The translations under genes were made by a program, and so were the position numbers. This document shows positions 1 to 64,000 of a stretch of 64,000 bases of DNA, one piece after another. The notes below the pieces were generated by a model. The model worked only from the letters and a program-made list of their open reading frames with translations, ran no database searches and had not been told where the DNA came from. The stretch's first letter is position 1. Each line of letters begins with the position of its first letter. The stretch covers positions 33,658,810 to 33,722,809 of the forward strand of contig NC_088304.1 in assembly GCF_032854445.1 (NCBI RefSeq), in the 5' to 3' direction. The stretch comes from Liolophura sinensis. Its lineage: Eukaryota > Mollusca > Polyplacophora > Chitonida > Chitonidae.

Positions 1-151
1 AAATTTAAACTTAAAACTTCAACAAACATCTTATATTAAAGGTTCCATGTATATCAGACAGATATGATACACTTACAAAACCTGCAATTTATTTCACTCA
101 CATTTAATAGCGCTTCAAAATACTAGACTACAACACACAATTTTCACCCAC

Positions 152-264
152 CTCAGCGACAAGAAGGACTGGCTCTGTCAGCCATAACACTTTGTCATAC
201 AGCCAGATGATTGGCCAGGGCGTTAGATTCACAGGCAACAGAACCAGGCAGACAAGAGTTGTTA
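152..264 (-). CDS. Candidate exon of an unrecognised membrane protein
   Basis: Read on the minus strand, this 113-bp block is open and hydrophobic, with a tryptophan-rich stretch (core LTPWPIIWLYDKVLW). It is bounded by an AG acceptor at 265-266 and a strong GAG/GTGGGT donor at 151. A second hydrophobic minus-strand open stretch starts with ATG at 1216 and reaches a possible GTAATT donor at 1021. If both belong to one gene it would be head-to-head with TRMT44. The nearest donor does not keep frame into this exon, because phase 0 would give TAA, so the join is unproven. I do not recognise the family. It could also be chance open sequence. Confidence 0.25.
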
Positions 265-451
265 CTTGTAAGTAGGGTATGACTGAGTACTTAAAAATAA
301 ACACAGAATGACCCCCAAGTTTAGGAAACAATTCACAGTTTAAAACATAACTTTTTTTGTTTGTTAGGCTTGTGCTGATTAAAGTTATTATTTTCAAATA
401 CACCAATGCTATTAAGAAAACAACACACTGCTAATGGACAACAAGTTCTAT

Positions 452-592
452 TCATTCATTTATTTATTTATTTATTGGTGTTTTACGCTGCATTCAAGAA
501 TATTTCACTTATACAATGGCAGCCAGCCTTATTGTGGGAGGAAACTGGGCAGAGCCAGAGGGGAAATCCATGACCATACGATAACAACTTCT
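452..592 (-). repeat. SINE-A copy, truncated
   Basis: A TTTATTTATTTA tail is followed by the reverse complement of the SINE-A 3' body (GTGTTTTACGC...CAAGAATATTTCACTTATAC, then the CCAGCCTTATTGTGGGAGGA block). The tRNA-like head is missing. The same body recurs at least 15 more times in the window. Confidence 0.8.
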
Positions 593-622
593 AGGCTTGA
601 CGTGAAGCTATGGTTTCTTGAT

Positions 623-666
623 GGGGGGTAGGGTGGGGGGTGGGGGTTAGGGGGGTGTATGGGGAG
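623..666 (+). other. G-rich tract with G-quadruplex potential
   Basis: Runs of 6, 3, 6, 5 and 6 guanines are separated by one- to three-base loops (TA, T, T, TTA), followed by GGGG. This fits an intramolecular G-quadruplex pattern on the plus strand. It lies about 950 bp upstream of the TRMT44 start codon. A role there is not shown. Confidence 0.6.
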
Positions 667-1611
667 GTGTAGCTGGGAGAAGAGGCTGCAAAGAAAGTGT
701 GTAGGGGGTATGTTGATCCAGAAGCCTGTTCGAGTGTGCTGGTTTGAATGCGGGTGTGTGAGGGATATTCCTGCACCTGTTGGTGAAATACGTAAGTTTC
801 GTTACGATGAATGTCAGAATTTTAAAATAGCACACTGAGTCCATCTAGATGGACTAGCAAAAGAGAGTCCTACTGCTTTCTTCAATTTCTATTTGGTTAC
901 ATTTCCTGGCAGGATTTTCAGCAGGGTGCAGTAATTAGTTTGCACGTACAAAGTTAAACGATTATCAATTAAAGCCAACTCCAAAAGCTGCTGCGAGCAC
1001 ATGTGACTTTCTGCAAATTACTGTGATGTTGTTGTTGCATCCGATATTGATGCCTACCAAAACTTTTGGGATACTTTCTCCTACGACACAGTTCAGACAG
1101 ATCAAAAGCGAAAATCGCAAGACGACATCAGTGCCACAAAACGATCCATACAACGGAACTGTTACCAAGGCGACGAACGGCAAGAACTCCACAAAAAACC
1201 AACAGCCCAAACACATGGTTTGTTTACAGAATGAAGAATTAAAAATAGCGCGCCCCTGTCGAACTTCCGGGAGTCGAGATTTGGAACAGCATCCTTATAA
1301 GTCATACAAAGTTGTTATATTTGAATGTTTCACAAGACAGCTTTACCAGTTCTTTAAAAATTAACTTCATGTGTTTCCCAAGACGATAGTATGAGCTACA
1401 AACGTTTATAAACCGTGTTACCCAGCATTCCGTGTCAAACATGTCAGCGCCCATGGGTCAATGACACACGCGATGACAACATTGCCTGTCGTGCGTAGTA
1501 CCAGTATGTCGGTGTAACATGTTAAAAAAACGGGCTTTCTTCCTGAAAACTCATTAACCCCAACAAGATTTATTCCACCGATTATTTATTTTAGACGCTG
1601 TTTCGATCACT
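667..1611. other. Upstream region of TRMT44
   Basis: No recognised gene. The minus strand has a hydrophobic open stretch from ATG 1216 to about 1022 that could be a first exon of a divergent gene, but only weak evidence supports it. A TTTTAG at 1587-1592 just before the TRMT44 start could be an acceptor for a 5'-UTR intron. No TATA box or other core promoter is clear. Confidence 0.35.
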
Positions 1612-4600
1612 ATGGGGAAAACAGACGATTTAAAGACATTATTGTGCGATCTGACATTTGAAAAGGTGGATGAGAAAACTTTGTCGGGCAGTCAGGACGG
1701 TTTTTGCCGTGCGTTGTCTGTCTGGTTGAACAAGCCTCATGTTGTGAACCGGCGGTTGTCAGGTGCTCAGATCCTGTGTACATTAGTGACAGACCTGAGA
1801 TTAGGCTCCGTTAGTCTCATACAAGTTATCGGTGACATTTTACTCAAATATGAAGACGACAGAACATGCGGAGCAGTTGATAAACATCTTGATTCGGAGC
1901 GTCTAGCAGTTGACGTAGACAATTTAGATGCAGTTGATCCTTCCTCCACTGTGATTGTTCTGAGAGATCTTCACCCCAAGCAGCTGGATAGATACTTGAT
2001 TCTGCGGGAATTAGTAATATTTGGTTAGTAGGCCTACTTTTGGACCTTTATTTAAACCGCACTGATCGGTATGTGTTTTTTTTATTTTGATTTGGTTTAA
2101 CGCCATGTCTAAATCGAAAGCATTTCACTTACACAACACTGGGTAGTTTCATGTTTGGAAAAAACTGGATTACCCTGTTTAAACCACCAGCTTTAAACAA
2201 GTAAGTGACGAACGTTGGCATGTGTAATGTACACGAAGACATTTAATTATGATTAACCTTAGTTCAATTAAACGTTGAGATCTATGTTCAACAATTTCTT
2301 ATATTTACCTGCCTATGTATCAGAAATGGTTGAAAATAGACCTCAGTGTTATTAATTTATAAGCCAAGTCGACATTTGACTAGTCCTTCAAGTTCACGCA
2401 GATATGGATGAGACAAGGTGGTGGCTCTAACAAACTAATGCAGATAAAAGACGACATTTCATGGTACTTGCTAGACAGAATACACTTCTCACATGGCCAG
2501 TTCTGTTGGCCCAATTGTTCCGTTAGCACGTCCCGCAAAATCACGCCTTTTAGCCGCGTTAGTTTGTGAGAACCCCCACCCTAGCTGTCTCAATCTGGAT
2601 GAACTCGCAAGATTCCTGAAATGCCAACTCGGCTTGTTAACCACCAGCTCTAGATGAGTAAGTGACAAACTTTGGCACGTGTGATGTATACATAGACATT
2701 CACCCACATGCAGTTAGATGTGTAGATGTACATGTATGTCCTGTATTGGGGAATCTCTAACATACTTCATGTAACACTACCCGAAGTGCGAGACAAGTTC
2801 ATTGTTTATTCCCTCCAAGTTCCCTCCAAGAATAGCTTATTAGGGCAGAACAGTCTTAAGGATTTGGGATTGACGGATTCAAAATTTTATATGTGCTCTA
2901 ACCACTGAGCATACTGAAAGAGGAGCAGATCAGCACTGGGACACAACCTGCCCCTGTTTTACAACTCAGTGACAATGTAACACTGAGGAGTATTGTCATG
3001 GCCCTGTCTGTCTGTCTGTCTGTCTCTCCCCATCTGTGTGACTGCCATATATTCCTTTTCAAATGAAATTCATGATCTTTCGCTGAGTTGTTCATTGGTG
3101 CTCATGCTTGTGCCTTTTGACATTTTGAGATCTTGGTGGCAATAAATCACTTAACAGTGTGTTTGAGGCTGTTCACTTGTTCTGGAGCAAAGTTGAATGG
3201 AGATGATTACTTACCAATAATGTAATATACAGCTCTCATTAAATATTAGCTTTTTGTTTTTTGAAGTTTTCAAAAATAGTGGTTTTTTATTTTTTCAGAC
3301 AAACTTGAGCAGACAGCATTGTTTTGTCCAATCTCCAAACGCAGCTGTAAAACTGATGCCAGCCATCGAGGAGAGCTAACTCAGGTGTCACATACAGAGA
3401 TTAACAGCTGTCTGCAGAGAGAGTTAAAATACAGGGTTTCCTTCAAGCCAGGGTCAGATGAAAGTGACAGCAGGTAAGTGCTTTTATGTCTGAGGATAAA
3501 ATAAGTTGTTCGATGAAAAAGACATTTTCCCCTCTCGACATTTTCCCCTCTTGACATTTCCCCCTCCAAACATTTTCCCCTCCCTGTATATCTACATGTA
3601 TATATGATCAATGGGAAATATAAACATGATCTTCTAAGTGAGGTGTTTTGTAATGAATAGCCCAGGGGGTGAAAATTAACAATTTTGTCTACATATTCAC
3701 AAAAGTCAGGCATTTGTCTTCATGTGGTGAAGATTTTAAGGCCTCTGTAGCCTGTCAGGGGATCAAAACAGTCGTTTTTATTTTTATATATTCACATATT
3801 TTCAGGTAGTTGTCTTCATATGGAGAAGATATGTTGATAATCAAAGTGGAACTTCCCATAATAATGCAATAACAAAACAGTATTGTGATTAAAGCTTATG
3901 AATAGACTTGTGTTCTCTGGAATTTAGAGTAAGCTGTGTTAAGTCATTAACCTTTACACTTAGGCTAATCAGTTCCTGGGTGTTGATTAACCCAACAGCC
4001 AGGTATACGGGCTACAGTCATTTTATTTACATTGCTGGTTTACCCTTCAGAGACAATAATTTCCTGCCTGTTGTTGCAAATAATAAAACATCTGTTTATC
4101 ATGACTAAGTTGTCAGTTTATTTTGTTTACTGCCCTTTTCCCATATAAGGCCTATGCTGTACCGATTGATTGACTTACCGATTTAATTGAATTGAACACC
4201 ACACTTGGAAAAAAACTGATGCAATTTTCAAAATCTTTCCAGTTTGTAAATGTTTTTATCATTAAGATCCACTCTGACAATGGATAATGGAGGACAAACC
4301 ACAGAAGATTTTATCAGATATATTAGCGTATATGGAGGGGAAAATGTCTGGGGGGGAATGTCCGGGGGGTGGGGGGGCATGTCCTTCGGGGAAAATGTCC
4401 GTACCCAGTTGAAAACTCTATACCTAAATGACTATATCTATTGAATTAGTTTTCCTAATAGCTGCCTAGAAAGTCATTCATCCAAATCAAACATTTGGAA
4501 AAAGCAGACATAATTCTGCTTTTAATTCGTTAGTGATTGTTTCCTATGTATTTTGATTTGGTTTCAGTGTGTTGATGGAGTATAGCTACAACAGTGAGTT

Positions 4601-7600
4601 GGAGACATCTGCTAAACCCCAATCCCACGTGACCACTGAATGGCTGAGAGATGTATTACTGGTAAAGCTGTGTAGATGGGCTGAGCTGGAGAACCTCAGG
4701 ACTGAAGTAACATCTCTGAAACTGGTGCCTGTAGACAAGTATGCTCTTAAATATCAGCACTTGAAACAGAAATATGGGACAGAGCTGGTCAAGGTGAGAA
4801 TTTTTGTTAATTTTTATGTGGATGTGATACTAACTGAATATGTAAAGTTCTACACAAATTATTCAGTTTTGCTCCAGTAGTTCATTCAAGATCATTCATC
4901 TTTTTTATCACTAAAAATAAAGAACATCCTGTTCCTACTGTTCCGTGTGTCTGAGTGTCAGAAATGTTTAGACAATTATTTTTGATCACATTTACTATAG
5001 CAGGGGCATCTCAAAATGTTTGTTGAATAAATATTTAGAGTAGATAAAATAGTGAAGGAAACAACATGTACTGACAAACCAAAGGCAATCACCAGGCAAT
5101 ACACAGGCAAGCATCAGACAAACGACTGGCAATACACAGGCAATTAAATGGCAAACACCAGGCAATACACAGGCAAACAACTTGCAATGCAAAGGCAATC
5201 AACAGGCAAACAACAGGCAATACACAACCAAACCATTGGCAAACAACTGGCAATACACATGCAATCAACAGACAAACAACTTGCAATAAACAGGCAATCA
5301 ACAGGCAAACACCAGGCAATACACAGCCAAACCATTGGCAAACAACTGGCAATACACAGGCAATCAGCAGGCAAACAATTTGCAATACACAAGCAATCAA
5401 CAGGCAATACACAGACAATCAACAGCTAAACCACTCGTAATACACTTGCAATCAACAGACGAACCACAGGCAATACAAAGGCAAACCAATAGCAAACAAC
5501 TGGCAATCAACGAGCAAACCAAAGATAATACACAGGCAAACTACTGGCAAACCACAGGCAGTCAACAGGCAAATCACTGATAGACAGTAGCAGAATAGTG
5601 GTGTGTACCAGAATGATCCCAGACAACGTCTTCTAACCTGCTTCTTAACAGAAAGACATTGTGTCTGTGTTAAAACCTAACCTCTAGAATCTCTTCTCTT
5701 ACCATGTTTGTGATGAAGTCTCATGACTGTCATCATGTTTTTAAGAACTCTTTTCTCGGTTTCAGATTTGGCCTGAAAGTACAGATCCTCAGAAATTTGT
5801 TTACGAAGACATTGCAATAGCAACATATTTACTGGTACAGTATACCTTGGCAAATTTGGATTTCGATTGATAGTTTCATTTAGAAATTGTCCCTTATATC
5901 TGTTAAACACAACTTTACAGTTTACAGAAATATGAAACCAAGCTGGTTAGCTTTTGCCAAATTGTCAGAGTTAAAAAAAACAGTATTTATGACAGTGATT
6001 GAGTTTATGGCTGCAGGGAGCTGATATTATATTTGTTAATGACCCTTTTAATTCCGTGTATTTTATGCATACTTTCCATCAGTGGTCAGATTTATTCAGA
6101 AATGACATTGTGGGGGAATCAGCTTAGCGCTCTCAGTTCCAGCTCTCGCCATTACAAAGCTGCTTTGTCAGCTATCACCGCTGACAGCAGTCATCACTAC
6201 AGAAGCCGACCTAATTTCCGAACTCACTGCCGGGGCCATAGTTAAACCATTGCTTAAAGCCATTTTTGCACCCCAAAAAGAAAGCTGAGAAGCTTTTTCA
6301 TACGTCTATATCTTGGTCAGTATCGTATACTGTGTATTAAGAAATAAACACTAAGCATTTCTTGTATTCTATAAATGACAATCAATGAATAAGTCACTCA
6401 ACGCAACATGAACTTTACCCAGAGATGGTCACCTGAAACCATTAAAGTTCAAATGCGTCTGTGACACAAAGAGAAAAATTTGTGCACACTTTGATCCAAA
6501 TTTGTTTCTTCCATTTTTCTTTGTCTCTCCCCCTGTCCTTCTCAACCTCTGTATCTGCGTACTAGTTATTGTGGGAGGAGGAAAGGCAGAAGACAGGACT
6601 GACACACAGACAGAGGTTTGTGGACCTGGGCTGTGGAAATGGACTACTTGCCTACATTCTAACAATGGAAGGGGTAAGCAGCCATTTTAGTTCTGGAAAA
6701 CATTTGAGCACCCAAAGCCCCAAATGATTAAATCAAGCTGTATTAAAATCAGTTGGATCCACTTAGTTTCAGGTAATAGACCTCTTTCAGCTTGTTAACC
6801 TATAAATTGATTGTTGTCTGAATTATGCCCTGTATTTCCTGATGATGCCATAAATGTATGTGGAAATATAGACCTAATACAATGATTTTAACTTTCTTCC
6901 CTTTATTCGCTCAATTAAAACTAGCTCTCAGAAGGCATCATTTCAGTTGCATTTTATAATGTTTCTTTATAAACATTCACGATGTCACCTTTAAAACTTA
7001 GAATCAGAACCTTGCGTTTTCTTCTGGATTTAGGCCTGCTATTAAGTGACCCAGTACCCTTGAACTGTTTAAAGTGTGTAAAATTGCAAAATCTTGAACA
7101 GATGAGGTTCTTACAAAGATGGGGTAAGGGCCTCGGTTTAGTTAATTTGCCAGCACAGTACAATGACCCAAGAGCTTCTCCCCAATGGGGTGGTTGTGAG
7201 TTTAAGTCCAGCACATGCTGACTTCCCCTGTAGCTGTCCATGGAAAGGCCTGTTGGTAACCTGCGGATGGTCATGGGTTTATCCAGGGCTTTGCCCGGTG
7301 CTGCCTCACTAGCTAACCTGATTCATTCTCCTTCCAGCACAGAGGGCTTGGGATAGACGTGAGAAGACGAAAGATTTGGGACATGTTTGGATCCACTGTA
7401 AATCTTCAGGTAAGCAGTAAGAATATGAGCCCAGTTACTTCCCCTGTTTCATCGAATGTGTGGTGTCCTGTCACGTTTGCCACAAACGCTCTCCTGCTAT
7501 GGTTTCATTGGCTGAGACATTCGCCATTCAGATGCCATAAATGCAATGCTGTGAACTTCTAAGGAGGGTAAATTCTCCTTTCAGAAGCATTGCAGTAGGA

Positions 7601-10600
7601 TAACACCAGTGAAACATGTGGGAGAGCGCACCTTGGATTTGGCTGTTAGAAATTCTGTATATTAATTAAAATTGCTTACTTTGTTTACGCACAGGTTTTA
7701 TTTTGGTTTTAAGGACAACTATCAGCTCAAGGTAAGGATGGATGACTCTGATAATGATGATAGATTTAGCTGATCTTTGAGCAGAAACAAAGCTCTCATG
7801 ACTTGAGCAATAGCGATGGTGAGGGAACTTCATGCTGTAGGACAGTTGGGTGTAAGTGTAGTGAAAAATGGCATGAAAGATTTTGATTACTGTTTACTGG
7901 TGCCAGACTGATAGAGCAGTTGATTTTTACATTCTCTGTTTACAAAACAGACAATTCATATGATTTATAGCTTGTGTTGTTTACAGGAGTCCTCTATTAC
8001 TCCTTCAGCTTGCAGTTTGTTTCCTGAATATGATTGGCTGATAGGTAACCATAGTGATGAACTAACTCCATGGATACCTGTCATGGCAGCGAGGTAAATT
8101 TTCATAAAATTTTGAAAGTTAAACATTGATATTTATTCAAGATAATATCTAAACTTTAAACTTCCACATAAGAACTTCCACATGTTATCTAAGCTCTTAC
8201 CATTACCTTAATTCTGTTCTTCCACATGGTTTCTTAGTTGTTTTGCGGGTTCTTTTTTCTTTCACATCTTCCTCAGCCTTGCGTTCTGTTCACATCCACA
8301 TGCTGTCTGTTAAAGCTGGGTTTGCTGGCCTTTGCTGATTATCATCCACATGGTATAGCTTAATTCTCCTTTTGCTAGTCCTGAGTTGTTAACATCCAAA
8401 TTGCTATCTAAACTGTTTCCACAATTCCTGTTCATAATCCGCATCATGACTGTTCTTGTCCTGTGTACATCCACATTCAGTCTAATCCAGCCTAAATGTT
8501 CTTCATTGCTCAGGTCTTCCTACACCTGTAGTTACTTTGTGCTGCCGTGTTGTCTGCATGACTTTGATCGGCGGTTCAGTCTGAAGGAGTCAGGGAGGAG
8601 TCAGTACAGAACTTACCTGGATTTTGTCATGGAGGTGGGAAAGGTCTGCGGCTTTGAGGTTCTAGAGGATACCCTACGCATACCATCAACAAAGAGGGTA
8701 AGAGGGATTTTAGCGTTACCAAGGCTGGGATACAATACCAGTTATTTGATTTTTAACATGAAAATAATTTAATTTACTACATATACATGTGCATTTCTAG
8801 AACTACATAACAAAAGCAACTGTGCCACAGTAGACAAGAAGTGTCTCCTGATGTTTAATTACACAAAACTTAAGATACATTACAGCATCCATGTATTAAT
8901 ACATCAATGCAGGAGTTTCGAGTTCGAACCCTTGTATGGATGAAGGCAGAAAAATTCCAACTGTATCATGTGACCCGTTAGGCAGCTGTTTTCCATCACT
9001 TTTACTATAACAAGAGCATCTGAAAAAAAAATGTCATTAAAAGTCGTTTAGAGAAGTTCCTAAAGGAAAGAGGTGTCATTTGTGCCTCTGGAAACGGTTG
9101 AGACAAGTGATCAGTAAAGTAATGTCAACAAAGGTTGCCTAATATTTTTGACAGTTCACATGAAGCAGTAGGACTGTTTTTACCTGTAACAACCAAAGAG
9201 TTCCAACTGGAAACTCCCCTATTGGAAACAGTACATGTAGGTACATGTAGGTTCAAGTGAAAAGAAGTATATGTATAACATTTTTGAATCCCCAAAAACC
9301 TCTTTTTTGTGTGGGACCTTCCCACGTACGGCCAGAGATGAAGGCGCCATGAGCTGAACTTCAACTCACAATGTTGCTTTGTTACAGGTGTGTTTTGTGG
9401 GCAACAAGAGAACATATAATCCAACAGAGGAATCTGACATTGATGAGCAGAGATCTCACTACATTGCACAGAGATGTCTGAAAACACCTATCCGAAATAA
9501 GATCAGTTCCAGCAGCATAACACCAATGTCATCAGGGCAAAGATCGAGGGAGAGTGACTCTGAAACTTTCCCAGAAACAAAAAGGGGCAGACTGGATCTC
9601 CCTGCTGGATGCCAGGAAAGTCCCTCTCATGGGGCAGGTTCAGATCAGGCTAATACTGAAACAGAACAATGGGCTTCAGAATTTCAGCCAAGAAACAGTA
9701 AGGAATGTTCCAGAAACTGTAGAGATGTGGACAGAGGTACGAAAGAAGGTATTGTGATGAAGGTGTTTGAGAGGGTGCTGGCAGCAGATAGGGATGAGGT
9801 CAAGGTCACTGCAGATGGACGGACGTGGCACATAGGAGGTATTGTATTCATGGTGTTTTGGCTTGAATTTGCACCATTATGTAGTCTAGCTTGTGACTTT
9901 ATATTGAAGATCACCCAAGATTGGAAATACATGTATAACAAAAACCAGCTTTCTAAAAGAAAACACATGATCACGTTATGGAGAGAAATTACAGAAAATA
10001 TGTATGCTTGCTTTAATCCTGTAGAGCATGTTAATTAAACATTACCTACATTAAAGTGTTGGCTTATTTTCTAACTTTTCACTTAAAACTTTAAGTCTTG
10101 TTTGATTTTTTTTTTTTTTTTTTTTGATTGGTGTTTTACGCCGTACTCAAGAATATTTCACTTATACGACGGCAGCCAGCATTATGGTGGGTGGAAACCG
10201 GGCAGGGCCCGGGGGAAACCCACAACCATCCGCAGGTTGCTGGAAGACCTTCCCACTTACGGCCGGAGAGGAAGCCAGCATGAGCTGGACTTGAGCTCAC
10301 AGCGACCGCATTGGTGAGAGGCTCCTGGGTCATTACGCTGCGCTAGCGCTTTAACCGACTGAGCCACGGAGGCCCCCAAGTCTTGTTTGAAGAATCAGGA
10401 ATTGATTGCACAATTGTTGACTTGGGTTAAACTTTTATTATGTACTTAATTGTATACATGTAAATGCGTTTACTTGACCCAAGAAGTTAAAATTTTAACT
10501 TATTTGGTATTAAGGTATAAAGTACATGTATATGCCTATTTTCTGATTTGACTTGTGTCAAAAAATGTTTCCTCAGCCATACGGTCTACAGGAACGTTTT

Positions 10601-12611
10601 CTCTGTCACACACTCCCTAAGGATGACAATATCTACCATATCTACTGGTGTTCACTGCTGTGTAAAAGTACCTGTAAAGTAACAGTGGTTTCCCTGTTGG
10701 ATTTAGGATCTTTGCCTCTGCCAGAAGCGGCGGCCATGTTTGATCGTGATGTGCTACAACAGTTAAAGTGTGAATGTGGAGGGATTCAGACATTGCTGCG
10801 TAACTACCATTATATATTTGAAGGTGAGCAAAAATAAGATGATATAAAATGCTGGTTTGATATGGTGTTTATGGCATCAAACTGTTTTGTTGTGGAGTTT
10901 TTCGTTCCACTCAATTCCCATGCAATGAATGGTTCATTAGTGGGTCCTGGTATTCATGTACATGTAATTGTACAAGTTTATCTCTGGATGGGTGAAGTGG
11001 ATGGGTGAAGTGGATGGGAGAAGTGGATGGTTGAATTGGATGGTGAAGTGGATGGGTGAAGTGGATGGGTGAATTCGATGGTTGAATTGGATGGGAGAAG
11101 TGGAAGGGTTAAGTGGATGGGTGAAGTGGATGGAGAAGTGGATGGGTGAATTGGACGGTTGAATTGGGTGGGTGAAATGGATGGGAGAAGTGGGTGGGTG
11201 AATTGGATGGTTGAAGTGGATGGGAGAAGTGGATGGTGAAGTGGATGGGTGAAGTGGATGGTGAATTGGATGGTTGAATTGGATGGTGAAGTGGATGGTT
11301 GAATTGGATGGTGAAGTGGATGGTTGAATTGGATGCGTGAAGTGGATGGTGAAGTGGATGGTTGAAGTGGATGGTTGAATTGGATGGATGAAGTGGATGC
11401 GTGAAGTGGATGGATGAAGTGAATGGTTGAATTGGATGGTGAAGTGGATGGGTGAATTGGATGGTGAAGTGGATAGGTGAAGTGGAAGGGTTAAGTGGAT
11501 GGGTGAAGTGGATGGTGAAGTAGATAGGTGAAGTGGAAGGGTTAAGTGGGTGGGTGAAATGGATGGGTGAATTGATTGGCTGAAGTGGATGGCTGAAGTG
11601 GAAGGGTGAATTGGATAGGTGAGTTGGAAGGGTTAAGTGGATGGGCGAAGTGGATGGATGTAAATCTGTATATTTTTAGACCACCTCAGTGTGAGTTCCT
11701 AAACACCAATTTTATTCATGTATGGATTGATATTAGCGTCGGTTAACACAAGCGTAAACTTGCCCGACTGGAATAGACTGGCTTTAGAGCCTGCTCCGAA
11801 CAGTGCGCTAAATTATAATTACTTGGGGTTACACGTCATTCAGTAGGACGCGACCTTGTGCCTGTTACATCCGGAATTAGGATGTATCTGAACCGGCAAT
11901 TGCCGTTTTGGCTTTACAGGGATGAAAACGGTGGACTAAACCGAGCCGTTCTAATTTAGGTCACCCGAAAGGATCAGACAAAGTCGTCGTAAATGGAGTC
12001 CGCTTAGTTTACGTCACCCTTTTTCCGCTAGTATAAAGATTGAAGGTAGTCCAAGCTGGCTTCGCGCTTAGTGTGTCAAGTACTAAGAGAAGTATGTACC
12101 CTGTTTTTCAGCAATCGAAGACGGTCTAGCGAATAAATATATTGGGTTTTAATATATTGCTTCAGTGTAAGATAACATGCTACAGGATGGCACATATGTG
12201 AGTTGGTTTGTGGTCGTGGTGCTTTTTTTTATAAGCCCGGAGGGAACATTAATAACACTGTCGATTGTCTTGACTTCATGGAATCAAATTCAGATTCACA
12301 GTGTAATGTGTTAAGACAATAATTTTCATTTTGACAAATGTGTGAATTAAGAGGATTATTTATTTAACATCTTCAAAATTTTATTTCCAGTCTTTGGCGG
12401 TTGTGTTCGTCTGAGGGATACTTCTATTCCTCGACCACCAAAAAGATCTAAGAAGAAAAGTTCCAAGGGCAATCCAAAGGACTTGAACAAAACATTTCTG
12501 TGTTGGTTTCATGATCATCACCCTGATGGCTGCCCAAGTACTGATCTGGCCTGTAGTTACGCTCATGGCCCTGCTCAGCTAAGGGAGAGACCAAACATTG
12601 ACCCGTCCTGA
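1612..12611 (+). CDS. TRMT44: tRNA (uracil-2'-O-)-methyltransferase, TRMT44 / METTL19 family
   Basis: Probable SAM-dependent enzyme making 2'-O-methyluridine-44 in tRNA-Ser (known role of yeast Trm44); likely cytosolic. I rebuilt 11 exons with consistent phases: 1612-2023, 3299-3473, 4568-4793, 5766-5834, 6566-6673, 7338-7409, 7987-8093, 8514-8697, 9388-9838, 10707-10823, 12391-12611, giving 713 aa (human protein about 757). The SAM motif I FVDLGCGNGLL is at residues 312-322, GIDVRRRKIWDM at 335-346, and NHSDELTPW at 375-383 followed by FVLPCC, all typical of the family. A C-X9-C-X6-C-X3-H zinc finger occupies residues 678-699 near the C-terminus, as in animal TRMT44. Exon 9 is low-complexity and less conserved. 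All introns have GT and AG ends. Introns carry SINEs and two minisatellites. Family assignment is firm; exact exon 9 and 10 borders are inferred from phase. Confidence 0.92.
2060..2255 (-). repeat. SINE-like repeat in TRMT44 intron 1
   Basis: A T-rich tail and TTTGGTTTAACGCCATGT run into a body ending ACCAGCTTTAAACAAGTAAG. The last 70 bases recur at about 2636-2702 (ACCACCAGCTCTAGATGAGT, then GTAAGTGACAAAC). It resembles the other tRNA-derived SINEs of the window but is a distinct, diverged family. Confidence 0.5.
3005..3026 (+). repeat. (TGTC)n microsatellite
   Basis: About five tandem TGTC units within TRMT44 intron 1. Confidence 0.8.
3521..3593 (+). repeat. GACATTTTCCCC tandem array, left arm
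   Basis: Four imperfect copies of GACATTTTCCCCTC with 16- to 18-bp spacing in TRMT44 intron 2. The complement, GGGGAAAATGTC, is arrayed at 4335-4401 in the same intron, so the two can pair. Confidence 0.75.
4335..4401 (-). repeat. GGGGAAAATGTC tandem array, right arm
   Basis: Four imperfect copies of GGGGAAAATGTC, inverted with respect to the array at 3521-3593. Poly-G stretches sit between the copies. Probably the second arm of a degraded foldback or MITE-type element. Confidence 0.7.
5060..5580 (+). repeat. CAGGCAA-rich minisatellite in TRMT44 intron 3
   Basis: Short units of the type CAACAGGCAAAC and CAATACACAGGCAATC alternate for about 500 bp. A longer period of roughly 99 bp is visible from the phrase CCAAACCATTGG at 5228 and 5327. 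The array is poor in stop codons, so open frames arise on both strands; they are not genes. Confidence 0.85.
7150..7300 (+). repeat. SINE-A copy, diverged, in TRMT44 intron 5
   Basis: It contains AATGACCCAAGAGCTTCTCC, GTGAGTTTAAGTCCAGC, GGTAACCTGCGGATGGTCAT and a TGCCCGG block, in SINE-A order on the plus strand. The 3' tail is absent. Confidence 0.7.
9312..9372 (-). repeat. SINE-A fragment beside the TRMT44 exon 9 acceptor
   Basis: GACCTTCCCACGTACGGCCA and CCATGAGCTGAACTTCAACT match the central SINE-A body in reverse orientation. The fragment ends about 15 bp before the AG at 9386-9387, so it may supply part of the branch-point region. Confidence 0.7.
10106..10377 (-). mobile_element. Full-length SINE-A with 13-bp target-site duplication
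   Basis: Best reference copy in the window. On the minus strand it starts with a tRNA-like head: TGGCTCAGTCGG matches the pol III A box, and GAGCTCAAGTCC fits the B box. The body and the GTACGGCGTAAAACACCAATC 3' module follow, then an A-rich tail (a long T run on the plus strand). AAGTCTTGTTTGA flanks it at 10093-10105 and 10378-10390. It lies in TRMT44 intron 9. Relation to named SINE superfamilies such as MetaSINEs is possible but unchecked. Confidence 0.93.
10980..11665 (+). repeat. GGATGGGTGAAGT minisatellite in TRMT44 intron 10
   Basis: About 55 units of 12-13 bp built from GGATGGGTGAAGT, GGATGGTGAAGT and GGATGGTTGAATT, with runs of the same variant next to each other. Strongly G+T rich on the plus strand. 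Confidence 0.93.
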
Positions 12612-12629
12612 TATTTGGTGATGTTTGTA

Positions 12630-12647
12630 AATAAAATTTAAAATAAA
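12630..12647 (+). terminator. TRMT44 polyadenylation signals
   Basis: Two AATAAA hexamers, at 12630 and 12642, begin 19 bp after the TRMT44 stop codon. The placement suggests a very short 3' UTR. Confidence 0.7.
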
Positions 12648-12649
12648 AT

Positions 12650-12935
12650 CACTAGTTAAGAATGACATAATTGTACACCAGTTCTCAGCCATTCATGCCC
12701 ACAGCCTTCGAAGTAATAGTTGTATGAGTTTCAAGGTCAGTTGCTATTGACGTCATTGAGGTGCCTCCCAGATATTCGTCACTATTCTGAGAAGAAGTCA
12801 TGGAGATTCCGACACCTTGTTCACTGTTCCAGGAGCCTCGGTGACAGTAAACTGTCTGCAGCGATCGTAAGACCATTGACCTTGATAGAGTCACACACCG
12901 AGATGAAATAAAGAATGATTTAGCTCTACATTTGA
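12650..12935. other. Intergenic, no feature recognised
   Basis: Short open frames on both strands show no family resemblance, no splice context and no domain. I see no gene here. Confidence 0.5.
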
Positions 12936-14127
12936 AAATGTGTGCGTTCAAGCGATACTGAAGCTTTCAAAAAGGTATCATACTGTATTATGTTGATTAG
13001 ATTTCACCGAATAACATGTAAAATAAAAAAGACGGTACTGTACAAATGGCTCATATGAGTCGAGGCAGCCATCTTGAAAATTTAGTCCAATCATTCACCC
13101 ATTTTCTGCGTGAAGTGAGATGATAACACAAAACTGCTGCATAAGACATCAATTTATTTAGGTGTAACGGAAGGGCCATTTCACAGTGTTATGGGGCAGG
13201 CCTATCATTATGGACCACCACAGGCGTAAAATCAGTTCATTTACAAGCCGTGTAATATTCAACGATGGCATCACAAATTATGTCAGACAGTACCATACCG
13301 TCTCGACACAAAGCACATTCATCTCCCCAAATACATTTTTTTTGTCTTTCTTTTCAGCGTTTAGTCAGCAGTTTCAAAATAACAAATATTCGAGTCATTT
13401 GGGATGCCAAAGGTTTATGGGAATGAAAAAACGGCATCTCATCGGGCAACGTTTAAAATTAATTAAAATTCTTATGACAATTTTCTTTCTCTGAATTTAG
13501 TACAGCTGAAGAAGGTAAGTTTTGCTTCTTCGTTTTTCTCACATACAAGGGATTTTTTTTCTGTTTGATAAAATACAGCAAAATTATTGAAACGCCGCGT
13601 TCAAACCGCTACAAAATTGGAGCATAACATCCAGACAGACGAATGCCTAGATCAGCCTCAGTGGTACGTAAACTTGTTTCACAACTGAGTAAGACTATAG
13701 TTGTACAACAATCCTATTGTAATTTTGTCCACATTCGGTGGTGGTCCAGATCACCAGCACAACCCTTCGTGAGCCTACGACCTGAACCAGGAATACCCCG
13801 GTCGTGCTTCTGCAGCTAGGCTATTTAAACAGGGTCGTTGGAGTTCCTTGTAAGTGATAGTAGGCCTGCTGTATCAGCAGATCAAAGAGCGGAAGGAATA
13901 TCTTTCCAGTATGTCCATATTCCGGGAAAACTATATTTGTCACTTGGGTCTTCATCGTTGAAGTCCACAATTTTTATCTGTCATAGGCTACTGCTTAGAC
14001 TATTATACGGAAAATACATTCGACGTTAGAGAGCTAGAGTAAACGTTACGTCACCTTGCTATCGATAATAGAGACGTGCTGAAGCTGTGTCAAGAAAAAG
14101 ATTCCTTAAACTTTTACTGGGATGAAA
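12936..14127 (+). repeat. Dispersed repeat R1, copy 1 (uninterrupted)
   Basis: About 1.2 kb that matches, in reverse complement and in the same order, 30665-28605. Clear shared blocks include GAGATTTCACCGAA-like sequence near 13000, ACTGCTGCATAAGACATCA at 13132, CATACAAGGG at 13542, TCTGTCATAGGCTACTGCTT at 13977 and AGAGAGCTAGAGTAAACGTT at 14028. Identity looks like 70-80 percent by eye. No coding domain and no clear terminal repeats were seen. It could be a non-autonomous DNA transposon or an old segmental duplication. This copy lacks both insertions found in copy 2. Confidence 0.75.
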
Positions 14128-15312
14128 GAAATGTACAAAATCATTAATTCCCGCTTTGCATGGTAGTCTTTCATTGGACATAAACATTAATGACTTTCAG
14201 ATAAACATAATCTTTCTTTTTAAGACAATAAATAGTGTTGCGCGAGTCGTCTTTTCAGTGAAAAGCGATAACATTGAGATATTGGTAAATACAGAAAATT
14301 TGGTTTGAGTGGCGAATAGGAATTTTTGCCAGAAATCTCCCGTTTGGCTTCTTTTTAAGTCCTGCTAGCAGATGACGAATCCAGCACGCTGATTTGCAGC
14401 AAAAGCTTTTTGAAAAATTGTGGTACTGCCTGTAAAACTTTACATCAGTTCCATTCTTTCAAGCTTTCGCCTGGGAACCACACCGATGTCGTATAAGACG
14501 CATATTCTTACCATGAAAGTGTATCCCAGTCATTAAAAGTTAACAAGTGAATGGAAGTGTATATTGTGAATTATTGTGATACATTTGTCAAATACACCAG
14601 TTTCAATCAATCAAAGTCTAAGGCATATACTCTGCGTCAAATAGGGGGTGTAATATTCACACTGTTTCTGTCTAATATTTCACAATATCAAAAAAAAGCA
14701 TAATTTTTAAGGATCTATGTACTCTTTACGTTGACTTCTATTTGTGATACATGCTGTTCATGATGGAAGCCTCACGTTTAAGAAACCTGGGATTTCTCAG
14801 GACAAACACTTTATCTCAACAGTGTAACAATGTATTCCTTCTTACGAAAAAAAGCCCAATCGGCATTTGGGGTGGTTCGGAGAGATTACACATGTTTGGA
14901 CCAGACGTGGTAGGTACTCTCGCAGACTAATGTTTATTCGATAGTTGCTGAATTGAATATCCATCTTGTATAATGAGCGCGCGTATAACCGTTTGAAGTC
15001 TGTAACGGTCGTTAAAGAGCCCTTGTCTTGGTGCACTAGTTTTAAATCCCGTGGAAATGTTCCTACATGTTCATGCACCAGTGGACGATTTGTGAGTATT
15101 TTGGTTAAAGAGTGGAGTAAACAGAAGCCTGCTATCTTGATGAAGCTTTAAGTCTGTAGGTTTGTGAGGTAAATGACGAAGGGGCGGTGGTTCACTCTAG
15201 GTACTTCGGTTTTTCCTAACCATATCAAATGAACAGTTCAGTAAACAGAAAGCAATGCAATTAATATCACTGCATTTTTTTTTTACATAATTCAGCTGAA
15301 ACCATGAGGTAC
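14128..15312. other. Intergenic, nothing recognised
   Basis: AT-rich sequence with only short open frames and no protein-family resemblance. No SINE copy or tandem repeat is evident. Confidence 0.5.
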
Positions 15313-15659
15313 CGGCCCCGATAGCACAGTTGGTAGAGCGGTGGGAGCGGTAGACCCAGGCTCAATCCTGGGTCGGGTCACAGCTAAGACCTTAAAAAAG
15401 AGGAAGTTATAACTTCCTCGCTTGGCCTTCAGCATGAAGGTGCAACGACTGGATGACCCGTGTCAGTATAATGGCTCGGGCTGGGCAGCTTACTTGCCTT
15501 CGGTAAGTCGTCTCAGTGAAGCAGCACTAGATAAAAGAGCGGTGGAAATCCGTCCTGCAACAAAGAGGCACATGACATGCACACTAAGGACTCCTGCGTC
15601 GTCATATGACTGGAACATTGTTAAGTACGATGTTAAACCCCTAGCACTCACTCACTCAA
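15313..15659 (+). mobile_element. SINE-B full-length copy
   Basis: The tRNA-like head GATAGCACAGTTGGTAGAGC (A box) plus CAATCCTGGGTCGGGTCA leads a body with AGTATAATGGCTCGGGC and TTGCCTTCGGTAAG, and ends TTGTTAAGTACGATGTTAAA before (CTCA)n. A second long copy is at 31953-32290 and a fragment at 52941-53056. Confidence 0.88.
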
Positions 15660-16430
15660 GCTAGGGGGCATGTAAATTGCTGCTATGAACCGTTTAGTAA
15701 ATAGAAGGCAAGGTAAATCTTTAATCGCACACAAGCAAATGGACTGTTTAGTAAAGAGAGAACACATGCATCGATATTCTCAATTCTTGTATTTGGTCTG
15801 ATAAATATTTTAGTCAAGACAAGGTCAAACATGAGATAGTTTGACAGAACGTTAACCTTTCAACGGTACGTGATATTGCGCCTACAAAGCTTGAGTCCCG
15901 TACACGAAGGTTTATAAACAAGAAGGGTTCGATGACATTTTTTGAAGTAGTGAAATCAATTGTGACAGTGCATAGATAGACAGGAATGAATTCAGATATT
16001 AAGACAGATTTGTACCGAAGAACAATCAAACAGTTACAGATTATACGCGAGAAACACGAAATGCACGACAAGATTGGCCCTCAATCACTCATGATGCTCA
16101 TACCAGCACCAGTGGATTAGATCACAATGGAAAATTGCTTTCGGTGGGGATATTTGTATTTCCTCTAAGACGCTACTTATTTTCTTCACAGAGAGCCTCT
16201 GTCCACTGAAGACTTTCATTTTTCAACATTCTTTCAGATGAAGGCCGGAATTCTCACATTTGGCCTTTTCGTAAACACACCTGTGAAAAAAGATAGATGC
16301 GACATACATTAAATACAAATCTGCAAATCAATTTAAAGTCACTTCAAAGGTAGAATGTTTCAGATTTCACTCAATCCAATGACTGGTTGGCCTATACTGT
16401 CTTAGTTAACTTCAGTGTAAAAAAAAAACG
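15660..16430. other. Intergenic, nothing recognised
   Basis: No exon-like sequence or repeat family was identified. Confidence 0.45.
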
Positions 16431-16507
16431 TTCCCGGCTTCCTCCCACCATAATGCTGGCCGTCGTATAGATGAACTATTCTTGAGTACGGCGTAAAACA
16501 CCAATCA
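16431..16507 (+). repeat. SINE-A 3' fragment
   Basis: TTCCTCCCACCATAATGCTG runs into the GCGTAAAACACCAATCACGT tail module. The head and body are missing. Confidence 0.85.
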
Positions 16508-19500
16508 CGTAATAAAAGTATAAAATGTTGTCACTTCTGTCGCTGTTCCTTGTCGTTTGCAGCATAGGTTTGTCAGGTATCTGGCGTGTTGTGGTTGTCG
16601 ACCTGCATGGTTTCATTGGCTATTAGCATTCGATCTCTAGTTCGTCAAAGTGACTAGACATTTCTCAATTTCTGCCATTTGAAGGGAAATATTAACAAAA
16701 GTGAAGGTATGGTCAGGACGCATTGGTAATAACATCAAGGAGAATCAAGCTTTAAAATAGAGGTTTCCATTCGGAACATTTTAGACTTACAATATTTAAA
16801 AAGCACTTCCACCGATTCTACCGCGTACATATCTGAACCTGTATGTCACCGTGGGGTGGGAAAATTCGTAACTAACTTACCAAAGCCTGGTGGTTTAGCC
16901 CGGACATTCCGGTTTCCTCCACTTATAAAATTTACCGCCGTCATCTTATGGAAAGCTCTTTAGTGTGGCGATAAACAACAGTCAGATCTAACCAAATCTC
17001 CCCAAGAGTCAGACATAAAAATGAGTTTTCTCTCAGAGAAGCTTCTAGACTTACATGCTTTCATGCCGGCCGCCATTTGAGTCGCAGACAGTGTTCTTCT
17101 TATGATTCGAGCAGTCAATGTGCTGAAGAGCCCTACAGAAGACGCTCTCCACCAGGGTCACCGTCGTGCCCCCTAAGATTGCCCCGGGTGTGGTGTGGTG
17201 GTGGGTGGAGCACGGCCCGTTATGAACCTTGTGGATACTCTTGTCCAAGCAATGGTCCACAGCTAACGAGCACCTGTGGACAAGTACTATTTGGAAAACT
17301 GGAAGCTTTCATTTTTTCTCGTAATATTAAAATTATTCGTCTTTGACAGTGCTTTTTGTCGTGTTTCTAGAAAACTGCAGAATGTAGCTGTTTGACATTT
17401 CCCAACAAAATTCTAGCGGATACTATACTTTACGGTTCTGAAGTGTGTTCTCCGAGGCCTCCTAGGTTCGCGGCCATCTTGAATTTCGTGCAAAACCTCT
17501 AAACATCGTTGTGAATTTTTTATATTGCTATTGAATCTGGTGTATTTTGGGCCGGTGATTCCTAATCTTCTTTTGTTTTCTGCCTGTGGTTGTAGCTTTT
17601 TGAGACTAACGTCATTTTTATGGATTTGAAGTTACCTATTAGGTAAAATGGCGCGTAAAATCGAAGAGCTATAGAAATTTGTAATTTGCAGGAAATTGTA
17701 GCCCAAAGTAAGCACTTTTCGTAGCGCATGAACATATTTGCGTTATGAATTGCGAATTTTCTCGATAGAAGTTTTTAAAGTTACATCATCAATTTGATTG
17801 CCCAAAGGCGCAGCTAGGTTTTCTGTATTTGCATATGCATATAAATAGTGTTATCGTTATAAAACAGTAAGTATACCCACTGCTCTCTGTAAGTCTTCCC
17901 GTTGCTAGCACACAGTTCTTCCTTGGTGAATGTAGAACAGTCCAGATGCTGCACATAGTCACAATGTTTGAAAATATTCTGTGCGAAGGCAGCTGGAACA
18001 TGGACATATATTCAGAGAAGAAATACTGGGATCAATTTCTCTGTGGAGGGAGTAATTGTCTTAGTCCGTTTTCCAGATGTTTTGGTAATTGGAAATTGAT
18101 TGGAACTTGAATTTCAGATATTTGTAAAAAAAAAAATTACCTTGTTTTTAAAGAAATCCTGAGCTGTGTCAGTGTGTAATGGTGAGTGGCATATTTTTTT
18201 AATCCCGTGAGTTGGCGCTAGTGTGATGCAGAATCTCGAGCCATTGTTACGTCAAGAATGGATTCTATCATAACGTCTTAACCGGAACAATTATGTATCA
18301 GTTTCTGTTGTAACGGCCTACTGTCTTTAATGTGATGTCATCATGATGAGCTGGGAATTAACATTTGACGTCAACAAAATGACATCCCGGTCATGCGGAC
18401 GGGCGTTTGATATTTCCCTATTTACCATACTGAGGCAAATTTCTATGCATAATCAGTTTTGTTGAAATTTTCTCTTTTAAAATATGAATAAAGCTATACA
18501 CCTAACCTATGTATGACATACTTTGTATAAAACTGGATTCACACATGTGGGGCGACATGTAATATCAGTTTGTCGCATGCGAAAATAAGCTAAATAACTA
18601 TTTTATTCGACGTCCAGTGTATCATTCGACTTGTAGAATTTTGACATTGAGCGGCTGTTCACAAGTACGTTTCCGGTGGGTTGAATTTTTCACATAATTG
18701 GGGATTAATACATAGGCATAAATCGTCCTATATAGGCCTACAAGCACTCAAAAGATTTGTACTCTAGTCGTCGCTCTGCGAATTGCGCACATAAATTTGT
18801 ATATCGTATAAATCCATTTCAACACAGATACTTTTTTAAAAGCACTAAATTTAACAATATATGCATTAAAATATTACCTGATATAAGTAGACTTAAAACC
18901 ACAAAACTCTCCATTGTAGTAAAAATGGCGGTTTGGTGTGTGCGCAGTTCCAGTGTCCGTAGCACTGTGTTGTACTGTTGATCTCTGTGTAGGTCTCTGG
19001 GAGATCACATCTGTTCGGCTCACTTTGGCTAGTAATCTTGTTCTGACGTCTTCATAGTTAGACCAGATTAATACACAGATTCATAGGCCATTTCACTGTT
19101 TCTTTCATACACCGGTAATAAGGTTAATAGTTGATTGAAAGAATCCGCATAAACCAAAAGAAAACCTCCTGACTTAAAACTGCAGCAGAATCATCGACAG
19201 CTGGATTCGAACTTGCGGCATGATTGCTCAAAATTAATCGGCTAGGTACACCAACTAGGATCTGCTTCGTGTTTTCGAGATTCTTATTTTGATTCAGTGA
19301 AACATTAGCAAACGTTGAAAGCGGAATACTTTGGATAAGAAGAAATGCCCCTAACAAGCACATAACTGAAAAGCATTTCTTTGATATTTCTATGATATGA
19401 ATGTTAACTCACATATGAATGTGTGAAAAATTGTAATATGGTGTAAACTTTTGACTTTGTAACTATAATTTATCTGGAAAAAGAAAAGGACCTGGTACAA

Positions 19501-19565
19501 TTTAGAGAGGATATGCCCCATCGGTATCGGATAAAATTTTTAATATTCCCTTTTCTGTACATAGA
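16508..19565. other. Intergenic, no gene recognised
   Basis: About 3 kb. It holds remnants of another SINE-like family (AGGTTTGTCAGGTATCTGGC near 16567; GGTTTCCTCCACTTATAAAA near 16910) and several GCCATNTTG motifs (17070, 17470, reverse at 18925) that resemble YY1-type promoter elements. No open frame has recognisable domains. A non-coding transcript cannot be excluded. Confidence 0.4.
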
Positions 19566-19903
19566 CCGCTCCAGCAGCCTAATGGTTAGACCTTCCGTCT
19601 TGAAGTCGGGAGATCCCCGGATCAAAGCCGGCTCGGGTCATACAATTGACTTTGAATGGTACTTGTTGCTCACTCATTTGGCAATTTGTTAGAGCAAGGA
19701 AACAGAATTGGTTGGCCCGTGTCAGCATAATGTGACTGGGTGGGTCGTTATGTCTTGTGTCATGATATTTCAGTGGTTGCAAAACTTTGGTGACATGAAA
19801 TCGCCCTGCCACAAAAACACACAATGTATGTACACACATCTAATGACTTCTTGTGGCCGTGTGACTGAAAAATTGTTAAGTACAGCATTAAACCCCAGAC
19901 ATA
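19566..19903 (+). mobile_element. SINE-C full-length copy
   Basis: The tRNA-like head has GCAGCCTAATGGTTAGACC and GATCAAAGCCGGCTCGGGTC. The body has TCAGCATAATGTGACTGGGT. The 3' end TGAAAAATTGTTAAGTACAG then TTAAACCCC is shared with SINE-B. The other copy is at 54383-54719. Confidence 0.85.
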
Positions 19904-20079
19904 CCTTTATATGTATACGTATTTTCTGTGCATAGATTTTTTTTAATGAAATAAATCTGTAACATATATACTAAATTCTCAGTTAATGCTTAAATCCTGT
20001 AGTTATATAGGACAAATAAATCAGCTGTTTCCTTCTTTTGATTACATGTATATGGATTGTATGTATACACGAGTAGACC

Positions 20080-20350
20080 GTGCATGACGAGTGAGGTCGC
20101 GTGTTCGAATCCAACTCAAGGCGGGTCGCAAGAGGCCTTGTAGTCTATGGTTTGTCAGGTACCTGGTACGTTATAACCATCGTGCTTATATTCATACTCC
20201 TGTACATGTGTACATAACGTGGGAAGGTCTTACAGCAACCTGCGGGTGGTCGTGGGTCTCCCCCTGTCTCTGCCCGGTTTCCTCCCACCAAAATGCTGGC
20301 CGCCGTCGTAGTTATAAGTGAAATATGCTTGAGTAGGAAATGAAATAAAA
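20080..20350 (+). repeat. Composite: tRNA-like head joined to SINE-A 3' body
   Basis: The first part (20090-20200) has GTGTTCGAATCCAACTCAAG (B-box-like) and GGTTTGTCAGGTACCTGG, a family also seen near 34275 and 52300. From 20217 the sequence is typical SINE-A, with GGGAAGGTCTTACAGCAACC, the CCTCCCACCA block and GCTGGCCGCCGTCG. Either a chimeric SINE or one inserted beside another. Confidence 0.65.
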
Positions 20351-20680
20351 ACATTAATTTTTAAATAATTAAATATATACGGATGAAATACCTGCTTTTC
20401 TGAAATTTTCCCGAACATTTGTTGAACTAATCTTGGCTCAGTTATATGGTTGCCTCATGAAACTAAAACAATCATACTTTTTCTTCAAATTGTCATTTTT
20501 TTTACAAATGTTATAAAATATTTCAATTTCAAAACATTATACATTAAACATGAGCTTTCAATATTGTCGTTGATTCAAAAGTTAAGCAGTTGCAATACAC
20601 TCTGCACCACACGTAAACAGAATAAAGACCCTTTAATCCTTCAATGTGGTTTGGTATCAAAATAAAAATTATACATGTAA
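20351..20680. other. 3' flank of sulfotransferase gene a
   Basis: AT-rich, no gene. It would contain the 3' UTR of the minus-strand gene; I see no convincing polyadenylation hexamer close to the stop. Confidence 0.4.
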
Positions 20681-22684
20681 TTAATTCCGATGTTTTGTGT
20701 GCTGATTCAAAGGCACTTTCAGAGGTGTATCCCAGTTCCTCAACATCTTCTCCGATTTCGCTTCAACATAACCTAGGGCCTTATAAACTCGTTTACACAT
20801 GTCGTCCATCGCCAGCGTCAAGTCCCACGCAATGCTCTTCCGCCATTTGTATGCCGTCTCACTGGAATTCGCACGCGCCGTGCCAAGGCCCGAGGAGTCT
20901 TGCGCTTGCGCATGGGTATTTTCCTGCACCCATTTTTTCACTTTGCCAGGCAGAGCGAAGCCTAGAAAATGGTAAATCTTTTCGGTATATTGCAGGGGAG
21001 ATTCTGCGAAATCCTCGTAGCGGATCTGTAATAGTTGTTGTGGATACAGCCTGGACAGCCTGTGGAAAGCGCGAACGTCTCGTAGCATGTCACCACATAG
21101 GCTGGAGGCTGTAATTGTAGGGCTATAGTAATAATACTCCTTCATCGGTATCCGCGACTGGATCATCCCGCGGGGATCGCGAACCAAGTGGATAATCCGC
21201 AAATTAGAGTACTTGTCGAGTAAACCTGTGACGTGATCGACTCTCAGGTTGATTACTTTGACGGCTCTTAACGGTGCCTGCTTACAGTCGGCGGCAAACG
21301 CCTCAATGCAGTCAGGTTTCAGTCCACAGCGGTAGAATGTGTTGGTTCTTCGGGCATTCTGCATCCAGAACTGTGAGAGGGACCCTGTAGTGATCTCCCG
21401 GACATCACAAGTTAAGTAGGATTCTACTTCTCGGAGTCCTATAGAGGAGCAAGATGGCGGTGGATGCCTGCGGACAACAAAATAAAACTACTCCAGATGA
21501 AGTCTGCATTTGGTCATACCGTGTGACGTCATACCTTGTGACGTCAGAACCCACGCTTGAATCTTAAAACCATCTAGAAGAACCGTCGCCAAGTCTTAGG
21601 GTAGAACCTACGTGCAAGCGATATAAAGTACTCCGCATCTCATGGTAGGAGCAACCAAAAATTAAAATACAAACACTTGGACATAATACTTACCATTTTG
21701 TACCATTTAAGAACTGGATTTGCCTGAACCCAGGAACGGCCACAATACAGAGGTACCACATAGGTTCAAATATATAAAGGGCCTCGTCATTTTCGTCAAA
21801 AAGTTTCCCCATAAGAGAAGTTCCACTGCGCATGTACGAGAGTATGATCACTTTCTTGGCGCTGTCTTCGGTGTCGATTTTCGGGACATTCCGTGGTGTC
21901 GTCACGGAAAGGGATTCTTGGGAAGACTGACTCGGTATGACAGGCAATAATGGCTGACGGCAGTGTACTGGAAAGAGAAACTGTTCATACTGCAACATTC
22001 ACACGTGTTGAAGTAATTGAGATTATGGGCGATAACACTTTAATTGGTTGAAGACCACAAGCATTGTTACCACTTTCTTACGTAAGGAGGTTTCCTTTTG
22101 AACTGTGATATAATCCGAAATTGCTACGACTTTAGAGGTGACAAAACTTTGTTCGTCACCTTACATCGCATAACAGTTTCACACAGCAGGATTTCAAGCA
22201 ATGTTGGCTTAGAGGTGCTGAAAGTCAGGCGATAAAGGAGTTAATCCATGCCCCAAACTGGGCAACATTGCACCAGTCGAGCGACCCAACAGTCACCAGT
22301 GGGAACTATTTATGAACATGCCGTACCCATGGTATATCGCTTATTTACTTATCACTTATTTCATTTATTTGATTGACATTTTACGCCGTTCTCACGCCGT
22401 AATAATATTTCACTTATACGACGGTGGTCAGCATTACGAAGCACACAACCATCCAAATGTTGCCTGCAGACATTTCAACGTATAACCGCGGCGGAAGCCA
22501 ACATGAGCTGGACTTGAACTCACGACCATCGTATAGGTGTGCTAACCACTCTGTCACGGAGTCTCCACGTAATTTAACTGAACCACGCCCAGCAACACAC
22601 ACCTGTAAACAGGTAAGTCAGAACTGCTCCCAGGGTAAGCACGGTCACCAGGTAGAGCCAGGCCCGTGATATCAAAATAGTCAT
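20681..22684 (-). CDS. Carbohydrate sulfotransferase (CHST1/3-like), gene a
   Basis: Predicted Golgi type II membrane enzyme moving sulfate from PAPS to a glycan hydroxyl. Minus-strand exons 22684-22603, 21967-21694 and 21467-20681 join in phases 1 and 2 to give 380 aa. Exon 1 encodes a signal anchor (residues 1-27, core WLYLVTVLTLGAVL). Exon 2 carries the 5'-phosphosulfate loop VIILSYMRSGTSL (residues 67-79). Exon 3 carries the 3'-phosphate motif LVRDPRG (213-219), then IRYEDFAESP and a KWR near the C-terminus, in family order. The start is the first ATG before the anchor. Intron 1 contains a SINE-A copy; intron 2 is only 226 bp. The substrate cannot be told from sequence. Paralogue of the next gene, on the same strand. 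Confidence 0.88.
22352..22566 (-). repeat. SINE-A copy in sulfotransferase a intron 1
   Basis: TTTATTTGATTGACATTTTACGCCG opens the reversed element; CCAACATGAGCTGGACTTGA and CTAACCACTCTGTCACGGAG mark the body and tRNA-like head. It ends 36 bp from the exon 1 donor. Confidence 0.8.
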
Positions 22685-25035
22685 CAGGCGGGTGGAAATC
22701 TGTGGGAATACAAGAGTGACGCTGCGTTGTTTGAAAAATGTACGATATGGACGTTAATGCCTGGTCACGCAATATTGGTAATACATGCCGAAAATGTAAC
22801 GGCATAAACGTGACGCTTGGACCAAAAACTGAGTTCGGATCAGTTGCACTTTACTTATACAAGATAGGGTTAGGTTTGGATAAAATCGTTAAAGCAGTGG
22901 AGGAATCCATCGCACGCCATCAGGTACAGTAGCTTGCTAGAGAGTGGATTCAATCGATAACAAACCAGTATACACGTCCGCGTTTTCAAATATTTAATTA
23001 GTTATTTATTTATTTGATCGCCGTTCTCCAAGATCTTTCACTGAATACACAAAGGCGGTAGCGGTGGGGCTTCACATAGAGGAAACCGGAGTGCCCAGAA
23101 TAAAGCACCGCCCTTTGAGAGGTGCCTGACTTACTTACTGACTTAAAAAGGCAAAAAATAAATAAATAAATAACTCTATCGGCGCAAATCCAACATAAGT
23201 TTTGCTGTTATTTTAGAAAGGCCCAAATAACCTTCTACAAAGCATCAGTCTAGTCTGTGCACGTGTTACCACTCAGAATTGTAAATAAAGTTCCTAATAT
23301 TTATAAAGCGATTCGCATTATAACTTTTCAAACTTTATCATCATTTTATAAATCATTTTAACCCTGTAAATAGTACACGTACCAGTCTGATATTGACCGA
23401 AAGGCAATAATTTGAACTGTTCTTACTCAACAGATCAGATTAAATTTGATCAGCGAAGACGGATTTTTTTGCCAAAAATCTCTGGTACAGACTCTTAACA
23501 CCAGACAGTGAGGGTTGGGTTCGAACCGCGGTCGTCATTTGTTTGGGGTGCTAGATGAAGGCTTTAGTGAACGGATGCAGCAAGAGAATGATGTTCAAAT
23601 ACCCCTCTCGCAGTGACACCAACGGTTCACAGTCCGGAAGATTCCCATGCAGTGAGGTTCTGAGGTTTCCTGTGGGCACCACCCGCTTCCTTCACATGTG
23701 AACTCAATCGTTGAGGGATATAAATCAGAGAAATATTCTAATGGAAATCTAAAACAGATTCATTGAAAGATTCTAACGAGTTAGATCTAGGCCAATGTCA
23801 TGATCTGCCAGGCGCTTTTTCTCAGCTAATAGAAAGCTGGGTTATCAGTTTCTGTAAGCATAACCTAATAATGATGTACGGAGAAGTTGTTTGGGCCAGT
23901 ATTAGATTTTATGTGAAGAAGCTGTCCCCGTTGACCAAACCTTTATGGTTATGAGACTGATGCCGCTGAACCGTAAGGGCGTGAGGGCCGGGCGTGACGA
24001 ATTTGCGCCCAGCCTGGCTGGATGTATAAATACAGCTTACCCGTTTCCTGACCATAAATTAGTATTACCTGTATTTACTAATGCTTTTTCGCCATTAGTA
24101 AATACGGACCGTTTAAATGGATGTTCGTGGAATTCATATTTGAAATTATTAAGCACATGACCTGACTCTCTATAAAGGGAAACAGGATGGTCATGTGAAA
24201 TATGAAGTCTCAGCGAGTCGTTCATGCTTAGGATTGATGTGAAATACAGGCTTCCATAGTAGCCTCCCCTTCATCAAAGCTGGTGCATGTAAACATTATC
24301 TCTGTATGTGAGATTGTGCTGTTTTGAGCCCAGAGTCTAAGCCTACTTGACCAGGAGCCGAGACAGTAATGGATACTTAACGCTTGCATATGGGGACATC
24401 GTTCCTCCTAATGCGTCCTCAGTACCCGTATGAAACGTCTGCGAGAAGACAGCATGCCAACCGCGAGGTCCTTGCATGACACAGCATGTCTCATTACCTT
24501 TGAAACATGTAGCAATCTCCAGGCAGGGCTCCACCGCATAGCTCTGGTTGTAGATACAGCAGGCATGTCTAAGTGAATTCGTCGACTCGGTTATCTTCGT
24601 AACGGCAGTCGTCATGTCTCGTGTAGTACCTCATCTTTCGTGCGCGTACGAGGAAGTTCGGTTTGACTCGGCAATGTTCGGCTAGAATCTCGTCTGTATC
24701 TCTGCCGCCCGGTAACGTATCACTAACCTTAAATCAAATTTTGTTTGTGTAACCTAGAAATGGATCTGCGTGGACCAGGTCAGACGCCGGTGTAATCTCT
24801 TAAACACTGCGGTGACTGAGACGTAACACATCCAACAAACTTATCGAAGACAAGACCGTTTTTTTCTCACGCTCCAAAAACTGAATTCATTCCATCGCCT
24901 AACCTGAGTGATTTTGTTTTGAAAACTCAATTTCATCACACAAAAGCGTGAATATTCATTTGAATTACAAGTTTGTGAAAGACTTAACTCCTTTTTGTTT
25001 GTATGTTCGCTTGGAAATATAACATTGTGTTTATA
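22685..25035. other. Region between the two sulfotransferase genes, first part
   Basis: No gene recognised. It contains a diverged SINE-like piece at about 22995-23115 (TTTATTTATTTGATCGCCG), a perfect 13-bp hairpin at 24071-24105, and a minus-strand 90-codon open frame at 24343-24615 with several cysteines (CLEIATCFKGNETCC) but no known domain or supporting splice sites. Confidence 0.4.
24071..24105. repeat. Perfect inverted repeat
   Basis: GTATTTACTAATG and its exact complement CATTAGTAAATAC flank a 9-base loop CTTTTTCGC. Confidence 0.85.
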
Positions 25036-25400
25036 ATTTATTTATTTGAATAGTGTTTTGCGCCGTACTCAAGTCGAGCCCCACTCAAACAATCTGCTGA
25101 TTTTAACAGAAAATGCGTTGTCTGAGCGGTGCTAGAATGCATTCTGATATTATAACATAATGTCTTGTTAGTTTGTAGAATCTTTATGTCGAATTAATAG
25201 AATATATGTGTTATATTAAACATAATAATCTGTTGTAATGGCTGAATACATTCTAGCATCACTCTTTCTGGTAAAGTTAACAGATTCATTTTTTAGTGTG
25301 GACATGAACTTATGGCGACACCATTACTGAGAGGCTCCTGCCATTGTGCCGTGCTAGCATGCTAACAACCTTGGCCACAGCTTACTTTATTAGACTATTT
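25036..25400 (-). repeat. SINE-A copy split by an inverted-repeat insertion
   Basis: The reversed SINE tail (TTTATTTATTTG, TTGCGCCGTACTCAAG) is at 25036-25073. The head region (TGGCGACACCATTACTGAGA, then GCTCCTGCCATTGTGCCGTG) resumes near 25313. Between them lies the element at 25091-25286. Confidence 0.65.
25091..25286. mobile_element. Small MITE-like inverted-repeat element
   Basis: The left end AATCTGCTGATTTTAACAGA with GTGCTAGAATGCATTC is mirrored at the right end, whose complement reads AATCTGTTAACTTTACCAGA with ATGCTAGAATGTATTC. It is 196 bp with no coding capacity. No clear target-site duplication was found. Confidence 0.65.
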
Positions 25401-26017
25401 TAATAGCTTAGCCGAGTAAAGTGCATTTGAAAGATTACATTTTACGGTGGCGTTCTCTGACCATATCTTGACCTGTGAAGTGATATCAGGTGTATCATGC
25501 ATTCAAGATATATGTACATATAGAGATATGTGAACGAACTGTTTCTAAATATAAACACAATGTACCAAATGATGTCATTTACATCCGAACAGACCACCAT
25601 TAAATCTGATATTTTATAATCATTGTAATCGCCAACTTCTAAAAAAATGGAACCATTTTCCTCGACAATGTTTAAAGGTCAATTATATGATACATACTTT
25701 ATTTTAGTGTTTCCTTTGCCTTTTAAACTTTATATCACTATCAGTAGCTGATTACATACACTGTCCAGAATATTTTCTTGACGACCATTACATGGCTGAC
25801 AGCATGTGCTAGTAGTAACATTGTGCCTCTGTATTTGTAACTGGTGAACAATTCATGAATACAGTGTTACAAAACACTAACAGTAAGAAAATAAACAAAC
25901 AGTTTAAGTCGACTGTCACTGATTTCATAGTCCAGTTTGTAGATGATCTCCATCCATTTATATTTATATCCCGTATAATAAACAGCCCATATTTGTTTTT
26001 TAAAACATTTAAAAAAG
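25401..26017. other. Intergenic, nothing recognised
   Basis: AT-rich, no exon-like sequence or repeat family found. Confidence 0.4.
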
Positions 26018-26346
26018 GTCGGCCGGGGTGTCTCTGTGGTCGAGCTTGCCAGCGGAATGCAATGACCGAGGTGCCTCTCACCAATGCGGTTGCTCTATAT
26101 ATGAATGAATGAATGAATGAATGATTAAGGCTTAACGCCACATCGGCAATATCTCAGACACATCATGGCGATGGTCACTGCGATGGCCAGCTCATGCTGG
26201 CTTCCTTTCTCGTCGTACGTGGGAAGGTCTGCAAGAATCTGCAGATGTTCGTGTTTTTCCACCTGGCTCTGCCCAATTATCTCCCATTAAGTATTTGTGA
26301 ATTATACCTGAGTATGGCGTAATACAACAATCAAATCAATAAATAG
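26018..26346 (+). repeat. SINE-A copy with nested SINE-D tail
   Basis: The SINE-A head (CGGGGTGTCTCTGTGGTCGA, GCCTCTCACCAATGCGGTTG) breaks near 26095. After the SINE-D piece, SINE-A resumes with CCAGCTCATGCTGGCTTCC and runs to a diverged 3' tail ending AATCAAATCAATAAATA. Confidence 0.75.
26098..26186 (-). mobile_element. SINE-D 3' fragment
   Basis: A (TGAA)n tail is followed by TTAAGGCTTAACGCCACATC and GGCAATATCTCAGACA. The same tail plus GGCTTAACGCCACATCGG is at 28791-28824. Confidence 0.7.
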
Positions 26347-26811
26347 CAGGCCTGTTGTGGACTTTAACTTTACCAACACATTCTTCATTACTATCAACAA
26401 AAATTGTACATGAACAGTTATCAAAAGCTTCTAACACTATCAGAATGCTGTAATGCCACGTGATTTGTCAATAAGTTATAGGATAAGTAAATGGTTTTAA
26501 AGAAAACAAGAACACGGCAAAAAATTAGAAAATAATTTCCACTTTTGAGGCATATTTTATATTTCTTAATATATAATTTTTGTCAAAGGTCGGAAATAAT
26601 CGGAAACGACGTCATCGATGAATGTACTGGGAACGCGGGACTGTAGCTGTAGGGAAACTGTAGCTTACAGCCATTTTGACGCCCCGGGAAAGAAAGCTGA
26701 GATATTTTTGTACTTTTACATGTTAGTCAATATCACATACTCAGCATTAAAAATATAAACCAAGCGTTCCATGTATCCTTCAACTTACTTTTTTTATTTT
26801 TCTATTTATTT

Positions 26812-26946
26812 ATCTATTTCTCATTTATTTGATTGATGTTTTACGACGTACTCAAGAATATTTCACTTATAGAACGGGAAACCAGGAAGAGCCCAGGGGA
26901 AACCCACGACCATCCGCAGATTGCTGAAAGACCTTCCCACGTATGT
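26812..26946 (-). repeat. SINE-A copy, truncated
   Basis: The reversed tail (TTTATTTGATTGATGTTTTA), AAGAATATTTCACTTATAGA and CCACGACCATCCGCAGATTG up to ACCTTCCCACGTA. The head is missing. It lies just 3' of sulfotransferase gene b. Confidence 0.85.
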
Positions 26947-26998
26947 ATATACTCTAATTTGATTTTCACGTCTGTTGACTGTCGACTGAAAAGACTTA

Positions 26999-29900
26999 TC
27001 AGTGTTTCGGACATACTGATACGGACTCACTATCCGAACACATTTCTAATCTTAAGGGAAAATTTTTATCCCTGAGTTCCCTCTCCGACATCTTATCCAC
27101 ATACAGCAGTTCGTCGTAAGCCGTTTTACACGGTCCAATCATGGCCTCCACGGTTTGCATTGGAATCAGGTGGCGCCATCTATAGGCGGTCTTCAGAGAA
27201 TCGTTCCTGGACGTGTCGAAGGCTCCGTTAGTTTGCCGATGAGTGTTTTCAACCACCCAGGCCTTCGTCCTCGCAGGGACAGACAGATTAAGAAACTTAA
27301 ATATTTGTTCAGTGTACAACAGTGGTTCGGAGCTGAAGTCTTCATATCGGAGCTGAAACACTCTACCTGGAAAGAAAACCCGGAATTGTTTGAAAGTTTC
27401 AGAGTCTCTCTTCATGTTGCCACAGATTTCCTCAGCGGTGACGAGCGGGTTTAGCCGATAATACTCCTTTATTTCAATCCGTGAATGCAGGATTCCTCGC
27501 GGATCTCGGACCAGATGTATCACCTTTAATTCTGGGTACTTCACCAGCAATGGCTTCAGATCGGACAGTCTCACCCTAATGATTTTGGCGGCTCTGACAG
27601 CTGTTTTTTGACAGGTACGAACCAGATCTTTGATACAAGTAGGTTTTGGTCCGCACGATGCCAGTTTTTGGAGTTTGAGGGATTTTTCTAAATGCCATGC
27701 AGCTGACAATGTTCCTACGTCAATATTCTCTATGTCGCATGTTAGGAATGATTCTAAAATGTTTCTCCCAAGATCCTGACATGACGTATCCGGGTACCTG
27801 TCAGTTAAGAAGAAGGTACAATGGTTTCAGACATATACAACATACAACATTCATTTTACCAGATATGTACAGCTTGTTTGCGTAAGATGACAATCTTGTG
27901 AATATAAATGTATTTTTTAGGAATAAAACCCCTGGGGGCTGGTTCTATTCTTGTTAAAATGTAAACAAAATTTGCTCGATGGAATTGAGATAAAGGTGAA
28001 AATCAATGAACTAATGTTATGCCTACAAATATTACTGCCTGCAGAGTATAAGAAAATAATATTTGTAGACTAAACCACCATTTCAAATAAGTATAGTATG
28101 AGGTTCCTTTTGTAAGCAAATATGGACGGGCATAGTTTAAAACTGTGAGGCACTTTATTCAATTGGCGGGGACCTTTGGCACACAGAGAAAAGAAAGAGA
28201 GATCTGTCCATAAAACGGCCGAAATAAGTTTAGTGTAGAATGTTCAGTTGTGTGATGGTGAATACATTGAATTTTTAAAATAATTTGAAGCTGGGATGCT
28301 TGGCAGAACAGAGCTGACAATAGGTCTAGATTAGCTCCTAAAAATACATTTATATTCACAAAATGATCGAAACAATGGAACTTACGAAGAGCCCTGTGGA
28401 CTACATTGACCCTGGCATTCCGTCATATATCAATCTGTATGAAACTTTCATTGAAACTCTCAAACGTCACTCTGTGCGCTCTCTCGGAAATCGCGTGATC
28501 TGGACTACTGAGGTCCCGTTAAAGGAAAAGACAGCACCTGACTCAGTTTTTATGTGCACTGAAAGACTACCATCCAAAATATCTTAAACCGGCATAAAAT
28601 AATTTTTAGATTTTTTTCACCCCGGTAATAGTTTAGTGAAATGTCCTCTTGACACAGCTTTAGCACGTCTCCATTATCGACAGAATGGTGACGTAACGTT
28701 TACTCTAGCTCTCTAACGTTGAAGGTCTTTTCTGTATTATAGTCAAAGCAGTAGCCTGTGACAGATAAAGTTCTGGACTTCGGCGATGAATGAATGAATG
28801 ATTATGGCTTAACGCCACATCGGTCGGCGATGAAGGCCCAAGCAATAAATAGCTTTGTCATAAATTGGACACACTGGAAGGATATTTCTTCCACTGCTGG
28901 AACTATTGATACAGTAAGCCTGCCATATCACTTGCAGTTTAAGTAGCCTGTAGATGCATCGTCGGGTATTCTAGACCAAACCTAAGGCGGACCTTCCTAC
29001 GAAACGCCCAGCTTCGGTCATATGGACTTCCACGCGGACAATTTCACTAAAAAAAAACAGCCGGCTCGAACCCTACCTTATTTCTGCTATCCACCGATTC
29101 CCTGATACAAACAAACCGTAGACATGTCAAGGCCGGCATCGGTAAACCATCTTTCAACAATAATCCAGCCGTTTAAACTTTTGAATTGGACAAACCAAAT
29201 TAACGTCCGCCATGTTTGGGATTTTTTTTTCACCTTCGGGCAGGATGATGGGTCGCGAAAATTTTATCCCACCCAACATTCTGCCCAACGCCTTTATTTT
29301 CATACTAAATGTTACTTAGGCACGAAGTTTTTGCTATGTTAGTATGTAAACTGCATTTTAAAAAATTGAATGCCCTGTAAACAGAATGTTGGGTGGGATA
29401 AAATTCTTGCGGGCCATCTCTCTGCCCGATGTTGAAAAAAATTTCCGACCATGGCGGACGTTAGTTTGGTTTGCCCGATTCAAAAGTTTGAACGGTTGGA
29501 TTATTGTTGATGCCGGCTATGGCATCTTTACGGTTTGTTTGTATCAGGGAATCGGGTAGTAGCAAAAATAAGGTAGGGTTCGAGATGGTCTTTTTAGTGA
29601 AATTGTCCGCGTGGAAGTCCATATGACCGAAGTTCGGTGTTACAGTAGGAACGTCCAGCTTAGCTTTGGGCTACGGGTATTAGGCCTACTAGTTAAGGTC
29701 CTAGCCTGTTAAATGTTAACAAAATTACAATAGGAGTGTTATACAACTAGATTAATTCTCAATTCTGAAACAAATGGAAATAAATCTTGGGACTGATTCG
29801 GTTGCCGCTGAACTTTATGTTTAAGTATTGCGTTGGTGGCTTCTAAGATGAGAGCAACGATGACGTCAGAGAAAAGCACCACGGCTTGAACACGGCATTT

Positions 29901-32900
29901 CAATAATATTAATGTATTTATAAAAGAAAATAGGAAAAAAAAACACCCCTTGTATGCCAGAAAGACAAAGGAGCAAACTTTAAATTCTTCAACTCTAATA
30001 AATTTGGAGAAAAAAATTGTCATAAAAATTAATTAATTTCAAGCATTGTCTGGTGAGATGCCGTCCTCTCATTCCCATAAACCTTCGACATCCCAAATGA
30101 ATTTTTCAATGACTGACTTTTTTTTAGAAACTGTCGATTAAATGCTAAAATGAGCGACAAAAAATGTATTTGCATACTTTGGACAGCGTGTCTGAGGCGG
30201 CCTAGGGTCTGCAGGGGAGATGAATGCGGTTTGTGCCACGACGGTATGCTGCAGTGTGACATAATTTGTGATACCGTCGTTGAATATTACACGGCTTGTA
30301 AATCAACGTATTTTACGTCTGTGGTGGTCCGTGAATGATACACACCTATCCCACAACACCGTGTGAAATGACCCTTCGGCTACACGAACCTAACTCATTG
30401 AAAACGATCTCAAAATGATGTCTTATGCAGTAGTTCTTTGATATCATGCGTCACTTCAGCGAGTGAATGGGTATAGACTACGTCACAGCTAAGGCAATCT
30501 GATAGCAGCGATTTGATTGGATAAAATTCTAAAGATATCTGCCTTGATTCACACCAGCCATTTATGCAGTATTGTCATTTTGTTCTACACGTTGTTCGGT
30601 GAAATCTCATTAAAATAATAAAGTATGATACATTTTAAAAAGCTTGAAAATGCTGCGTTCGATTGAAATATATTTTAGCCAGGTGCTATCTTGTTCTTTA
30701 AAGAATGAAATCAAACACATAGACAAACCAATAAATACATCAATCAACCAATCAATCAATATCAATGCTGTTGATTAACTGAACTAACATCTGAAGAAGA
30801 CAACCGAGCCCACGTCTTTTCCTAAAAACTCCATGAATATCTATCAACTACGAACCAGAAAACCGTTGTGTACATGTACAACGACTCGCACAAGTAACAG
30901 ATACTGAATTAAAGAGATACAGAATCGTTTCTGATAGTTTTAGAGATAATCAAGTTCAGGATATGCATAGCCTAAGCTGAATTTTAGGTATGGCAGATTT
31001 ATTCAAGCGTGACCAAAGCGTCACAGTTTAACCCACGCAACCCTATACACAATGTCAGCCAATCAGCGACAATTCTGTACCCGTTTAAAAAAATACTTGC
31101 CGTACGGTTCCATTCAAGTACACAAGTTGTTCATATGCCGGAACAGCTTTAACGCAAAGGTACCACAAAGGTTCGAACACGTAAAGAGCATCGTCGTTTG
31201 TATTGAAGAGTTCTCCCAACAGGCTGGACCCACTGCGCATGTACGAGAGGATAATGACTTTGGTGGTGTTTCGGGCGTTCGAGGATGTGGATGACATTCT
31301 GTTTTGCCCTCGCATAACCGGGGCCTGATTTTTGTGTGCTTTGAAACGATCCCTGTGATACACTGTCAGAAAACAGAGAATGTAACGTTCAGAAAAATTA
31401 AATGCAAGCATGAAAACAATTAGGCCATAAGAATAGCTGTTGTTGGTCATTTGCGATTTTTTACTACATGACTCTGGTATGATAGTGACGGTTGCTAAAA
31501 TGACAGGGGTTATCACAGGCTCATGCGCTTAAGGCGTTTGTCATTTGTAAAATAGTTTTAGTAAAACTATTCCCCTTGTTTGTGATCACACTTCTGAGTA
31601 TAACACAGATTCTCTAGTGCTGAACATTGCTGTGGGGTTACATACCCGTAAGTGTTATATGTTACATATGTACGCAAACCCAGTACATGTAGCTGTTAAT
31701 ATGCGTATAGCTCTGTACACCTAACCTGGGCACTTTCCTAGTCAACATGCGAGTGCACTGCATGTCATCTCCTGTCGTCTGTTTATGGTTAGTCAGCCCA
31801 ACAAACTTATCACTCGACAAGTGCCTAATCCATTTACCCACCTCAGAGTTCAAACCGTCAAATCGTCTAAGCGATTTTTCATCACTAGAAACTGCGTTAT
31901 ACCAAGAAAGTCTATATTTCCATCAACTATTTAAATACAGTCATATCCATATCAGTTGGTAGAGCGTCCGCTTCGGGAGCGGTAGAGGGTCAATCCTGGG
32001 TCGAGTCACACCTAAGACCTTAAAAGATAAAGTTGTAACTTCTTCACTTGGCGTTCAGCATGAAGGGGATAGTGCAACGATTGGCTGACCCGTATCAGTA
32101 TAATGGCTCGGGCGGGGCAACTTACTTGCCTTCGGTAAGGCGCCCCAGTGAAGCAGCACTAGATAAAAGAGCGGTGGAAATCCGTCCTGCAACAAGTAGT
32201 CACATTACACGCACTCTAAGGACTCCTTCCTCGTCATATGACTGAAAACATGTTAAGTACGACGTTATACCCCAAGCACTCGCCCACTCATAGCCATATC
32301 AAAGTGTTAAAAATTGCATTCGCTCAGACTCAGCAGGGTTGTGTACACTAGGGCACTGGTGCTTTCAATTTACTGCGACTACCTGCAGTATTGTGTGGCT
32401 CACCTACAGCTTATGACGCTTAAAAATATACGAACGAAATTCAACAAAATCAATATGTAGTGATAATACAACAAACAAGTCAAGCAGCTGATTATACAGC
32501 ACTTCATTAACCGGGTTGGGCACGGGGGGTGGGGGGTGGGGGCTCTTATACGAAGCCTTCTTAACGTTATTAGCACGTACATGTAACTACCATGGCAATC
32601 AGCAAGGTAGGCATAACGTCGCCATGGCTGTTACGTACTCGTAACGTTAAGTGCGCTTCATACAAGTGGGCCTTGATGGATCCACAAAACTGCTGTAATG
32701 GCCATGTTCTTTGATCAGTGTTATTTGACCAATACCTGGACTGAGCGAGGTACTCGAGTAAAGTTACTCTGATCTGGCAACTTGCCAAAGATGACTTCTT
32801 TGCTTGCGTTATTTACAAAGAAAACTGAAATTTGATTTTTATAAAGCCTACATTTTTTCGCGGTCATTTCCCAGGAAGAGCCCTCTGGGACGATGATTTT

Positions 32901-33313
32901 CTATAAGGAAGAGGAAATAAACCAATTTTACCGGAAGTTATTCCCCTGAGAGCTTTTCTCCCTGTATCACTGTTTTGAAAAGTGCCGTTGATGTTACATG
33001 AAGGTATCACATATTGAAGCTTGAAAATCATGAATATTGTGAACCATGAATACCCCAGTCTTTATATTATTCAAAGAAGTAGGCGATATATAAATGAACT
33101 TCGACAAACATGACCTCCGTGACATAGGTTATAGGTCTCGGAGGTGGTTGCTAAACTGAACCGCTGTAAGCAGTGTCACTGTAGACGAATGACAAACTGG
33201 GTCGAGAAATCACGCACGATATAGATTGGCGTTAACTTACCCAGAGTTAGTAGCCCCAATACAGTCAGCAATATGGGCAGTTTGACGCAGTGTCTGAATA
33301 CCCTTCCTCTCAT
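26999..33313 (-). CDS. Carbohydrate sulfotransferase (CHST1/3-like), gene b
   Basis: Paralogue of gene a with the same exon plan. Minus-strand exons 33313-33241, 31362-31101 and 27797-26999 join in phases 1 and 2 to give 377 aa. Exon 1 is a signal anchor (PILLTVLGLLTL). Exon 2 has the PAPS 5' loop VIILSYMRSGSSL (residues 60-72) and YVFEPLWYLC. Exon 3 has VIHLVRDPRGILHSR (about 205-219) and LRYEDFSSEP. Intron 2 starts with GC (CG/GCAAGT) where gene a has GT; GC is the only donor that keeps frame there. Intron 2 is 3.3 kb, against 226 bp in gene a, because it holds dispersed repeat R1 with nested insertions. Predicted Golgi enzyme; substrate unknown. Confidence 0.87.
28791..28824 (-). mobile_element. 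34-bp SINE-D tail with 10-bp target-site duplication
   Basis: The insert consists only of a TGAATGAATGA tail and TTATGGCTTAACGCCACATC plus GGT. CGGCGATGAA precedes it at 28781-28790 and follows it at 28825-28834. Copy 1 of R1 has a single TTCATCGTTGAAGTCC there. Confidence 0.8.
28971..29673. mobile_element. 703-bp foldback element with 8-bp target-site duplication
   Basis: Two arms of roughly 310 bp are near-complementary around a loop of about 90 bp. Matching blocks include GGTCATATGGACTTCCACGC, ATTCCCTGATACAAACAAAC and TTTTATCCCACCCAACATTC on the left, each present in reverse complement on the right. The ends read TAGACCAAACCTAAG and, reversed, TAGCCCAAAGCTAAG. CGGGTATT flanks both sides (28963-28970 and 29674-29681). 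An 8-bp duplication fits hAT-type transposition; no transposase is encoded. Transcribed within the sulfotransferase b intron it would form a long RNA hairpin. Confidence 0.85.
31953..32290 (+). mobile_element. SINE-B copy in sulfotransferase b intron 1
   Basis: Near full-length: TCAGTTGGTAGAGCGTCCGC, TCAATCCTGGGTCGAGTCAC, AGTATAATGGCTCGGGCGGG, TTGCCTTCGGTAAGGC and the TGTTAAGTACGACGTTATAC end. The first tRNA bases are missing. Confidence 0.87.
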
Positions 33314-34693
33314 ATTGTTCTCGCGGGAGGAGTCTACATCGCCTTCCCGGCACCTCTTCCTTGATTGACGCTCAAAAAAAAATGAATAAAAAAAATCAAG
33401 GTGAAATTTTACACAATTTCTTCTTCAATCTGCAACTGCATTAAAGGTGATGCTTCGTAATCCCTGCAAGGTGCAGAGAGCGGGGTACCTATAGATAGCC
33501 TTTCTGCCCCTCTCCCGTTTTGAAAATACCCAGATGTCATGTCTAACACACTCACTCAGTCTGTCCAGTTCTTCCAGTAGGTCAGCTCGTGGACGATCAG
33601 TATATTGATTGATTTTAAAGGAGAAGAAAATTTAAATATTAATCAAATACCATTGAAAAGAGTATGCATTTCCTCGCAGGTGCATGCCTTAAAACTTCTA
33701 ATATGTACCTCGTGGTGATGCCCCGAGTTTTTCTCTCTTACTCTTGAAACCACGTACGAATATGAGTCTACACCCATTACATAAAATTCTTACTCCTAAT
33801 ATCACTGCTATTATCGTTTGCTAACACATCCTGAATTTGGTAATATGTCCTTGACACAAGTCAGGTATACTGCCCGTGTGGTACACGTAGGTTTCCTCTT
33901 TATCGGCTACATATAAAGCAGCCTTCGGTAAAACTCACTCTTGATATATAGAGGCTATGTGTTTATTCAGCCGCACGTGGTTCAATACGAATTAGTCAAC
34001 ACACACAGTCAGATAAACTCTGCCTTTTGAATAGATGTGCTCAGCTGTAGCTTTGAAACACCGCTGCTATTGTGACAACATAAATCGATACCACCCAACC
34101 ACACAGAGAGGATATCGGACTGGAAACAGGGGTTAGACGCAGCCCCTCAAAATGCGTACAGGCTTCATTGACTCTGTCGACTAAAGCCTTATTCCCGCCT
34201 CGGTCGACCGTTTTATGGCCAGTTACGTCGCAGGTTCGAATCCAGGCCTCGGTAATTTGGCTACGGCTTTAAACCAGAAGGTTTGTCAGGTACCGGTGGT
34301 TTACACATTCCGGTTTCCACCACTCATAAACCGGACAGCCATTGAGTAAATTCACAATTCTTTGTAAAAAGTTTTAAAATTCTCAGCTTTAAGAATAATC
34401 AATTTGCCTGTAATATGAGAGGTTGTTTTGGTTATAGTATAACTCTGTACATTTTCCTAGTTAGATTTATTTCGAAAATATTTACATTAATTTCCGAATT
34501 ACACATTTTAAAGACAGTTTCCAAACGCTGCATTGCGGCCATGCGTTTCTAAACAGCACAATACAACATTCTATAAATCTGCATTATTGTTTCGTTTCCA
34601 CAATACAGTCCCTTGTGCGGTTCTAGAAAAGACAATTTTCCAGTACATTACTTTTTTGTATAAAAAGTACGAATGATCCATAAATATTTTCTC
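33314..34693. other. Intergenic between sulfotransferase b and mannanase
   Basis: No gene recognised. A SINE-like piece at about 34190-34350 has a B-box-like GCAGGTTCGAATCCAGGCCT followed by AGGTTTGTCAGGTACCGGTG. The rest looks unique. Confidence 0.45.
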
Positions 34694-34699
34694 TTTATT
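34694..34699 (-). terminator. Mannanase polyadenylation signal (candidate)
   Basis: AATAAA on the minus strand, about 145 bp after the mannanase stop codon. Confidence 0.5.
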
Positions 34700-34843
34700 T
34701 AAATCTGCAGTTTGATATCCATTACTTCCAAATGTTAACATTTCTTTGTTAACATTTTGTACAAATCTCCAGTCTGTGTGTACACTTGTCTAAATCCTCA
34801 CTGTTTCTAACAAAGTCTGCCAGCTGCAGTAGTATCCATGTAA

Positions 34844-37800
34844 TTATAAATCAACGCTGACGCGCCCTCCATAAGCCTGTTCGTTTTTGTGTCGCGTTGC
34901 ATGAAGTCCCTCTTGTATGACGCTGTGGTTGTCGGAGACGTCATCCAGATGAAGGTAGGCCCAACTCCAGGCCCCGCTGTAACCGTGGTAATAGGCCCAG
35001 GTGTACTGCTGGTGGCTAGAGTGACCGGCACCTGAAGCCTGACTAAACTCTCCAATGATTACAGGCTTATCCAGATTGTATCTGTTCATCGGAACCTGTA
35101 GAGGAAAAACAAACACCATCAAACCACAAAACATGTCATGAGAAAAGTCAAATATGGGGATGGACAAAACCTACCCATGTTTGATACACAATGCCGATGA
35201 ACGTGGTTTTTTTTTCTTTTGTTTCTTTATATGTTGTCATGATTGTGTATAGTAAAATGGTTTTCATCATCAGGCAAAAAAAAAAGACAAAAACATTAAG
35301 ATGGGTTCCAATGATCTTTCCAGTGAATTAACACCATAACTATATATTTTGTCATTAATACCCAGAAAGCCGCATAGCAACATGACCGATATGATATTGA
35401 CAGGGACGTTAAATTTCATACAAACAAATTTATTTATTTATTTGATTGGTGTTTTACACCGTTCAAAAAGAATATTTCACCTATACGACGGTGGCCAGCA
35501 TTATGGTGGGAGGAAACCGGGCAGACCACGAGGAAAACCCACGACCATCCGCAGGTTGCCGCAGACCTTTCCACGTACGATTTGAGAGAAAGCCAGCATG
35601 AGCTGGACTTGAACTCACAGCGACCACATTGGTGGGAGGCCCCTGGGTCATTGCGCCGTGCTGACGTGCTAACCACCTCGGGCACGGAGGCGCCCATACA
35701 AAGGTGCCATAAAACACCTTGCTAAAGACCAATCACGATACGTCACCCAGTACTCCAGTATCATGAACCACAAGCGATAGAATATACGTTCCAGCAATGT
35801 CATTTTATAAAATTGATCAGCACCTGGACTGATCCAGTTCCTCCCACGATTGCGCTCTAACCAAACCGCAGTGACAGTCACCATCGTGTAAGAGACGGGG
35901 TAAGTATGTACTTTCCGGCATGTTTTGAACGGCTATGTTGCACTTGTAGGTATTGTGTGTCAACCTCATGCACATATTGCTCTTTTGTCATTGACATTTA
36001 TGTAATTTTGTCAGTGACATATTCATTGCCCTTTCCTCTACGGACCACTTATTGCCCTTTTGTCTTTGGCAAATTTATTGTCCTTTTGTCTGCGACACAC
36101 TTATTTCCTTTCCCTCTGCGAAAGGCCCATTGCCTTTTTGTCTATCGCAAACTTATTACCCTTTTTTCTATGATACAGTTATTGCTATTGTGTCTAATAT
36201 ACCTACTGTCCATTCCGTTTTTGCACTTTTGTCAGTCACTTATGGGACAGTTAACGCACTTTCACCAGTGACACAAGTAATGCCATTCTTATTGCCATTT
36301 TGTCACTGCCACGCATTGTTACCCATAGATCATGTCTTTTCCGTTAGGCTGTGACAGACTTATTGCCCTTTTGTCCAAATTACTGATATGGCCTACATGT
36401 ACATCATAGTCATGGATATGAGTCTGGTGAATCCCCACCCACCGTGAAAGGAGACCCGTCCCTGTACTGATGTGTACTGGTCTGGTACGTATGTATCTGA
36501 TAGTAGTCCAGATGACCTCTGTCCGTGCCGCTGGCCTCCTTCAGACAACTGTCAGAGTAGAAGTTGGTCCCGTACACGTCAGAGTTGGCTGTGTACCCCC
36601 AAGATCCCACAGTGACCAGTGCCTGGAACACAATACGTTGTAGTCAAATATAATTTCCCGGCTTGTTGTTAATAAGGTATTTAACTGGATGAAGATATAG
36701 CAGGGTTTTTAAATGAAGATAATGTTCTTTCTTGCATGGGTGACAAAGGATCCCCAAGGCACAATTTAATACGATACCTCGTATACCCTTTTCATTATTT
36801 ATTCATTAACTTCCACTAAATATGTCTTACTCGTCAAAGGTTAGTCATTTACACTGATAGAGAACATCCAGATGTATCATCTTTGAAGTAGCATGACACA
36901 TTTTATTTGTGACCACTGTTTTGATTCTATGCATAAATAAAATTCGTTTTTTCCCCATTATAGTTACCTTAGGGTCTACGACGTGTATGGCGTCAGCCTG
37001 TTTTGCAATAAAACGAAGGAGATGTCGCATGGGGATCTGTTGTCCTGTCCAGCCGGCTAGTGGCTTGTGAAACTTACTGCTGTCGTAACATCGGTGGTCA
37101 TCATGATGACCTGCCATTCATAAGCCACACACATGTGAACAGTTTAACAAATAACCACAGCACACATATCTCTAAAATGTGGCTTGTGATCTACGGTACG
37201 CCAGATACAAATGTTGACGCCACAAGAACATCACCCCTGACGTATTCCTATGATCCTACAGGTAGTCGAGTAATGAATTTATATGAATTTGGAAAGCATC
37301 CAATCAAATACTGTTCCATACGTCGTGGTGGTGAACAACAATAGCATACAGTTTTAAGTAAACAAGCCACTTGTGTCGTTCTTAGCAAATTCTCAAACCA
37401 GTAGGCCGAAAGCTCATGCTCGTGTTAAGTCACTAAATATTAATTGTTCAGTTATTTTGAGAACGGCAAGTCATATTAACATTGTTACTTCCATTATATT
37501 ATGAATATAGCTAATACAGATTTGGCTGCAGCTTTTAGTCGGGAGGTTTGTCAGGTAACCCCTGAGTGGGATGCTGTGTCTTCTCCTTGTTCTCTCTATC
37601 CATTAACATGCCGTTAACACTAACGAGCGAAATATTCTAACGCTTGTGTTTTTTGCCTGAATCAGCACTCAATAAATAAATAAATAAATGATTAATAAAT
37701 GCTTCCTAAATGATATAAATTCAAATAAACCCAATAAACTTACAAAGACCAGCATTTGACATAGGCATGAAGAGAACGCATCCAAAAATGCTTTATAGAC

Positions 37801-40150
37801 AAAATAGTACGTGTTACCGTTTACTCCCGGAATTTCTTGAACGTTTGACCAACTGGATTTCCATGACGCTCAACATCATATCGTTTACAACCAACTATAG
37901 ATTTACCGTATGCTTGGAATAAACCACCGTACTCTGACAAGTTACTAACAAACTTCTCAATAAATCTCAGAACTTATTGAAAGTCTGGCCCGTTTGTTTT
38001 CCACGAAGCTCTACATATATGTATAGCGTTTACGACCACAACTATAGATTTACCGTAAAGTCTCACTCAGACTGCCTTGAAAAATTGCCCATATATGACG
38101 CTAATCGGCTCTACCTGCGTTTATTGCCTCCAACAGTCCAATGCCAGGAGAACAAGAAGAGGAACGGAAATCCCCCGGAGATTCCCTGTCTTCATATGGG
38201 TTTGAACCAACACCTTCTGTGTCCGAGGATTCACAGACAAGCATCTGGATGTCGTTACCATGACCCGCCAACCCACACACATGCAATTGTCGGGTGGAGC
38301 AAATGATGATGTATGATACATACCCGTTTGCATCAAGCCTTCTGGTTCGTTGATAATCTCATAGGACAAAAGGGCCGGTTCGTCTTTAAGCGCACTGGCA
38401 ATAGGCTTGAGGACACGGTCCAGGTACGCCGCCATCTTACTGTCGTCGGTAAACAGTCCGTGGACATGAGGGTCTGACGGTGGGGAAGGAGGGTATTGGT
38501 TGGTGATAAATAGGCTTATGTTTCGTTTAAATTCTTGTCTTTTCATCACATTATATATATGGTTAACGTGTCATTAAATATGTGTAATACATTAATCATC
38601 AGCTGGTTCGTGGATTGACATTCCACCGCTGGTACACCTACAAGTATTTCCAAATATGTCAGTCCCATAACACCCAAGAATATACAGATCGTGTTGTTAA
38701 TTCTAAGACAACTCAATTCAAGCCTACTGTACACAATTAGACTTACTGTGATTTATGCTTTTGTTAGAATCTAAAGAAAGCGAGAGAAACTTGAAGAATT
38801 ATAAAGCAAACCAGTCGTCACTTATATACGACTACATTAATAGGTCCAAATTACCTTTATGTAAGGCTTTTCTACATGTACATGGCATTAGAAAATATTC
38901 TTACTTTTTAGAGATCTCGCTCCGTTCCAAAACACAAAGTTAACCAGCACATTGTGTTTTTGAGCTTCGTGAAGAAAAGCTTTCATGTCCGAGATGAAAT
39001 CCGTGGGGAGGAAGGCGTGGCCAATGCTGTCAAAACGAGGTTCATGTTGCGCATCCGCGTACACCCACATCCCTGCAATGGTAGACTGAGTGACAAAATC
39101 CGTCATTCAAAGCATACAGCTGTAGTTCCCAAACCTACATGTAGTAAGGGTCAATAACTGAAAGACCAGTTCTCAAAACGACACAAACAAAACAACCAAG
39201 GAACCAAGAAATGGATGGAATTAAAACGGATTCAAACAAAGAGAAGCAGTCAGCAGCTTTAAATGATTCTGGAAAGAGGCAAGGAATATTGCCGGCGAAT
39301 GAATGAGATTAGTCTCCATGATCTTGTATCATGTTAGTTTATATGTTGTGAATAATGAAAAATTTATCTCTGCTGAGCTTTGATTGCAACTGGCTGTTCA
39401 CATATCCAAAGCAGGGCATTGAATTCGTCGTATATTCACGGCCCTTAATCCCAGGTGTAGCGGGAAGCGATGGCGATAATAATTACACTCACATCGCTGC
39501 ATTTGGATTTGCTTAAAAGGGTTTTAACAAATTAAAAATATCAATACTCTATATCATGCGAGTCCATATCAATTTCGCTTTAATATCCCTGTCAAGTCAT
39601 AGTAATGCAAATTGTTAAATCACTAGGAAAGTTATTCCTGAGGTCGTACGAGGGAAGGTCTGTCAGTATCTTGCAGATGTTCATTGGTTTCCTCCGGGCC
39701 TTGACTGCCCGGTTTCCTCCTACCATAATGATGGTCACTGTTGTATAAGTGAAATATTCTCGAGTGCAGCATAAAACGTGAATAAATAATCAAATCAATA
39801 AATACATATGTTTAACCCCGTTTTACGTTAACTGATCAATTTAAAACTCTTCAACAAACACGTCACAAAAAAGAGAGGGTGCGTTTCAGGTGCTTCAACT
39901 CACTGACAGAGTTCCCGCCGTTTTCCTGGAGAAATCTAAACGTGCTCCGGAAGCCGTTGATGCCCTTCTGGAAACCACCGTTACCAAAATCCTCTCCGTA
40001 ACGTAAAAAAGGCTGGTTGACTCCAGACATGAACAGTCGTTCTCCATTGTGGACGAAATGAGTGCCATTAACGGCCACGTAATGGCTGCCAAGTCCACCA
40101 GGTAAAAGGGTCAAGGCTTGGAATACAGCAATCAACATCGAAATATACAT
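34844..40150 (-). CDS. Secreted endo-1,4-beta-mannanase, glycoside hydrolase family 5
   Basis: Likely digestive enzyme cutting internal beta-1,4 links of plant or algal mannan. Six minus-strand exons (40150-39904, 39072-38905, 38473-38324, 37110-36968, 36622-36443, 35095-34844) join in phases 1,1,1,0,0 to give 379 aa, close to gastropod and bivalve mannanases. A signal peptide (MYISMLIAVFQALTLLPGG) is followed by SGVNQPFLRYGEDFGNGGF and GGNSVRMWVYAD. The acid/base glutamate is E181 in IINEPEG and the nucleophile is E312 in VIIGEFSQ; HTY in exon 5 and GYSGAWSWAY in exon 6 are also family marks. All introns are GT-AG. No carbohydrate-binding module is attached. The upstream TTG codon in frame is not needed as a start. 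Confidence 0.93.
35425..35694 (-). mobile_element. Full-length SINE-A in mannanase intron 5
   Basis: Complete from the TTTATTTATTTATTTGATTG tail to the tRNA-like head (AACCACCTCGGGCACGGAGG). CATACAAA lies on both sides (35417-35424, 35695-35702), a likely 8-bp target-site duplication. Confidence 0.87.
35935..36385 (+). repeat. Degenerate tandem repeat in mannanase intron 5
   Basis: About ten diverged copies of a 30-36 bp unit containing TTATTGCCCTTTTGTC, each followed by a variable segment such as TTTGGCAAA, TGCGACACAC or TATCGCAAAC. Copies differ widely, which suggests an old array. Open frames across it are by-products. Confidence 0.75.
39641..39808 (+). repeat. SINE-A copy in mannanase intron 1
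   Basis: GGGAAGGTCTGTCAGTATCT, GCCCGGTTTCCTCCTACCAT, GTATAAGTGAAATATTCTCG and an AATAAATAATCAAATCAATA tail. The head is absent. Confidence 0.85.
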
Positions 40151-41367
40151 TGTTTCTGCACCCAAAGCAACTGCTGAATAAGAAATTCACTTTAGATAAA
40201 TTCTGGTCGACGTGTTAAGGATAATTCTTGAGAGATGTATAACTGTTGAAACCCAGAACAAACAAAGAAAACTAAGGCTCCGACAAAGCCAACTAATGAC
40301 GGCTTAGTCAGTTTATATCTGTTCGCGGATTGATATAAGTCTGCGATGGCTGTGTGACAATAAATGCTGATATAACTATGTATGCATTATGATATCTGAG
40401 TGCTGAGTTTTTATTTTAATCTGCTTAACAGTTGCTAGCATTCCCATGGCTCAGTCATTATAGGAAGGTGAGTCGTAGCTGGATTATTACCATGTAGCGT
40501 TAGTTTCTGCGCAATCGACGGGCTCCTCACAAATCAGGGGAGGCTGACTCAAAACCCGTTTGTTTCGGCTACGGCTTTAATTCAGCAGATTCAGAGACAA
40601 CTTGCCAAATGACGGTTGTTTATTCTCTTGATTCCTTCATATGTAAACCTGGTCGAAGTGGGGTAGGTGAAAAGTTTTGAACGCGTAGAACAATGTACAA
40701 ATGCCAGATTCAGTGTCATTAGTTGCATATATGTGTATTTGCATCATTACCGAAATTAATCGGTTCGTTTAATTTTCATGTTCGTTGTAGTTAAGCTCTT
40801 TAAATTACCGCTCCCCTACAGCAGACTTGTTGATATAGATGATCTATATATGTACACCACAATGTAATTGTTTTAAACAACTCCGCATGGGAGGTTACGA
40901 TATTTGTCAGTCTGTTTGTCCTTCCATCTGTCGATCTCTGCCTATCTGTCTGTCTGCAACGGAATAGTTTTTGTCAGGAACGAAAACAATTTAATGGAAA
41001 AAAAGGAAAAAAAAAAAACAGTTACGCGCCGACTTGGACGAAATTATCCACTGAGCTTGACCTTGGGGTAACCACAAATGAATAAAATTTGGTGGCGCGC
41101 GGATCCAGGAACTTCTTAAACGATTCATCGCTGAGATACATGTAGGACAAAAATGTACAGCTATGTCTTTTAGATGCGGGAATCTGTGCACTTTGGCCTA
41201 ACAGAGGTCTGCGCTTTCGAGATTTCCGTCAGCCTTACAATTCCTGGGTCCATATTTATCAAACGTTATGTCAAAAATTCAAACACAGCTACAATTAAAA
41301 AGTTTTGCTCTAGGAAGTTTAAATTTGTGCCGTGATTCCTTACCGCAGAACAATGCAACTAGCATAA
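40151..41367. other. Upstream region of the mannanase gene
   Basis: No gene recognised. A TGTC-rich microsatellite-like stretch lies near 40905-40955 and an A-run near 40997-41020. No TATA box is clear. Confidence 0.4.
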
Positions 41368-41612
41368 CTTTATTTATTTATTTATTTATTTGAGTGGGGT
41401 TTACAACGAGCTCATCAATATTTCATACGATGGTGGCAGCATTATGGTGGTGGCAGCATTATGGTGGTGGAACGAATCACGACCATCCGCAGGTTGCTGC
41501 AGACCTTCCCACACACTGCCAGGGAGGAAGCCAGCATGAACTAGATTTGAACTCACAGCGGCCGCATAGGAGAGAGGCTCTTGGTCATTATGATGCGCAA
41601 GAGCGCCCCAGC
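41368..41612 (-). repeat. SINE-A copy beside the 44-bp satellite
   Basis: Long TTTATTTA tail, then a body in which GGTGGCAGCATTATG is duplicated in tandem, ACGACCATCCGCAGGTTGCT, and GCCAGCATGAACTAGATTTG. It ends about 50 bp before the satellite. Confidence 0.85.
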
Positions 41613-41662
41613 ACAATTTGAGTTTGGTTTTGTCAGCATTTGCAATTTGTTTCATAAATAAG

Positions 41663-44308
41663 GGTCCATGGACACAGAAACCATCTCAAGCTGACCGGTA
41701 AATGAGAGTCCGTGGACACAGAAACCATCTCAAGCTGATCGGTAAATGAGAGTCCATGGACACAGAAACCATCTCCAGCTGATCGGTAAATGAGAGTCCG
41801 TGGACACAGAAACCATCTCAAGCTGACCGGTAAATGAGAGTCCATGGACACAGAAACCATCTCAAGCTGATCGGTAAATGAGAGTCCGTGGACACAGAAA
41901 CCATCTCAAGCTGACCGGTAAATGAGAGTCCGTGGACACAGAAACCATCTCAAGCTGATCGGTAAATGAGAGTCCGTGGACACAGAAACCATCTCAAGCT
42001 GACCGGTAAATGAGAGTCCGTGGACACAGAAACCATCTCAAGCTAACCGGTAAATGAGAGTCCGTGGACACAGAAACCATCTCAAGCTGATCGGTAAATG
42101 AGAGTCCATGGACACAGAAACCATCTCCAGCTGATCGGTAAATGAGAGTCCATGGACACAGAAACCATCTCAAGCTGACCGGTAAATGAGAGTCCGTGGA
42201 CACAGAAACCATCTCAAGCTGATCGGTAAATGAGAGTCCGTGGACACAGAAACCATCTCAAGCTGACCGGTAAATGAGAGTCCATGGACACAGAAACCAT
42301 CTCGTGGACACAGAAACCATCTCAAGCTGACAGGTAAATGAGAGTCCGTGGACACAGAAACCATCTCCAGCTGATCGGTAAATGAGAGTCCATGGACACA
42401 GAAACCATCTCAAGCTGACCGGTAAATGAGAGTCCGTGGACACAGAAACCATCTCAAGCTGACCGGTAAATGAGAGTCCATGGACACAGAAACCATCTCA
42501 AGCTGATCGGTAATTGAGAGTCCATGGACACAGAAACCATCTCAAGCTGACTGGTAAATGAGAGTCCATGGACACAGAAACCATCTCAAGCTAACCGGTA
42601 AATGAGAGTCCGTGGACACAGAAACCATCTCAAGCTGATCGGTAAATGAGAGTCCATGGACACAGAAACCATCTCCAGCTGATCGGTAAATGAGAGTCCG
42701 TGGACACAGAAACCATCTCAAGCTGACCGGTAAATGAGAGTCCGTGGACACAGAAACCATCTCAAGCTGATCGGTAAATGAGAGTCCGTGGACACAGAAA
42801 CCATCTCAAGCTGACCGGTAAATGAGAGTCCATGGACACAGAAACCATCTCGTGGACACAGAAACCATCTCAAGCTGACAGGTAAATGAGAGTCCGTGGA
42901 CACAGAAACCATCTCCAGCTGATCGGTAAATGAGAGTCCATGGACACAGAAACCATCTCAAGCTGACCGGTAAATGAGAGTCCGTGGACACAGAAACCAT
43001 CTCAAGCTGACTGGTAAATGAGAGTCCATGGACACAGAAACCATCTCAAGCTGATCGGTAAATGAGAGTCCATGGACACAGAAACCATCTCCAGCTGATC
43101 GGTAAATGAGAGTCCGTGGACACAGAAACCATCTCAAGCTGATCGGTAAATGAGAGTCCGTGGACACAGAAACCATCTCCAGCTGATCGGTAAATGAGAG
43201 TCCGTGGACAAAGAAACCATCTCAAGCTGACCGGTAAATGAGAGTCCATGGACACAGAAACCATCTCGTGGACACAGAAACCATCTCAAGCTGACAGGTA
43301 AATGAGAGTCCGTGGACACAGAAACCATCTCCAGCTGATCGGTAAATGAGAGTCCATGGACACAGAAACCATCTCAAGCTGACCGGTAAATGAGAGTCCG
43401 TGGACACAGAAACCATCTCAAGCTGACCGGTAAATGAGAGTCCATGGGCACAGAAACCATCTCAAGCTGACCGGTAAATGAGAGTCCATGGACAGAAACC
43501 ATCTCCAGCTGATCGGTAAATGAGAGTCCATGGACACAGAAACCATCTCAAGCTGATCGGTAAATGAGAGTCCATGGACACAGAAACCATCTCCAGCTGA
43601 TCGGTAAATGAGAGTCCGTGGACACAGAAACCATCTCAAGCTGATCGGTAAATGAGAGTCCGTGGACACAGAAACCATCTCAAGCTGGCAGATAAATGAG
43701 AGTCCATGGACACAGAAACCATCTCAAGCTAACCGGTAAATGAGAGTCCGTGGACACAGAAACCATCTCCAGCTGACCGATAAATGAGAGTCCATGGACA
43801 CAGAAACCATCTCAAACTGACTGGTAAATGAGAGTCCATGGACACAGAAACCATCTCAAGCTGACAGGTAAATGAGAATCCATGGTCACAGAAACCATCT
43901 CAAGCTGACAGGTAAATGAGAGTCCATGGTCACAGAAACCATCTCAAGCTGATCGGTAAATGAGAGTCCATGGACACAGAAACCATCTCAAGCTGACCGG
44001 TAAATGAGAGTCCGTGGACACAGAAACCATCTCCAGCTGATCGGTAAATGAGAGTCCGTGGACACAGAAACCATCTCCAGCTGATCGGTAAATGAGAGTC
44101 CCTGGACACAGAAACCATCTCAAGCTGACCGGTAAATGAGAGTCCATGGTCACAGAAACCATCTCAAGCTGACCGGTAAATGAGAGTCCATGGACACAGA
44201 AACCATCTCAAGCTGACCGGTAAATGAGAGTCCGTGGACACAGAAACCATCTCAAGCTGACAGGTAAATGAGAGTCCATGGTCACAGAAACCATCTCAAG
44301 CTGACCGG
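41663..44308 (+). repeat. 44-bp satellite array
   Basis: About 60 tandem copies of a 44-bp unit (GGTAAATGAGAGTCC, then RTGGACACAGAAACC, then ATCTCAAGCTGAYC). Main variants are CCATGG/CCGTGG and CTCAAG/CTCCAG. A truncated 20-bp unit recurs with its junction CTCGTGGACA at 42301, 42849 and 43265, spaced 548 and 416 bp, which equal 12 and 9 full units plus 20 bp. The array is open on the minus strand over short spans, but no gene is implied. It lies between mannanase and RPL23A. Confidence 0.97.
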
Positions 44309-45433
44309 ATACTAGACTCCTCCAACTCACTGTTCTGAGCCGTTGTTGCCAAATTGAGCAGAACGGTCAAAGAGCATTACATAGAGCTGAACCATGGATG
44401 TACTGCCATGATTTGACTAGGGTCGGTCCCTGGGATCACGAAGCGATCCTAGCCTCAAGTCAAAAGTTTAATCACACTTGTTTTGTCACGAGACAGAAAG
44501 GCGAAGGAGGAAAGCATATGAACTCATCTCATGTTTTGCCAGTTACGTCGCCAATTGTGTAATTGCTGTAAAGTGTCATACTCCAGAAATTTTTCACTTC
44601 ACGACGGCGGCAAGGTTTACCGGTGCAGGAAACGTGAGTGCCCTGGTTAAACCACTGACAATTGTTAAGTTTCTGACAAACTTTCCACGTATGACGTATC
44701 GACACGAACGTGGTAACCCGAAAGACAGATTGTGCAAATGGGCACCGGAGCTCTGTCGCAAAATCAGTCACCAAGGGCCAACAAATAGCGAGAGCGGAGG
44801 AATCTCGAATTCCGTGTACAAGACCGGCATTGAACCTCCACTCTGTGTGACCTACCCACATTTAATTCGTATCACCACTATGCATCCTGGTGCCATCTTG
44901 GTCATGCTGCTGACAAAATTATAGTTCTGTCTCTCTGCAGAGCAATGGGAACACCAGACAACACCCACAGTGTTTGCATTTTTACATCTGCTTAACAATT
45001 TTTCGGTCAGGTGACAAAGTGTAATTAGGTGTGTGCATACACACTGTGTCTTCTTGTACCAGGGTGAGTAAATGCCGCCAAAGTGCTGTCACCGAAGCTG
45101 TTAGGAAGTACTTGTACAAAGACTGCCACAACTGAAACCAAAAGGAACCCAACAAAGCCAATTCTGACGTCCGTAAAAAATTTTAAATCTCATCACAATA
45201 CTTAGTCTTTTGGAACTGGAAGTTGAAATTTTGAAAATTTGTCTTTAGATAGGAATTACGAGGTGGTTAAAATCTTTTTGATTCAAATTTTTGCTTCAGT
45301 CAGAAATGGCTTCAGGGAATGTGTCTCTGGGGCTTCACACATAAAAGCATGAAGGACATTCTTACAACATTTGACAGTTGGTATTTTGGCTACAAAGCAA
45401 CAAAAACGCCCGTTCTAAAGACCTTTTGGGAAA
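44309..45433. other. Intergenic, mostly repeat remnant
   Basis: A diverged, reversed SINE-like sequence spans about 44560-44870 (ATTTTTCACTTCACGACGGC, TTTCTGACAAACTTTCCACG). The open frame across it carries no known domain and is judged a by-product. Confidence 0.5.
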
Positions 45434-45439
45434 TTTATT
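45434..45439 (-). terminator. RPL23A polyadenylation signal
   Basis: AATAAA on the minus strand, 59 bp after the RPL23A stop. A short 3' UTR is usual for ribosomal protein genes. Confidence 0.65.
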
Positions 45440-45497
45440 GTGTAAGCAGGACACTAATAGTGAAACATCCCCATATTTGGACAAAGCGATTCCTGGT

Positions 45498-48400
45498 TTA
45501 GATAATGCCGATCTGAAAGTAAAAGAAAAAAATTATGTATTTTTCAACATAACTGTACAAAACTGGTCACAACACCAGGTGACCAAATCAACACCACATT
45601 ACAGATTGGAAATACTGTGAGCAGTATAGAGAATTTATTTATTAATTTGATTGGTGTTTTATGCCACTCTCAAGAATATTTCACTTATACAATGGCAAGC
45701 GCATTGTGGTGAGAGGAAACCGAGCAGAGCCCGGAAGAAACAATAAATCATCCACAGGGTGCTGACAGACCTTCCCACGTATGGCCGGAGAGGAAGCCAG
45801 CATGAGCTGGACTTGAACTCAAAGTGACGGTACAGTACACAGAATACTGAGACAGAAGAGCCTACAATAACCCATCTATCATTAAGCTTTCTTTATATTT
45901 TGTTACATTTATTTATGCTTATGGTTTGAAAATTCATGACAATATCATCAGTTATTTTCCCCTTGACATAACGGTCTAATGCAAAATTTCACCCATATCA
46001 TGGTGAATCAAAGTGAAGACTCCTTTCACAGCTTTGTACTAGGTTCATTCAACAGAATTACTGACTCCAGCGGAATTAAAGAGATTTATCATAAACAAAG
46101 TAGGTGCATAAAGAAACAAATTTAAGAACCCATGATTAAGTAAACTGAATCATGGGACATACCTTGTTTGCTGTGTCCAGCGCATCATAGTTGGGACCCA
46201 GCCTCACATAAGCCTTCTTCTCACCGTCAGGTCTAAATGACAGAGATAAAAGACTCAATTCACTAACTGATCAAATGCAATAAACATTAATGAAGTCAGT
46301 AAATGACCTCAAACCTCAAACCAAAAAGGAACATTCTTAAAGACAAACAAATGTCATAAAACATTACTTTAGCTGTTTAACTTATAATACAACAAAATAC
46401 ACAAAACTTACATGCTCAAAAGCATGTCAATCAATTCAAGTTATATTTTAGCCATGTAAAATGTATTGGTGAGTGCTGGCTTGCTAATCACCTTGGCCTC
46501 TACATGTAAACACAACTTAATGCCCTGCCTTACAAAAAACTACAGTCCATTCTAAAATTCATTTTCTTTCCTTTATTTCATATCTTCAAAGCTATGTTAT
46601 TTATTTTCATACCTGTATCATGAACAACTTTCAGAAGCACTGTCACTGACATCTGGCAGTACATACCTGATCAGAGTGTTGACTTTGGCCACATCAATAT
46701 CGTACAGTTTTTTGACAGCGTATTTGATCTGTGGTTTGTTGGCTCTCTTGTCAACAATAAATACCAAAGTGTTGTTGTCCTCAATTTTTTTCATGGCTGA
46801 TTCAGTGGTCAAAGGGAATTTCACAATCCTGTACTGGTCAAGCCTGTAACATGAATTATGAAACTAGTACACATCCACCTCCTAAATAATTAAGAAAAGT
46901 CTGGCAACCCAATAAAAGAACAAAACAAAACACAAAACATCTACTGATAATATTCCCCTGGCACACTGATTCCAAACTACAGTTTATCAATATGAATGAT
47001 ATTTACACGGGTGATACAATAAGATTTATTTACTTATTTGACTGGTGTATTACGCTCTACTCAAAAATATTTCCCTTATACGACAGTGGCCAGCATTAAG
47101 GTGGAAGGAAACCGGGCAGTGTCTGGAGGGGAAGGGGGGGGGGGGGGGGGGCGGGGGGGGGTAACCCATGACCATCGGCAGGTTGCTGCCATACCGTCCC
47201 ACATACGGCCAGTGAGGAAGCCAGCATGAGCTGGGCTTGAACTCTGGTAACCACACTGGTGGAAGGCTATTGGGTCATTGCTCCAAGCTGGCGTACTAAC
47301 CCATTCGGCCTTGGTGGCCCCTCAATAGAGCAAGAAATATATCTTGTGAATGTATCTTCACCAAATGATAATCTAGAGAAAAACCCAACTGCTGAGCTGA
47401 ACATACCTTGGTCTCCTTGGGATACTTTTGCGTGGGTATTTTGGAGAACGAGGGAGTCGCAGCGTCTTGGGCCGCCTAAACTTCTCAGTCGTTTCTGACT
47501 TTCCTCTGCCGCTTTTGATGCACTCCCTTTAAAACAGCCTTCTTGGCGGACAATGCTTTTTCCTTTGTCTTGCCAGCGGCCCCTGTTTTGGGCGGCTCAG
47601 CCGTCTTCTTGGCGGTCTCTGCAAAAAAATACATATATGGAAATAAATTGTTTGGATTCAGAATCTTTAAATTTAAATGTGTGTGTTTCTATGATTGGAC
47701 TTTTCTTAAACCAAAATGTTTGACGTAAATGACAGCAGTCATGCTTATCTGTTGAGTAAATTAACAGAAGTCCATAAAAATGATCAGGCTGCGCATGGCT
47801 CTTGATAAAGCTCCTAACAGAAGAATGCACAAACTAATTTTGAAAAGAGAGAAGTAAATGTGTTTACTTTTCATGACCAATAAGGGTGGGAGTAAATCTG
47901 AATTGATAAACACTGGCATTATCAGAAAGGACAGAATTCTCATTACTTCAGGTGTTAAGGTCAAACTTTGCCCAACATGGCACCTTGCAGGAGACCCAAT
48001 CTTAGTTTTCAGTTCAAAGCAGCTGTAAACCACGGGTTCGTAGAACACAAACTACAAAAAAAACTTCATGTACACGGTATGCTATCCTGTAGTGAAAAAT
48101 TTAATACATTTCAATAAAACGCAATCTCAAAAAGACATGTATTCTTCTATTACTGTTGGGTCAAGATTGGCTGTGAGGGCCATTCACGGCAGGTCACATC
48201 ACCCCTTATCCTTTGTCCCTTTAAAACAGCCGGGGTGATACACAACACACACTGTTAAAAATATTTCAAACTCAATATTAAGGAGCTCTCGAAAAAAATC
48301 AAAGTGATCATGGAAAACAATGCTTGTGGCAGGGTAGGCAAAATTTTGACATGTGTGACACTGTGAAACTTCTATAGTTTAATTAAATTAAATGTTAAGG

Positions 48401-50460
48401 TCTGTTTTCAACAATTCTGAAATACCTGCCTCAATCGTTTAAATCGTTGAATCAAAAAAAGCAGTATGTCCATTCCACAAGGCATGTTGCCCACTGAAGT
48501 GGGCCAGTAAATCCACTCTAAAGCAGCAGAACACACCAATTTCTGTTGAGGATGAGAAAATGAAGCCTTCTTTCAGAGGCATTTAGGGAAATGATGCTTT
48601 CAATCACTCACGTTTAAATCCATTTCAGACTAGTTATATGCAGGAACATCTGATAACGTGCTGACTTTTCTCTCTCCAGAATCACGTTTTGCATGCGATA
48701 CACATCAGGTGCATCCAAATCCTGATAGTATCTAAGGCCATGGGCAGAAAACACGAGTTATGAAGCAGAGGCGCACACAACAGCTGCTGACCTTGACTGG
48801 AATCTTTAGAAGTAATTCTTCTCGCTCGACTGACTGGGCAATTTGTTCTTTCTATTCCACATCCATGATGACGGATGAAATCATCGCTGAAGCTGTCATT
48901 TAAGACTGGTTGCATGGTTTTGTCTTGTACGTTGACTTCCGTATCTTTTGGCACGTGGTGCATAGATTTTAGTACAAGAAAGGAATGGACCGATAGCGGT
49001 TTTAATTCAACAATTAAACACTGAGGCAGCTATAGATTATAAATTGTTGAAAATAGACCTCAATGTCTAATTTATCTGAACTAGAGCTTCCACAGCTATA
49101 CACATGGAAAAAGATGTGACCTATCTACAGAATGTCACCGTACAGGGTTGTATTTCACGACAGTGTATTTCATCAGGTAAGTGCATCTGGTTTATAAATG
49201 GAGTCCGCTCTGACTTTGGTTTGAGACCATCCTTGGCCATACAAAATTTAACCCAACCACGCTGTACGACAGTGGTCAGCATTGCGACAGGACACCGGGC
49301 AGAGTAAGGGGGTAGTTGCGGAATGTAACTTTTTGTATCGACCAACACGATGTTGGGAGAGTTAGGGGAAATAACTCCTTCTAATGTGTTGGATCGATGT
49401 TTCGCTACCATTTCCACACGATGTCAACCGAGTGGTTCCCATAATAAAATTCACAAAATAAATACAATTTCTGACACTACACCCAATATGGCCACCATCT
49501 TGTTCTGACAGTTACACATACAAGTCACGTTTTTTTCTGTGAGCGCAGAAAAACTAAGATGTAAAGGGAGATACTACCTATGGCAATCATGAAGGTCACA
49601 CTAGGGAAGTCTAGTTGTCCACATGGCTGGTTCATACAACCTCCGAACATGCTAGTGGATTATGGGAACCACTTGGCTGACATCGATTTACGCTAGGGAA
49701 GATGAGGTAAATGTGGCATACCTTCGATCTGACACATTAGAAGTTATTTCCCGAAACTCTCCCAACACTTCTTGTTGGTTGATACAGACAGTTATACTCC
49801 GTAACTAAGTAAAAGGGGAAATCCACCACCAGAAACCATAATGTCTGCATAATATTTATTAATTTCATTCAGCTAAGGTTGTTTATTCGTACTGCTATGC
49901 CAGTGAGGACCCAGACTCTCTTCAAAACAAAACCAACAAAAAAAACAAAAACATAATAAATAAGGCAAAAAAATAATAAATAAATAAATAAATAAATAAA
50001 TAAAATGAAAGAAATAAACGGAATAGAATAAAATTAAAATCAAATATTTTCCATAAAGGTGCAATAGGCCTAAGTGATAATCTGTCATTCTTAGTTTATT
50101 AATGTGTAAGCTTTCAAAAGAAATCTATTTGTTGGCGAGTTCACTCTACAACTCAGACGGGAAAATTTGGCGCAGGTATACAGCTGATGCACATGACAAA
50201 TTGAAAACGCCATGGGACAATGTACGAATTTCCACGTTCATGCACAGCGTGGTCCGTTGTTGTTGTAACTTCGCAACGTGCTCGTGGGGAGAAACACTGA
50301 AAATATGTCATGGGGACTTTGTACAGCATATATTTTAACAATGTGTAATAATTAGATGTTCGTCTTGCTATTAACACAGTTGTACATGCGATCTGATCAG
50401 GTGTGTTTGTAGGAAAGAAGGCAAATTTTAAGACCACGTACTCTTCGCCTTTGCCACCAT
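45498..50460 (-). CDS. RPL23A: 60S ribosomal protein L23a (uL23), frameshifted in exon 2
   Basis: Large-subunit protein near the peptide exit tunnel. Five minus-strand exons: 50460-50442 (MVAKAK), 47618-47407 (lysine-rich N-terminal extension with [17 protein letters not shown] and [18 protein letters not shown]), 46843-46667 ([17 protein letters not shown] to KVNTLIR), 46232-46163 ([19 protein letters not shown]) and a 15-bp last exon 45512-45498 encoding IGII and stop. Exon 2 has one base too many at the TTT of 47492-47494 (plus strand); with it the frame hits TGA, without it all phases fit and the product would be about 163 aa. Intact introns argue against a processed pseudogene, so an assembly error or a recent mutation is likely. 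A 5' TOP-like tract precedes the start. Confidence 0.9.
45630..45830 (-). repeat. SINE-A copy in RPL23A intron 4
   Basis: TTTATTTATTAATTTGATTG tail, AAGAATATTTCACTTATACA, TTCCCACGTATGGCCGGAGA and AGCCAGCATGAGCTGGACTT. The tRNA-like head is missing. Confidence 0.88.
47025..47322 (-). repeat. SINE-A copy with expanded G-run, in RPL23A intron 2
   Basis: Near full-length, including a head-like GCGTACTAACCCATTCGGCC. The usual CCCGGGGGAAACCC stretch is expanded into 18 G, one C and 9 G at 47134-47161. Confidence 0.88.
49313..49807. mobile_element. Foldback (MITE-like) element in RPL23A intron 1
   Basis: Arms of about 135-155 bp (left 49313-49448, right about 49652-49807) are inverted copies. Shared blocks include GTTGGGAGAGTT, GGAAATAACT, CTAATGTGT and GTGGTTCCCATAAT. 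The termini read TAGTTGCGGAATGTAACT and, reversed, TAGTTACGGAGTATAACT. Flanks AGTAAGGGGG and AGTAAAAGGGG suggest an imperfect 9-11 bp duplication. No coding capacity. A SINE-A fragment (GTACGACAGTGGTCAGCATT) abuts the left side at 49262-49302. Confidence 0.8.
49976..50004 (+). repeat. (AAAT)n microsatellite
   Basis: Seven tandem AAAT units within RPL23A intron 1, possibly the remnant tail of a SINE whose body is lost. Confidence 0.8.
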
Positions 50461-50486
50461 GTTGAATCGAGAAAGAGGAATTGTTA
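50461..50486 (-). promoter_or_regulatory. 5' TOP-like polypyrimidine tract of RPL23A
   Basis: Upstream of the RPL23A ATG the minus strand reads TTCCTCTTTCTCGATTCAAC. A C followed by pyrimidines at the cap site is the known mark of growth-regulated ribosomal protein mRNAs. The exact transcription start is inferred. Confidence 0.55.
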
Positions 50487-52006
50487 GCCTAGAGTACCAG
50501 CCCTCGTGCGCAGAACTAGCGTGATAGGTGGGACAGGCACTGGTCAAATTGGTCTTGCCGTGCATTTGTTGAAAATATCCACATGTCTGTTGATTGGACC
50601 AACAACCGATAAATGCGACTGGATTGAGAACATACATTAACATGATCACATGCCGAACGCGATATGGAACATTCACATACTAACTGGAATTGCAGAACGA
50701 TAGACAATCCCGTCTTTTAGAAAGTGAACAGCGTTTCACGAAAATCCAAAATGATATTACATGCTCTTTTTAAGAATCGTGTCATGCCTGTTCATCGTCG
50801 ACTACGTTCTCAGATGTTCAGTATTAATTGAACATTCTTCACTGAAAGAACTGACCTCGGTCTGAACTGGGACAAATATTAGTCCCAGGTAGGAAACATG
50901 ACAGCATCCAGTTATACTTCACATCTCCCAAGAGTCTCACCTTAAACTACAGTTAGGGAGAACGCACTTTACTGATAATACTTGATCAATAATGATTAAT
51001 GGTAATTTATAATAATTGATAACTTATGTTAAAGACAAATCTATACAATATTGACAACTTACAATGATGTAGGAAAGTTTATTTTCGAAAACAGCGAGCC
51101 TGTAGAGAGAGAGAGAGAGAGAGAGAGAGGCCTCCTTCAGTTTATTGCATGGTTTAATCATGGAGCTACGTGTATAAAGAGACCGGTCTCATATGTTAGC
51201 TTTATTGTTAAATTTATAAACACAGTAGGAAAAAAGAACTTGAAACTCTTCTTTCTGAAGATATCATATTATCGGAGATTAATTCCAGCCAAAAGCAGAA
51301 CACCTGGGAATGGGAGAGTAAATAAACAAAATACAGCTATAGCTTTGTATTATAACCCCCACCTCCCTTTCTCCGCTTTTCCTCTGTCACAAACCACGTG
51401 GGATGGAGCAAAGGAAGTACTTACACGTGTAGTCGGAAGCCTTACTTATACGGTTTACAGTGAGAAACATATGGTTTCCGAAAGCACAAGGACAAAACCC
51501 TAACGTTTACGAGTCAACGCGTACATTTCCTCTTGTTTGTCAAATTCCTTCACAGGCCTAACGTCGAAGATATATCATCACAGAATTTCAAAAGATTCCT
51601 CATACAATGCTGTGCGTCTAAGCACCGTCTTAGGTAAGCATGCGATGGTACATCTAAACTAAGATTTTTTCGAGGTAAATGTTCCAATCATAAATCAAAT
51701 CTTACCACTGCAGGTATCGATTTCTGCACCCTCTATGATTCTTGTCAGGCGTTTACGGATTGAATGGGAGCGGCTATATCTTTAGCAGTTAGATCAGTTT
51801 CGATATTTATTTGATGGATTATATATGCGCGACATATTTGGTGTAAATAAACGTTAACGTTTTTCTCGCCTGATCAATGATCTTAATAAGTTTCTCATTT
51901 GCTGATTGCATTCGCTTATTGCAGATAGACAGGTGATAATTAACATGCGTGTGATCGAGTAATACGAAGCCTACTTTTGGTGGAGTCGTGTGTTGCTAGT
52001 CCCAAG
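50487..52006. other. Divergent intergenic region, RPL23A / RAB34-like
   Basis: About 1.5 kb between two head-to-head genes. It contains a (GA)n microsatellite at 51105-51129. The 150-codon open frame that crosses that repeat has no recognised domain. No CpG-island-like composition is evident. Confidence 0.5.
51105..51129 (+). repeat. (GA)n microsatellite
   Basis: Twelve uninterrupted GA dinucleotides. Confidence 0.95.
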
Positions 52007-55000
52007 ATGTCTGCAGGAAGAACAGTAATAACACCCACTGTGCCCAAAGACAGAGTCATCAGTAAATTTCCACAGGTTTGTCTGTAGTTATACTTGTTTA
52101 TATCATCAACATTGCCAAAATTACATGCTGAGTAAAATAATGTGGAATACCCCAGGCAAAAACTCAACAACTGATGTTCTGTGTTCAATGAGGTCATAGA
52201 CTTGAATTCAGCTTTTGGTACTTCAGATGCGACTTTAAGTCAGAATGGTTGAATGTAATTCTGAAAACTATAAGCTGGGAAGAATGAAACAGATCTCAGA
52301 TCTAGGTTGTCAGGTACCGGTTGAAGGAAAGTGGTGTACTCTGGTTTCCTCCACCTGTAAACTAGGTCATAGCTGTTTATGATGAACATTCTTAAGTGTG
52401 ATGTTGCATAACTAAATAAGTAGAAATATTTTATTTTGAATGACATATTTAAAGTAAACATGCTTCAACATGCATATTGTCTGATTTTCTGATCTATTTG
52501 CTGGCCTTGAAAAATTGCCTGATATGGGAAAGTTGTAAAGGAGATTTTCAGTGGCTACTTGCTTTTGGGTGTTGACATTTCTTAAGCATATATGTATTAC
52601 CGTAAATATATTCTATGGCTTACACAGACTTGGGATGAAATCAGTTAAATTTATTGTACAGCGAAATTGTAAAACTTTTTTTCCTCTTTATATACAATGT
52701 ATCAGACCCCTTTATTATAACACCATTAATTAAAGACTGAAGTGATTAACATTTTTAGCTAATTTTCTGTTCCAGGCATTCCATGCTGATGCCTCGCCAT
52801 ACCAAAAATTAAACTTCCACCCCAAAGTGAAATCAGCCTGTTCTGAGCATAGAACTGGAACCGTTGGGTAATTACTAGCTGTGGTGATTAATAGTGACAT
52901 GCTCATTTTGATTAGATAATTGTTTCTGGTAACCGTTCATCGCTCTTTTATCTGGTGCTGCTTCACTTAGACGCCTTACCGAAGGCAAGTAAGCCACCCT
53001 GCCAGAGCCATCATACTGATACGAGTAAACCAGTTGTTGCACTATTCCCTTCATGTTTCAACCCTAGTCATTCATGAAACAGTTGAAATAAATACTGATA
53101 CTGTAAGTTTATAGATCAATTAAAAATAGTGTTTTAGACATGATAAGTGAAAACTTAAAGAGTGTGGTGTTTAAAACAGATGAAATAAATACTGATACTG
53201 TACAGAACTTAGTTGTAGAACATTTTATCTCCACTGCATTTGCTGCCAGTACAGGTGATTATATAATACATACATGTTATAATTAATTATATATGGTCAG
53301 CATGGTCAGGGCATATAATGGGTATCGTTTTTAGTCCCATAATTTGGGCTGAAATCAAGATATCGCTGAAATAAATCTAATATGAGGCTTAAATATGAGA
53401 CATAATAACAAAGATAATTGATTAAGGAATAAACAATATTAAATCACACATTTTCAATATATAATTAGTTAAAACAGACACATTTTTTAATATCATTTTA
53501 ATTTTGGCCTAATTTAAGCACCTATTATGGGTATGAAAAATTGCCTGTATAAGACAGATGATATTTGTAATTTATTGAAGGATCAGTTAATAGTACCAGT
53601 AGTCGTGAGTGTTGAGAAAAATGAGTTTAAGTTCGTCTTAACATTCACTGTAAAATGTACCATGTTTTCATGTTTCCCAGCCTGAAGATCTGTAAAGCAG
53701 TTCTAGTTGGTGATGTAGCTGTGGGGAAAACCTCGTTTGTCAACAGGTTAGTATTGCAGTTAAAAACTAAGTTAAGTTTGGAAAGTTATTATGTAAATGG
53801 GAATGCTTGTAATTGTGTGAATCTCTGCATCAGTTATCAATTTTTCAAAAGACACTGTAATCAAATGTGCAATTTTTATATCCAGTGTTAATACAAGAAG
53901 TCTGATTTGAAGAGATCTTTGTGATAGTTCAGAATTGAGTTTTTGGGGATCTGAGTTGCACACAAGTACTTACATGCTGATAAACTAAAATACATCGAGA
54001 AACTGGAGATTCTAAGCCAAAAAACCTGAACAATTTTGGTAAATGAGTATTATTGTATCTGTATAGGCGTACTACTTTGGCACTCTTCATTTCAGGAACC
54101 AGAATGACCACACTAACTTGTATATCACTGGTATTCAATATTTTTTGTGGCGGTGTTTAATCCTGTTGTATTTCACCGTGTGATTCAGTGGAAGTTGAAT
54201 GCTTGAAGTGTGCTGTAAGTGTGCTACTGGTGAACTAGTGGCATGCCTCTGAGAATCATTTATGACCTGGTTGGTTCTGTGTTTGTGTGAAGTTATTTTA
54301 TCAATACTACTTCATCTTGTTTGGCCTTTTCTTTTTGACATGTAGTGAGTGACTGTACATACGCATATTTTTCTTGACCACTTTGTTGGCCTGATGCTTA
54401 GACACAAAGCCGAGAGACTCAGGATCAAACCCGGGTCGGGTCATAAAAGATTTTAAAAATGGTAACTGCTACATCTCAGCACTGAGAGGTTAGAACATGG
54501 AAAAAGGACTGGTTCACCTGGTGTCAGTATAATGTGACTGGGTGTAGCTGTCATGTCTGGTGTCTTTGGCATGATACTTCAGTGGCGGAAACACTTTGGC
54601 GGTATGGACTCACCCTACCACAAGAAGACACGGTATATGTACACATACCTAATGACTTCATCGTCATATGACCCAAAAAGTGTTGAGTATGACATAAAAC
54701 CACCAAGCATTCATTCATCTGTTCATAATTTTATGGAGAGTGCGCCACACTCTTGTGCTTTGTCCGCAGGTTTTGTCATGACATATTTGACCGTGACTAC
54801 AAGGCCACTATAGGGGTTGACTTTGAGGTGGAGAAATTCAGTATTCTGGGTATTCCCTTTACTCTACAAATGTAAGTGTCTTTTGTATGTTTTTGAGCTC
54901 ATCTGTTAAATGATTTGTGGCTAGAATATCGCACTATTCATTTTATTAGTGGTTTCATCTTTGTTTTGCATTATTTGCTTCACCAATAAAATTGTCTGCC

Positions 55001-58000
55001 ATCATACAAGGGAAATGTTCCTGAGTATGGCATCGCTCAGATTATGATTGAATAAAAAACAAAAAAGATAACCCCATACATTTGGATGTTCATTGTAATC
55101 TTACCCTTTGGTTGCTCTCAGATATTGACACTGATACATGTAATTTCACAGTATTAAGGCATGCCATAAAAGTTTAAATTTCTTCTTGTAGATATTATCG
55201 TTTTGCCATCTGCTGTATAAGTACTGAAATGTCAACATTTAAACCACGTGTCAGCCGAAATATTATGTCAGTAAAAACTCGTTTGACATGGCTTTTTATT
55301 TTGTTTTGCAGCTGGGACACAGCGGGACAAGAAAGATTTAAGTGCATTGCTGCATCATACTACAGAGGAGCAAATGGTAAGATGTGGTCAGAGGCACATT
55401 TACAGTTGGTACTGTTATGGAGCTGAGCAAATGTTAAGTCTCTTTCAAAAAGTCTTTATTAGAGCATGTACTACCTGATTCTTCTAAATCTTGGAACACC
55501 TGCCCTGTTCATTTTAGCTAATGTATACATGTAATTCTAGCAAGAATGTTGGGTGTCTCTTTTCTCACATGGTTAGACCATCTAATGAACAACATACTCA
55601 TATCTTTACTTTTCCAAAAGGCTGGTGAAGAAATGTAGTTTTCTACTTTCAACACTTCTAATATCTGTTCTAAAGTTTAGAAGAATTAGGGTATGTATGT
55701 CAACAATGCAGATGCCAAAGAAAAAACTTGTATCTAGCCAATATGGCTTCATTTGTGTGTAGACAGTTGTGTGTTCACTGATGTCCGAGATGTACAGGTT
55801 TGTATATGTTTTGTTGAGCATTTTAGCAGTTTGAGCAGTTTTGACAGAAACTCAAACGTCACAAATAAATGTGTATAGGATTTCAAGAATCATGTGCTTT
55901 GGAATGTTAGTAGCATTGACTGCTGTATATATTTTCGTGTATATTTATGTTGGCCAGTGTTACGTGTGTTTTCAGTTGTGATGGTCGTATTTGACCTGAC
56001 AGATGAAGTCTCCCTGGCTAATGCCTCTCGGTGGATGGAGAGTGCTACGGAGAATGCCACCAACCCTGTGCGATTCCTTGTCGGCACCAAGAGAGACCTG
56101 CTGGTGAGAAATAAAAGGAGAAGTGTGTGTTTATAGGAGAGATTATTTAGATGCACGTGAGAATAAATAAAAGTGAGAATATATTTACCAGATCGTGCAG
56201 CTGTAAATGCTGTAGAATGTAACATGGCACAACTTACCTTGCACATTACAAAATGCTTCATCTTTTTCAAATTTTAAAAGACAAGCCAAAAAATGTTTGG
56301 CACAGAAAGAAGAAAGCAGATACTTACGCATGTATTTGTGTTTATGTATTTGTTTGTTTTTTGGAGTTTTGTTTTACACATTGTACTTTATATTTTATTT
56401 ATGTATTTATTTATTTGATTTGTGTTTTACGCTGTACTCAAGAATATTTCAGTTATACGACGGCGGCCAGCATTATGGTGGAAGGAAACTGGACAGAGCC
56501 TGGGAGAAACCCTCAACCATCCACAGGTTGCTGGCAGACCTTCCCACATACGGCCGGAGAGGAAGCCAGCTGTACTTTATATTTTACACTTTGACTGTAA
56601 ATGTTATACCAACAGGGTGAAAGTTTTTTTTGAATGCGAGAGTGAGAGGGCCTGAGACGAAGATCAACTACTGTTGTTGAACGAGTGCATGTAATCATCT
56701 GTAGAGAAAGTTTGTCAATATTTAGTTTTATAATGAATTAGAGCCTCGGTAAATTGAGAGTTCACTCTGTACTAAGGCACTGTGAGCTTGCCACAGTATG
56801 GGAAAAATCCTAAAAAGACCAACTGAAGATAGAATTATCTAAACTTCATTGAGTAGACGATTATGAATTCTGGATGCACTGAATATGTTCTTATGTTGGC
56901 AGTCAGAAGCTGCCTACACCGAGGTGGAGTCACATGCTGTTAAAGTGGCAAATGAACTGGAGGCAGAGTTTTGGGGTGTTTCTTCTAAGACAGGTAAGTT
57001 AGAGGAAGATACTTGTCATGAGCAATGGTGATTACTCTGAGTTAGCGGAATGTACTTGTCATGAGCAATGATGATTACTCTAAGTTAGAGGAAGGTACTT
57101 GTCATGAGCAATGTTGATTACTCTAAGTTAGAGGAATGTGCTTGTCATGAGTGATGTTAATTACTCTAAGTGAGAGGAACGTACTTGTCATGAGCAATGT
57201 TGATTATTCTAAGTTAGAGGAAAGTACTTGTCATGAGCAGTGGTGATTACTCTAAGTTAGAGGAACGTACTTGTCATGAGCCATGTTTATTACTCTAAGT
57301 TAGAGGAACGTACTTGTCATGAGCATTGATGATTACTCTAAGTTAGAGGAAGATACTTGTCATGAGCGATGTTAATTACTCTAAGTTAGAGGAAGATACT
57401 TGTCATGAGCAATGTTTATTACTCTAAGTTAGAGGAAGGTACTTGTCATGAGCGATGTTGATTACTCTAAGTTAGAGGAAGATACTTGTCATGAGCAATT
57501 ATGATTACTCTAAGTTAGAGGAAGATACTTGTCATGAGCAATGTTGATTACTCTAAGTTAGAGGAACGTACTTGTCATGAGCGATGTTGATTACTCTAAG
57601 TGAGAGGAAGATACTGGTCATGAGGAATTATGATTACTCTAAATTAGAGGAATGTACTTCTCATGAGCAATGTTGATTACTCAAAGTTAGAGGAACGTAC
57701 TTGTCATGAGCAATGGTGATTACTCTAAGTTAGAGGAACGTACTTGTCATTAGCAATGATGATTACTCTGAGTTAGAGGAACGTACTTGTCATGAGCAAT
57801 GGTGATTACTCTAAGTTAGAGAAACGTACTTGTCATGAGCAATGTTTATTACTCTAAGTTAGAGGAACGTACTTGTCATGAGCGATGTTGATTACTCAAA
57901 GTGAGAGGAATGTGCTTGTCATGGGCAATGTTGATTACTCTAAGTTAGAGGAACGTACTTGTCATGAGCGATGTTAATTACTCAAAGTGAGAGGAATGTG

Positions 58001-61000
58001 CTTGTCATGAGTGATGTTAATTACTCAAAGTGAGAGGAATGTGCTTGTCATGAGCGATGTTGATTACTCTAAGTTAGAGGAACGTACTTGTCATGAGCAA
58101 TGTTTATTACTCTAAGTTAGAGGAACGTACTTGTCATGAGCGATGTTGATTACTCTAAGTTAGAGGAATGTGCTTGTCATGAGCGATGTTGATTACTCTA
58201 AGTTAGAGGAACGTACTTGTCATGAGCGATGATGATTATTCTTAGTGAGAGGAAGATACTGGTCATGAGCAATTATGATTACTCTAAATTAGAGGAACGT
58301 ACTTGTCATGAGCGATGTTAATTGTTCTAAGTTAGAGGAACCTACTTGTCATGAGCGATGTTGATTACTCTAAGTTAGAGGAACGTACTTGTCATGAGCG
58401 ATGTTAATTACTCTAAGTTAGAGAAACGTACTTGTCATGAGCGATGTTAATTACTCTAAGTTAGAGAAATGTACTTGTCATGAGCAATGTTGATTACTCT
58501 AAGTTAGAGGAAGGTACTTGTCATGAGCGATGTTGATTATTCTAAGTTAGAGGAACGTACTTGTCATGAGCGATGTTAATTACTGTAAGTTAGAGGAAGA
58601 TACTTGTCATGAGCAGTGGTAATTACTCTAAGTTAGAGGAAGATACTTGTCATGGGCGATGTTGATTACTCTAAGCTAGAGGAATGTACTTGTCATGAGC
58701 GATGTTAAGTACTGTAAGTTAGAGGAAGGTACTTGTCATGAGCAATGTTGATTATTCTAAGTTAGAGGAACGTACTTGTCATGAGCGATGTTAATTACTC
58801 TAAGTTAGAGGAAGATACTTGTCATGAGCAATGTTAATTACTCTAAGTTAGAGGAAGATACTTGTCATGAGGAATTATGATTACTCTAAGTTAGGGGAAG
58901 GTACTTGTCATGGGCAATGTTGATTACTCTAAGTTAGAGGAACGTACTTGTCATGAGCAATTATGATTACTCTAAGTTAGAGGAAGGTACTGGTCATGGG
59001 CAATGTTGATTATTCTAAGTTAGAGGAACGTACTTGTCACGAGCGATGTTGATTATTCTAAGTTAGAGGAACGTACTTGTCATGAGCAATGGTGATTACT
59101 CAAAGTTAGAGGAACGTACTTGTCATGAGCAATTATGATTACTCTAAGTTAGAGGAACGTACTTGTCATGAGCAATGTTGATTACTCTAAGTTAGAGGAA
59201 CGTACTTGTCATGAGCGATGTTGATTACTCAAAGTTAGAGGAAGGTACTTGTCATGAGCAATTATGATTACTCTAAGTTAGAGGAAGGTACTTGTCATGA
59301 GCAATGTTGATTACTCTAAGTTAGAGAAACGTACTTGTCATGAGCGATGTTAATTACTCTAAGTTAGAGAAATGTACTTGTCATGAGCAATGTTGATTAC
59401 TCTAAGTTAGAGGAAGGTACTTGTCATGAGCGATGTTAATTACTCTAAGTTAGAGAAACGTACTTGTCATGAGCGATGTTAATTACTCTAAGTTAGAGAA
59501 ATGTACTTGTCATGAGCGATGATGATTACTCTAAGTTAGAGGAACGTACTTGTCATGAGCAATGGTGATTACTCTAAGTTAGAGGAAGATACTTGTCATG
59601 AGCGATGTTGATTACTCATGTCATGTTATGTCATGGACATAATATGATGAACATTAGCTGATAAGTTCACCAATCTTCAACATGAGTAAAAGATGAAGTT
59701 ACCATAAGGTGATGAATTTATTGATCATCGACGTGAACAAAAGCTGAAGTCATGATTATAAGGTGATGAGTTCATTGATCATCGACGTGAACAAAAACTG
59801 AAGAGTCATGATTATAAGGTGATGAGTTCATTGATCATCGACGTGAACAAAAGCTGAAGTCTTGATTATAAGGTGATGAGTTCATTGATCATCGACGTGA
59901 ACAAAAACTGAAGAGTCATGATTATAAGGTGATGAGTTCATTGATCATCGACGTGAACAAAAACTGAAGAGTCATGATTATAAGGTGATGAATTTATTGA
60001 TCATCGACGTGAACAAAAGCTGAAGTCATGATTATAAGGTGATGAGTTCATTGATCATCGACGTGAACAAAAGCTGAAGTCATGATTATAAGGTGATGAG
60101 TTCATTGATCATCGACGTGAACAAAAGCTGAAGTCATGATTATAAGGTGATGAGTTCATTGATCATCGACGTGAACAAAAACTGAAGAGTCATGATTATA
60201 AGGTGATGAGTTCATTGATCATCGACGTGAACAAAAACTGAAGAGTCATGATTATAAGGTGATGAATTTATTGATCATCGACGTGAACAAAAGCTGAAGT
60301 CATGATTATAAGGTGATGAGTTCATTGATCATCGACGTGAACAAAAGCTGAAGTCATGATTATAAGGTGATGAGTTCATTGATCATCAACGTGAACAAAA
60401 ACTGAAGAGTCATGATTATAAGGTGATGAGTTCATTGATCATCGACATGAACAAAAACTGAAGAGTCATGATTATAAGGTGATGAGTTCATTGATCATCG
60501 ACGTGAACAAAAGCTGAAGTCATGATTATAAGGTGATGAGTTCATTGATCATTGACCTGAGCAAAATGTGAAGAGTCATGACTGTAGGGTGTTGAGTTCA
60601 CTGATCATTGACTTGAACAAACCGTGAAGAGTGATGAATGTAAGGGGATGAGTTCAACTTAAACAAGTGAAGGGTCATGAACCTAAGGTGAGGTGTTCAC
60701 GACTTTGTGACAGTAACAGAACTGTAAGGTGATGAGTTCACTGATCATCGACGTGAACAAAAGCTGAAGAGTCATGATTATAAGGTTATGAGTTCATTGA
60801 TCATCGACGTGAACAAAAGCTGAAGTCATGATAATAAGGTCATGAGTTCACTGATCATTGACCTGAGCAAAATGTGAAGTGATGAATGTAAGGGGATGAG
60901 TTCAACTTAAACAAATGAAGGGTCATGAACCTAAGGTGAGGTGTTCACGACTTTGTGACGGTAACAGAACTGTAAGGTGATGAGTTCACTGATCATCGAC

Positions 61001-62881
61001 GTGAACAAAAGCTGAAGAGTCATGATTATAAGGTTATGAGTTCATTGATCATCGACGTGAACAAAAGCTGAAGTCATGATTATAAGGTGATGAGTTCATT
61101 GATCATTGACCTGAACAAAATGTGAAGAGTCATGACTGTAGGGTGATGAGTTCACTGATCATTGACTTGAACAAACGGTGAAGAGTGATGAATGTAAGGG
61201 GATGAGTTCAACTTAAACAAGTGAAGGGTCATGAACCTAAGGTGAGGTGTTCACGACTTTGTGACGGGAACAAAACTGTAAGGTGATGACTTCACTAGTG
61301 TTCAACTTGAACAAAAGGGGAAAGCTTGTGAAGAGACATGTCACATCCCATGGCCTTGTAGGAGTTTATTGGTAGAAATTGATTAGAATTAGCAAGCAGG
61401 TCAGAAAGAAATATCTGTGGTGGCTTTTTGTCTGTTTTCATCCCACTTCCTATATAACTGAAATTATATTATCTGTTGTCTTTCCTTTTAAACAGAGTGT
61501 GGTGTTGACATAAATAAGACCATTTATTTCATGTGAAGGTAGAATGAGGACATACTTTGATTATCCATTCATTGTTTATAGTGTTCAATTTTAAGGTTAT
61601 TGAAAATATATCCAGTCTATAAATACTTTATCTTGATCTGTTTATGTGCTCATGAATTTTAATGCAGCTCTATAGGAAGCCTTGCTCTCAGTTGAAAATT
61701 TTCTTACGTGTGAATGACAGCTGTACCCTCTCATGTTTACAGGTGATAATGTTGTCAATTTCTTCTTCCGTGCGGCGGCCTTGACCTTTGATGCTGCAGT
61801 TTTACGTGAAGTAGAATCGGGGCCCTCTCATCCCAGACAGATAGGAAATGACCTTGTCAGTAAGTCACACCAAATGGGAGCGTTTTATTTATAACTTATT
61901 TATGCAGTACCTGTTAGGGATTTTGGTATTGCCTAATTTACATGCGAAATGTGTAATGCTTTAATACTGGTTTACAGACAGAAAACTTCTTAGGTCCTCA
62001 GCAATGAAGGTAGCAAGTGAGAAATCAATCAAATAAACAGTTGTGAAGAAGATTGAAGGATATACTGACAGATATTTTCCTTTATAGCAGCACAATTACC
62101 TAGGAGGCTTTCACCAATGCTGTAGCTGTGAGCTCAAGTCCAGCTCATGCTGGCTTTCTCTCCGGTTGTATGTGGGAAGGTCCTTCAGCAACCTGCGGAT
62201 GGTCATGGGATTCCCCAGTTTCCTCCCACCATGACACCAGTCGTATAAGTGAAATATTCTTGAGTATGGCGTCAAACACCAACCAAATGAATAAATTAAT
62301 CAGAATGATGTGATAGATATCAGGATTTCTGTCATAGATAACGTTAAGACAATGTGACTGCAACAGGGAAACACTGCTGTTAGTAATGATGTAACAGCCA
62401 AAATAATGTTAGAATTGAGTTTAAACCCAAAGTATGTGAAAACGTCCTTTTCCTGTTGATTGTGCTCAGCGTGCTGATTACATATGTGTGTGTACAGCTA
62501 TTTTGTCGTAGTTTGTCTTGTTGTTGCAAAACTTATGAAGGATGCTGATTTTTTTTTTTTATTACTTATGGGGGTAAACGTCGTGACTTCCAACAAGTCA
62601 AGTATATTTTGTTTATTTTCTTGTCTCGATATGTGGAATAATTTACCTGTGTTGAGTATAACATGTCTGAACTCTTAAGCGCTGTGTAAGGGCATCACGA
62701 CTCCCCTGTCTCCCCTGACGTGCTTTGAGAGAGTTATTACCCTTGGTAACATGACTCTTTTATTTGTGATATGTTACAGGGATAAAACAGGCCTGTTTTG
62801 TTCTTTTCAGAGGTGCAGAAGCAAGAATCTCAGGATCTGTATGACAGGGGTTCAAAGAAGAGTTTGAAGTGTTGTAATTAA
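52007..62881 (+). CDS. RAB34: Rab GTPase of the RAB34/RAB36 group
   Basis: Small GTPase; vertebrate relatives act at Golgi, lysosome and in ciliogenesis. Nine exons (52007-52075, 52776-52867, 53681-53746, 54770-54871, 55312-55376, 55976-56103, 56903-56993, 61743-61859, 62811-62881) join in consistent phases to give 266 aa (human RAB34 about 259). An N-terminal extension of about 55 residues carries the group-specific FHPKV and EHRTGTVG. P-loop GDVAVGKTS is at 64-72, switch I KATIGVDFE, G3 WDTAGQE at 111-117, G4 TKRD at 169-172, G5 SSK at 201-203, and FFFRAAALTFDAAVL is typical of the group. The C-terminal KCCN offers two cysteines for prenylation. Intron 7 (4.75 kb) is mostly two satellites. 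RAB34 versus RAB36 cannot be separated by eye. Confidence 0.92.
52941..53056 (-). repeat. SINE-B fragment in RAB34 intron 2
   Basis: CGCTCTTTTATCTGGTGCTG, CTTACCGAAGGCAAGTAAGC and CATACTGATACGAGTAAACC match the reversed SINE-B body. Confidence 0.8.
54383..54719 (+). mobile_element. SINE-C copy in RAB34 intron 3
   Basis: GGATCAAACCCGGGTCGGGTC in the head (B-box-like), GTCAGTATAATGTGACTGGG in the body, and the 3' end TCGTCATATGACCCAAAAAG with GAGTATGACATAAAACCACC. It ends about 50 bp before exon 4. Confidence 0.83.
56398..56570 (-). mobile_element. 5'-truncated SINE-A with 16-bp target-site duplication
   Basis: The insert runs from the TTTATTTATTTGATTTGTG tail to GGAGAGGAAGCCAGC, so it lacks the tRNA-like head. 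TGTACTTTATATTTTA flanks it at 56382-56397 and 56571-56586. The exact duplication shows truncation happened at insertion. It lies in RAB34 intron 6. Confidence 0.93.
56995..59620 (+). repeat. 43-bp satellite starting at the RAB34 intron 7 splice donor
   Basis: About 60 tandem copies of a 43-bp unit (TAAGTTAGAGGAACGTACTT, GTCATGAGCAATG, TTGATTACTC). The first unit begins at base 2 of intron 7, so it shares the splice donor GTAAGT; later units read CTAAGT at the same place. GTAAGT reappears at 58585-58590 and 58714-58719. Variants at AGCAATG/AGCGATG and GAACG/GAAGA/GAATG recur in blocks. Confidence 0.97.
59660..61300 (+). repeat. 54/56-bp satellite, second array of RAB34 intron 7
   Basis: The unit CATGATTATAAGGTGATGAG, TTCATTGATCATCGACGTGA, ACAAAAGCTGAAGT is 54 bp; a variant ending ACAAAAACTGAAGAGT is 56 bp. 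About 16 regular copies run to about 60560, followed by a longer composite unit marked by AACTTAAACAARTGAAGGGT at about 60655, 60905 and 61209. Confidence 0.95.
62094..62300 (+). repeat. SINE-A copy in RAB34 intron 8
   Basis: TTTCACCAATGCTGTAGCTG, GAGCTCAAGTCCAGCTCATG, GCAACCTGCGGATGGTCATG, TTTCCTCCCACCATGACACC and AAGTGAAATATTCTTGAGTA with an AATAAATTAAT tail. Confidence 0.88.
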
Positions 62882-64000
62882 GGCATCAGTGGTTACCATA
62901 GAAACGGTGTGAGAAGATGATTCCGTAGTTCCCATTTCTCATTATTCACTCCTCTGTTTGATCCAGCTGGGTCCATTGTCCAATTTTTAACTGAGTGAAA
63001 TCTTTAAAACATTTATTATCTTCACAAAAATCAATGTCTTTAAATGGAAAAGCGTGCAGTATACAGTTTTCTACCTGTATAAGAAAACAAATGGTCAACA
63101 TGAAACTTTGAAAACTTCTGTTTAAATGAGAGTCCTCAGAATTAGATATAGCAGAGAATAGCATCTTAGACTGTCTGCTGGTGGGCGTTTTCTACAAACC
63201 TGTTTGGCTCTTGACATCGTACTTGGCAGGTTTAGTACTGTTAGCAGAATTAATAATTCTTGTGATAATAAACACATGTACCGGTACATATTTTTGAGGA
63301 AATAGGAAAAAGTCATGTGGTAGTCCGTGCCCAGCACCGTTTGCATCAGAAAGCCCACCTTAAAACTCACTTATATGATTGTAGTTAACTCAGTTGAAGA
63401 AGTGTCCGAAGAAAATGTGACAATGTTATATGTCAGCTGATTCAGTGATATATGTATGTCTCATGACCATTACTACATTTTCAGCCCTCTTCCACTATAA
63501 AGGGGTACATAATCAACGCTGAGTGGCTGACAGTGGACTAAGGTTAGGCATAGCCTGGACTTGCCCATCTCTCACTTTAGTCAATTAGAATCGATTCTTT
63601 ATGCCTTCAGTATAATGTGACGTGATATGTTGCCCAGCAGCTGAGTTTGTCTTCAGTTAGTTTCTGATATTTTAAACTGAATGATGTTGACATATCAGTC
63701 TATTGTTTCGTGTATGTCAGTTCATGTACACGCTGTCTGCTGTCTTATATGATATGTGTATACTTACAGTTGTAATGGAATATTTGAAACTTTCTTTTAA
63801 CACGATGTGATATTACATAGTATGTTTTAAAGCAGAATGAGGTAAGTCATTACATACCTTGTGATGGTATGCCCAGTATACATTTGCATAATCAGATGCT
63901 ACAGTACTATTATACTTTACATGTAGTTCAAATGTGGAAGAAAAAGGTTTTGTTTAGCATGTTTAAATTTGTATATCTGGGGGGAAATGTGTTCATTCAG
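62882..64000 (+). other. 3' UTR and flank of the RAB34-like gene
   Basis: No further coding exon recognised. An AATAAA at 63267-63272, about 390 bp after the stop, is a candidate polyadenylation signal. The remaining sequence shows no SINE or tandem repeat. Confidence 0.45.

Follow-up and report, generated by a model that had tools for sequence, protein, structure and literature searches.

An intron of a RAB34-like gene begins with a 43-bp minisatellite

The window, a stretch of 64,000 nucleotides of the Liolophura sinensis genome (NC_088304.1, positions 33,658,810 to 33,722,809), contains a RAB34-like gene, as an earlier note on this DNA had proposed from its sequence. In tblastn, a human RAB34 protein sequence gave linked HSPs (combined E 3e-36) with collinear exons at 52773, 53685, 54756, 55313, 55978, 56909 and 61739, and the exon that precedes the array is the sixth of the coding exons recovered by this homology, which leaves its earlier label of exon 7 tentative. 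Direct reading of the sequence gives its 3' end as ...TTCTTCTAAGACAG, followed by the intron start GTAAGTTAGAGGAAG; the intron covers 56994-61742 (4,749 nt), and the exon downstream of it encodes DNVVNFFFRAAALTFDAAVLREVESG directly after TTTACAG (Table 1). The exon end is conserved (SSKTG/DN here versus SSLTG/EN in human RAB34; slashes mark junctions throughout) and aligns without added residues, and hence the donor has not moved. Read-through past the exon meets a stop codon inside the first repeat unit (KLEEDTCHEQW, then stop).

The array takes up the first 2.6 kb of this intron. TRF reports a period of 43, 61.0 copies and 0% indels at 56995-59617, and a manual split yields 61 units, each exactly 43 bp long (2623 = 61 x 43). 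The "60-copy satellite" of the earlier note is therefore confirmed as a tandem array and corrected in its copy number, and its start at intron base 2 holds, with the +1 G at 56994 and unit 1 running from 56995. These are head-to-tail copies of a unit within the 10-100 bp range of minisatellites; across all 61 there are zero indels despite 10% divergence between units.

Table 1. Features of the array-bearing intron and its flanking exons, in window coordinates.
Feature	Position	Strand	Basis
Coding exon, RAB34-like, encodes SEAAYTEVESHAVKVANELEAEFWGVSSKTG, ends in phase 1 with ...AAGACAG	56903..56993	+	tblastn and sequence; start predicted from cAG at 56900-56902
5' splice site CAG/GTAAGT, +1 G at 56994, full U1 complement	56991..56999	+	sequence; donor-matrix score 8.7; U1 duplex -12.6 kcal/mol
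43-bp array, 61 units, no indels, mean pairwise difference 10.5%, 51 distinct sequences	56995..59617	+	TRF, unit split, statistics
Unit 1, intron +2 to +44, proposed founding segment	56995..57037	+	unit split, statistics
Units 37/38 junction with G, ACT/GTAAGT, moderate donor-like site	58582..58590	+	unit split, donor scan
Units 40/41 junction with G, ACT/GTAAGT	58711..58719	+	unit split, donor scan
Unique spacer 3' of the array, without unit-like sequence beyond chance	59618..59703	+	shuffles, P 0.43
Second array, ~54/56-bp units, same intron	59704..61300	+	TRF, donor scan
Next coding exon, begins GDNVVNFFFRAAALTFDAAVLREVESG...	61743..61859	+	tblastn and sequence; acceptor TTTACAG before, donor GTAAGT after

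The sequence that follows the donor G is repeated in internal units, as had been noticed: the first 20 nt of unit 1 recur exactly in nine units, TAAGTTAGAGGAAGATACTT being present in unit 1 and in internal units 9, 10, 12, 13, 38, 39, 43, 44 and 61. Over all 43 bp, unit 1 differs from its nearest unit at one position and from the units on average at 4.3, a similarity far beyond chance. The base before the unit start is C at 58 of the 60 internal junctions, which read C/TAAG or C/AAAG (the first base is A instead of T in six units), and G only before units 38 and 41, in agreement with the earlier observation that GT is missing from all but a few internal copies. The longest exact duplication inside the array is 128 bp long, with its copies 21 units apart, consistent with block exchange.

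Both array edges are sharp. At the left breakpoint (G/T) the base before unit 1 differs from the unit-ending C, and at the right breakpoint (C/A) the base after the last unit differs from the unit-starting T; with no base shared at either breakpoint, the duplicated segment is uniquely defined as intron +2 to +44, provided that subsequent point mutations have not obscured the edges. The flanking exon contains no unit-like sequence above chance (P 0.74 against shuffles). A search of the 609-Mb genome with up to 3 mismatches, which scored best candidates only and could miss rare distant relatives, gave 60 matches, all inside the array. The unit, found at no other locus, accordingly does not behave as a dispersed satellite or a transposon-borne repeat, and related genomic copies as its source were sought in the 609 Mb and none was found.

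The second array of the intron bears no similarity above chance to the 43-bp unit, and we rejected kinship between the two. Its TCATGATTATAAGGTGAT resembles the intron acceptor TCATGTTTACAGGTGAT (P 0.025 versus shuffles, weak after several tests), a weak hint that the 3' end of the intron may have been the source of this second array. Elsewhere in the window, a large minisatellite at 41655-44308 has a 44-bp unit with a higher-order period of 132 bp; most of its units contain CGGTAAATGAG or AGGTAAATGAG, so that donor-like sequence occurs in many copies; as far as seen, it is not at an exon. Copies of a dispersed element with GGTTGCTGGCAGACCTTCCCAC-like sequence, which we take to be familiar from mollusc genomes and which may point to the host clade, lie at 56460-56580, 41431-41560 and 62100-62260, one of them inverted.

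Unit 1 stands out neither as basal nor as the most derived unit

Unit 1 ranks 34th of 61 in mean distance, with three changes from the consensus and one from unit 13, and edge units are not more divergent than the others (4.33 vs 4.53). A tree of the units (43 bp per unit, no outgroup, arbitrary root) has support above 0.9 at 7 of 48 nodes, poor resolution that is due to the units being only 43 bp long, and places unit 1 at midpoint rank 46 of 61. Unit 1 thus stands out neither as basal nor as the most derived and is not recognisable as ancestral; a tree of this resolution does not discriminate between the two outcomes that the earlier note had set as its test. The two G-junction units, 38 and 41, are somewhat near unit 1 (2 and 3 differences, respectively), and we considered them as relics of an ancestral G; the proximity is not significant (P about 0.08).

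A probable origin in tandem duplication of the first intron bases

Expansion from the 5' splice site, the origin suggested in the earlier note, is the simplest history for an array with sharp, same-phase ends, no homology at its breakpoints and a unit confined to this locus; the loss of GT by selection that the note coupled to it is not borne out (see below). From the arrangement of the units, we judge it likely that the array is an intronic minisatellite produced by tandem duplication of intron +2 to +44, and that it probably has no function. One break would have fallen between intron +1 and +2 and the other after +44, duplicating the 43-bp intron start in tandem, and slippage or unequal exchange would then have raised the copy number to 61. 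Unit 1 would have been kept in place, still supplying positions +2 to +6 of the authentic donor, whereas each later copy would have been preceded by the unit-ending C and born as C/TAAG, and hence not as a donor. Since the +1 G lies outside the duplicated segment, copies would lack GT from birth and no selected loss is needed. Splicing would remove the array together with the intron, and it probably serves no purpose; this absence of function, like the order of events, is what we infer.

The phase of the ends bears on this history. Both ends of the array are in the same phase (61.0 copies), and zero overhang was found in 7 of 67 low-indel arrays in the 264 kb that we surveyed, compared to ~2% (1/43) for a random cut at period 43, a rate that favours simple duplication over random truncation about 4- to 5-fold. 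It also weighs on the alternative of an array that formed within the intron and was joined to the donor by a later deletion between the TAAGT of the donor and that of an internal unit, with 5 bp of microhomology leaving the donor intact. Such a deletion would account for an edge placed precisely at the TAAGT common to donor and unit and for a donor G that precedes the first unit only, and most units could have provided the homology; but it requires an extra event and would yield the same-phase right end by chance only, in about 1 of 43 cases, and we regard it as unlikely.

A donor at the edge of one array may be due to chance

The region is rich in minisatellites: in the surveyed 264 kb (the window and a further 200 kb of the genome), ~9.6% of bases lie in tandem arrays, and 54 arrays reach 2.8 copies or more, roughly one in every 5 kb. 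Among these, only the 43-bp array has a strong donor right at its edge. Extrapolated to the whole genome, this amounts to a total on the order of 100,000 arrays. An animal genome is expected to have some 200,000 introns, and with about that number chance alone would place the start of some hundred arrays within one base of a donor, so that one such case does not speak for a special mechanism. That splice donors are preferred start points for tandem duplication, for instance because transcribed DNA breaks close to exon ends, seems to us quite improbable. If it were true, many introns should have arrays starting from +1 or +2, and these would form a class of donor-templated minisatellites distinct from the boundary-spanning mirages considered below; donor-start arrays that proved common in the genome would indicate a mutational bias at exon ends.

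No clear sign of selection on donor-like sites or of special U1 pairing

The earlier note had read the missing GT as the outcome of selection against extra donors, with a unit that first began with G and in which C later took its place. The G at two internal junctions, in units somewhat close to unit 1, would suit such a history, as would the slight shortage of strong donor-like sites relative to shuffled sequence. Scored with a simple donor matrix, which was built from general splice-site frequencies and not trained on Liolophura sinensis, the array has 22 donor-like sites with a score >0 (25.6 +/- 4.9 in Markov shuffles), 3 with a score >3 (5.4 +/- 2.1) and 0 with a score >5 (1.5 +/- 1.2): there is no clear deficit against the shuffles, strong sites being slightly fewer, and weak selection may act on the stronger ones. 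Internal junctions score at most 2.8, compared to 8.7 at the true donor, which makes it unlikely that internal units are used as donors.

Selected removal of GT would, however, need a change at 58 of 60 junctions or a takeover by C; if the break fell behind the G, one or two C-to-G changes suffice. Variability at the junction column is not unusually low (two minor letters, a number not exceeded in 63% of columns). Two units carry GTAAGT and six carry A/GTGAGA, and the neighbouring array is full of AAG/GTGA, with 23 such sites retained in the same intron (20 AAG/GTGATG and 3 AAG/GTGAGG, the latter scoring 7.1), besides 3 AAT/GTAAGG. With copies that would have lacked GT from the start, selection against extra donors lacks support, and we consider an origin followed by selected removal of GT very unlikely.

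Nor is the part of the unit that could bind U1 specially kept, as had also been suggested: conservation of the TAAGT block is at the median (rank 22 of 43), no higher than in other blocks, and internal units pair with U1 no differently from shuffled sequence, with a best pairing per unit of -4.5 kcal/mol on average versus -4.8 +/- 2.1 in shuffled 49-mers. That the array is a U1 decoy or telescripting array, whose repeated partial U1 sites by the donor aid U1 recruitment or suppress premature polyadenylation, is hardly credible, because the TAAGT repeats beside a perfect donor, although they leave 5 bp of possible pairing per unit, form duplexes with the U1 5' end at unit starts of mostly -2.6 kcal/mol, far from the -12.6 kcal/mol at the donor. 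Alongside the anatomy, phase and uniqueness described above, the array shows no clear donor depletion and no special conservation.

Comparison with known systems

Amphioxus mirages are minisatellite-like tandem duplications at exon-intron boundaries, described in Adh3, the globins BflGb6 and BflGb9, PGBD5 and troponin C, with units of 10-72 bp in Adh3, normal splicing reportedly undisturbed, turnover within clusters and, in BflGb6, 3-6 reported copies (PMC3087553, PMC3902484). The 43-bp array is likewise a short-unit tandem duplication at an exon-intron boundary of an invertebrate gene. Mirage units, however, span the boundary and many contain AG/GT, whereas the Liolophura sinensis unit starts at +2 and holds no exon sequence, donor GT is absent from 58 of the 60 copies, and the 61 copies are far above the 3-6 of BflGb6. 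With a unit that lies wholly on the intron side, the array falls outside the definition of a mirage.

The human IFI6 (G1P3, 6-16) minisatellite, as cited in PMC4526556 from Turri et al. (1995), lies at an exon end and contains the authentic donor, and several of its repeat units act as donors to give several mRNAs. On that account, the two minisatellites are alike in position and in including the authentic donor, but differ in that Liolophura sinensis has a consensus donor only at the first junction. Introns are also known to be gained when AGGT segments are duplicated in tandem in the genome (reviewed in PMC3443670), which likewise involves a breakpoint at splice-site-like sequence; there, an exonic AGGT is duplicated and a new intron made, whereas here an existing intron would have been lengthened. 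In unit length, divergence and array length, the 43-bp array is like ordinary intronic minisatellites, from which it differs in having a splice donor as its left edge.

Duplication from +2 would mean that minisatellite expansion can extend an intron right from its start and yet create no extra donors, a break one base past the junction sufficing for copies that lack GT, and it cautions that a duplication breakpoint alone can yield a pattern mistaken for selection. Mirages and the IFI6 minisatellite are likely the closest precedents, cases that the 43-bp array resembles in its probable origin. We judge it to be an ordinary minisatellite at an unusual boundary and file it as an intronic minisatellite.
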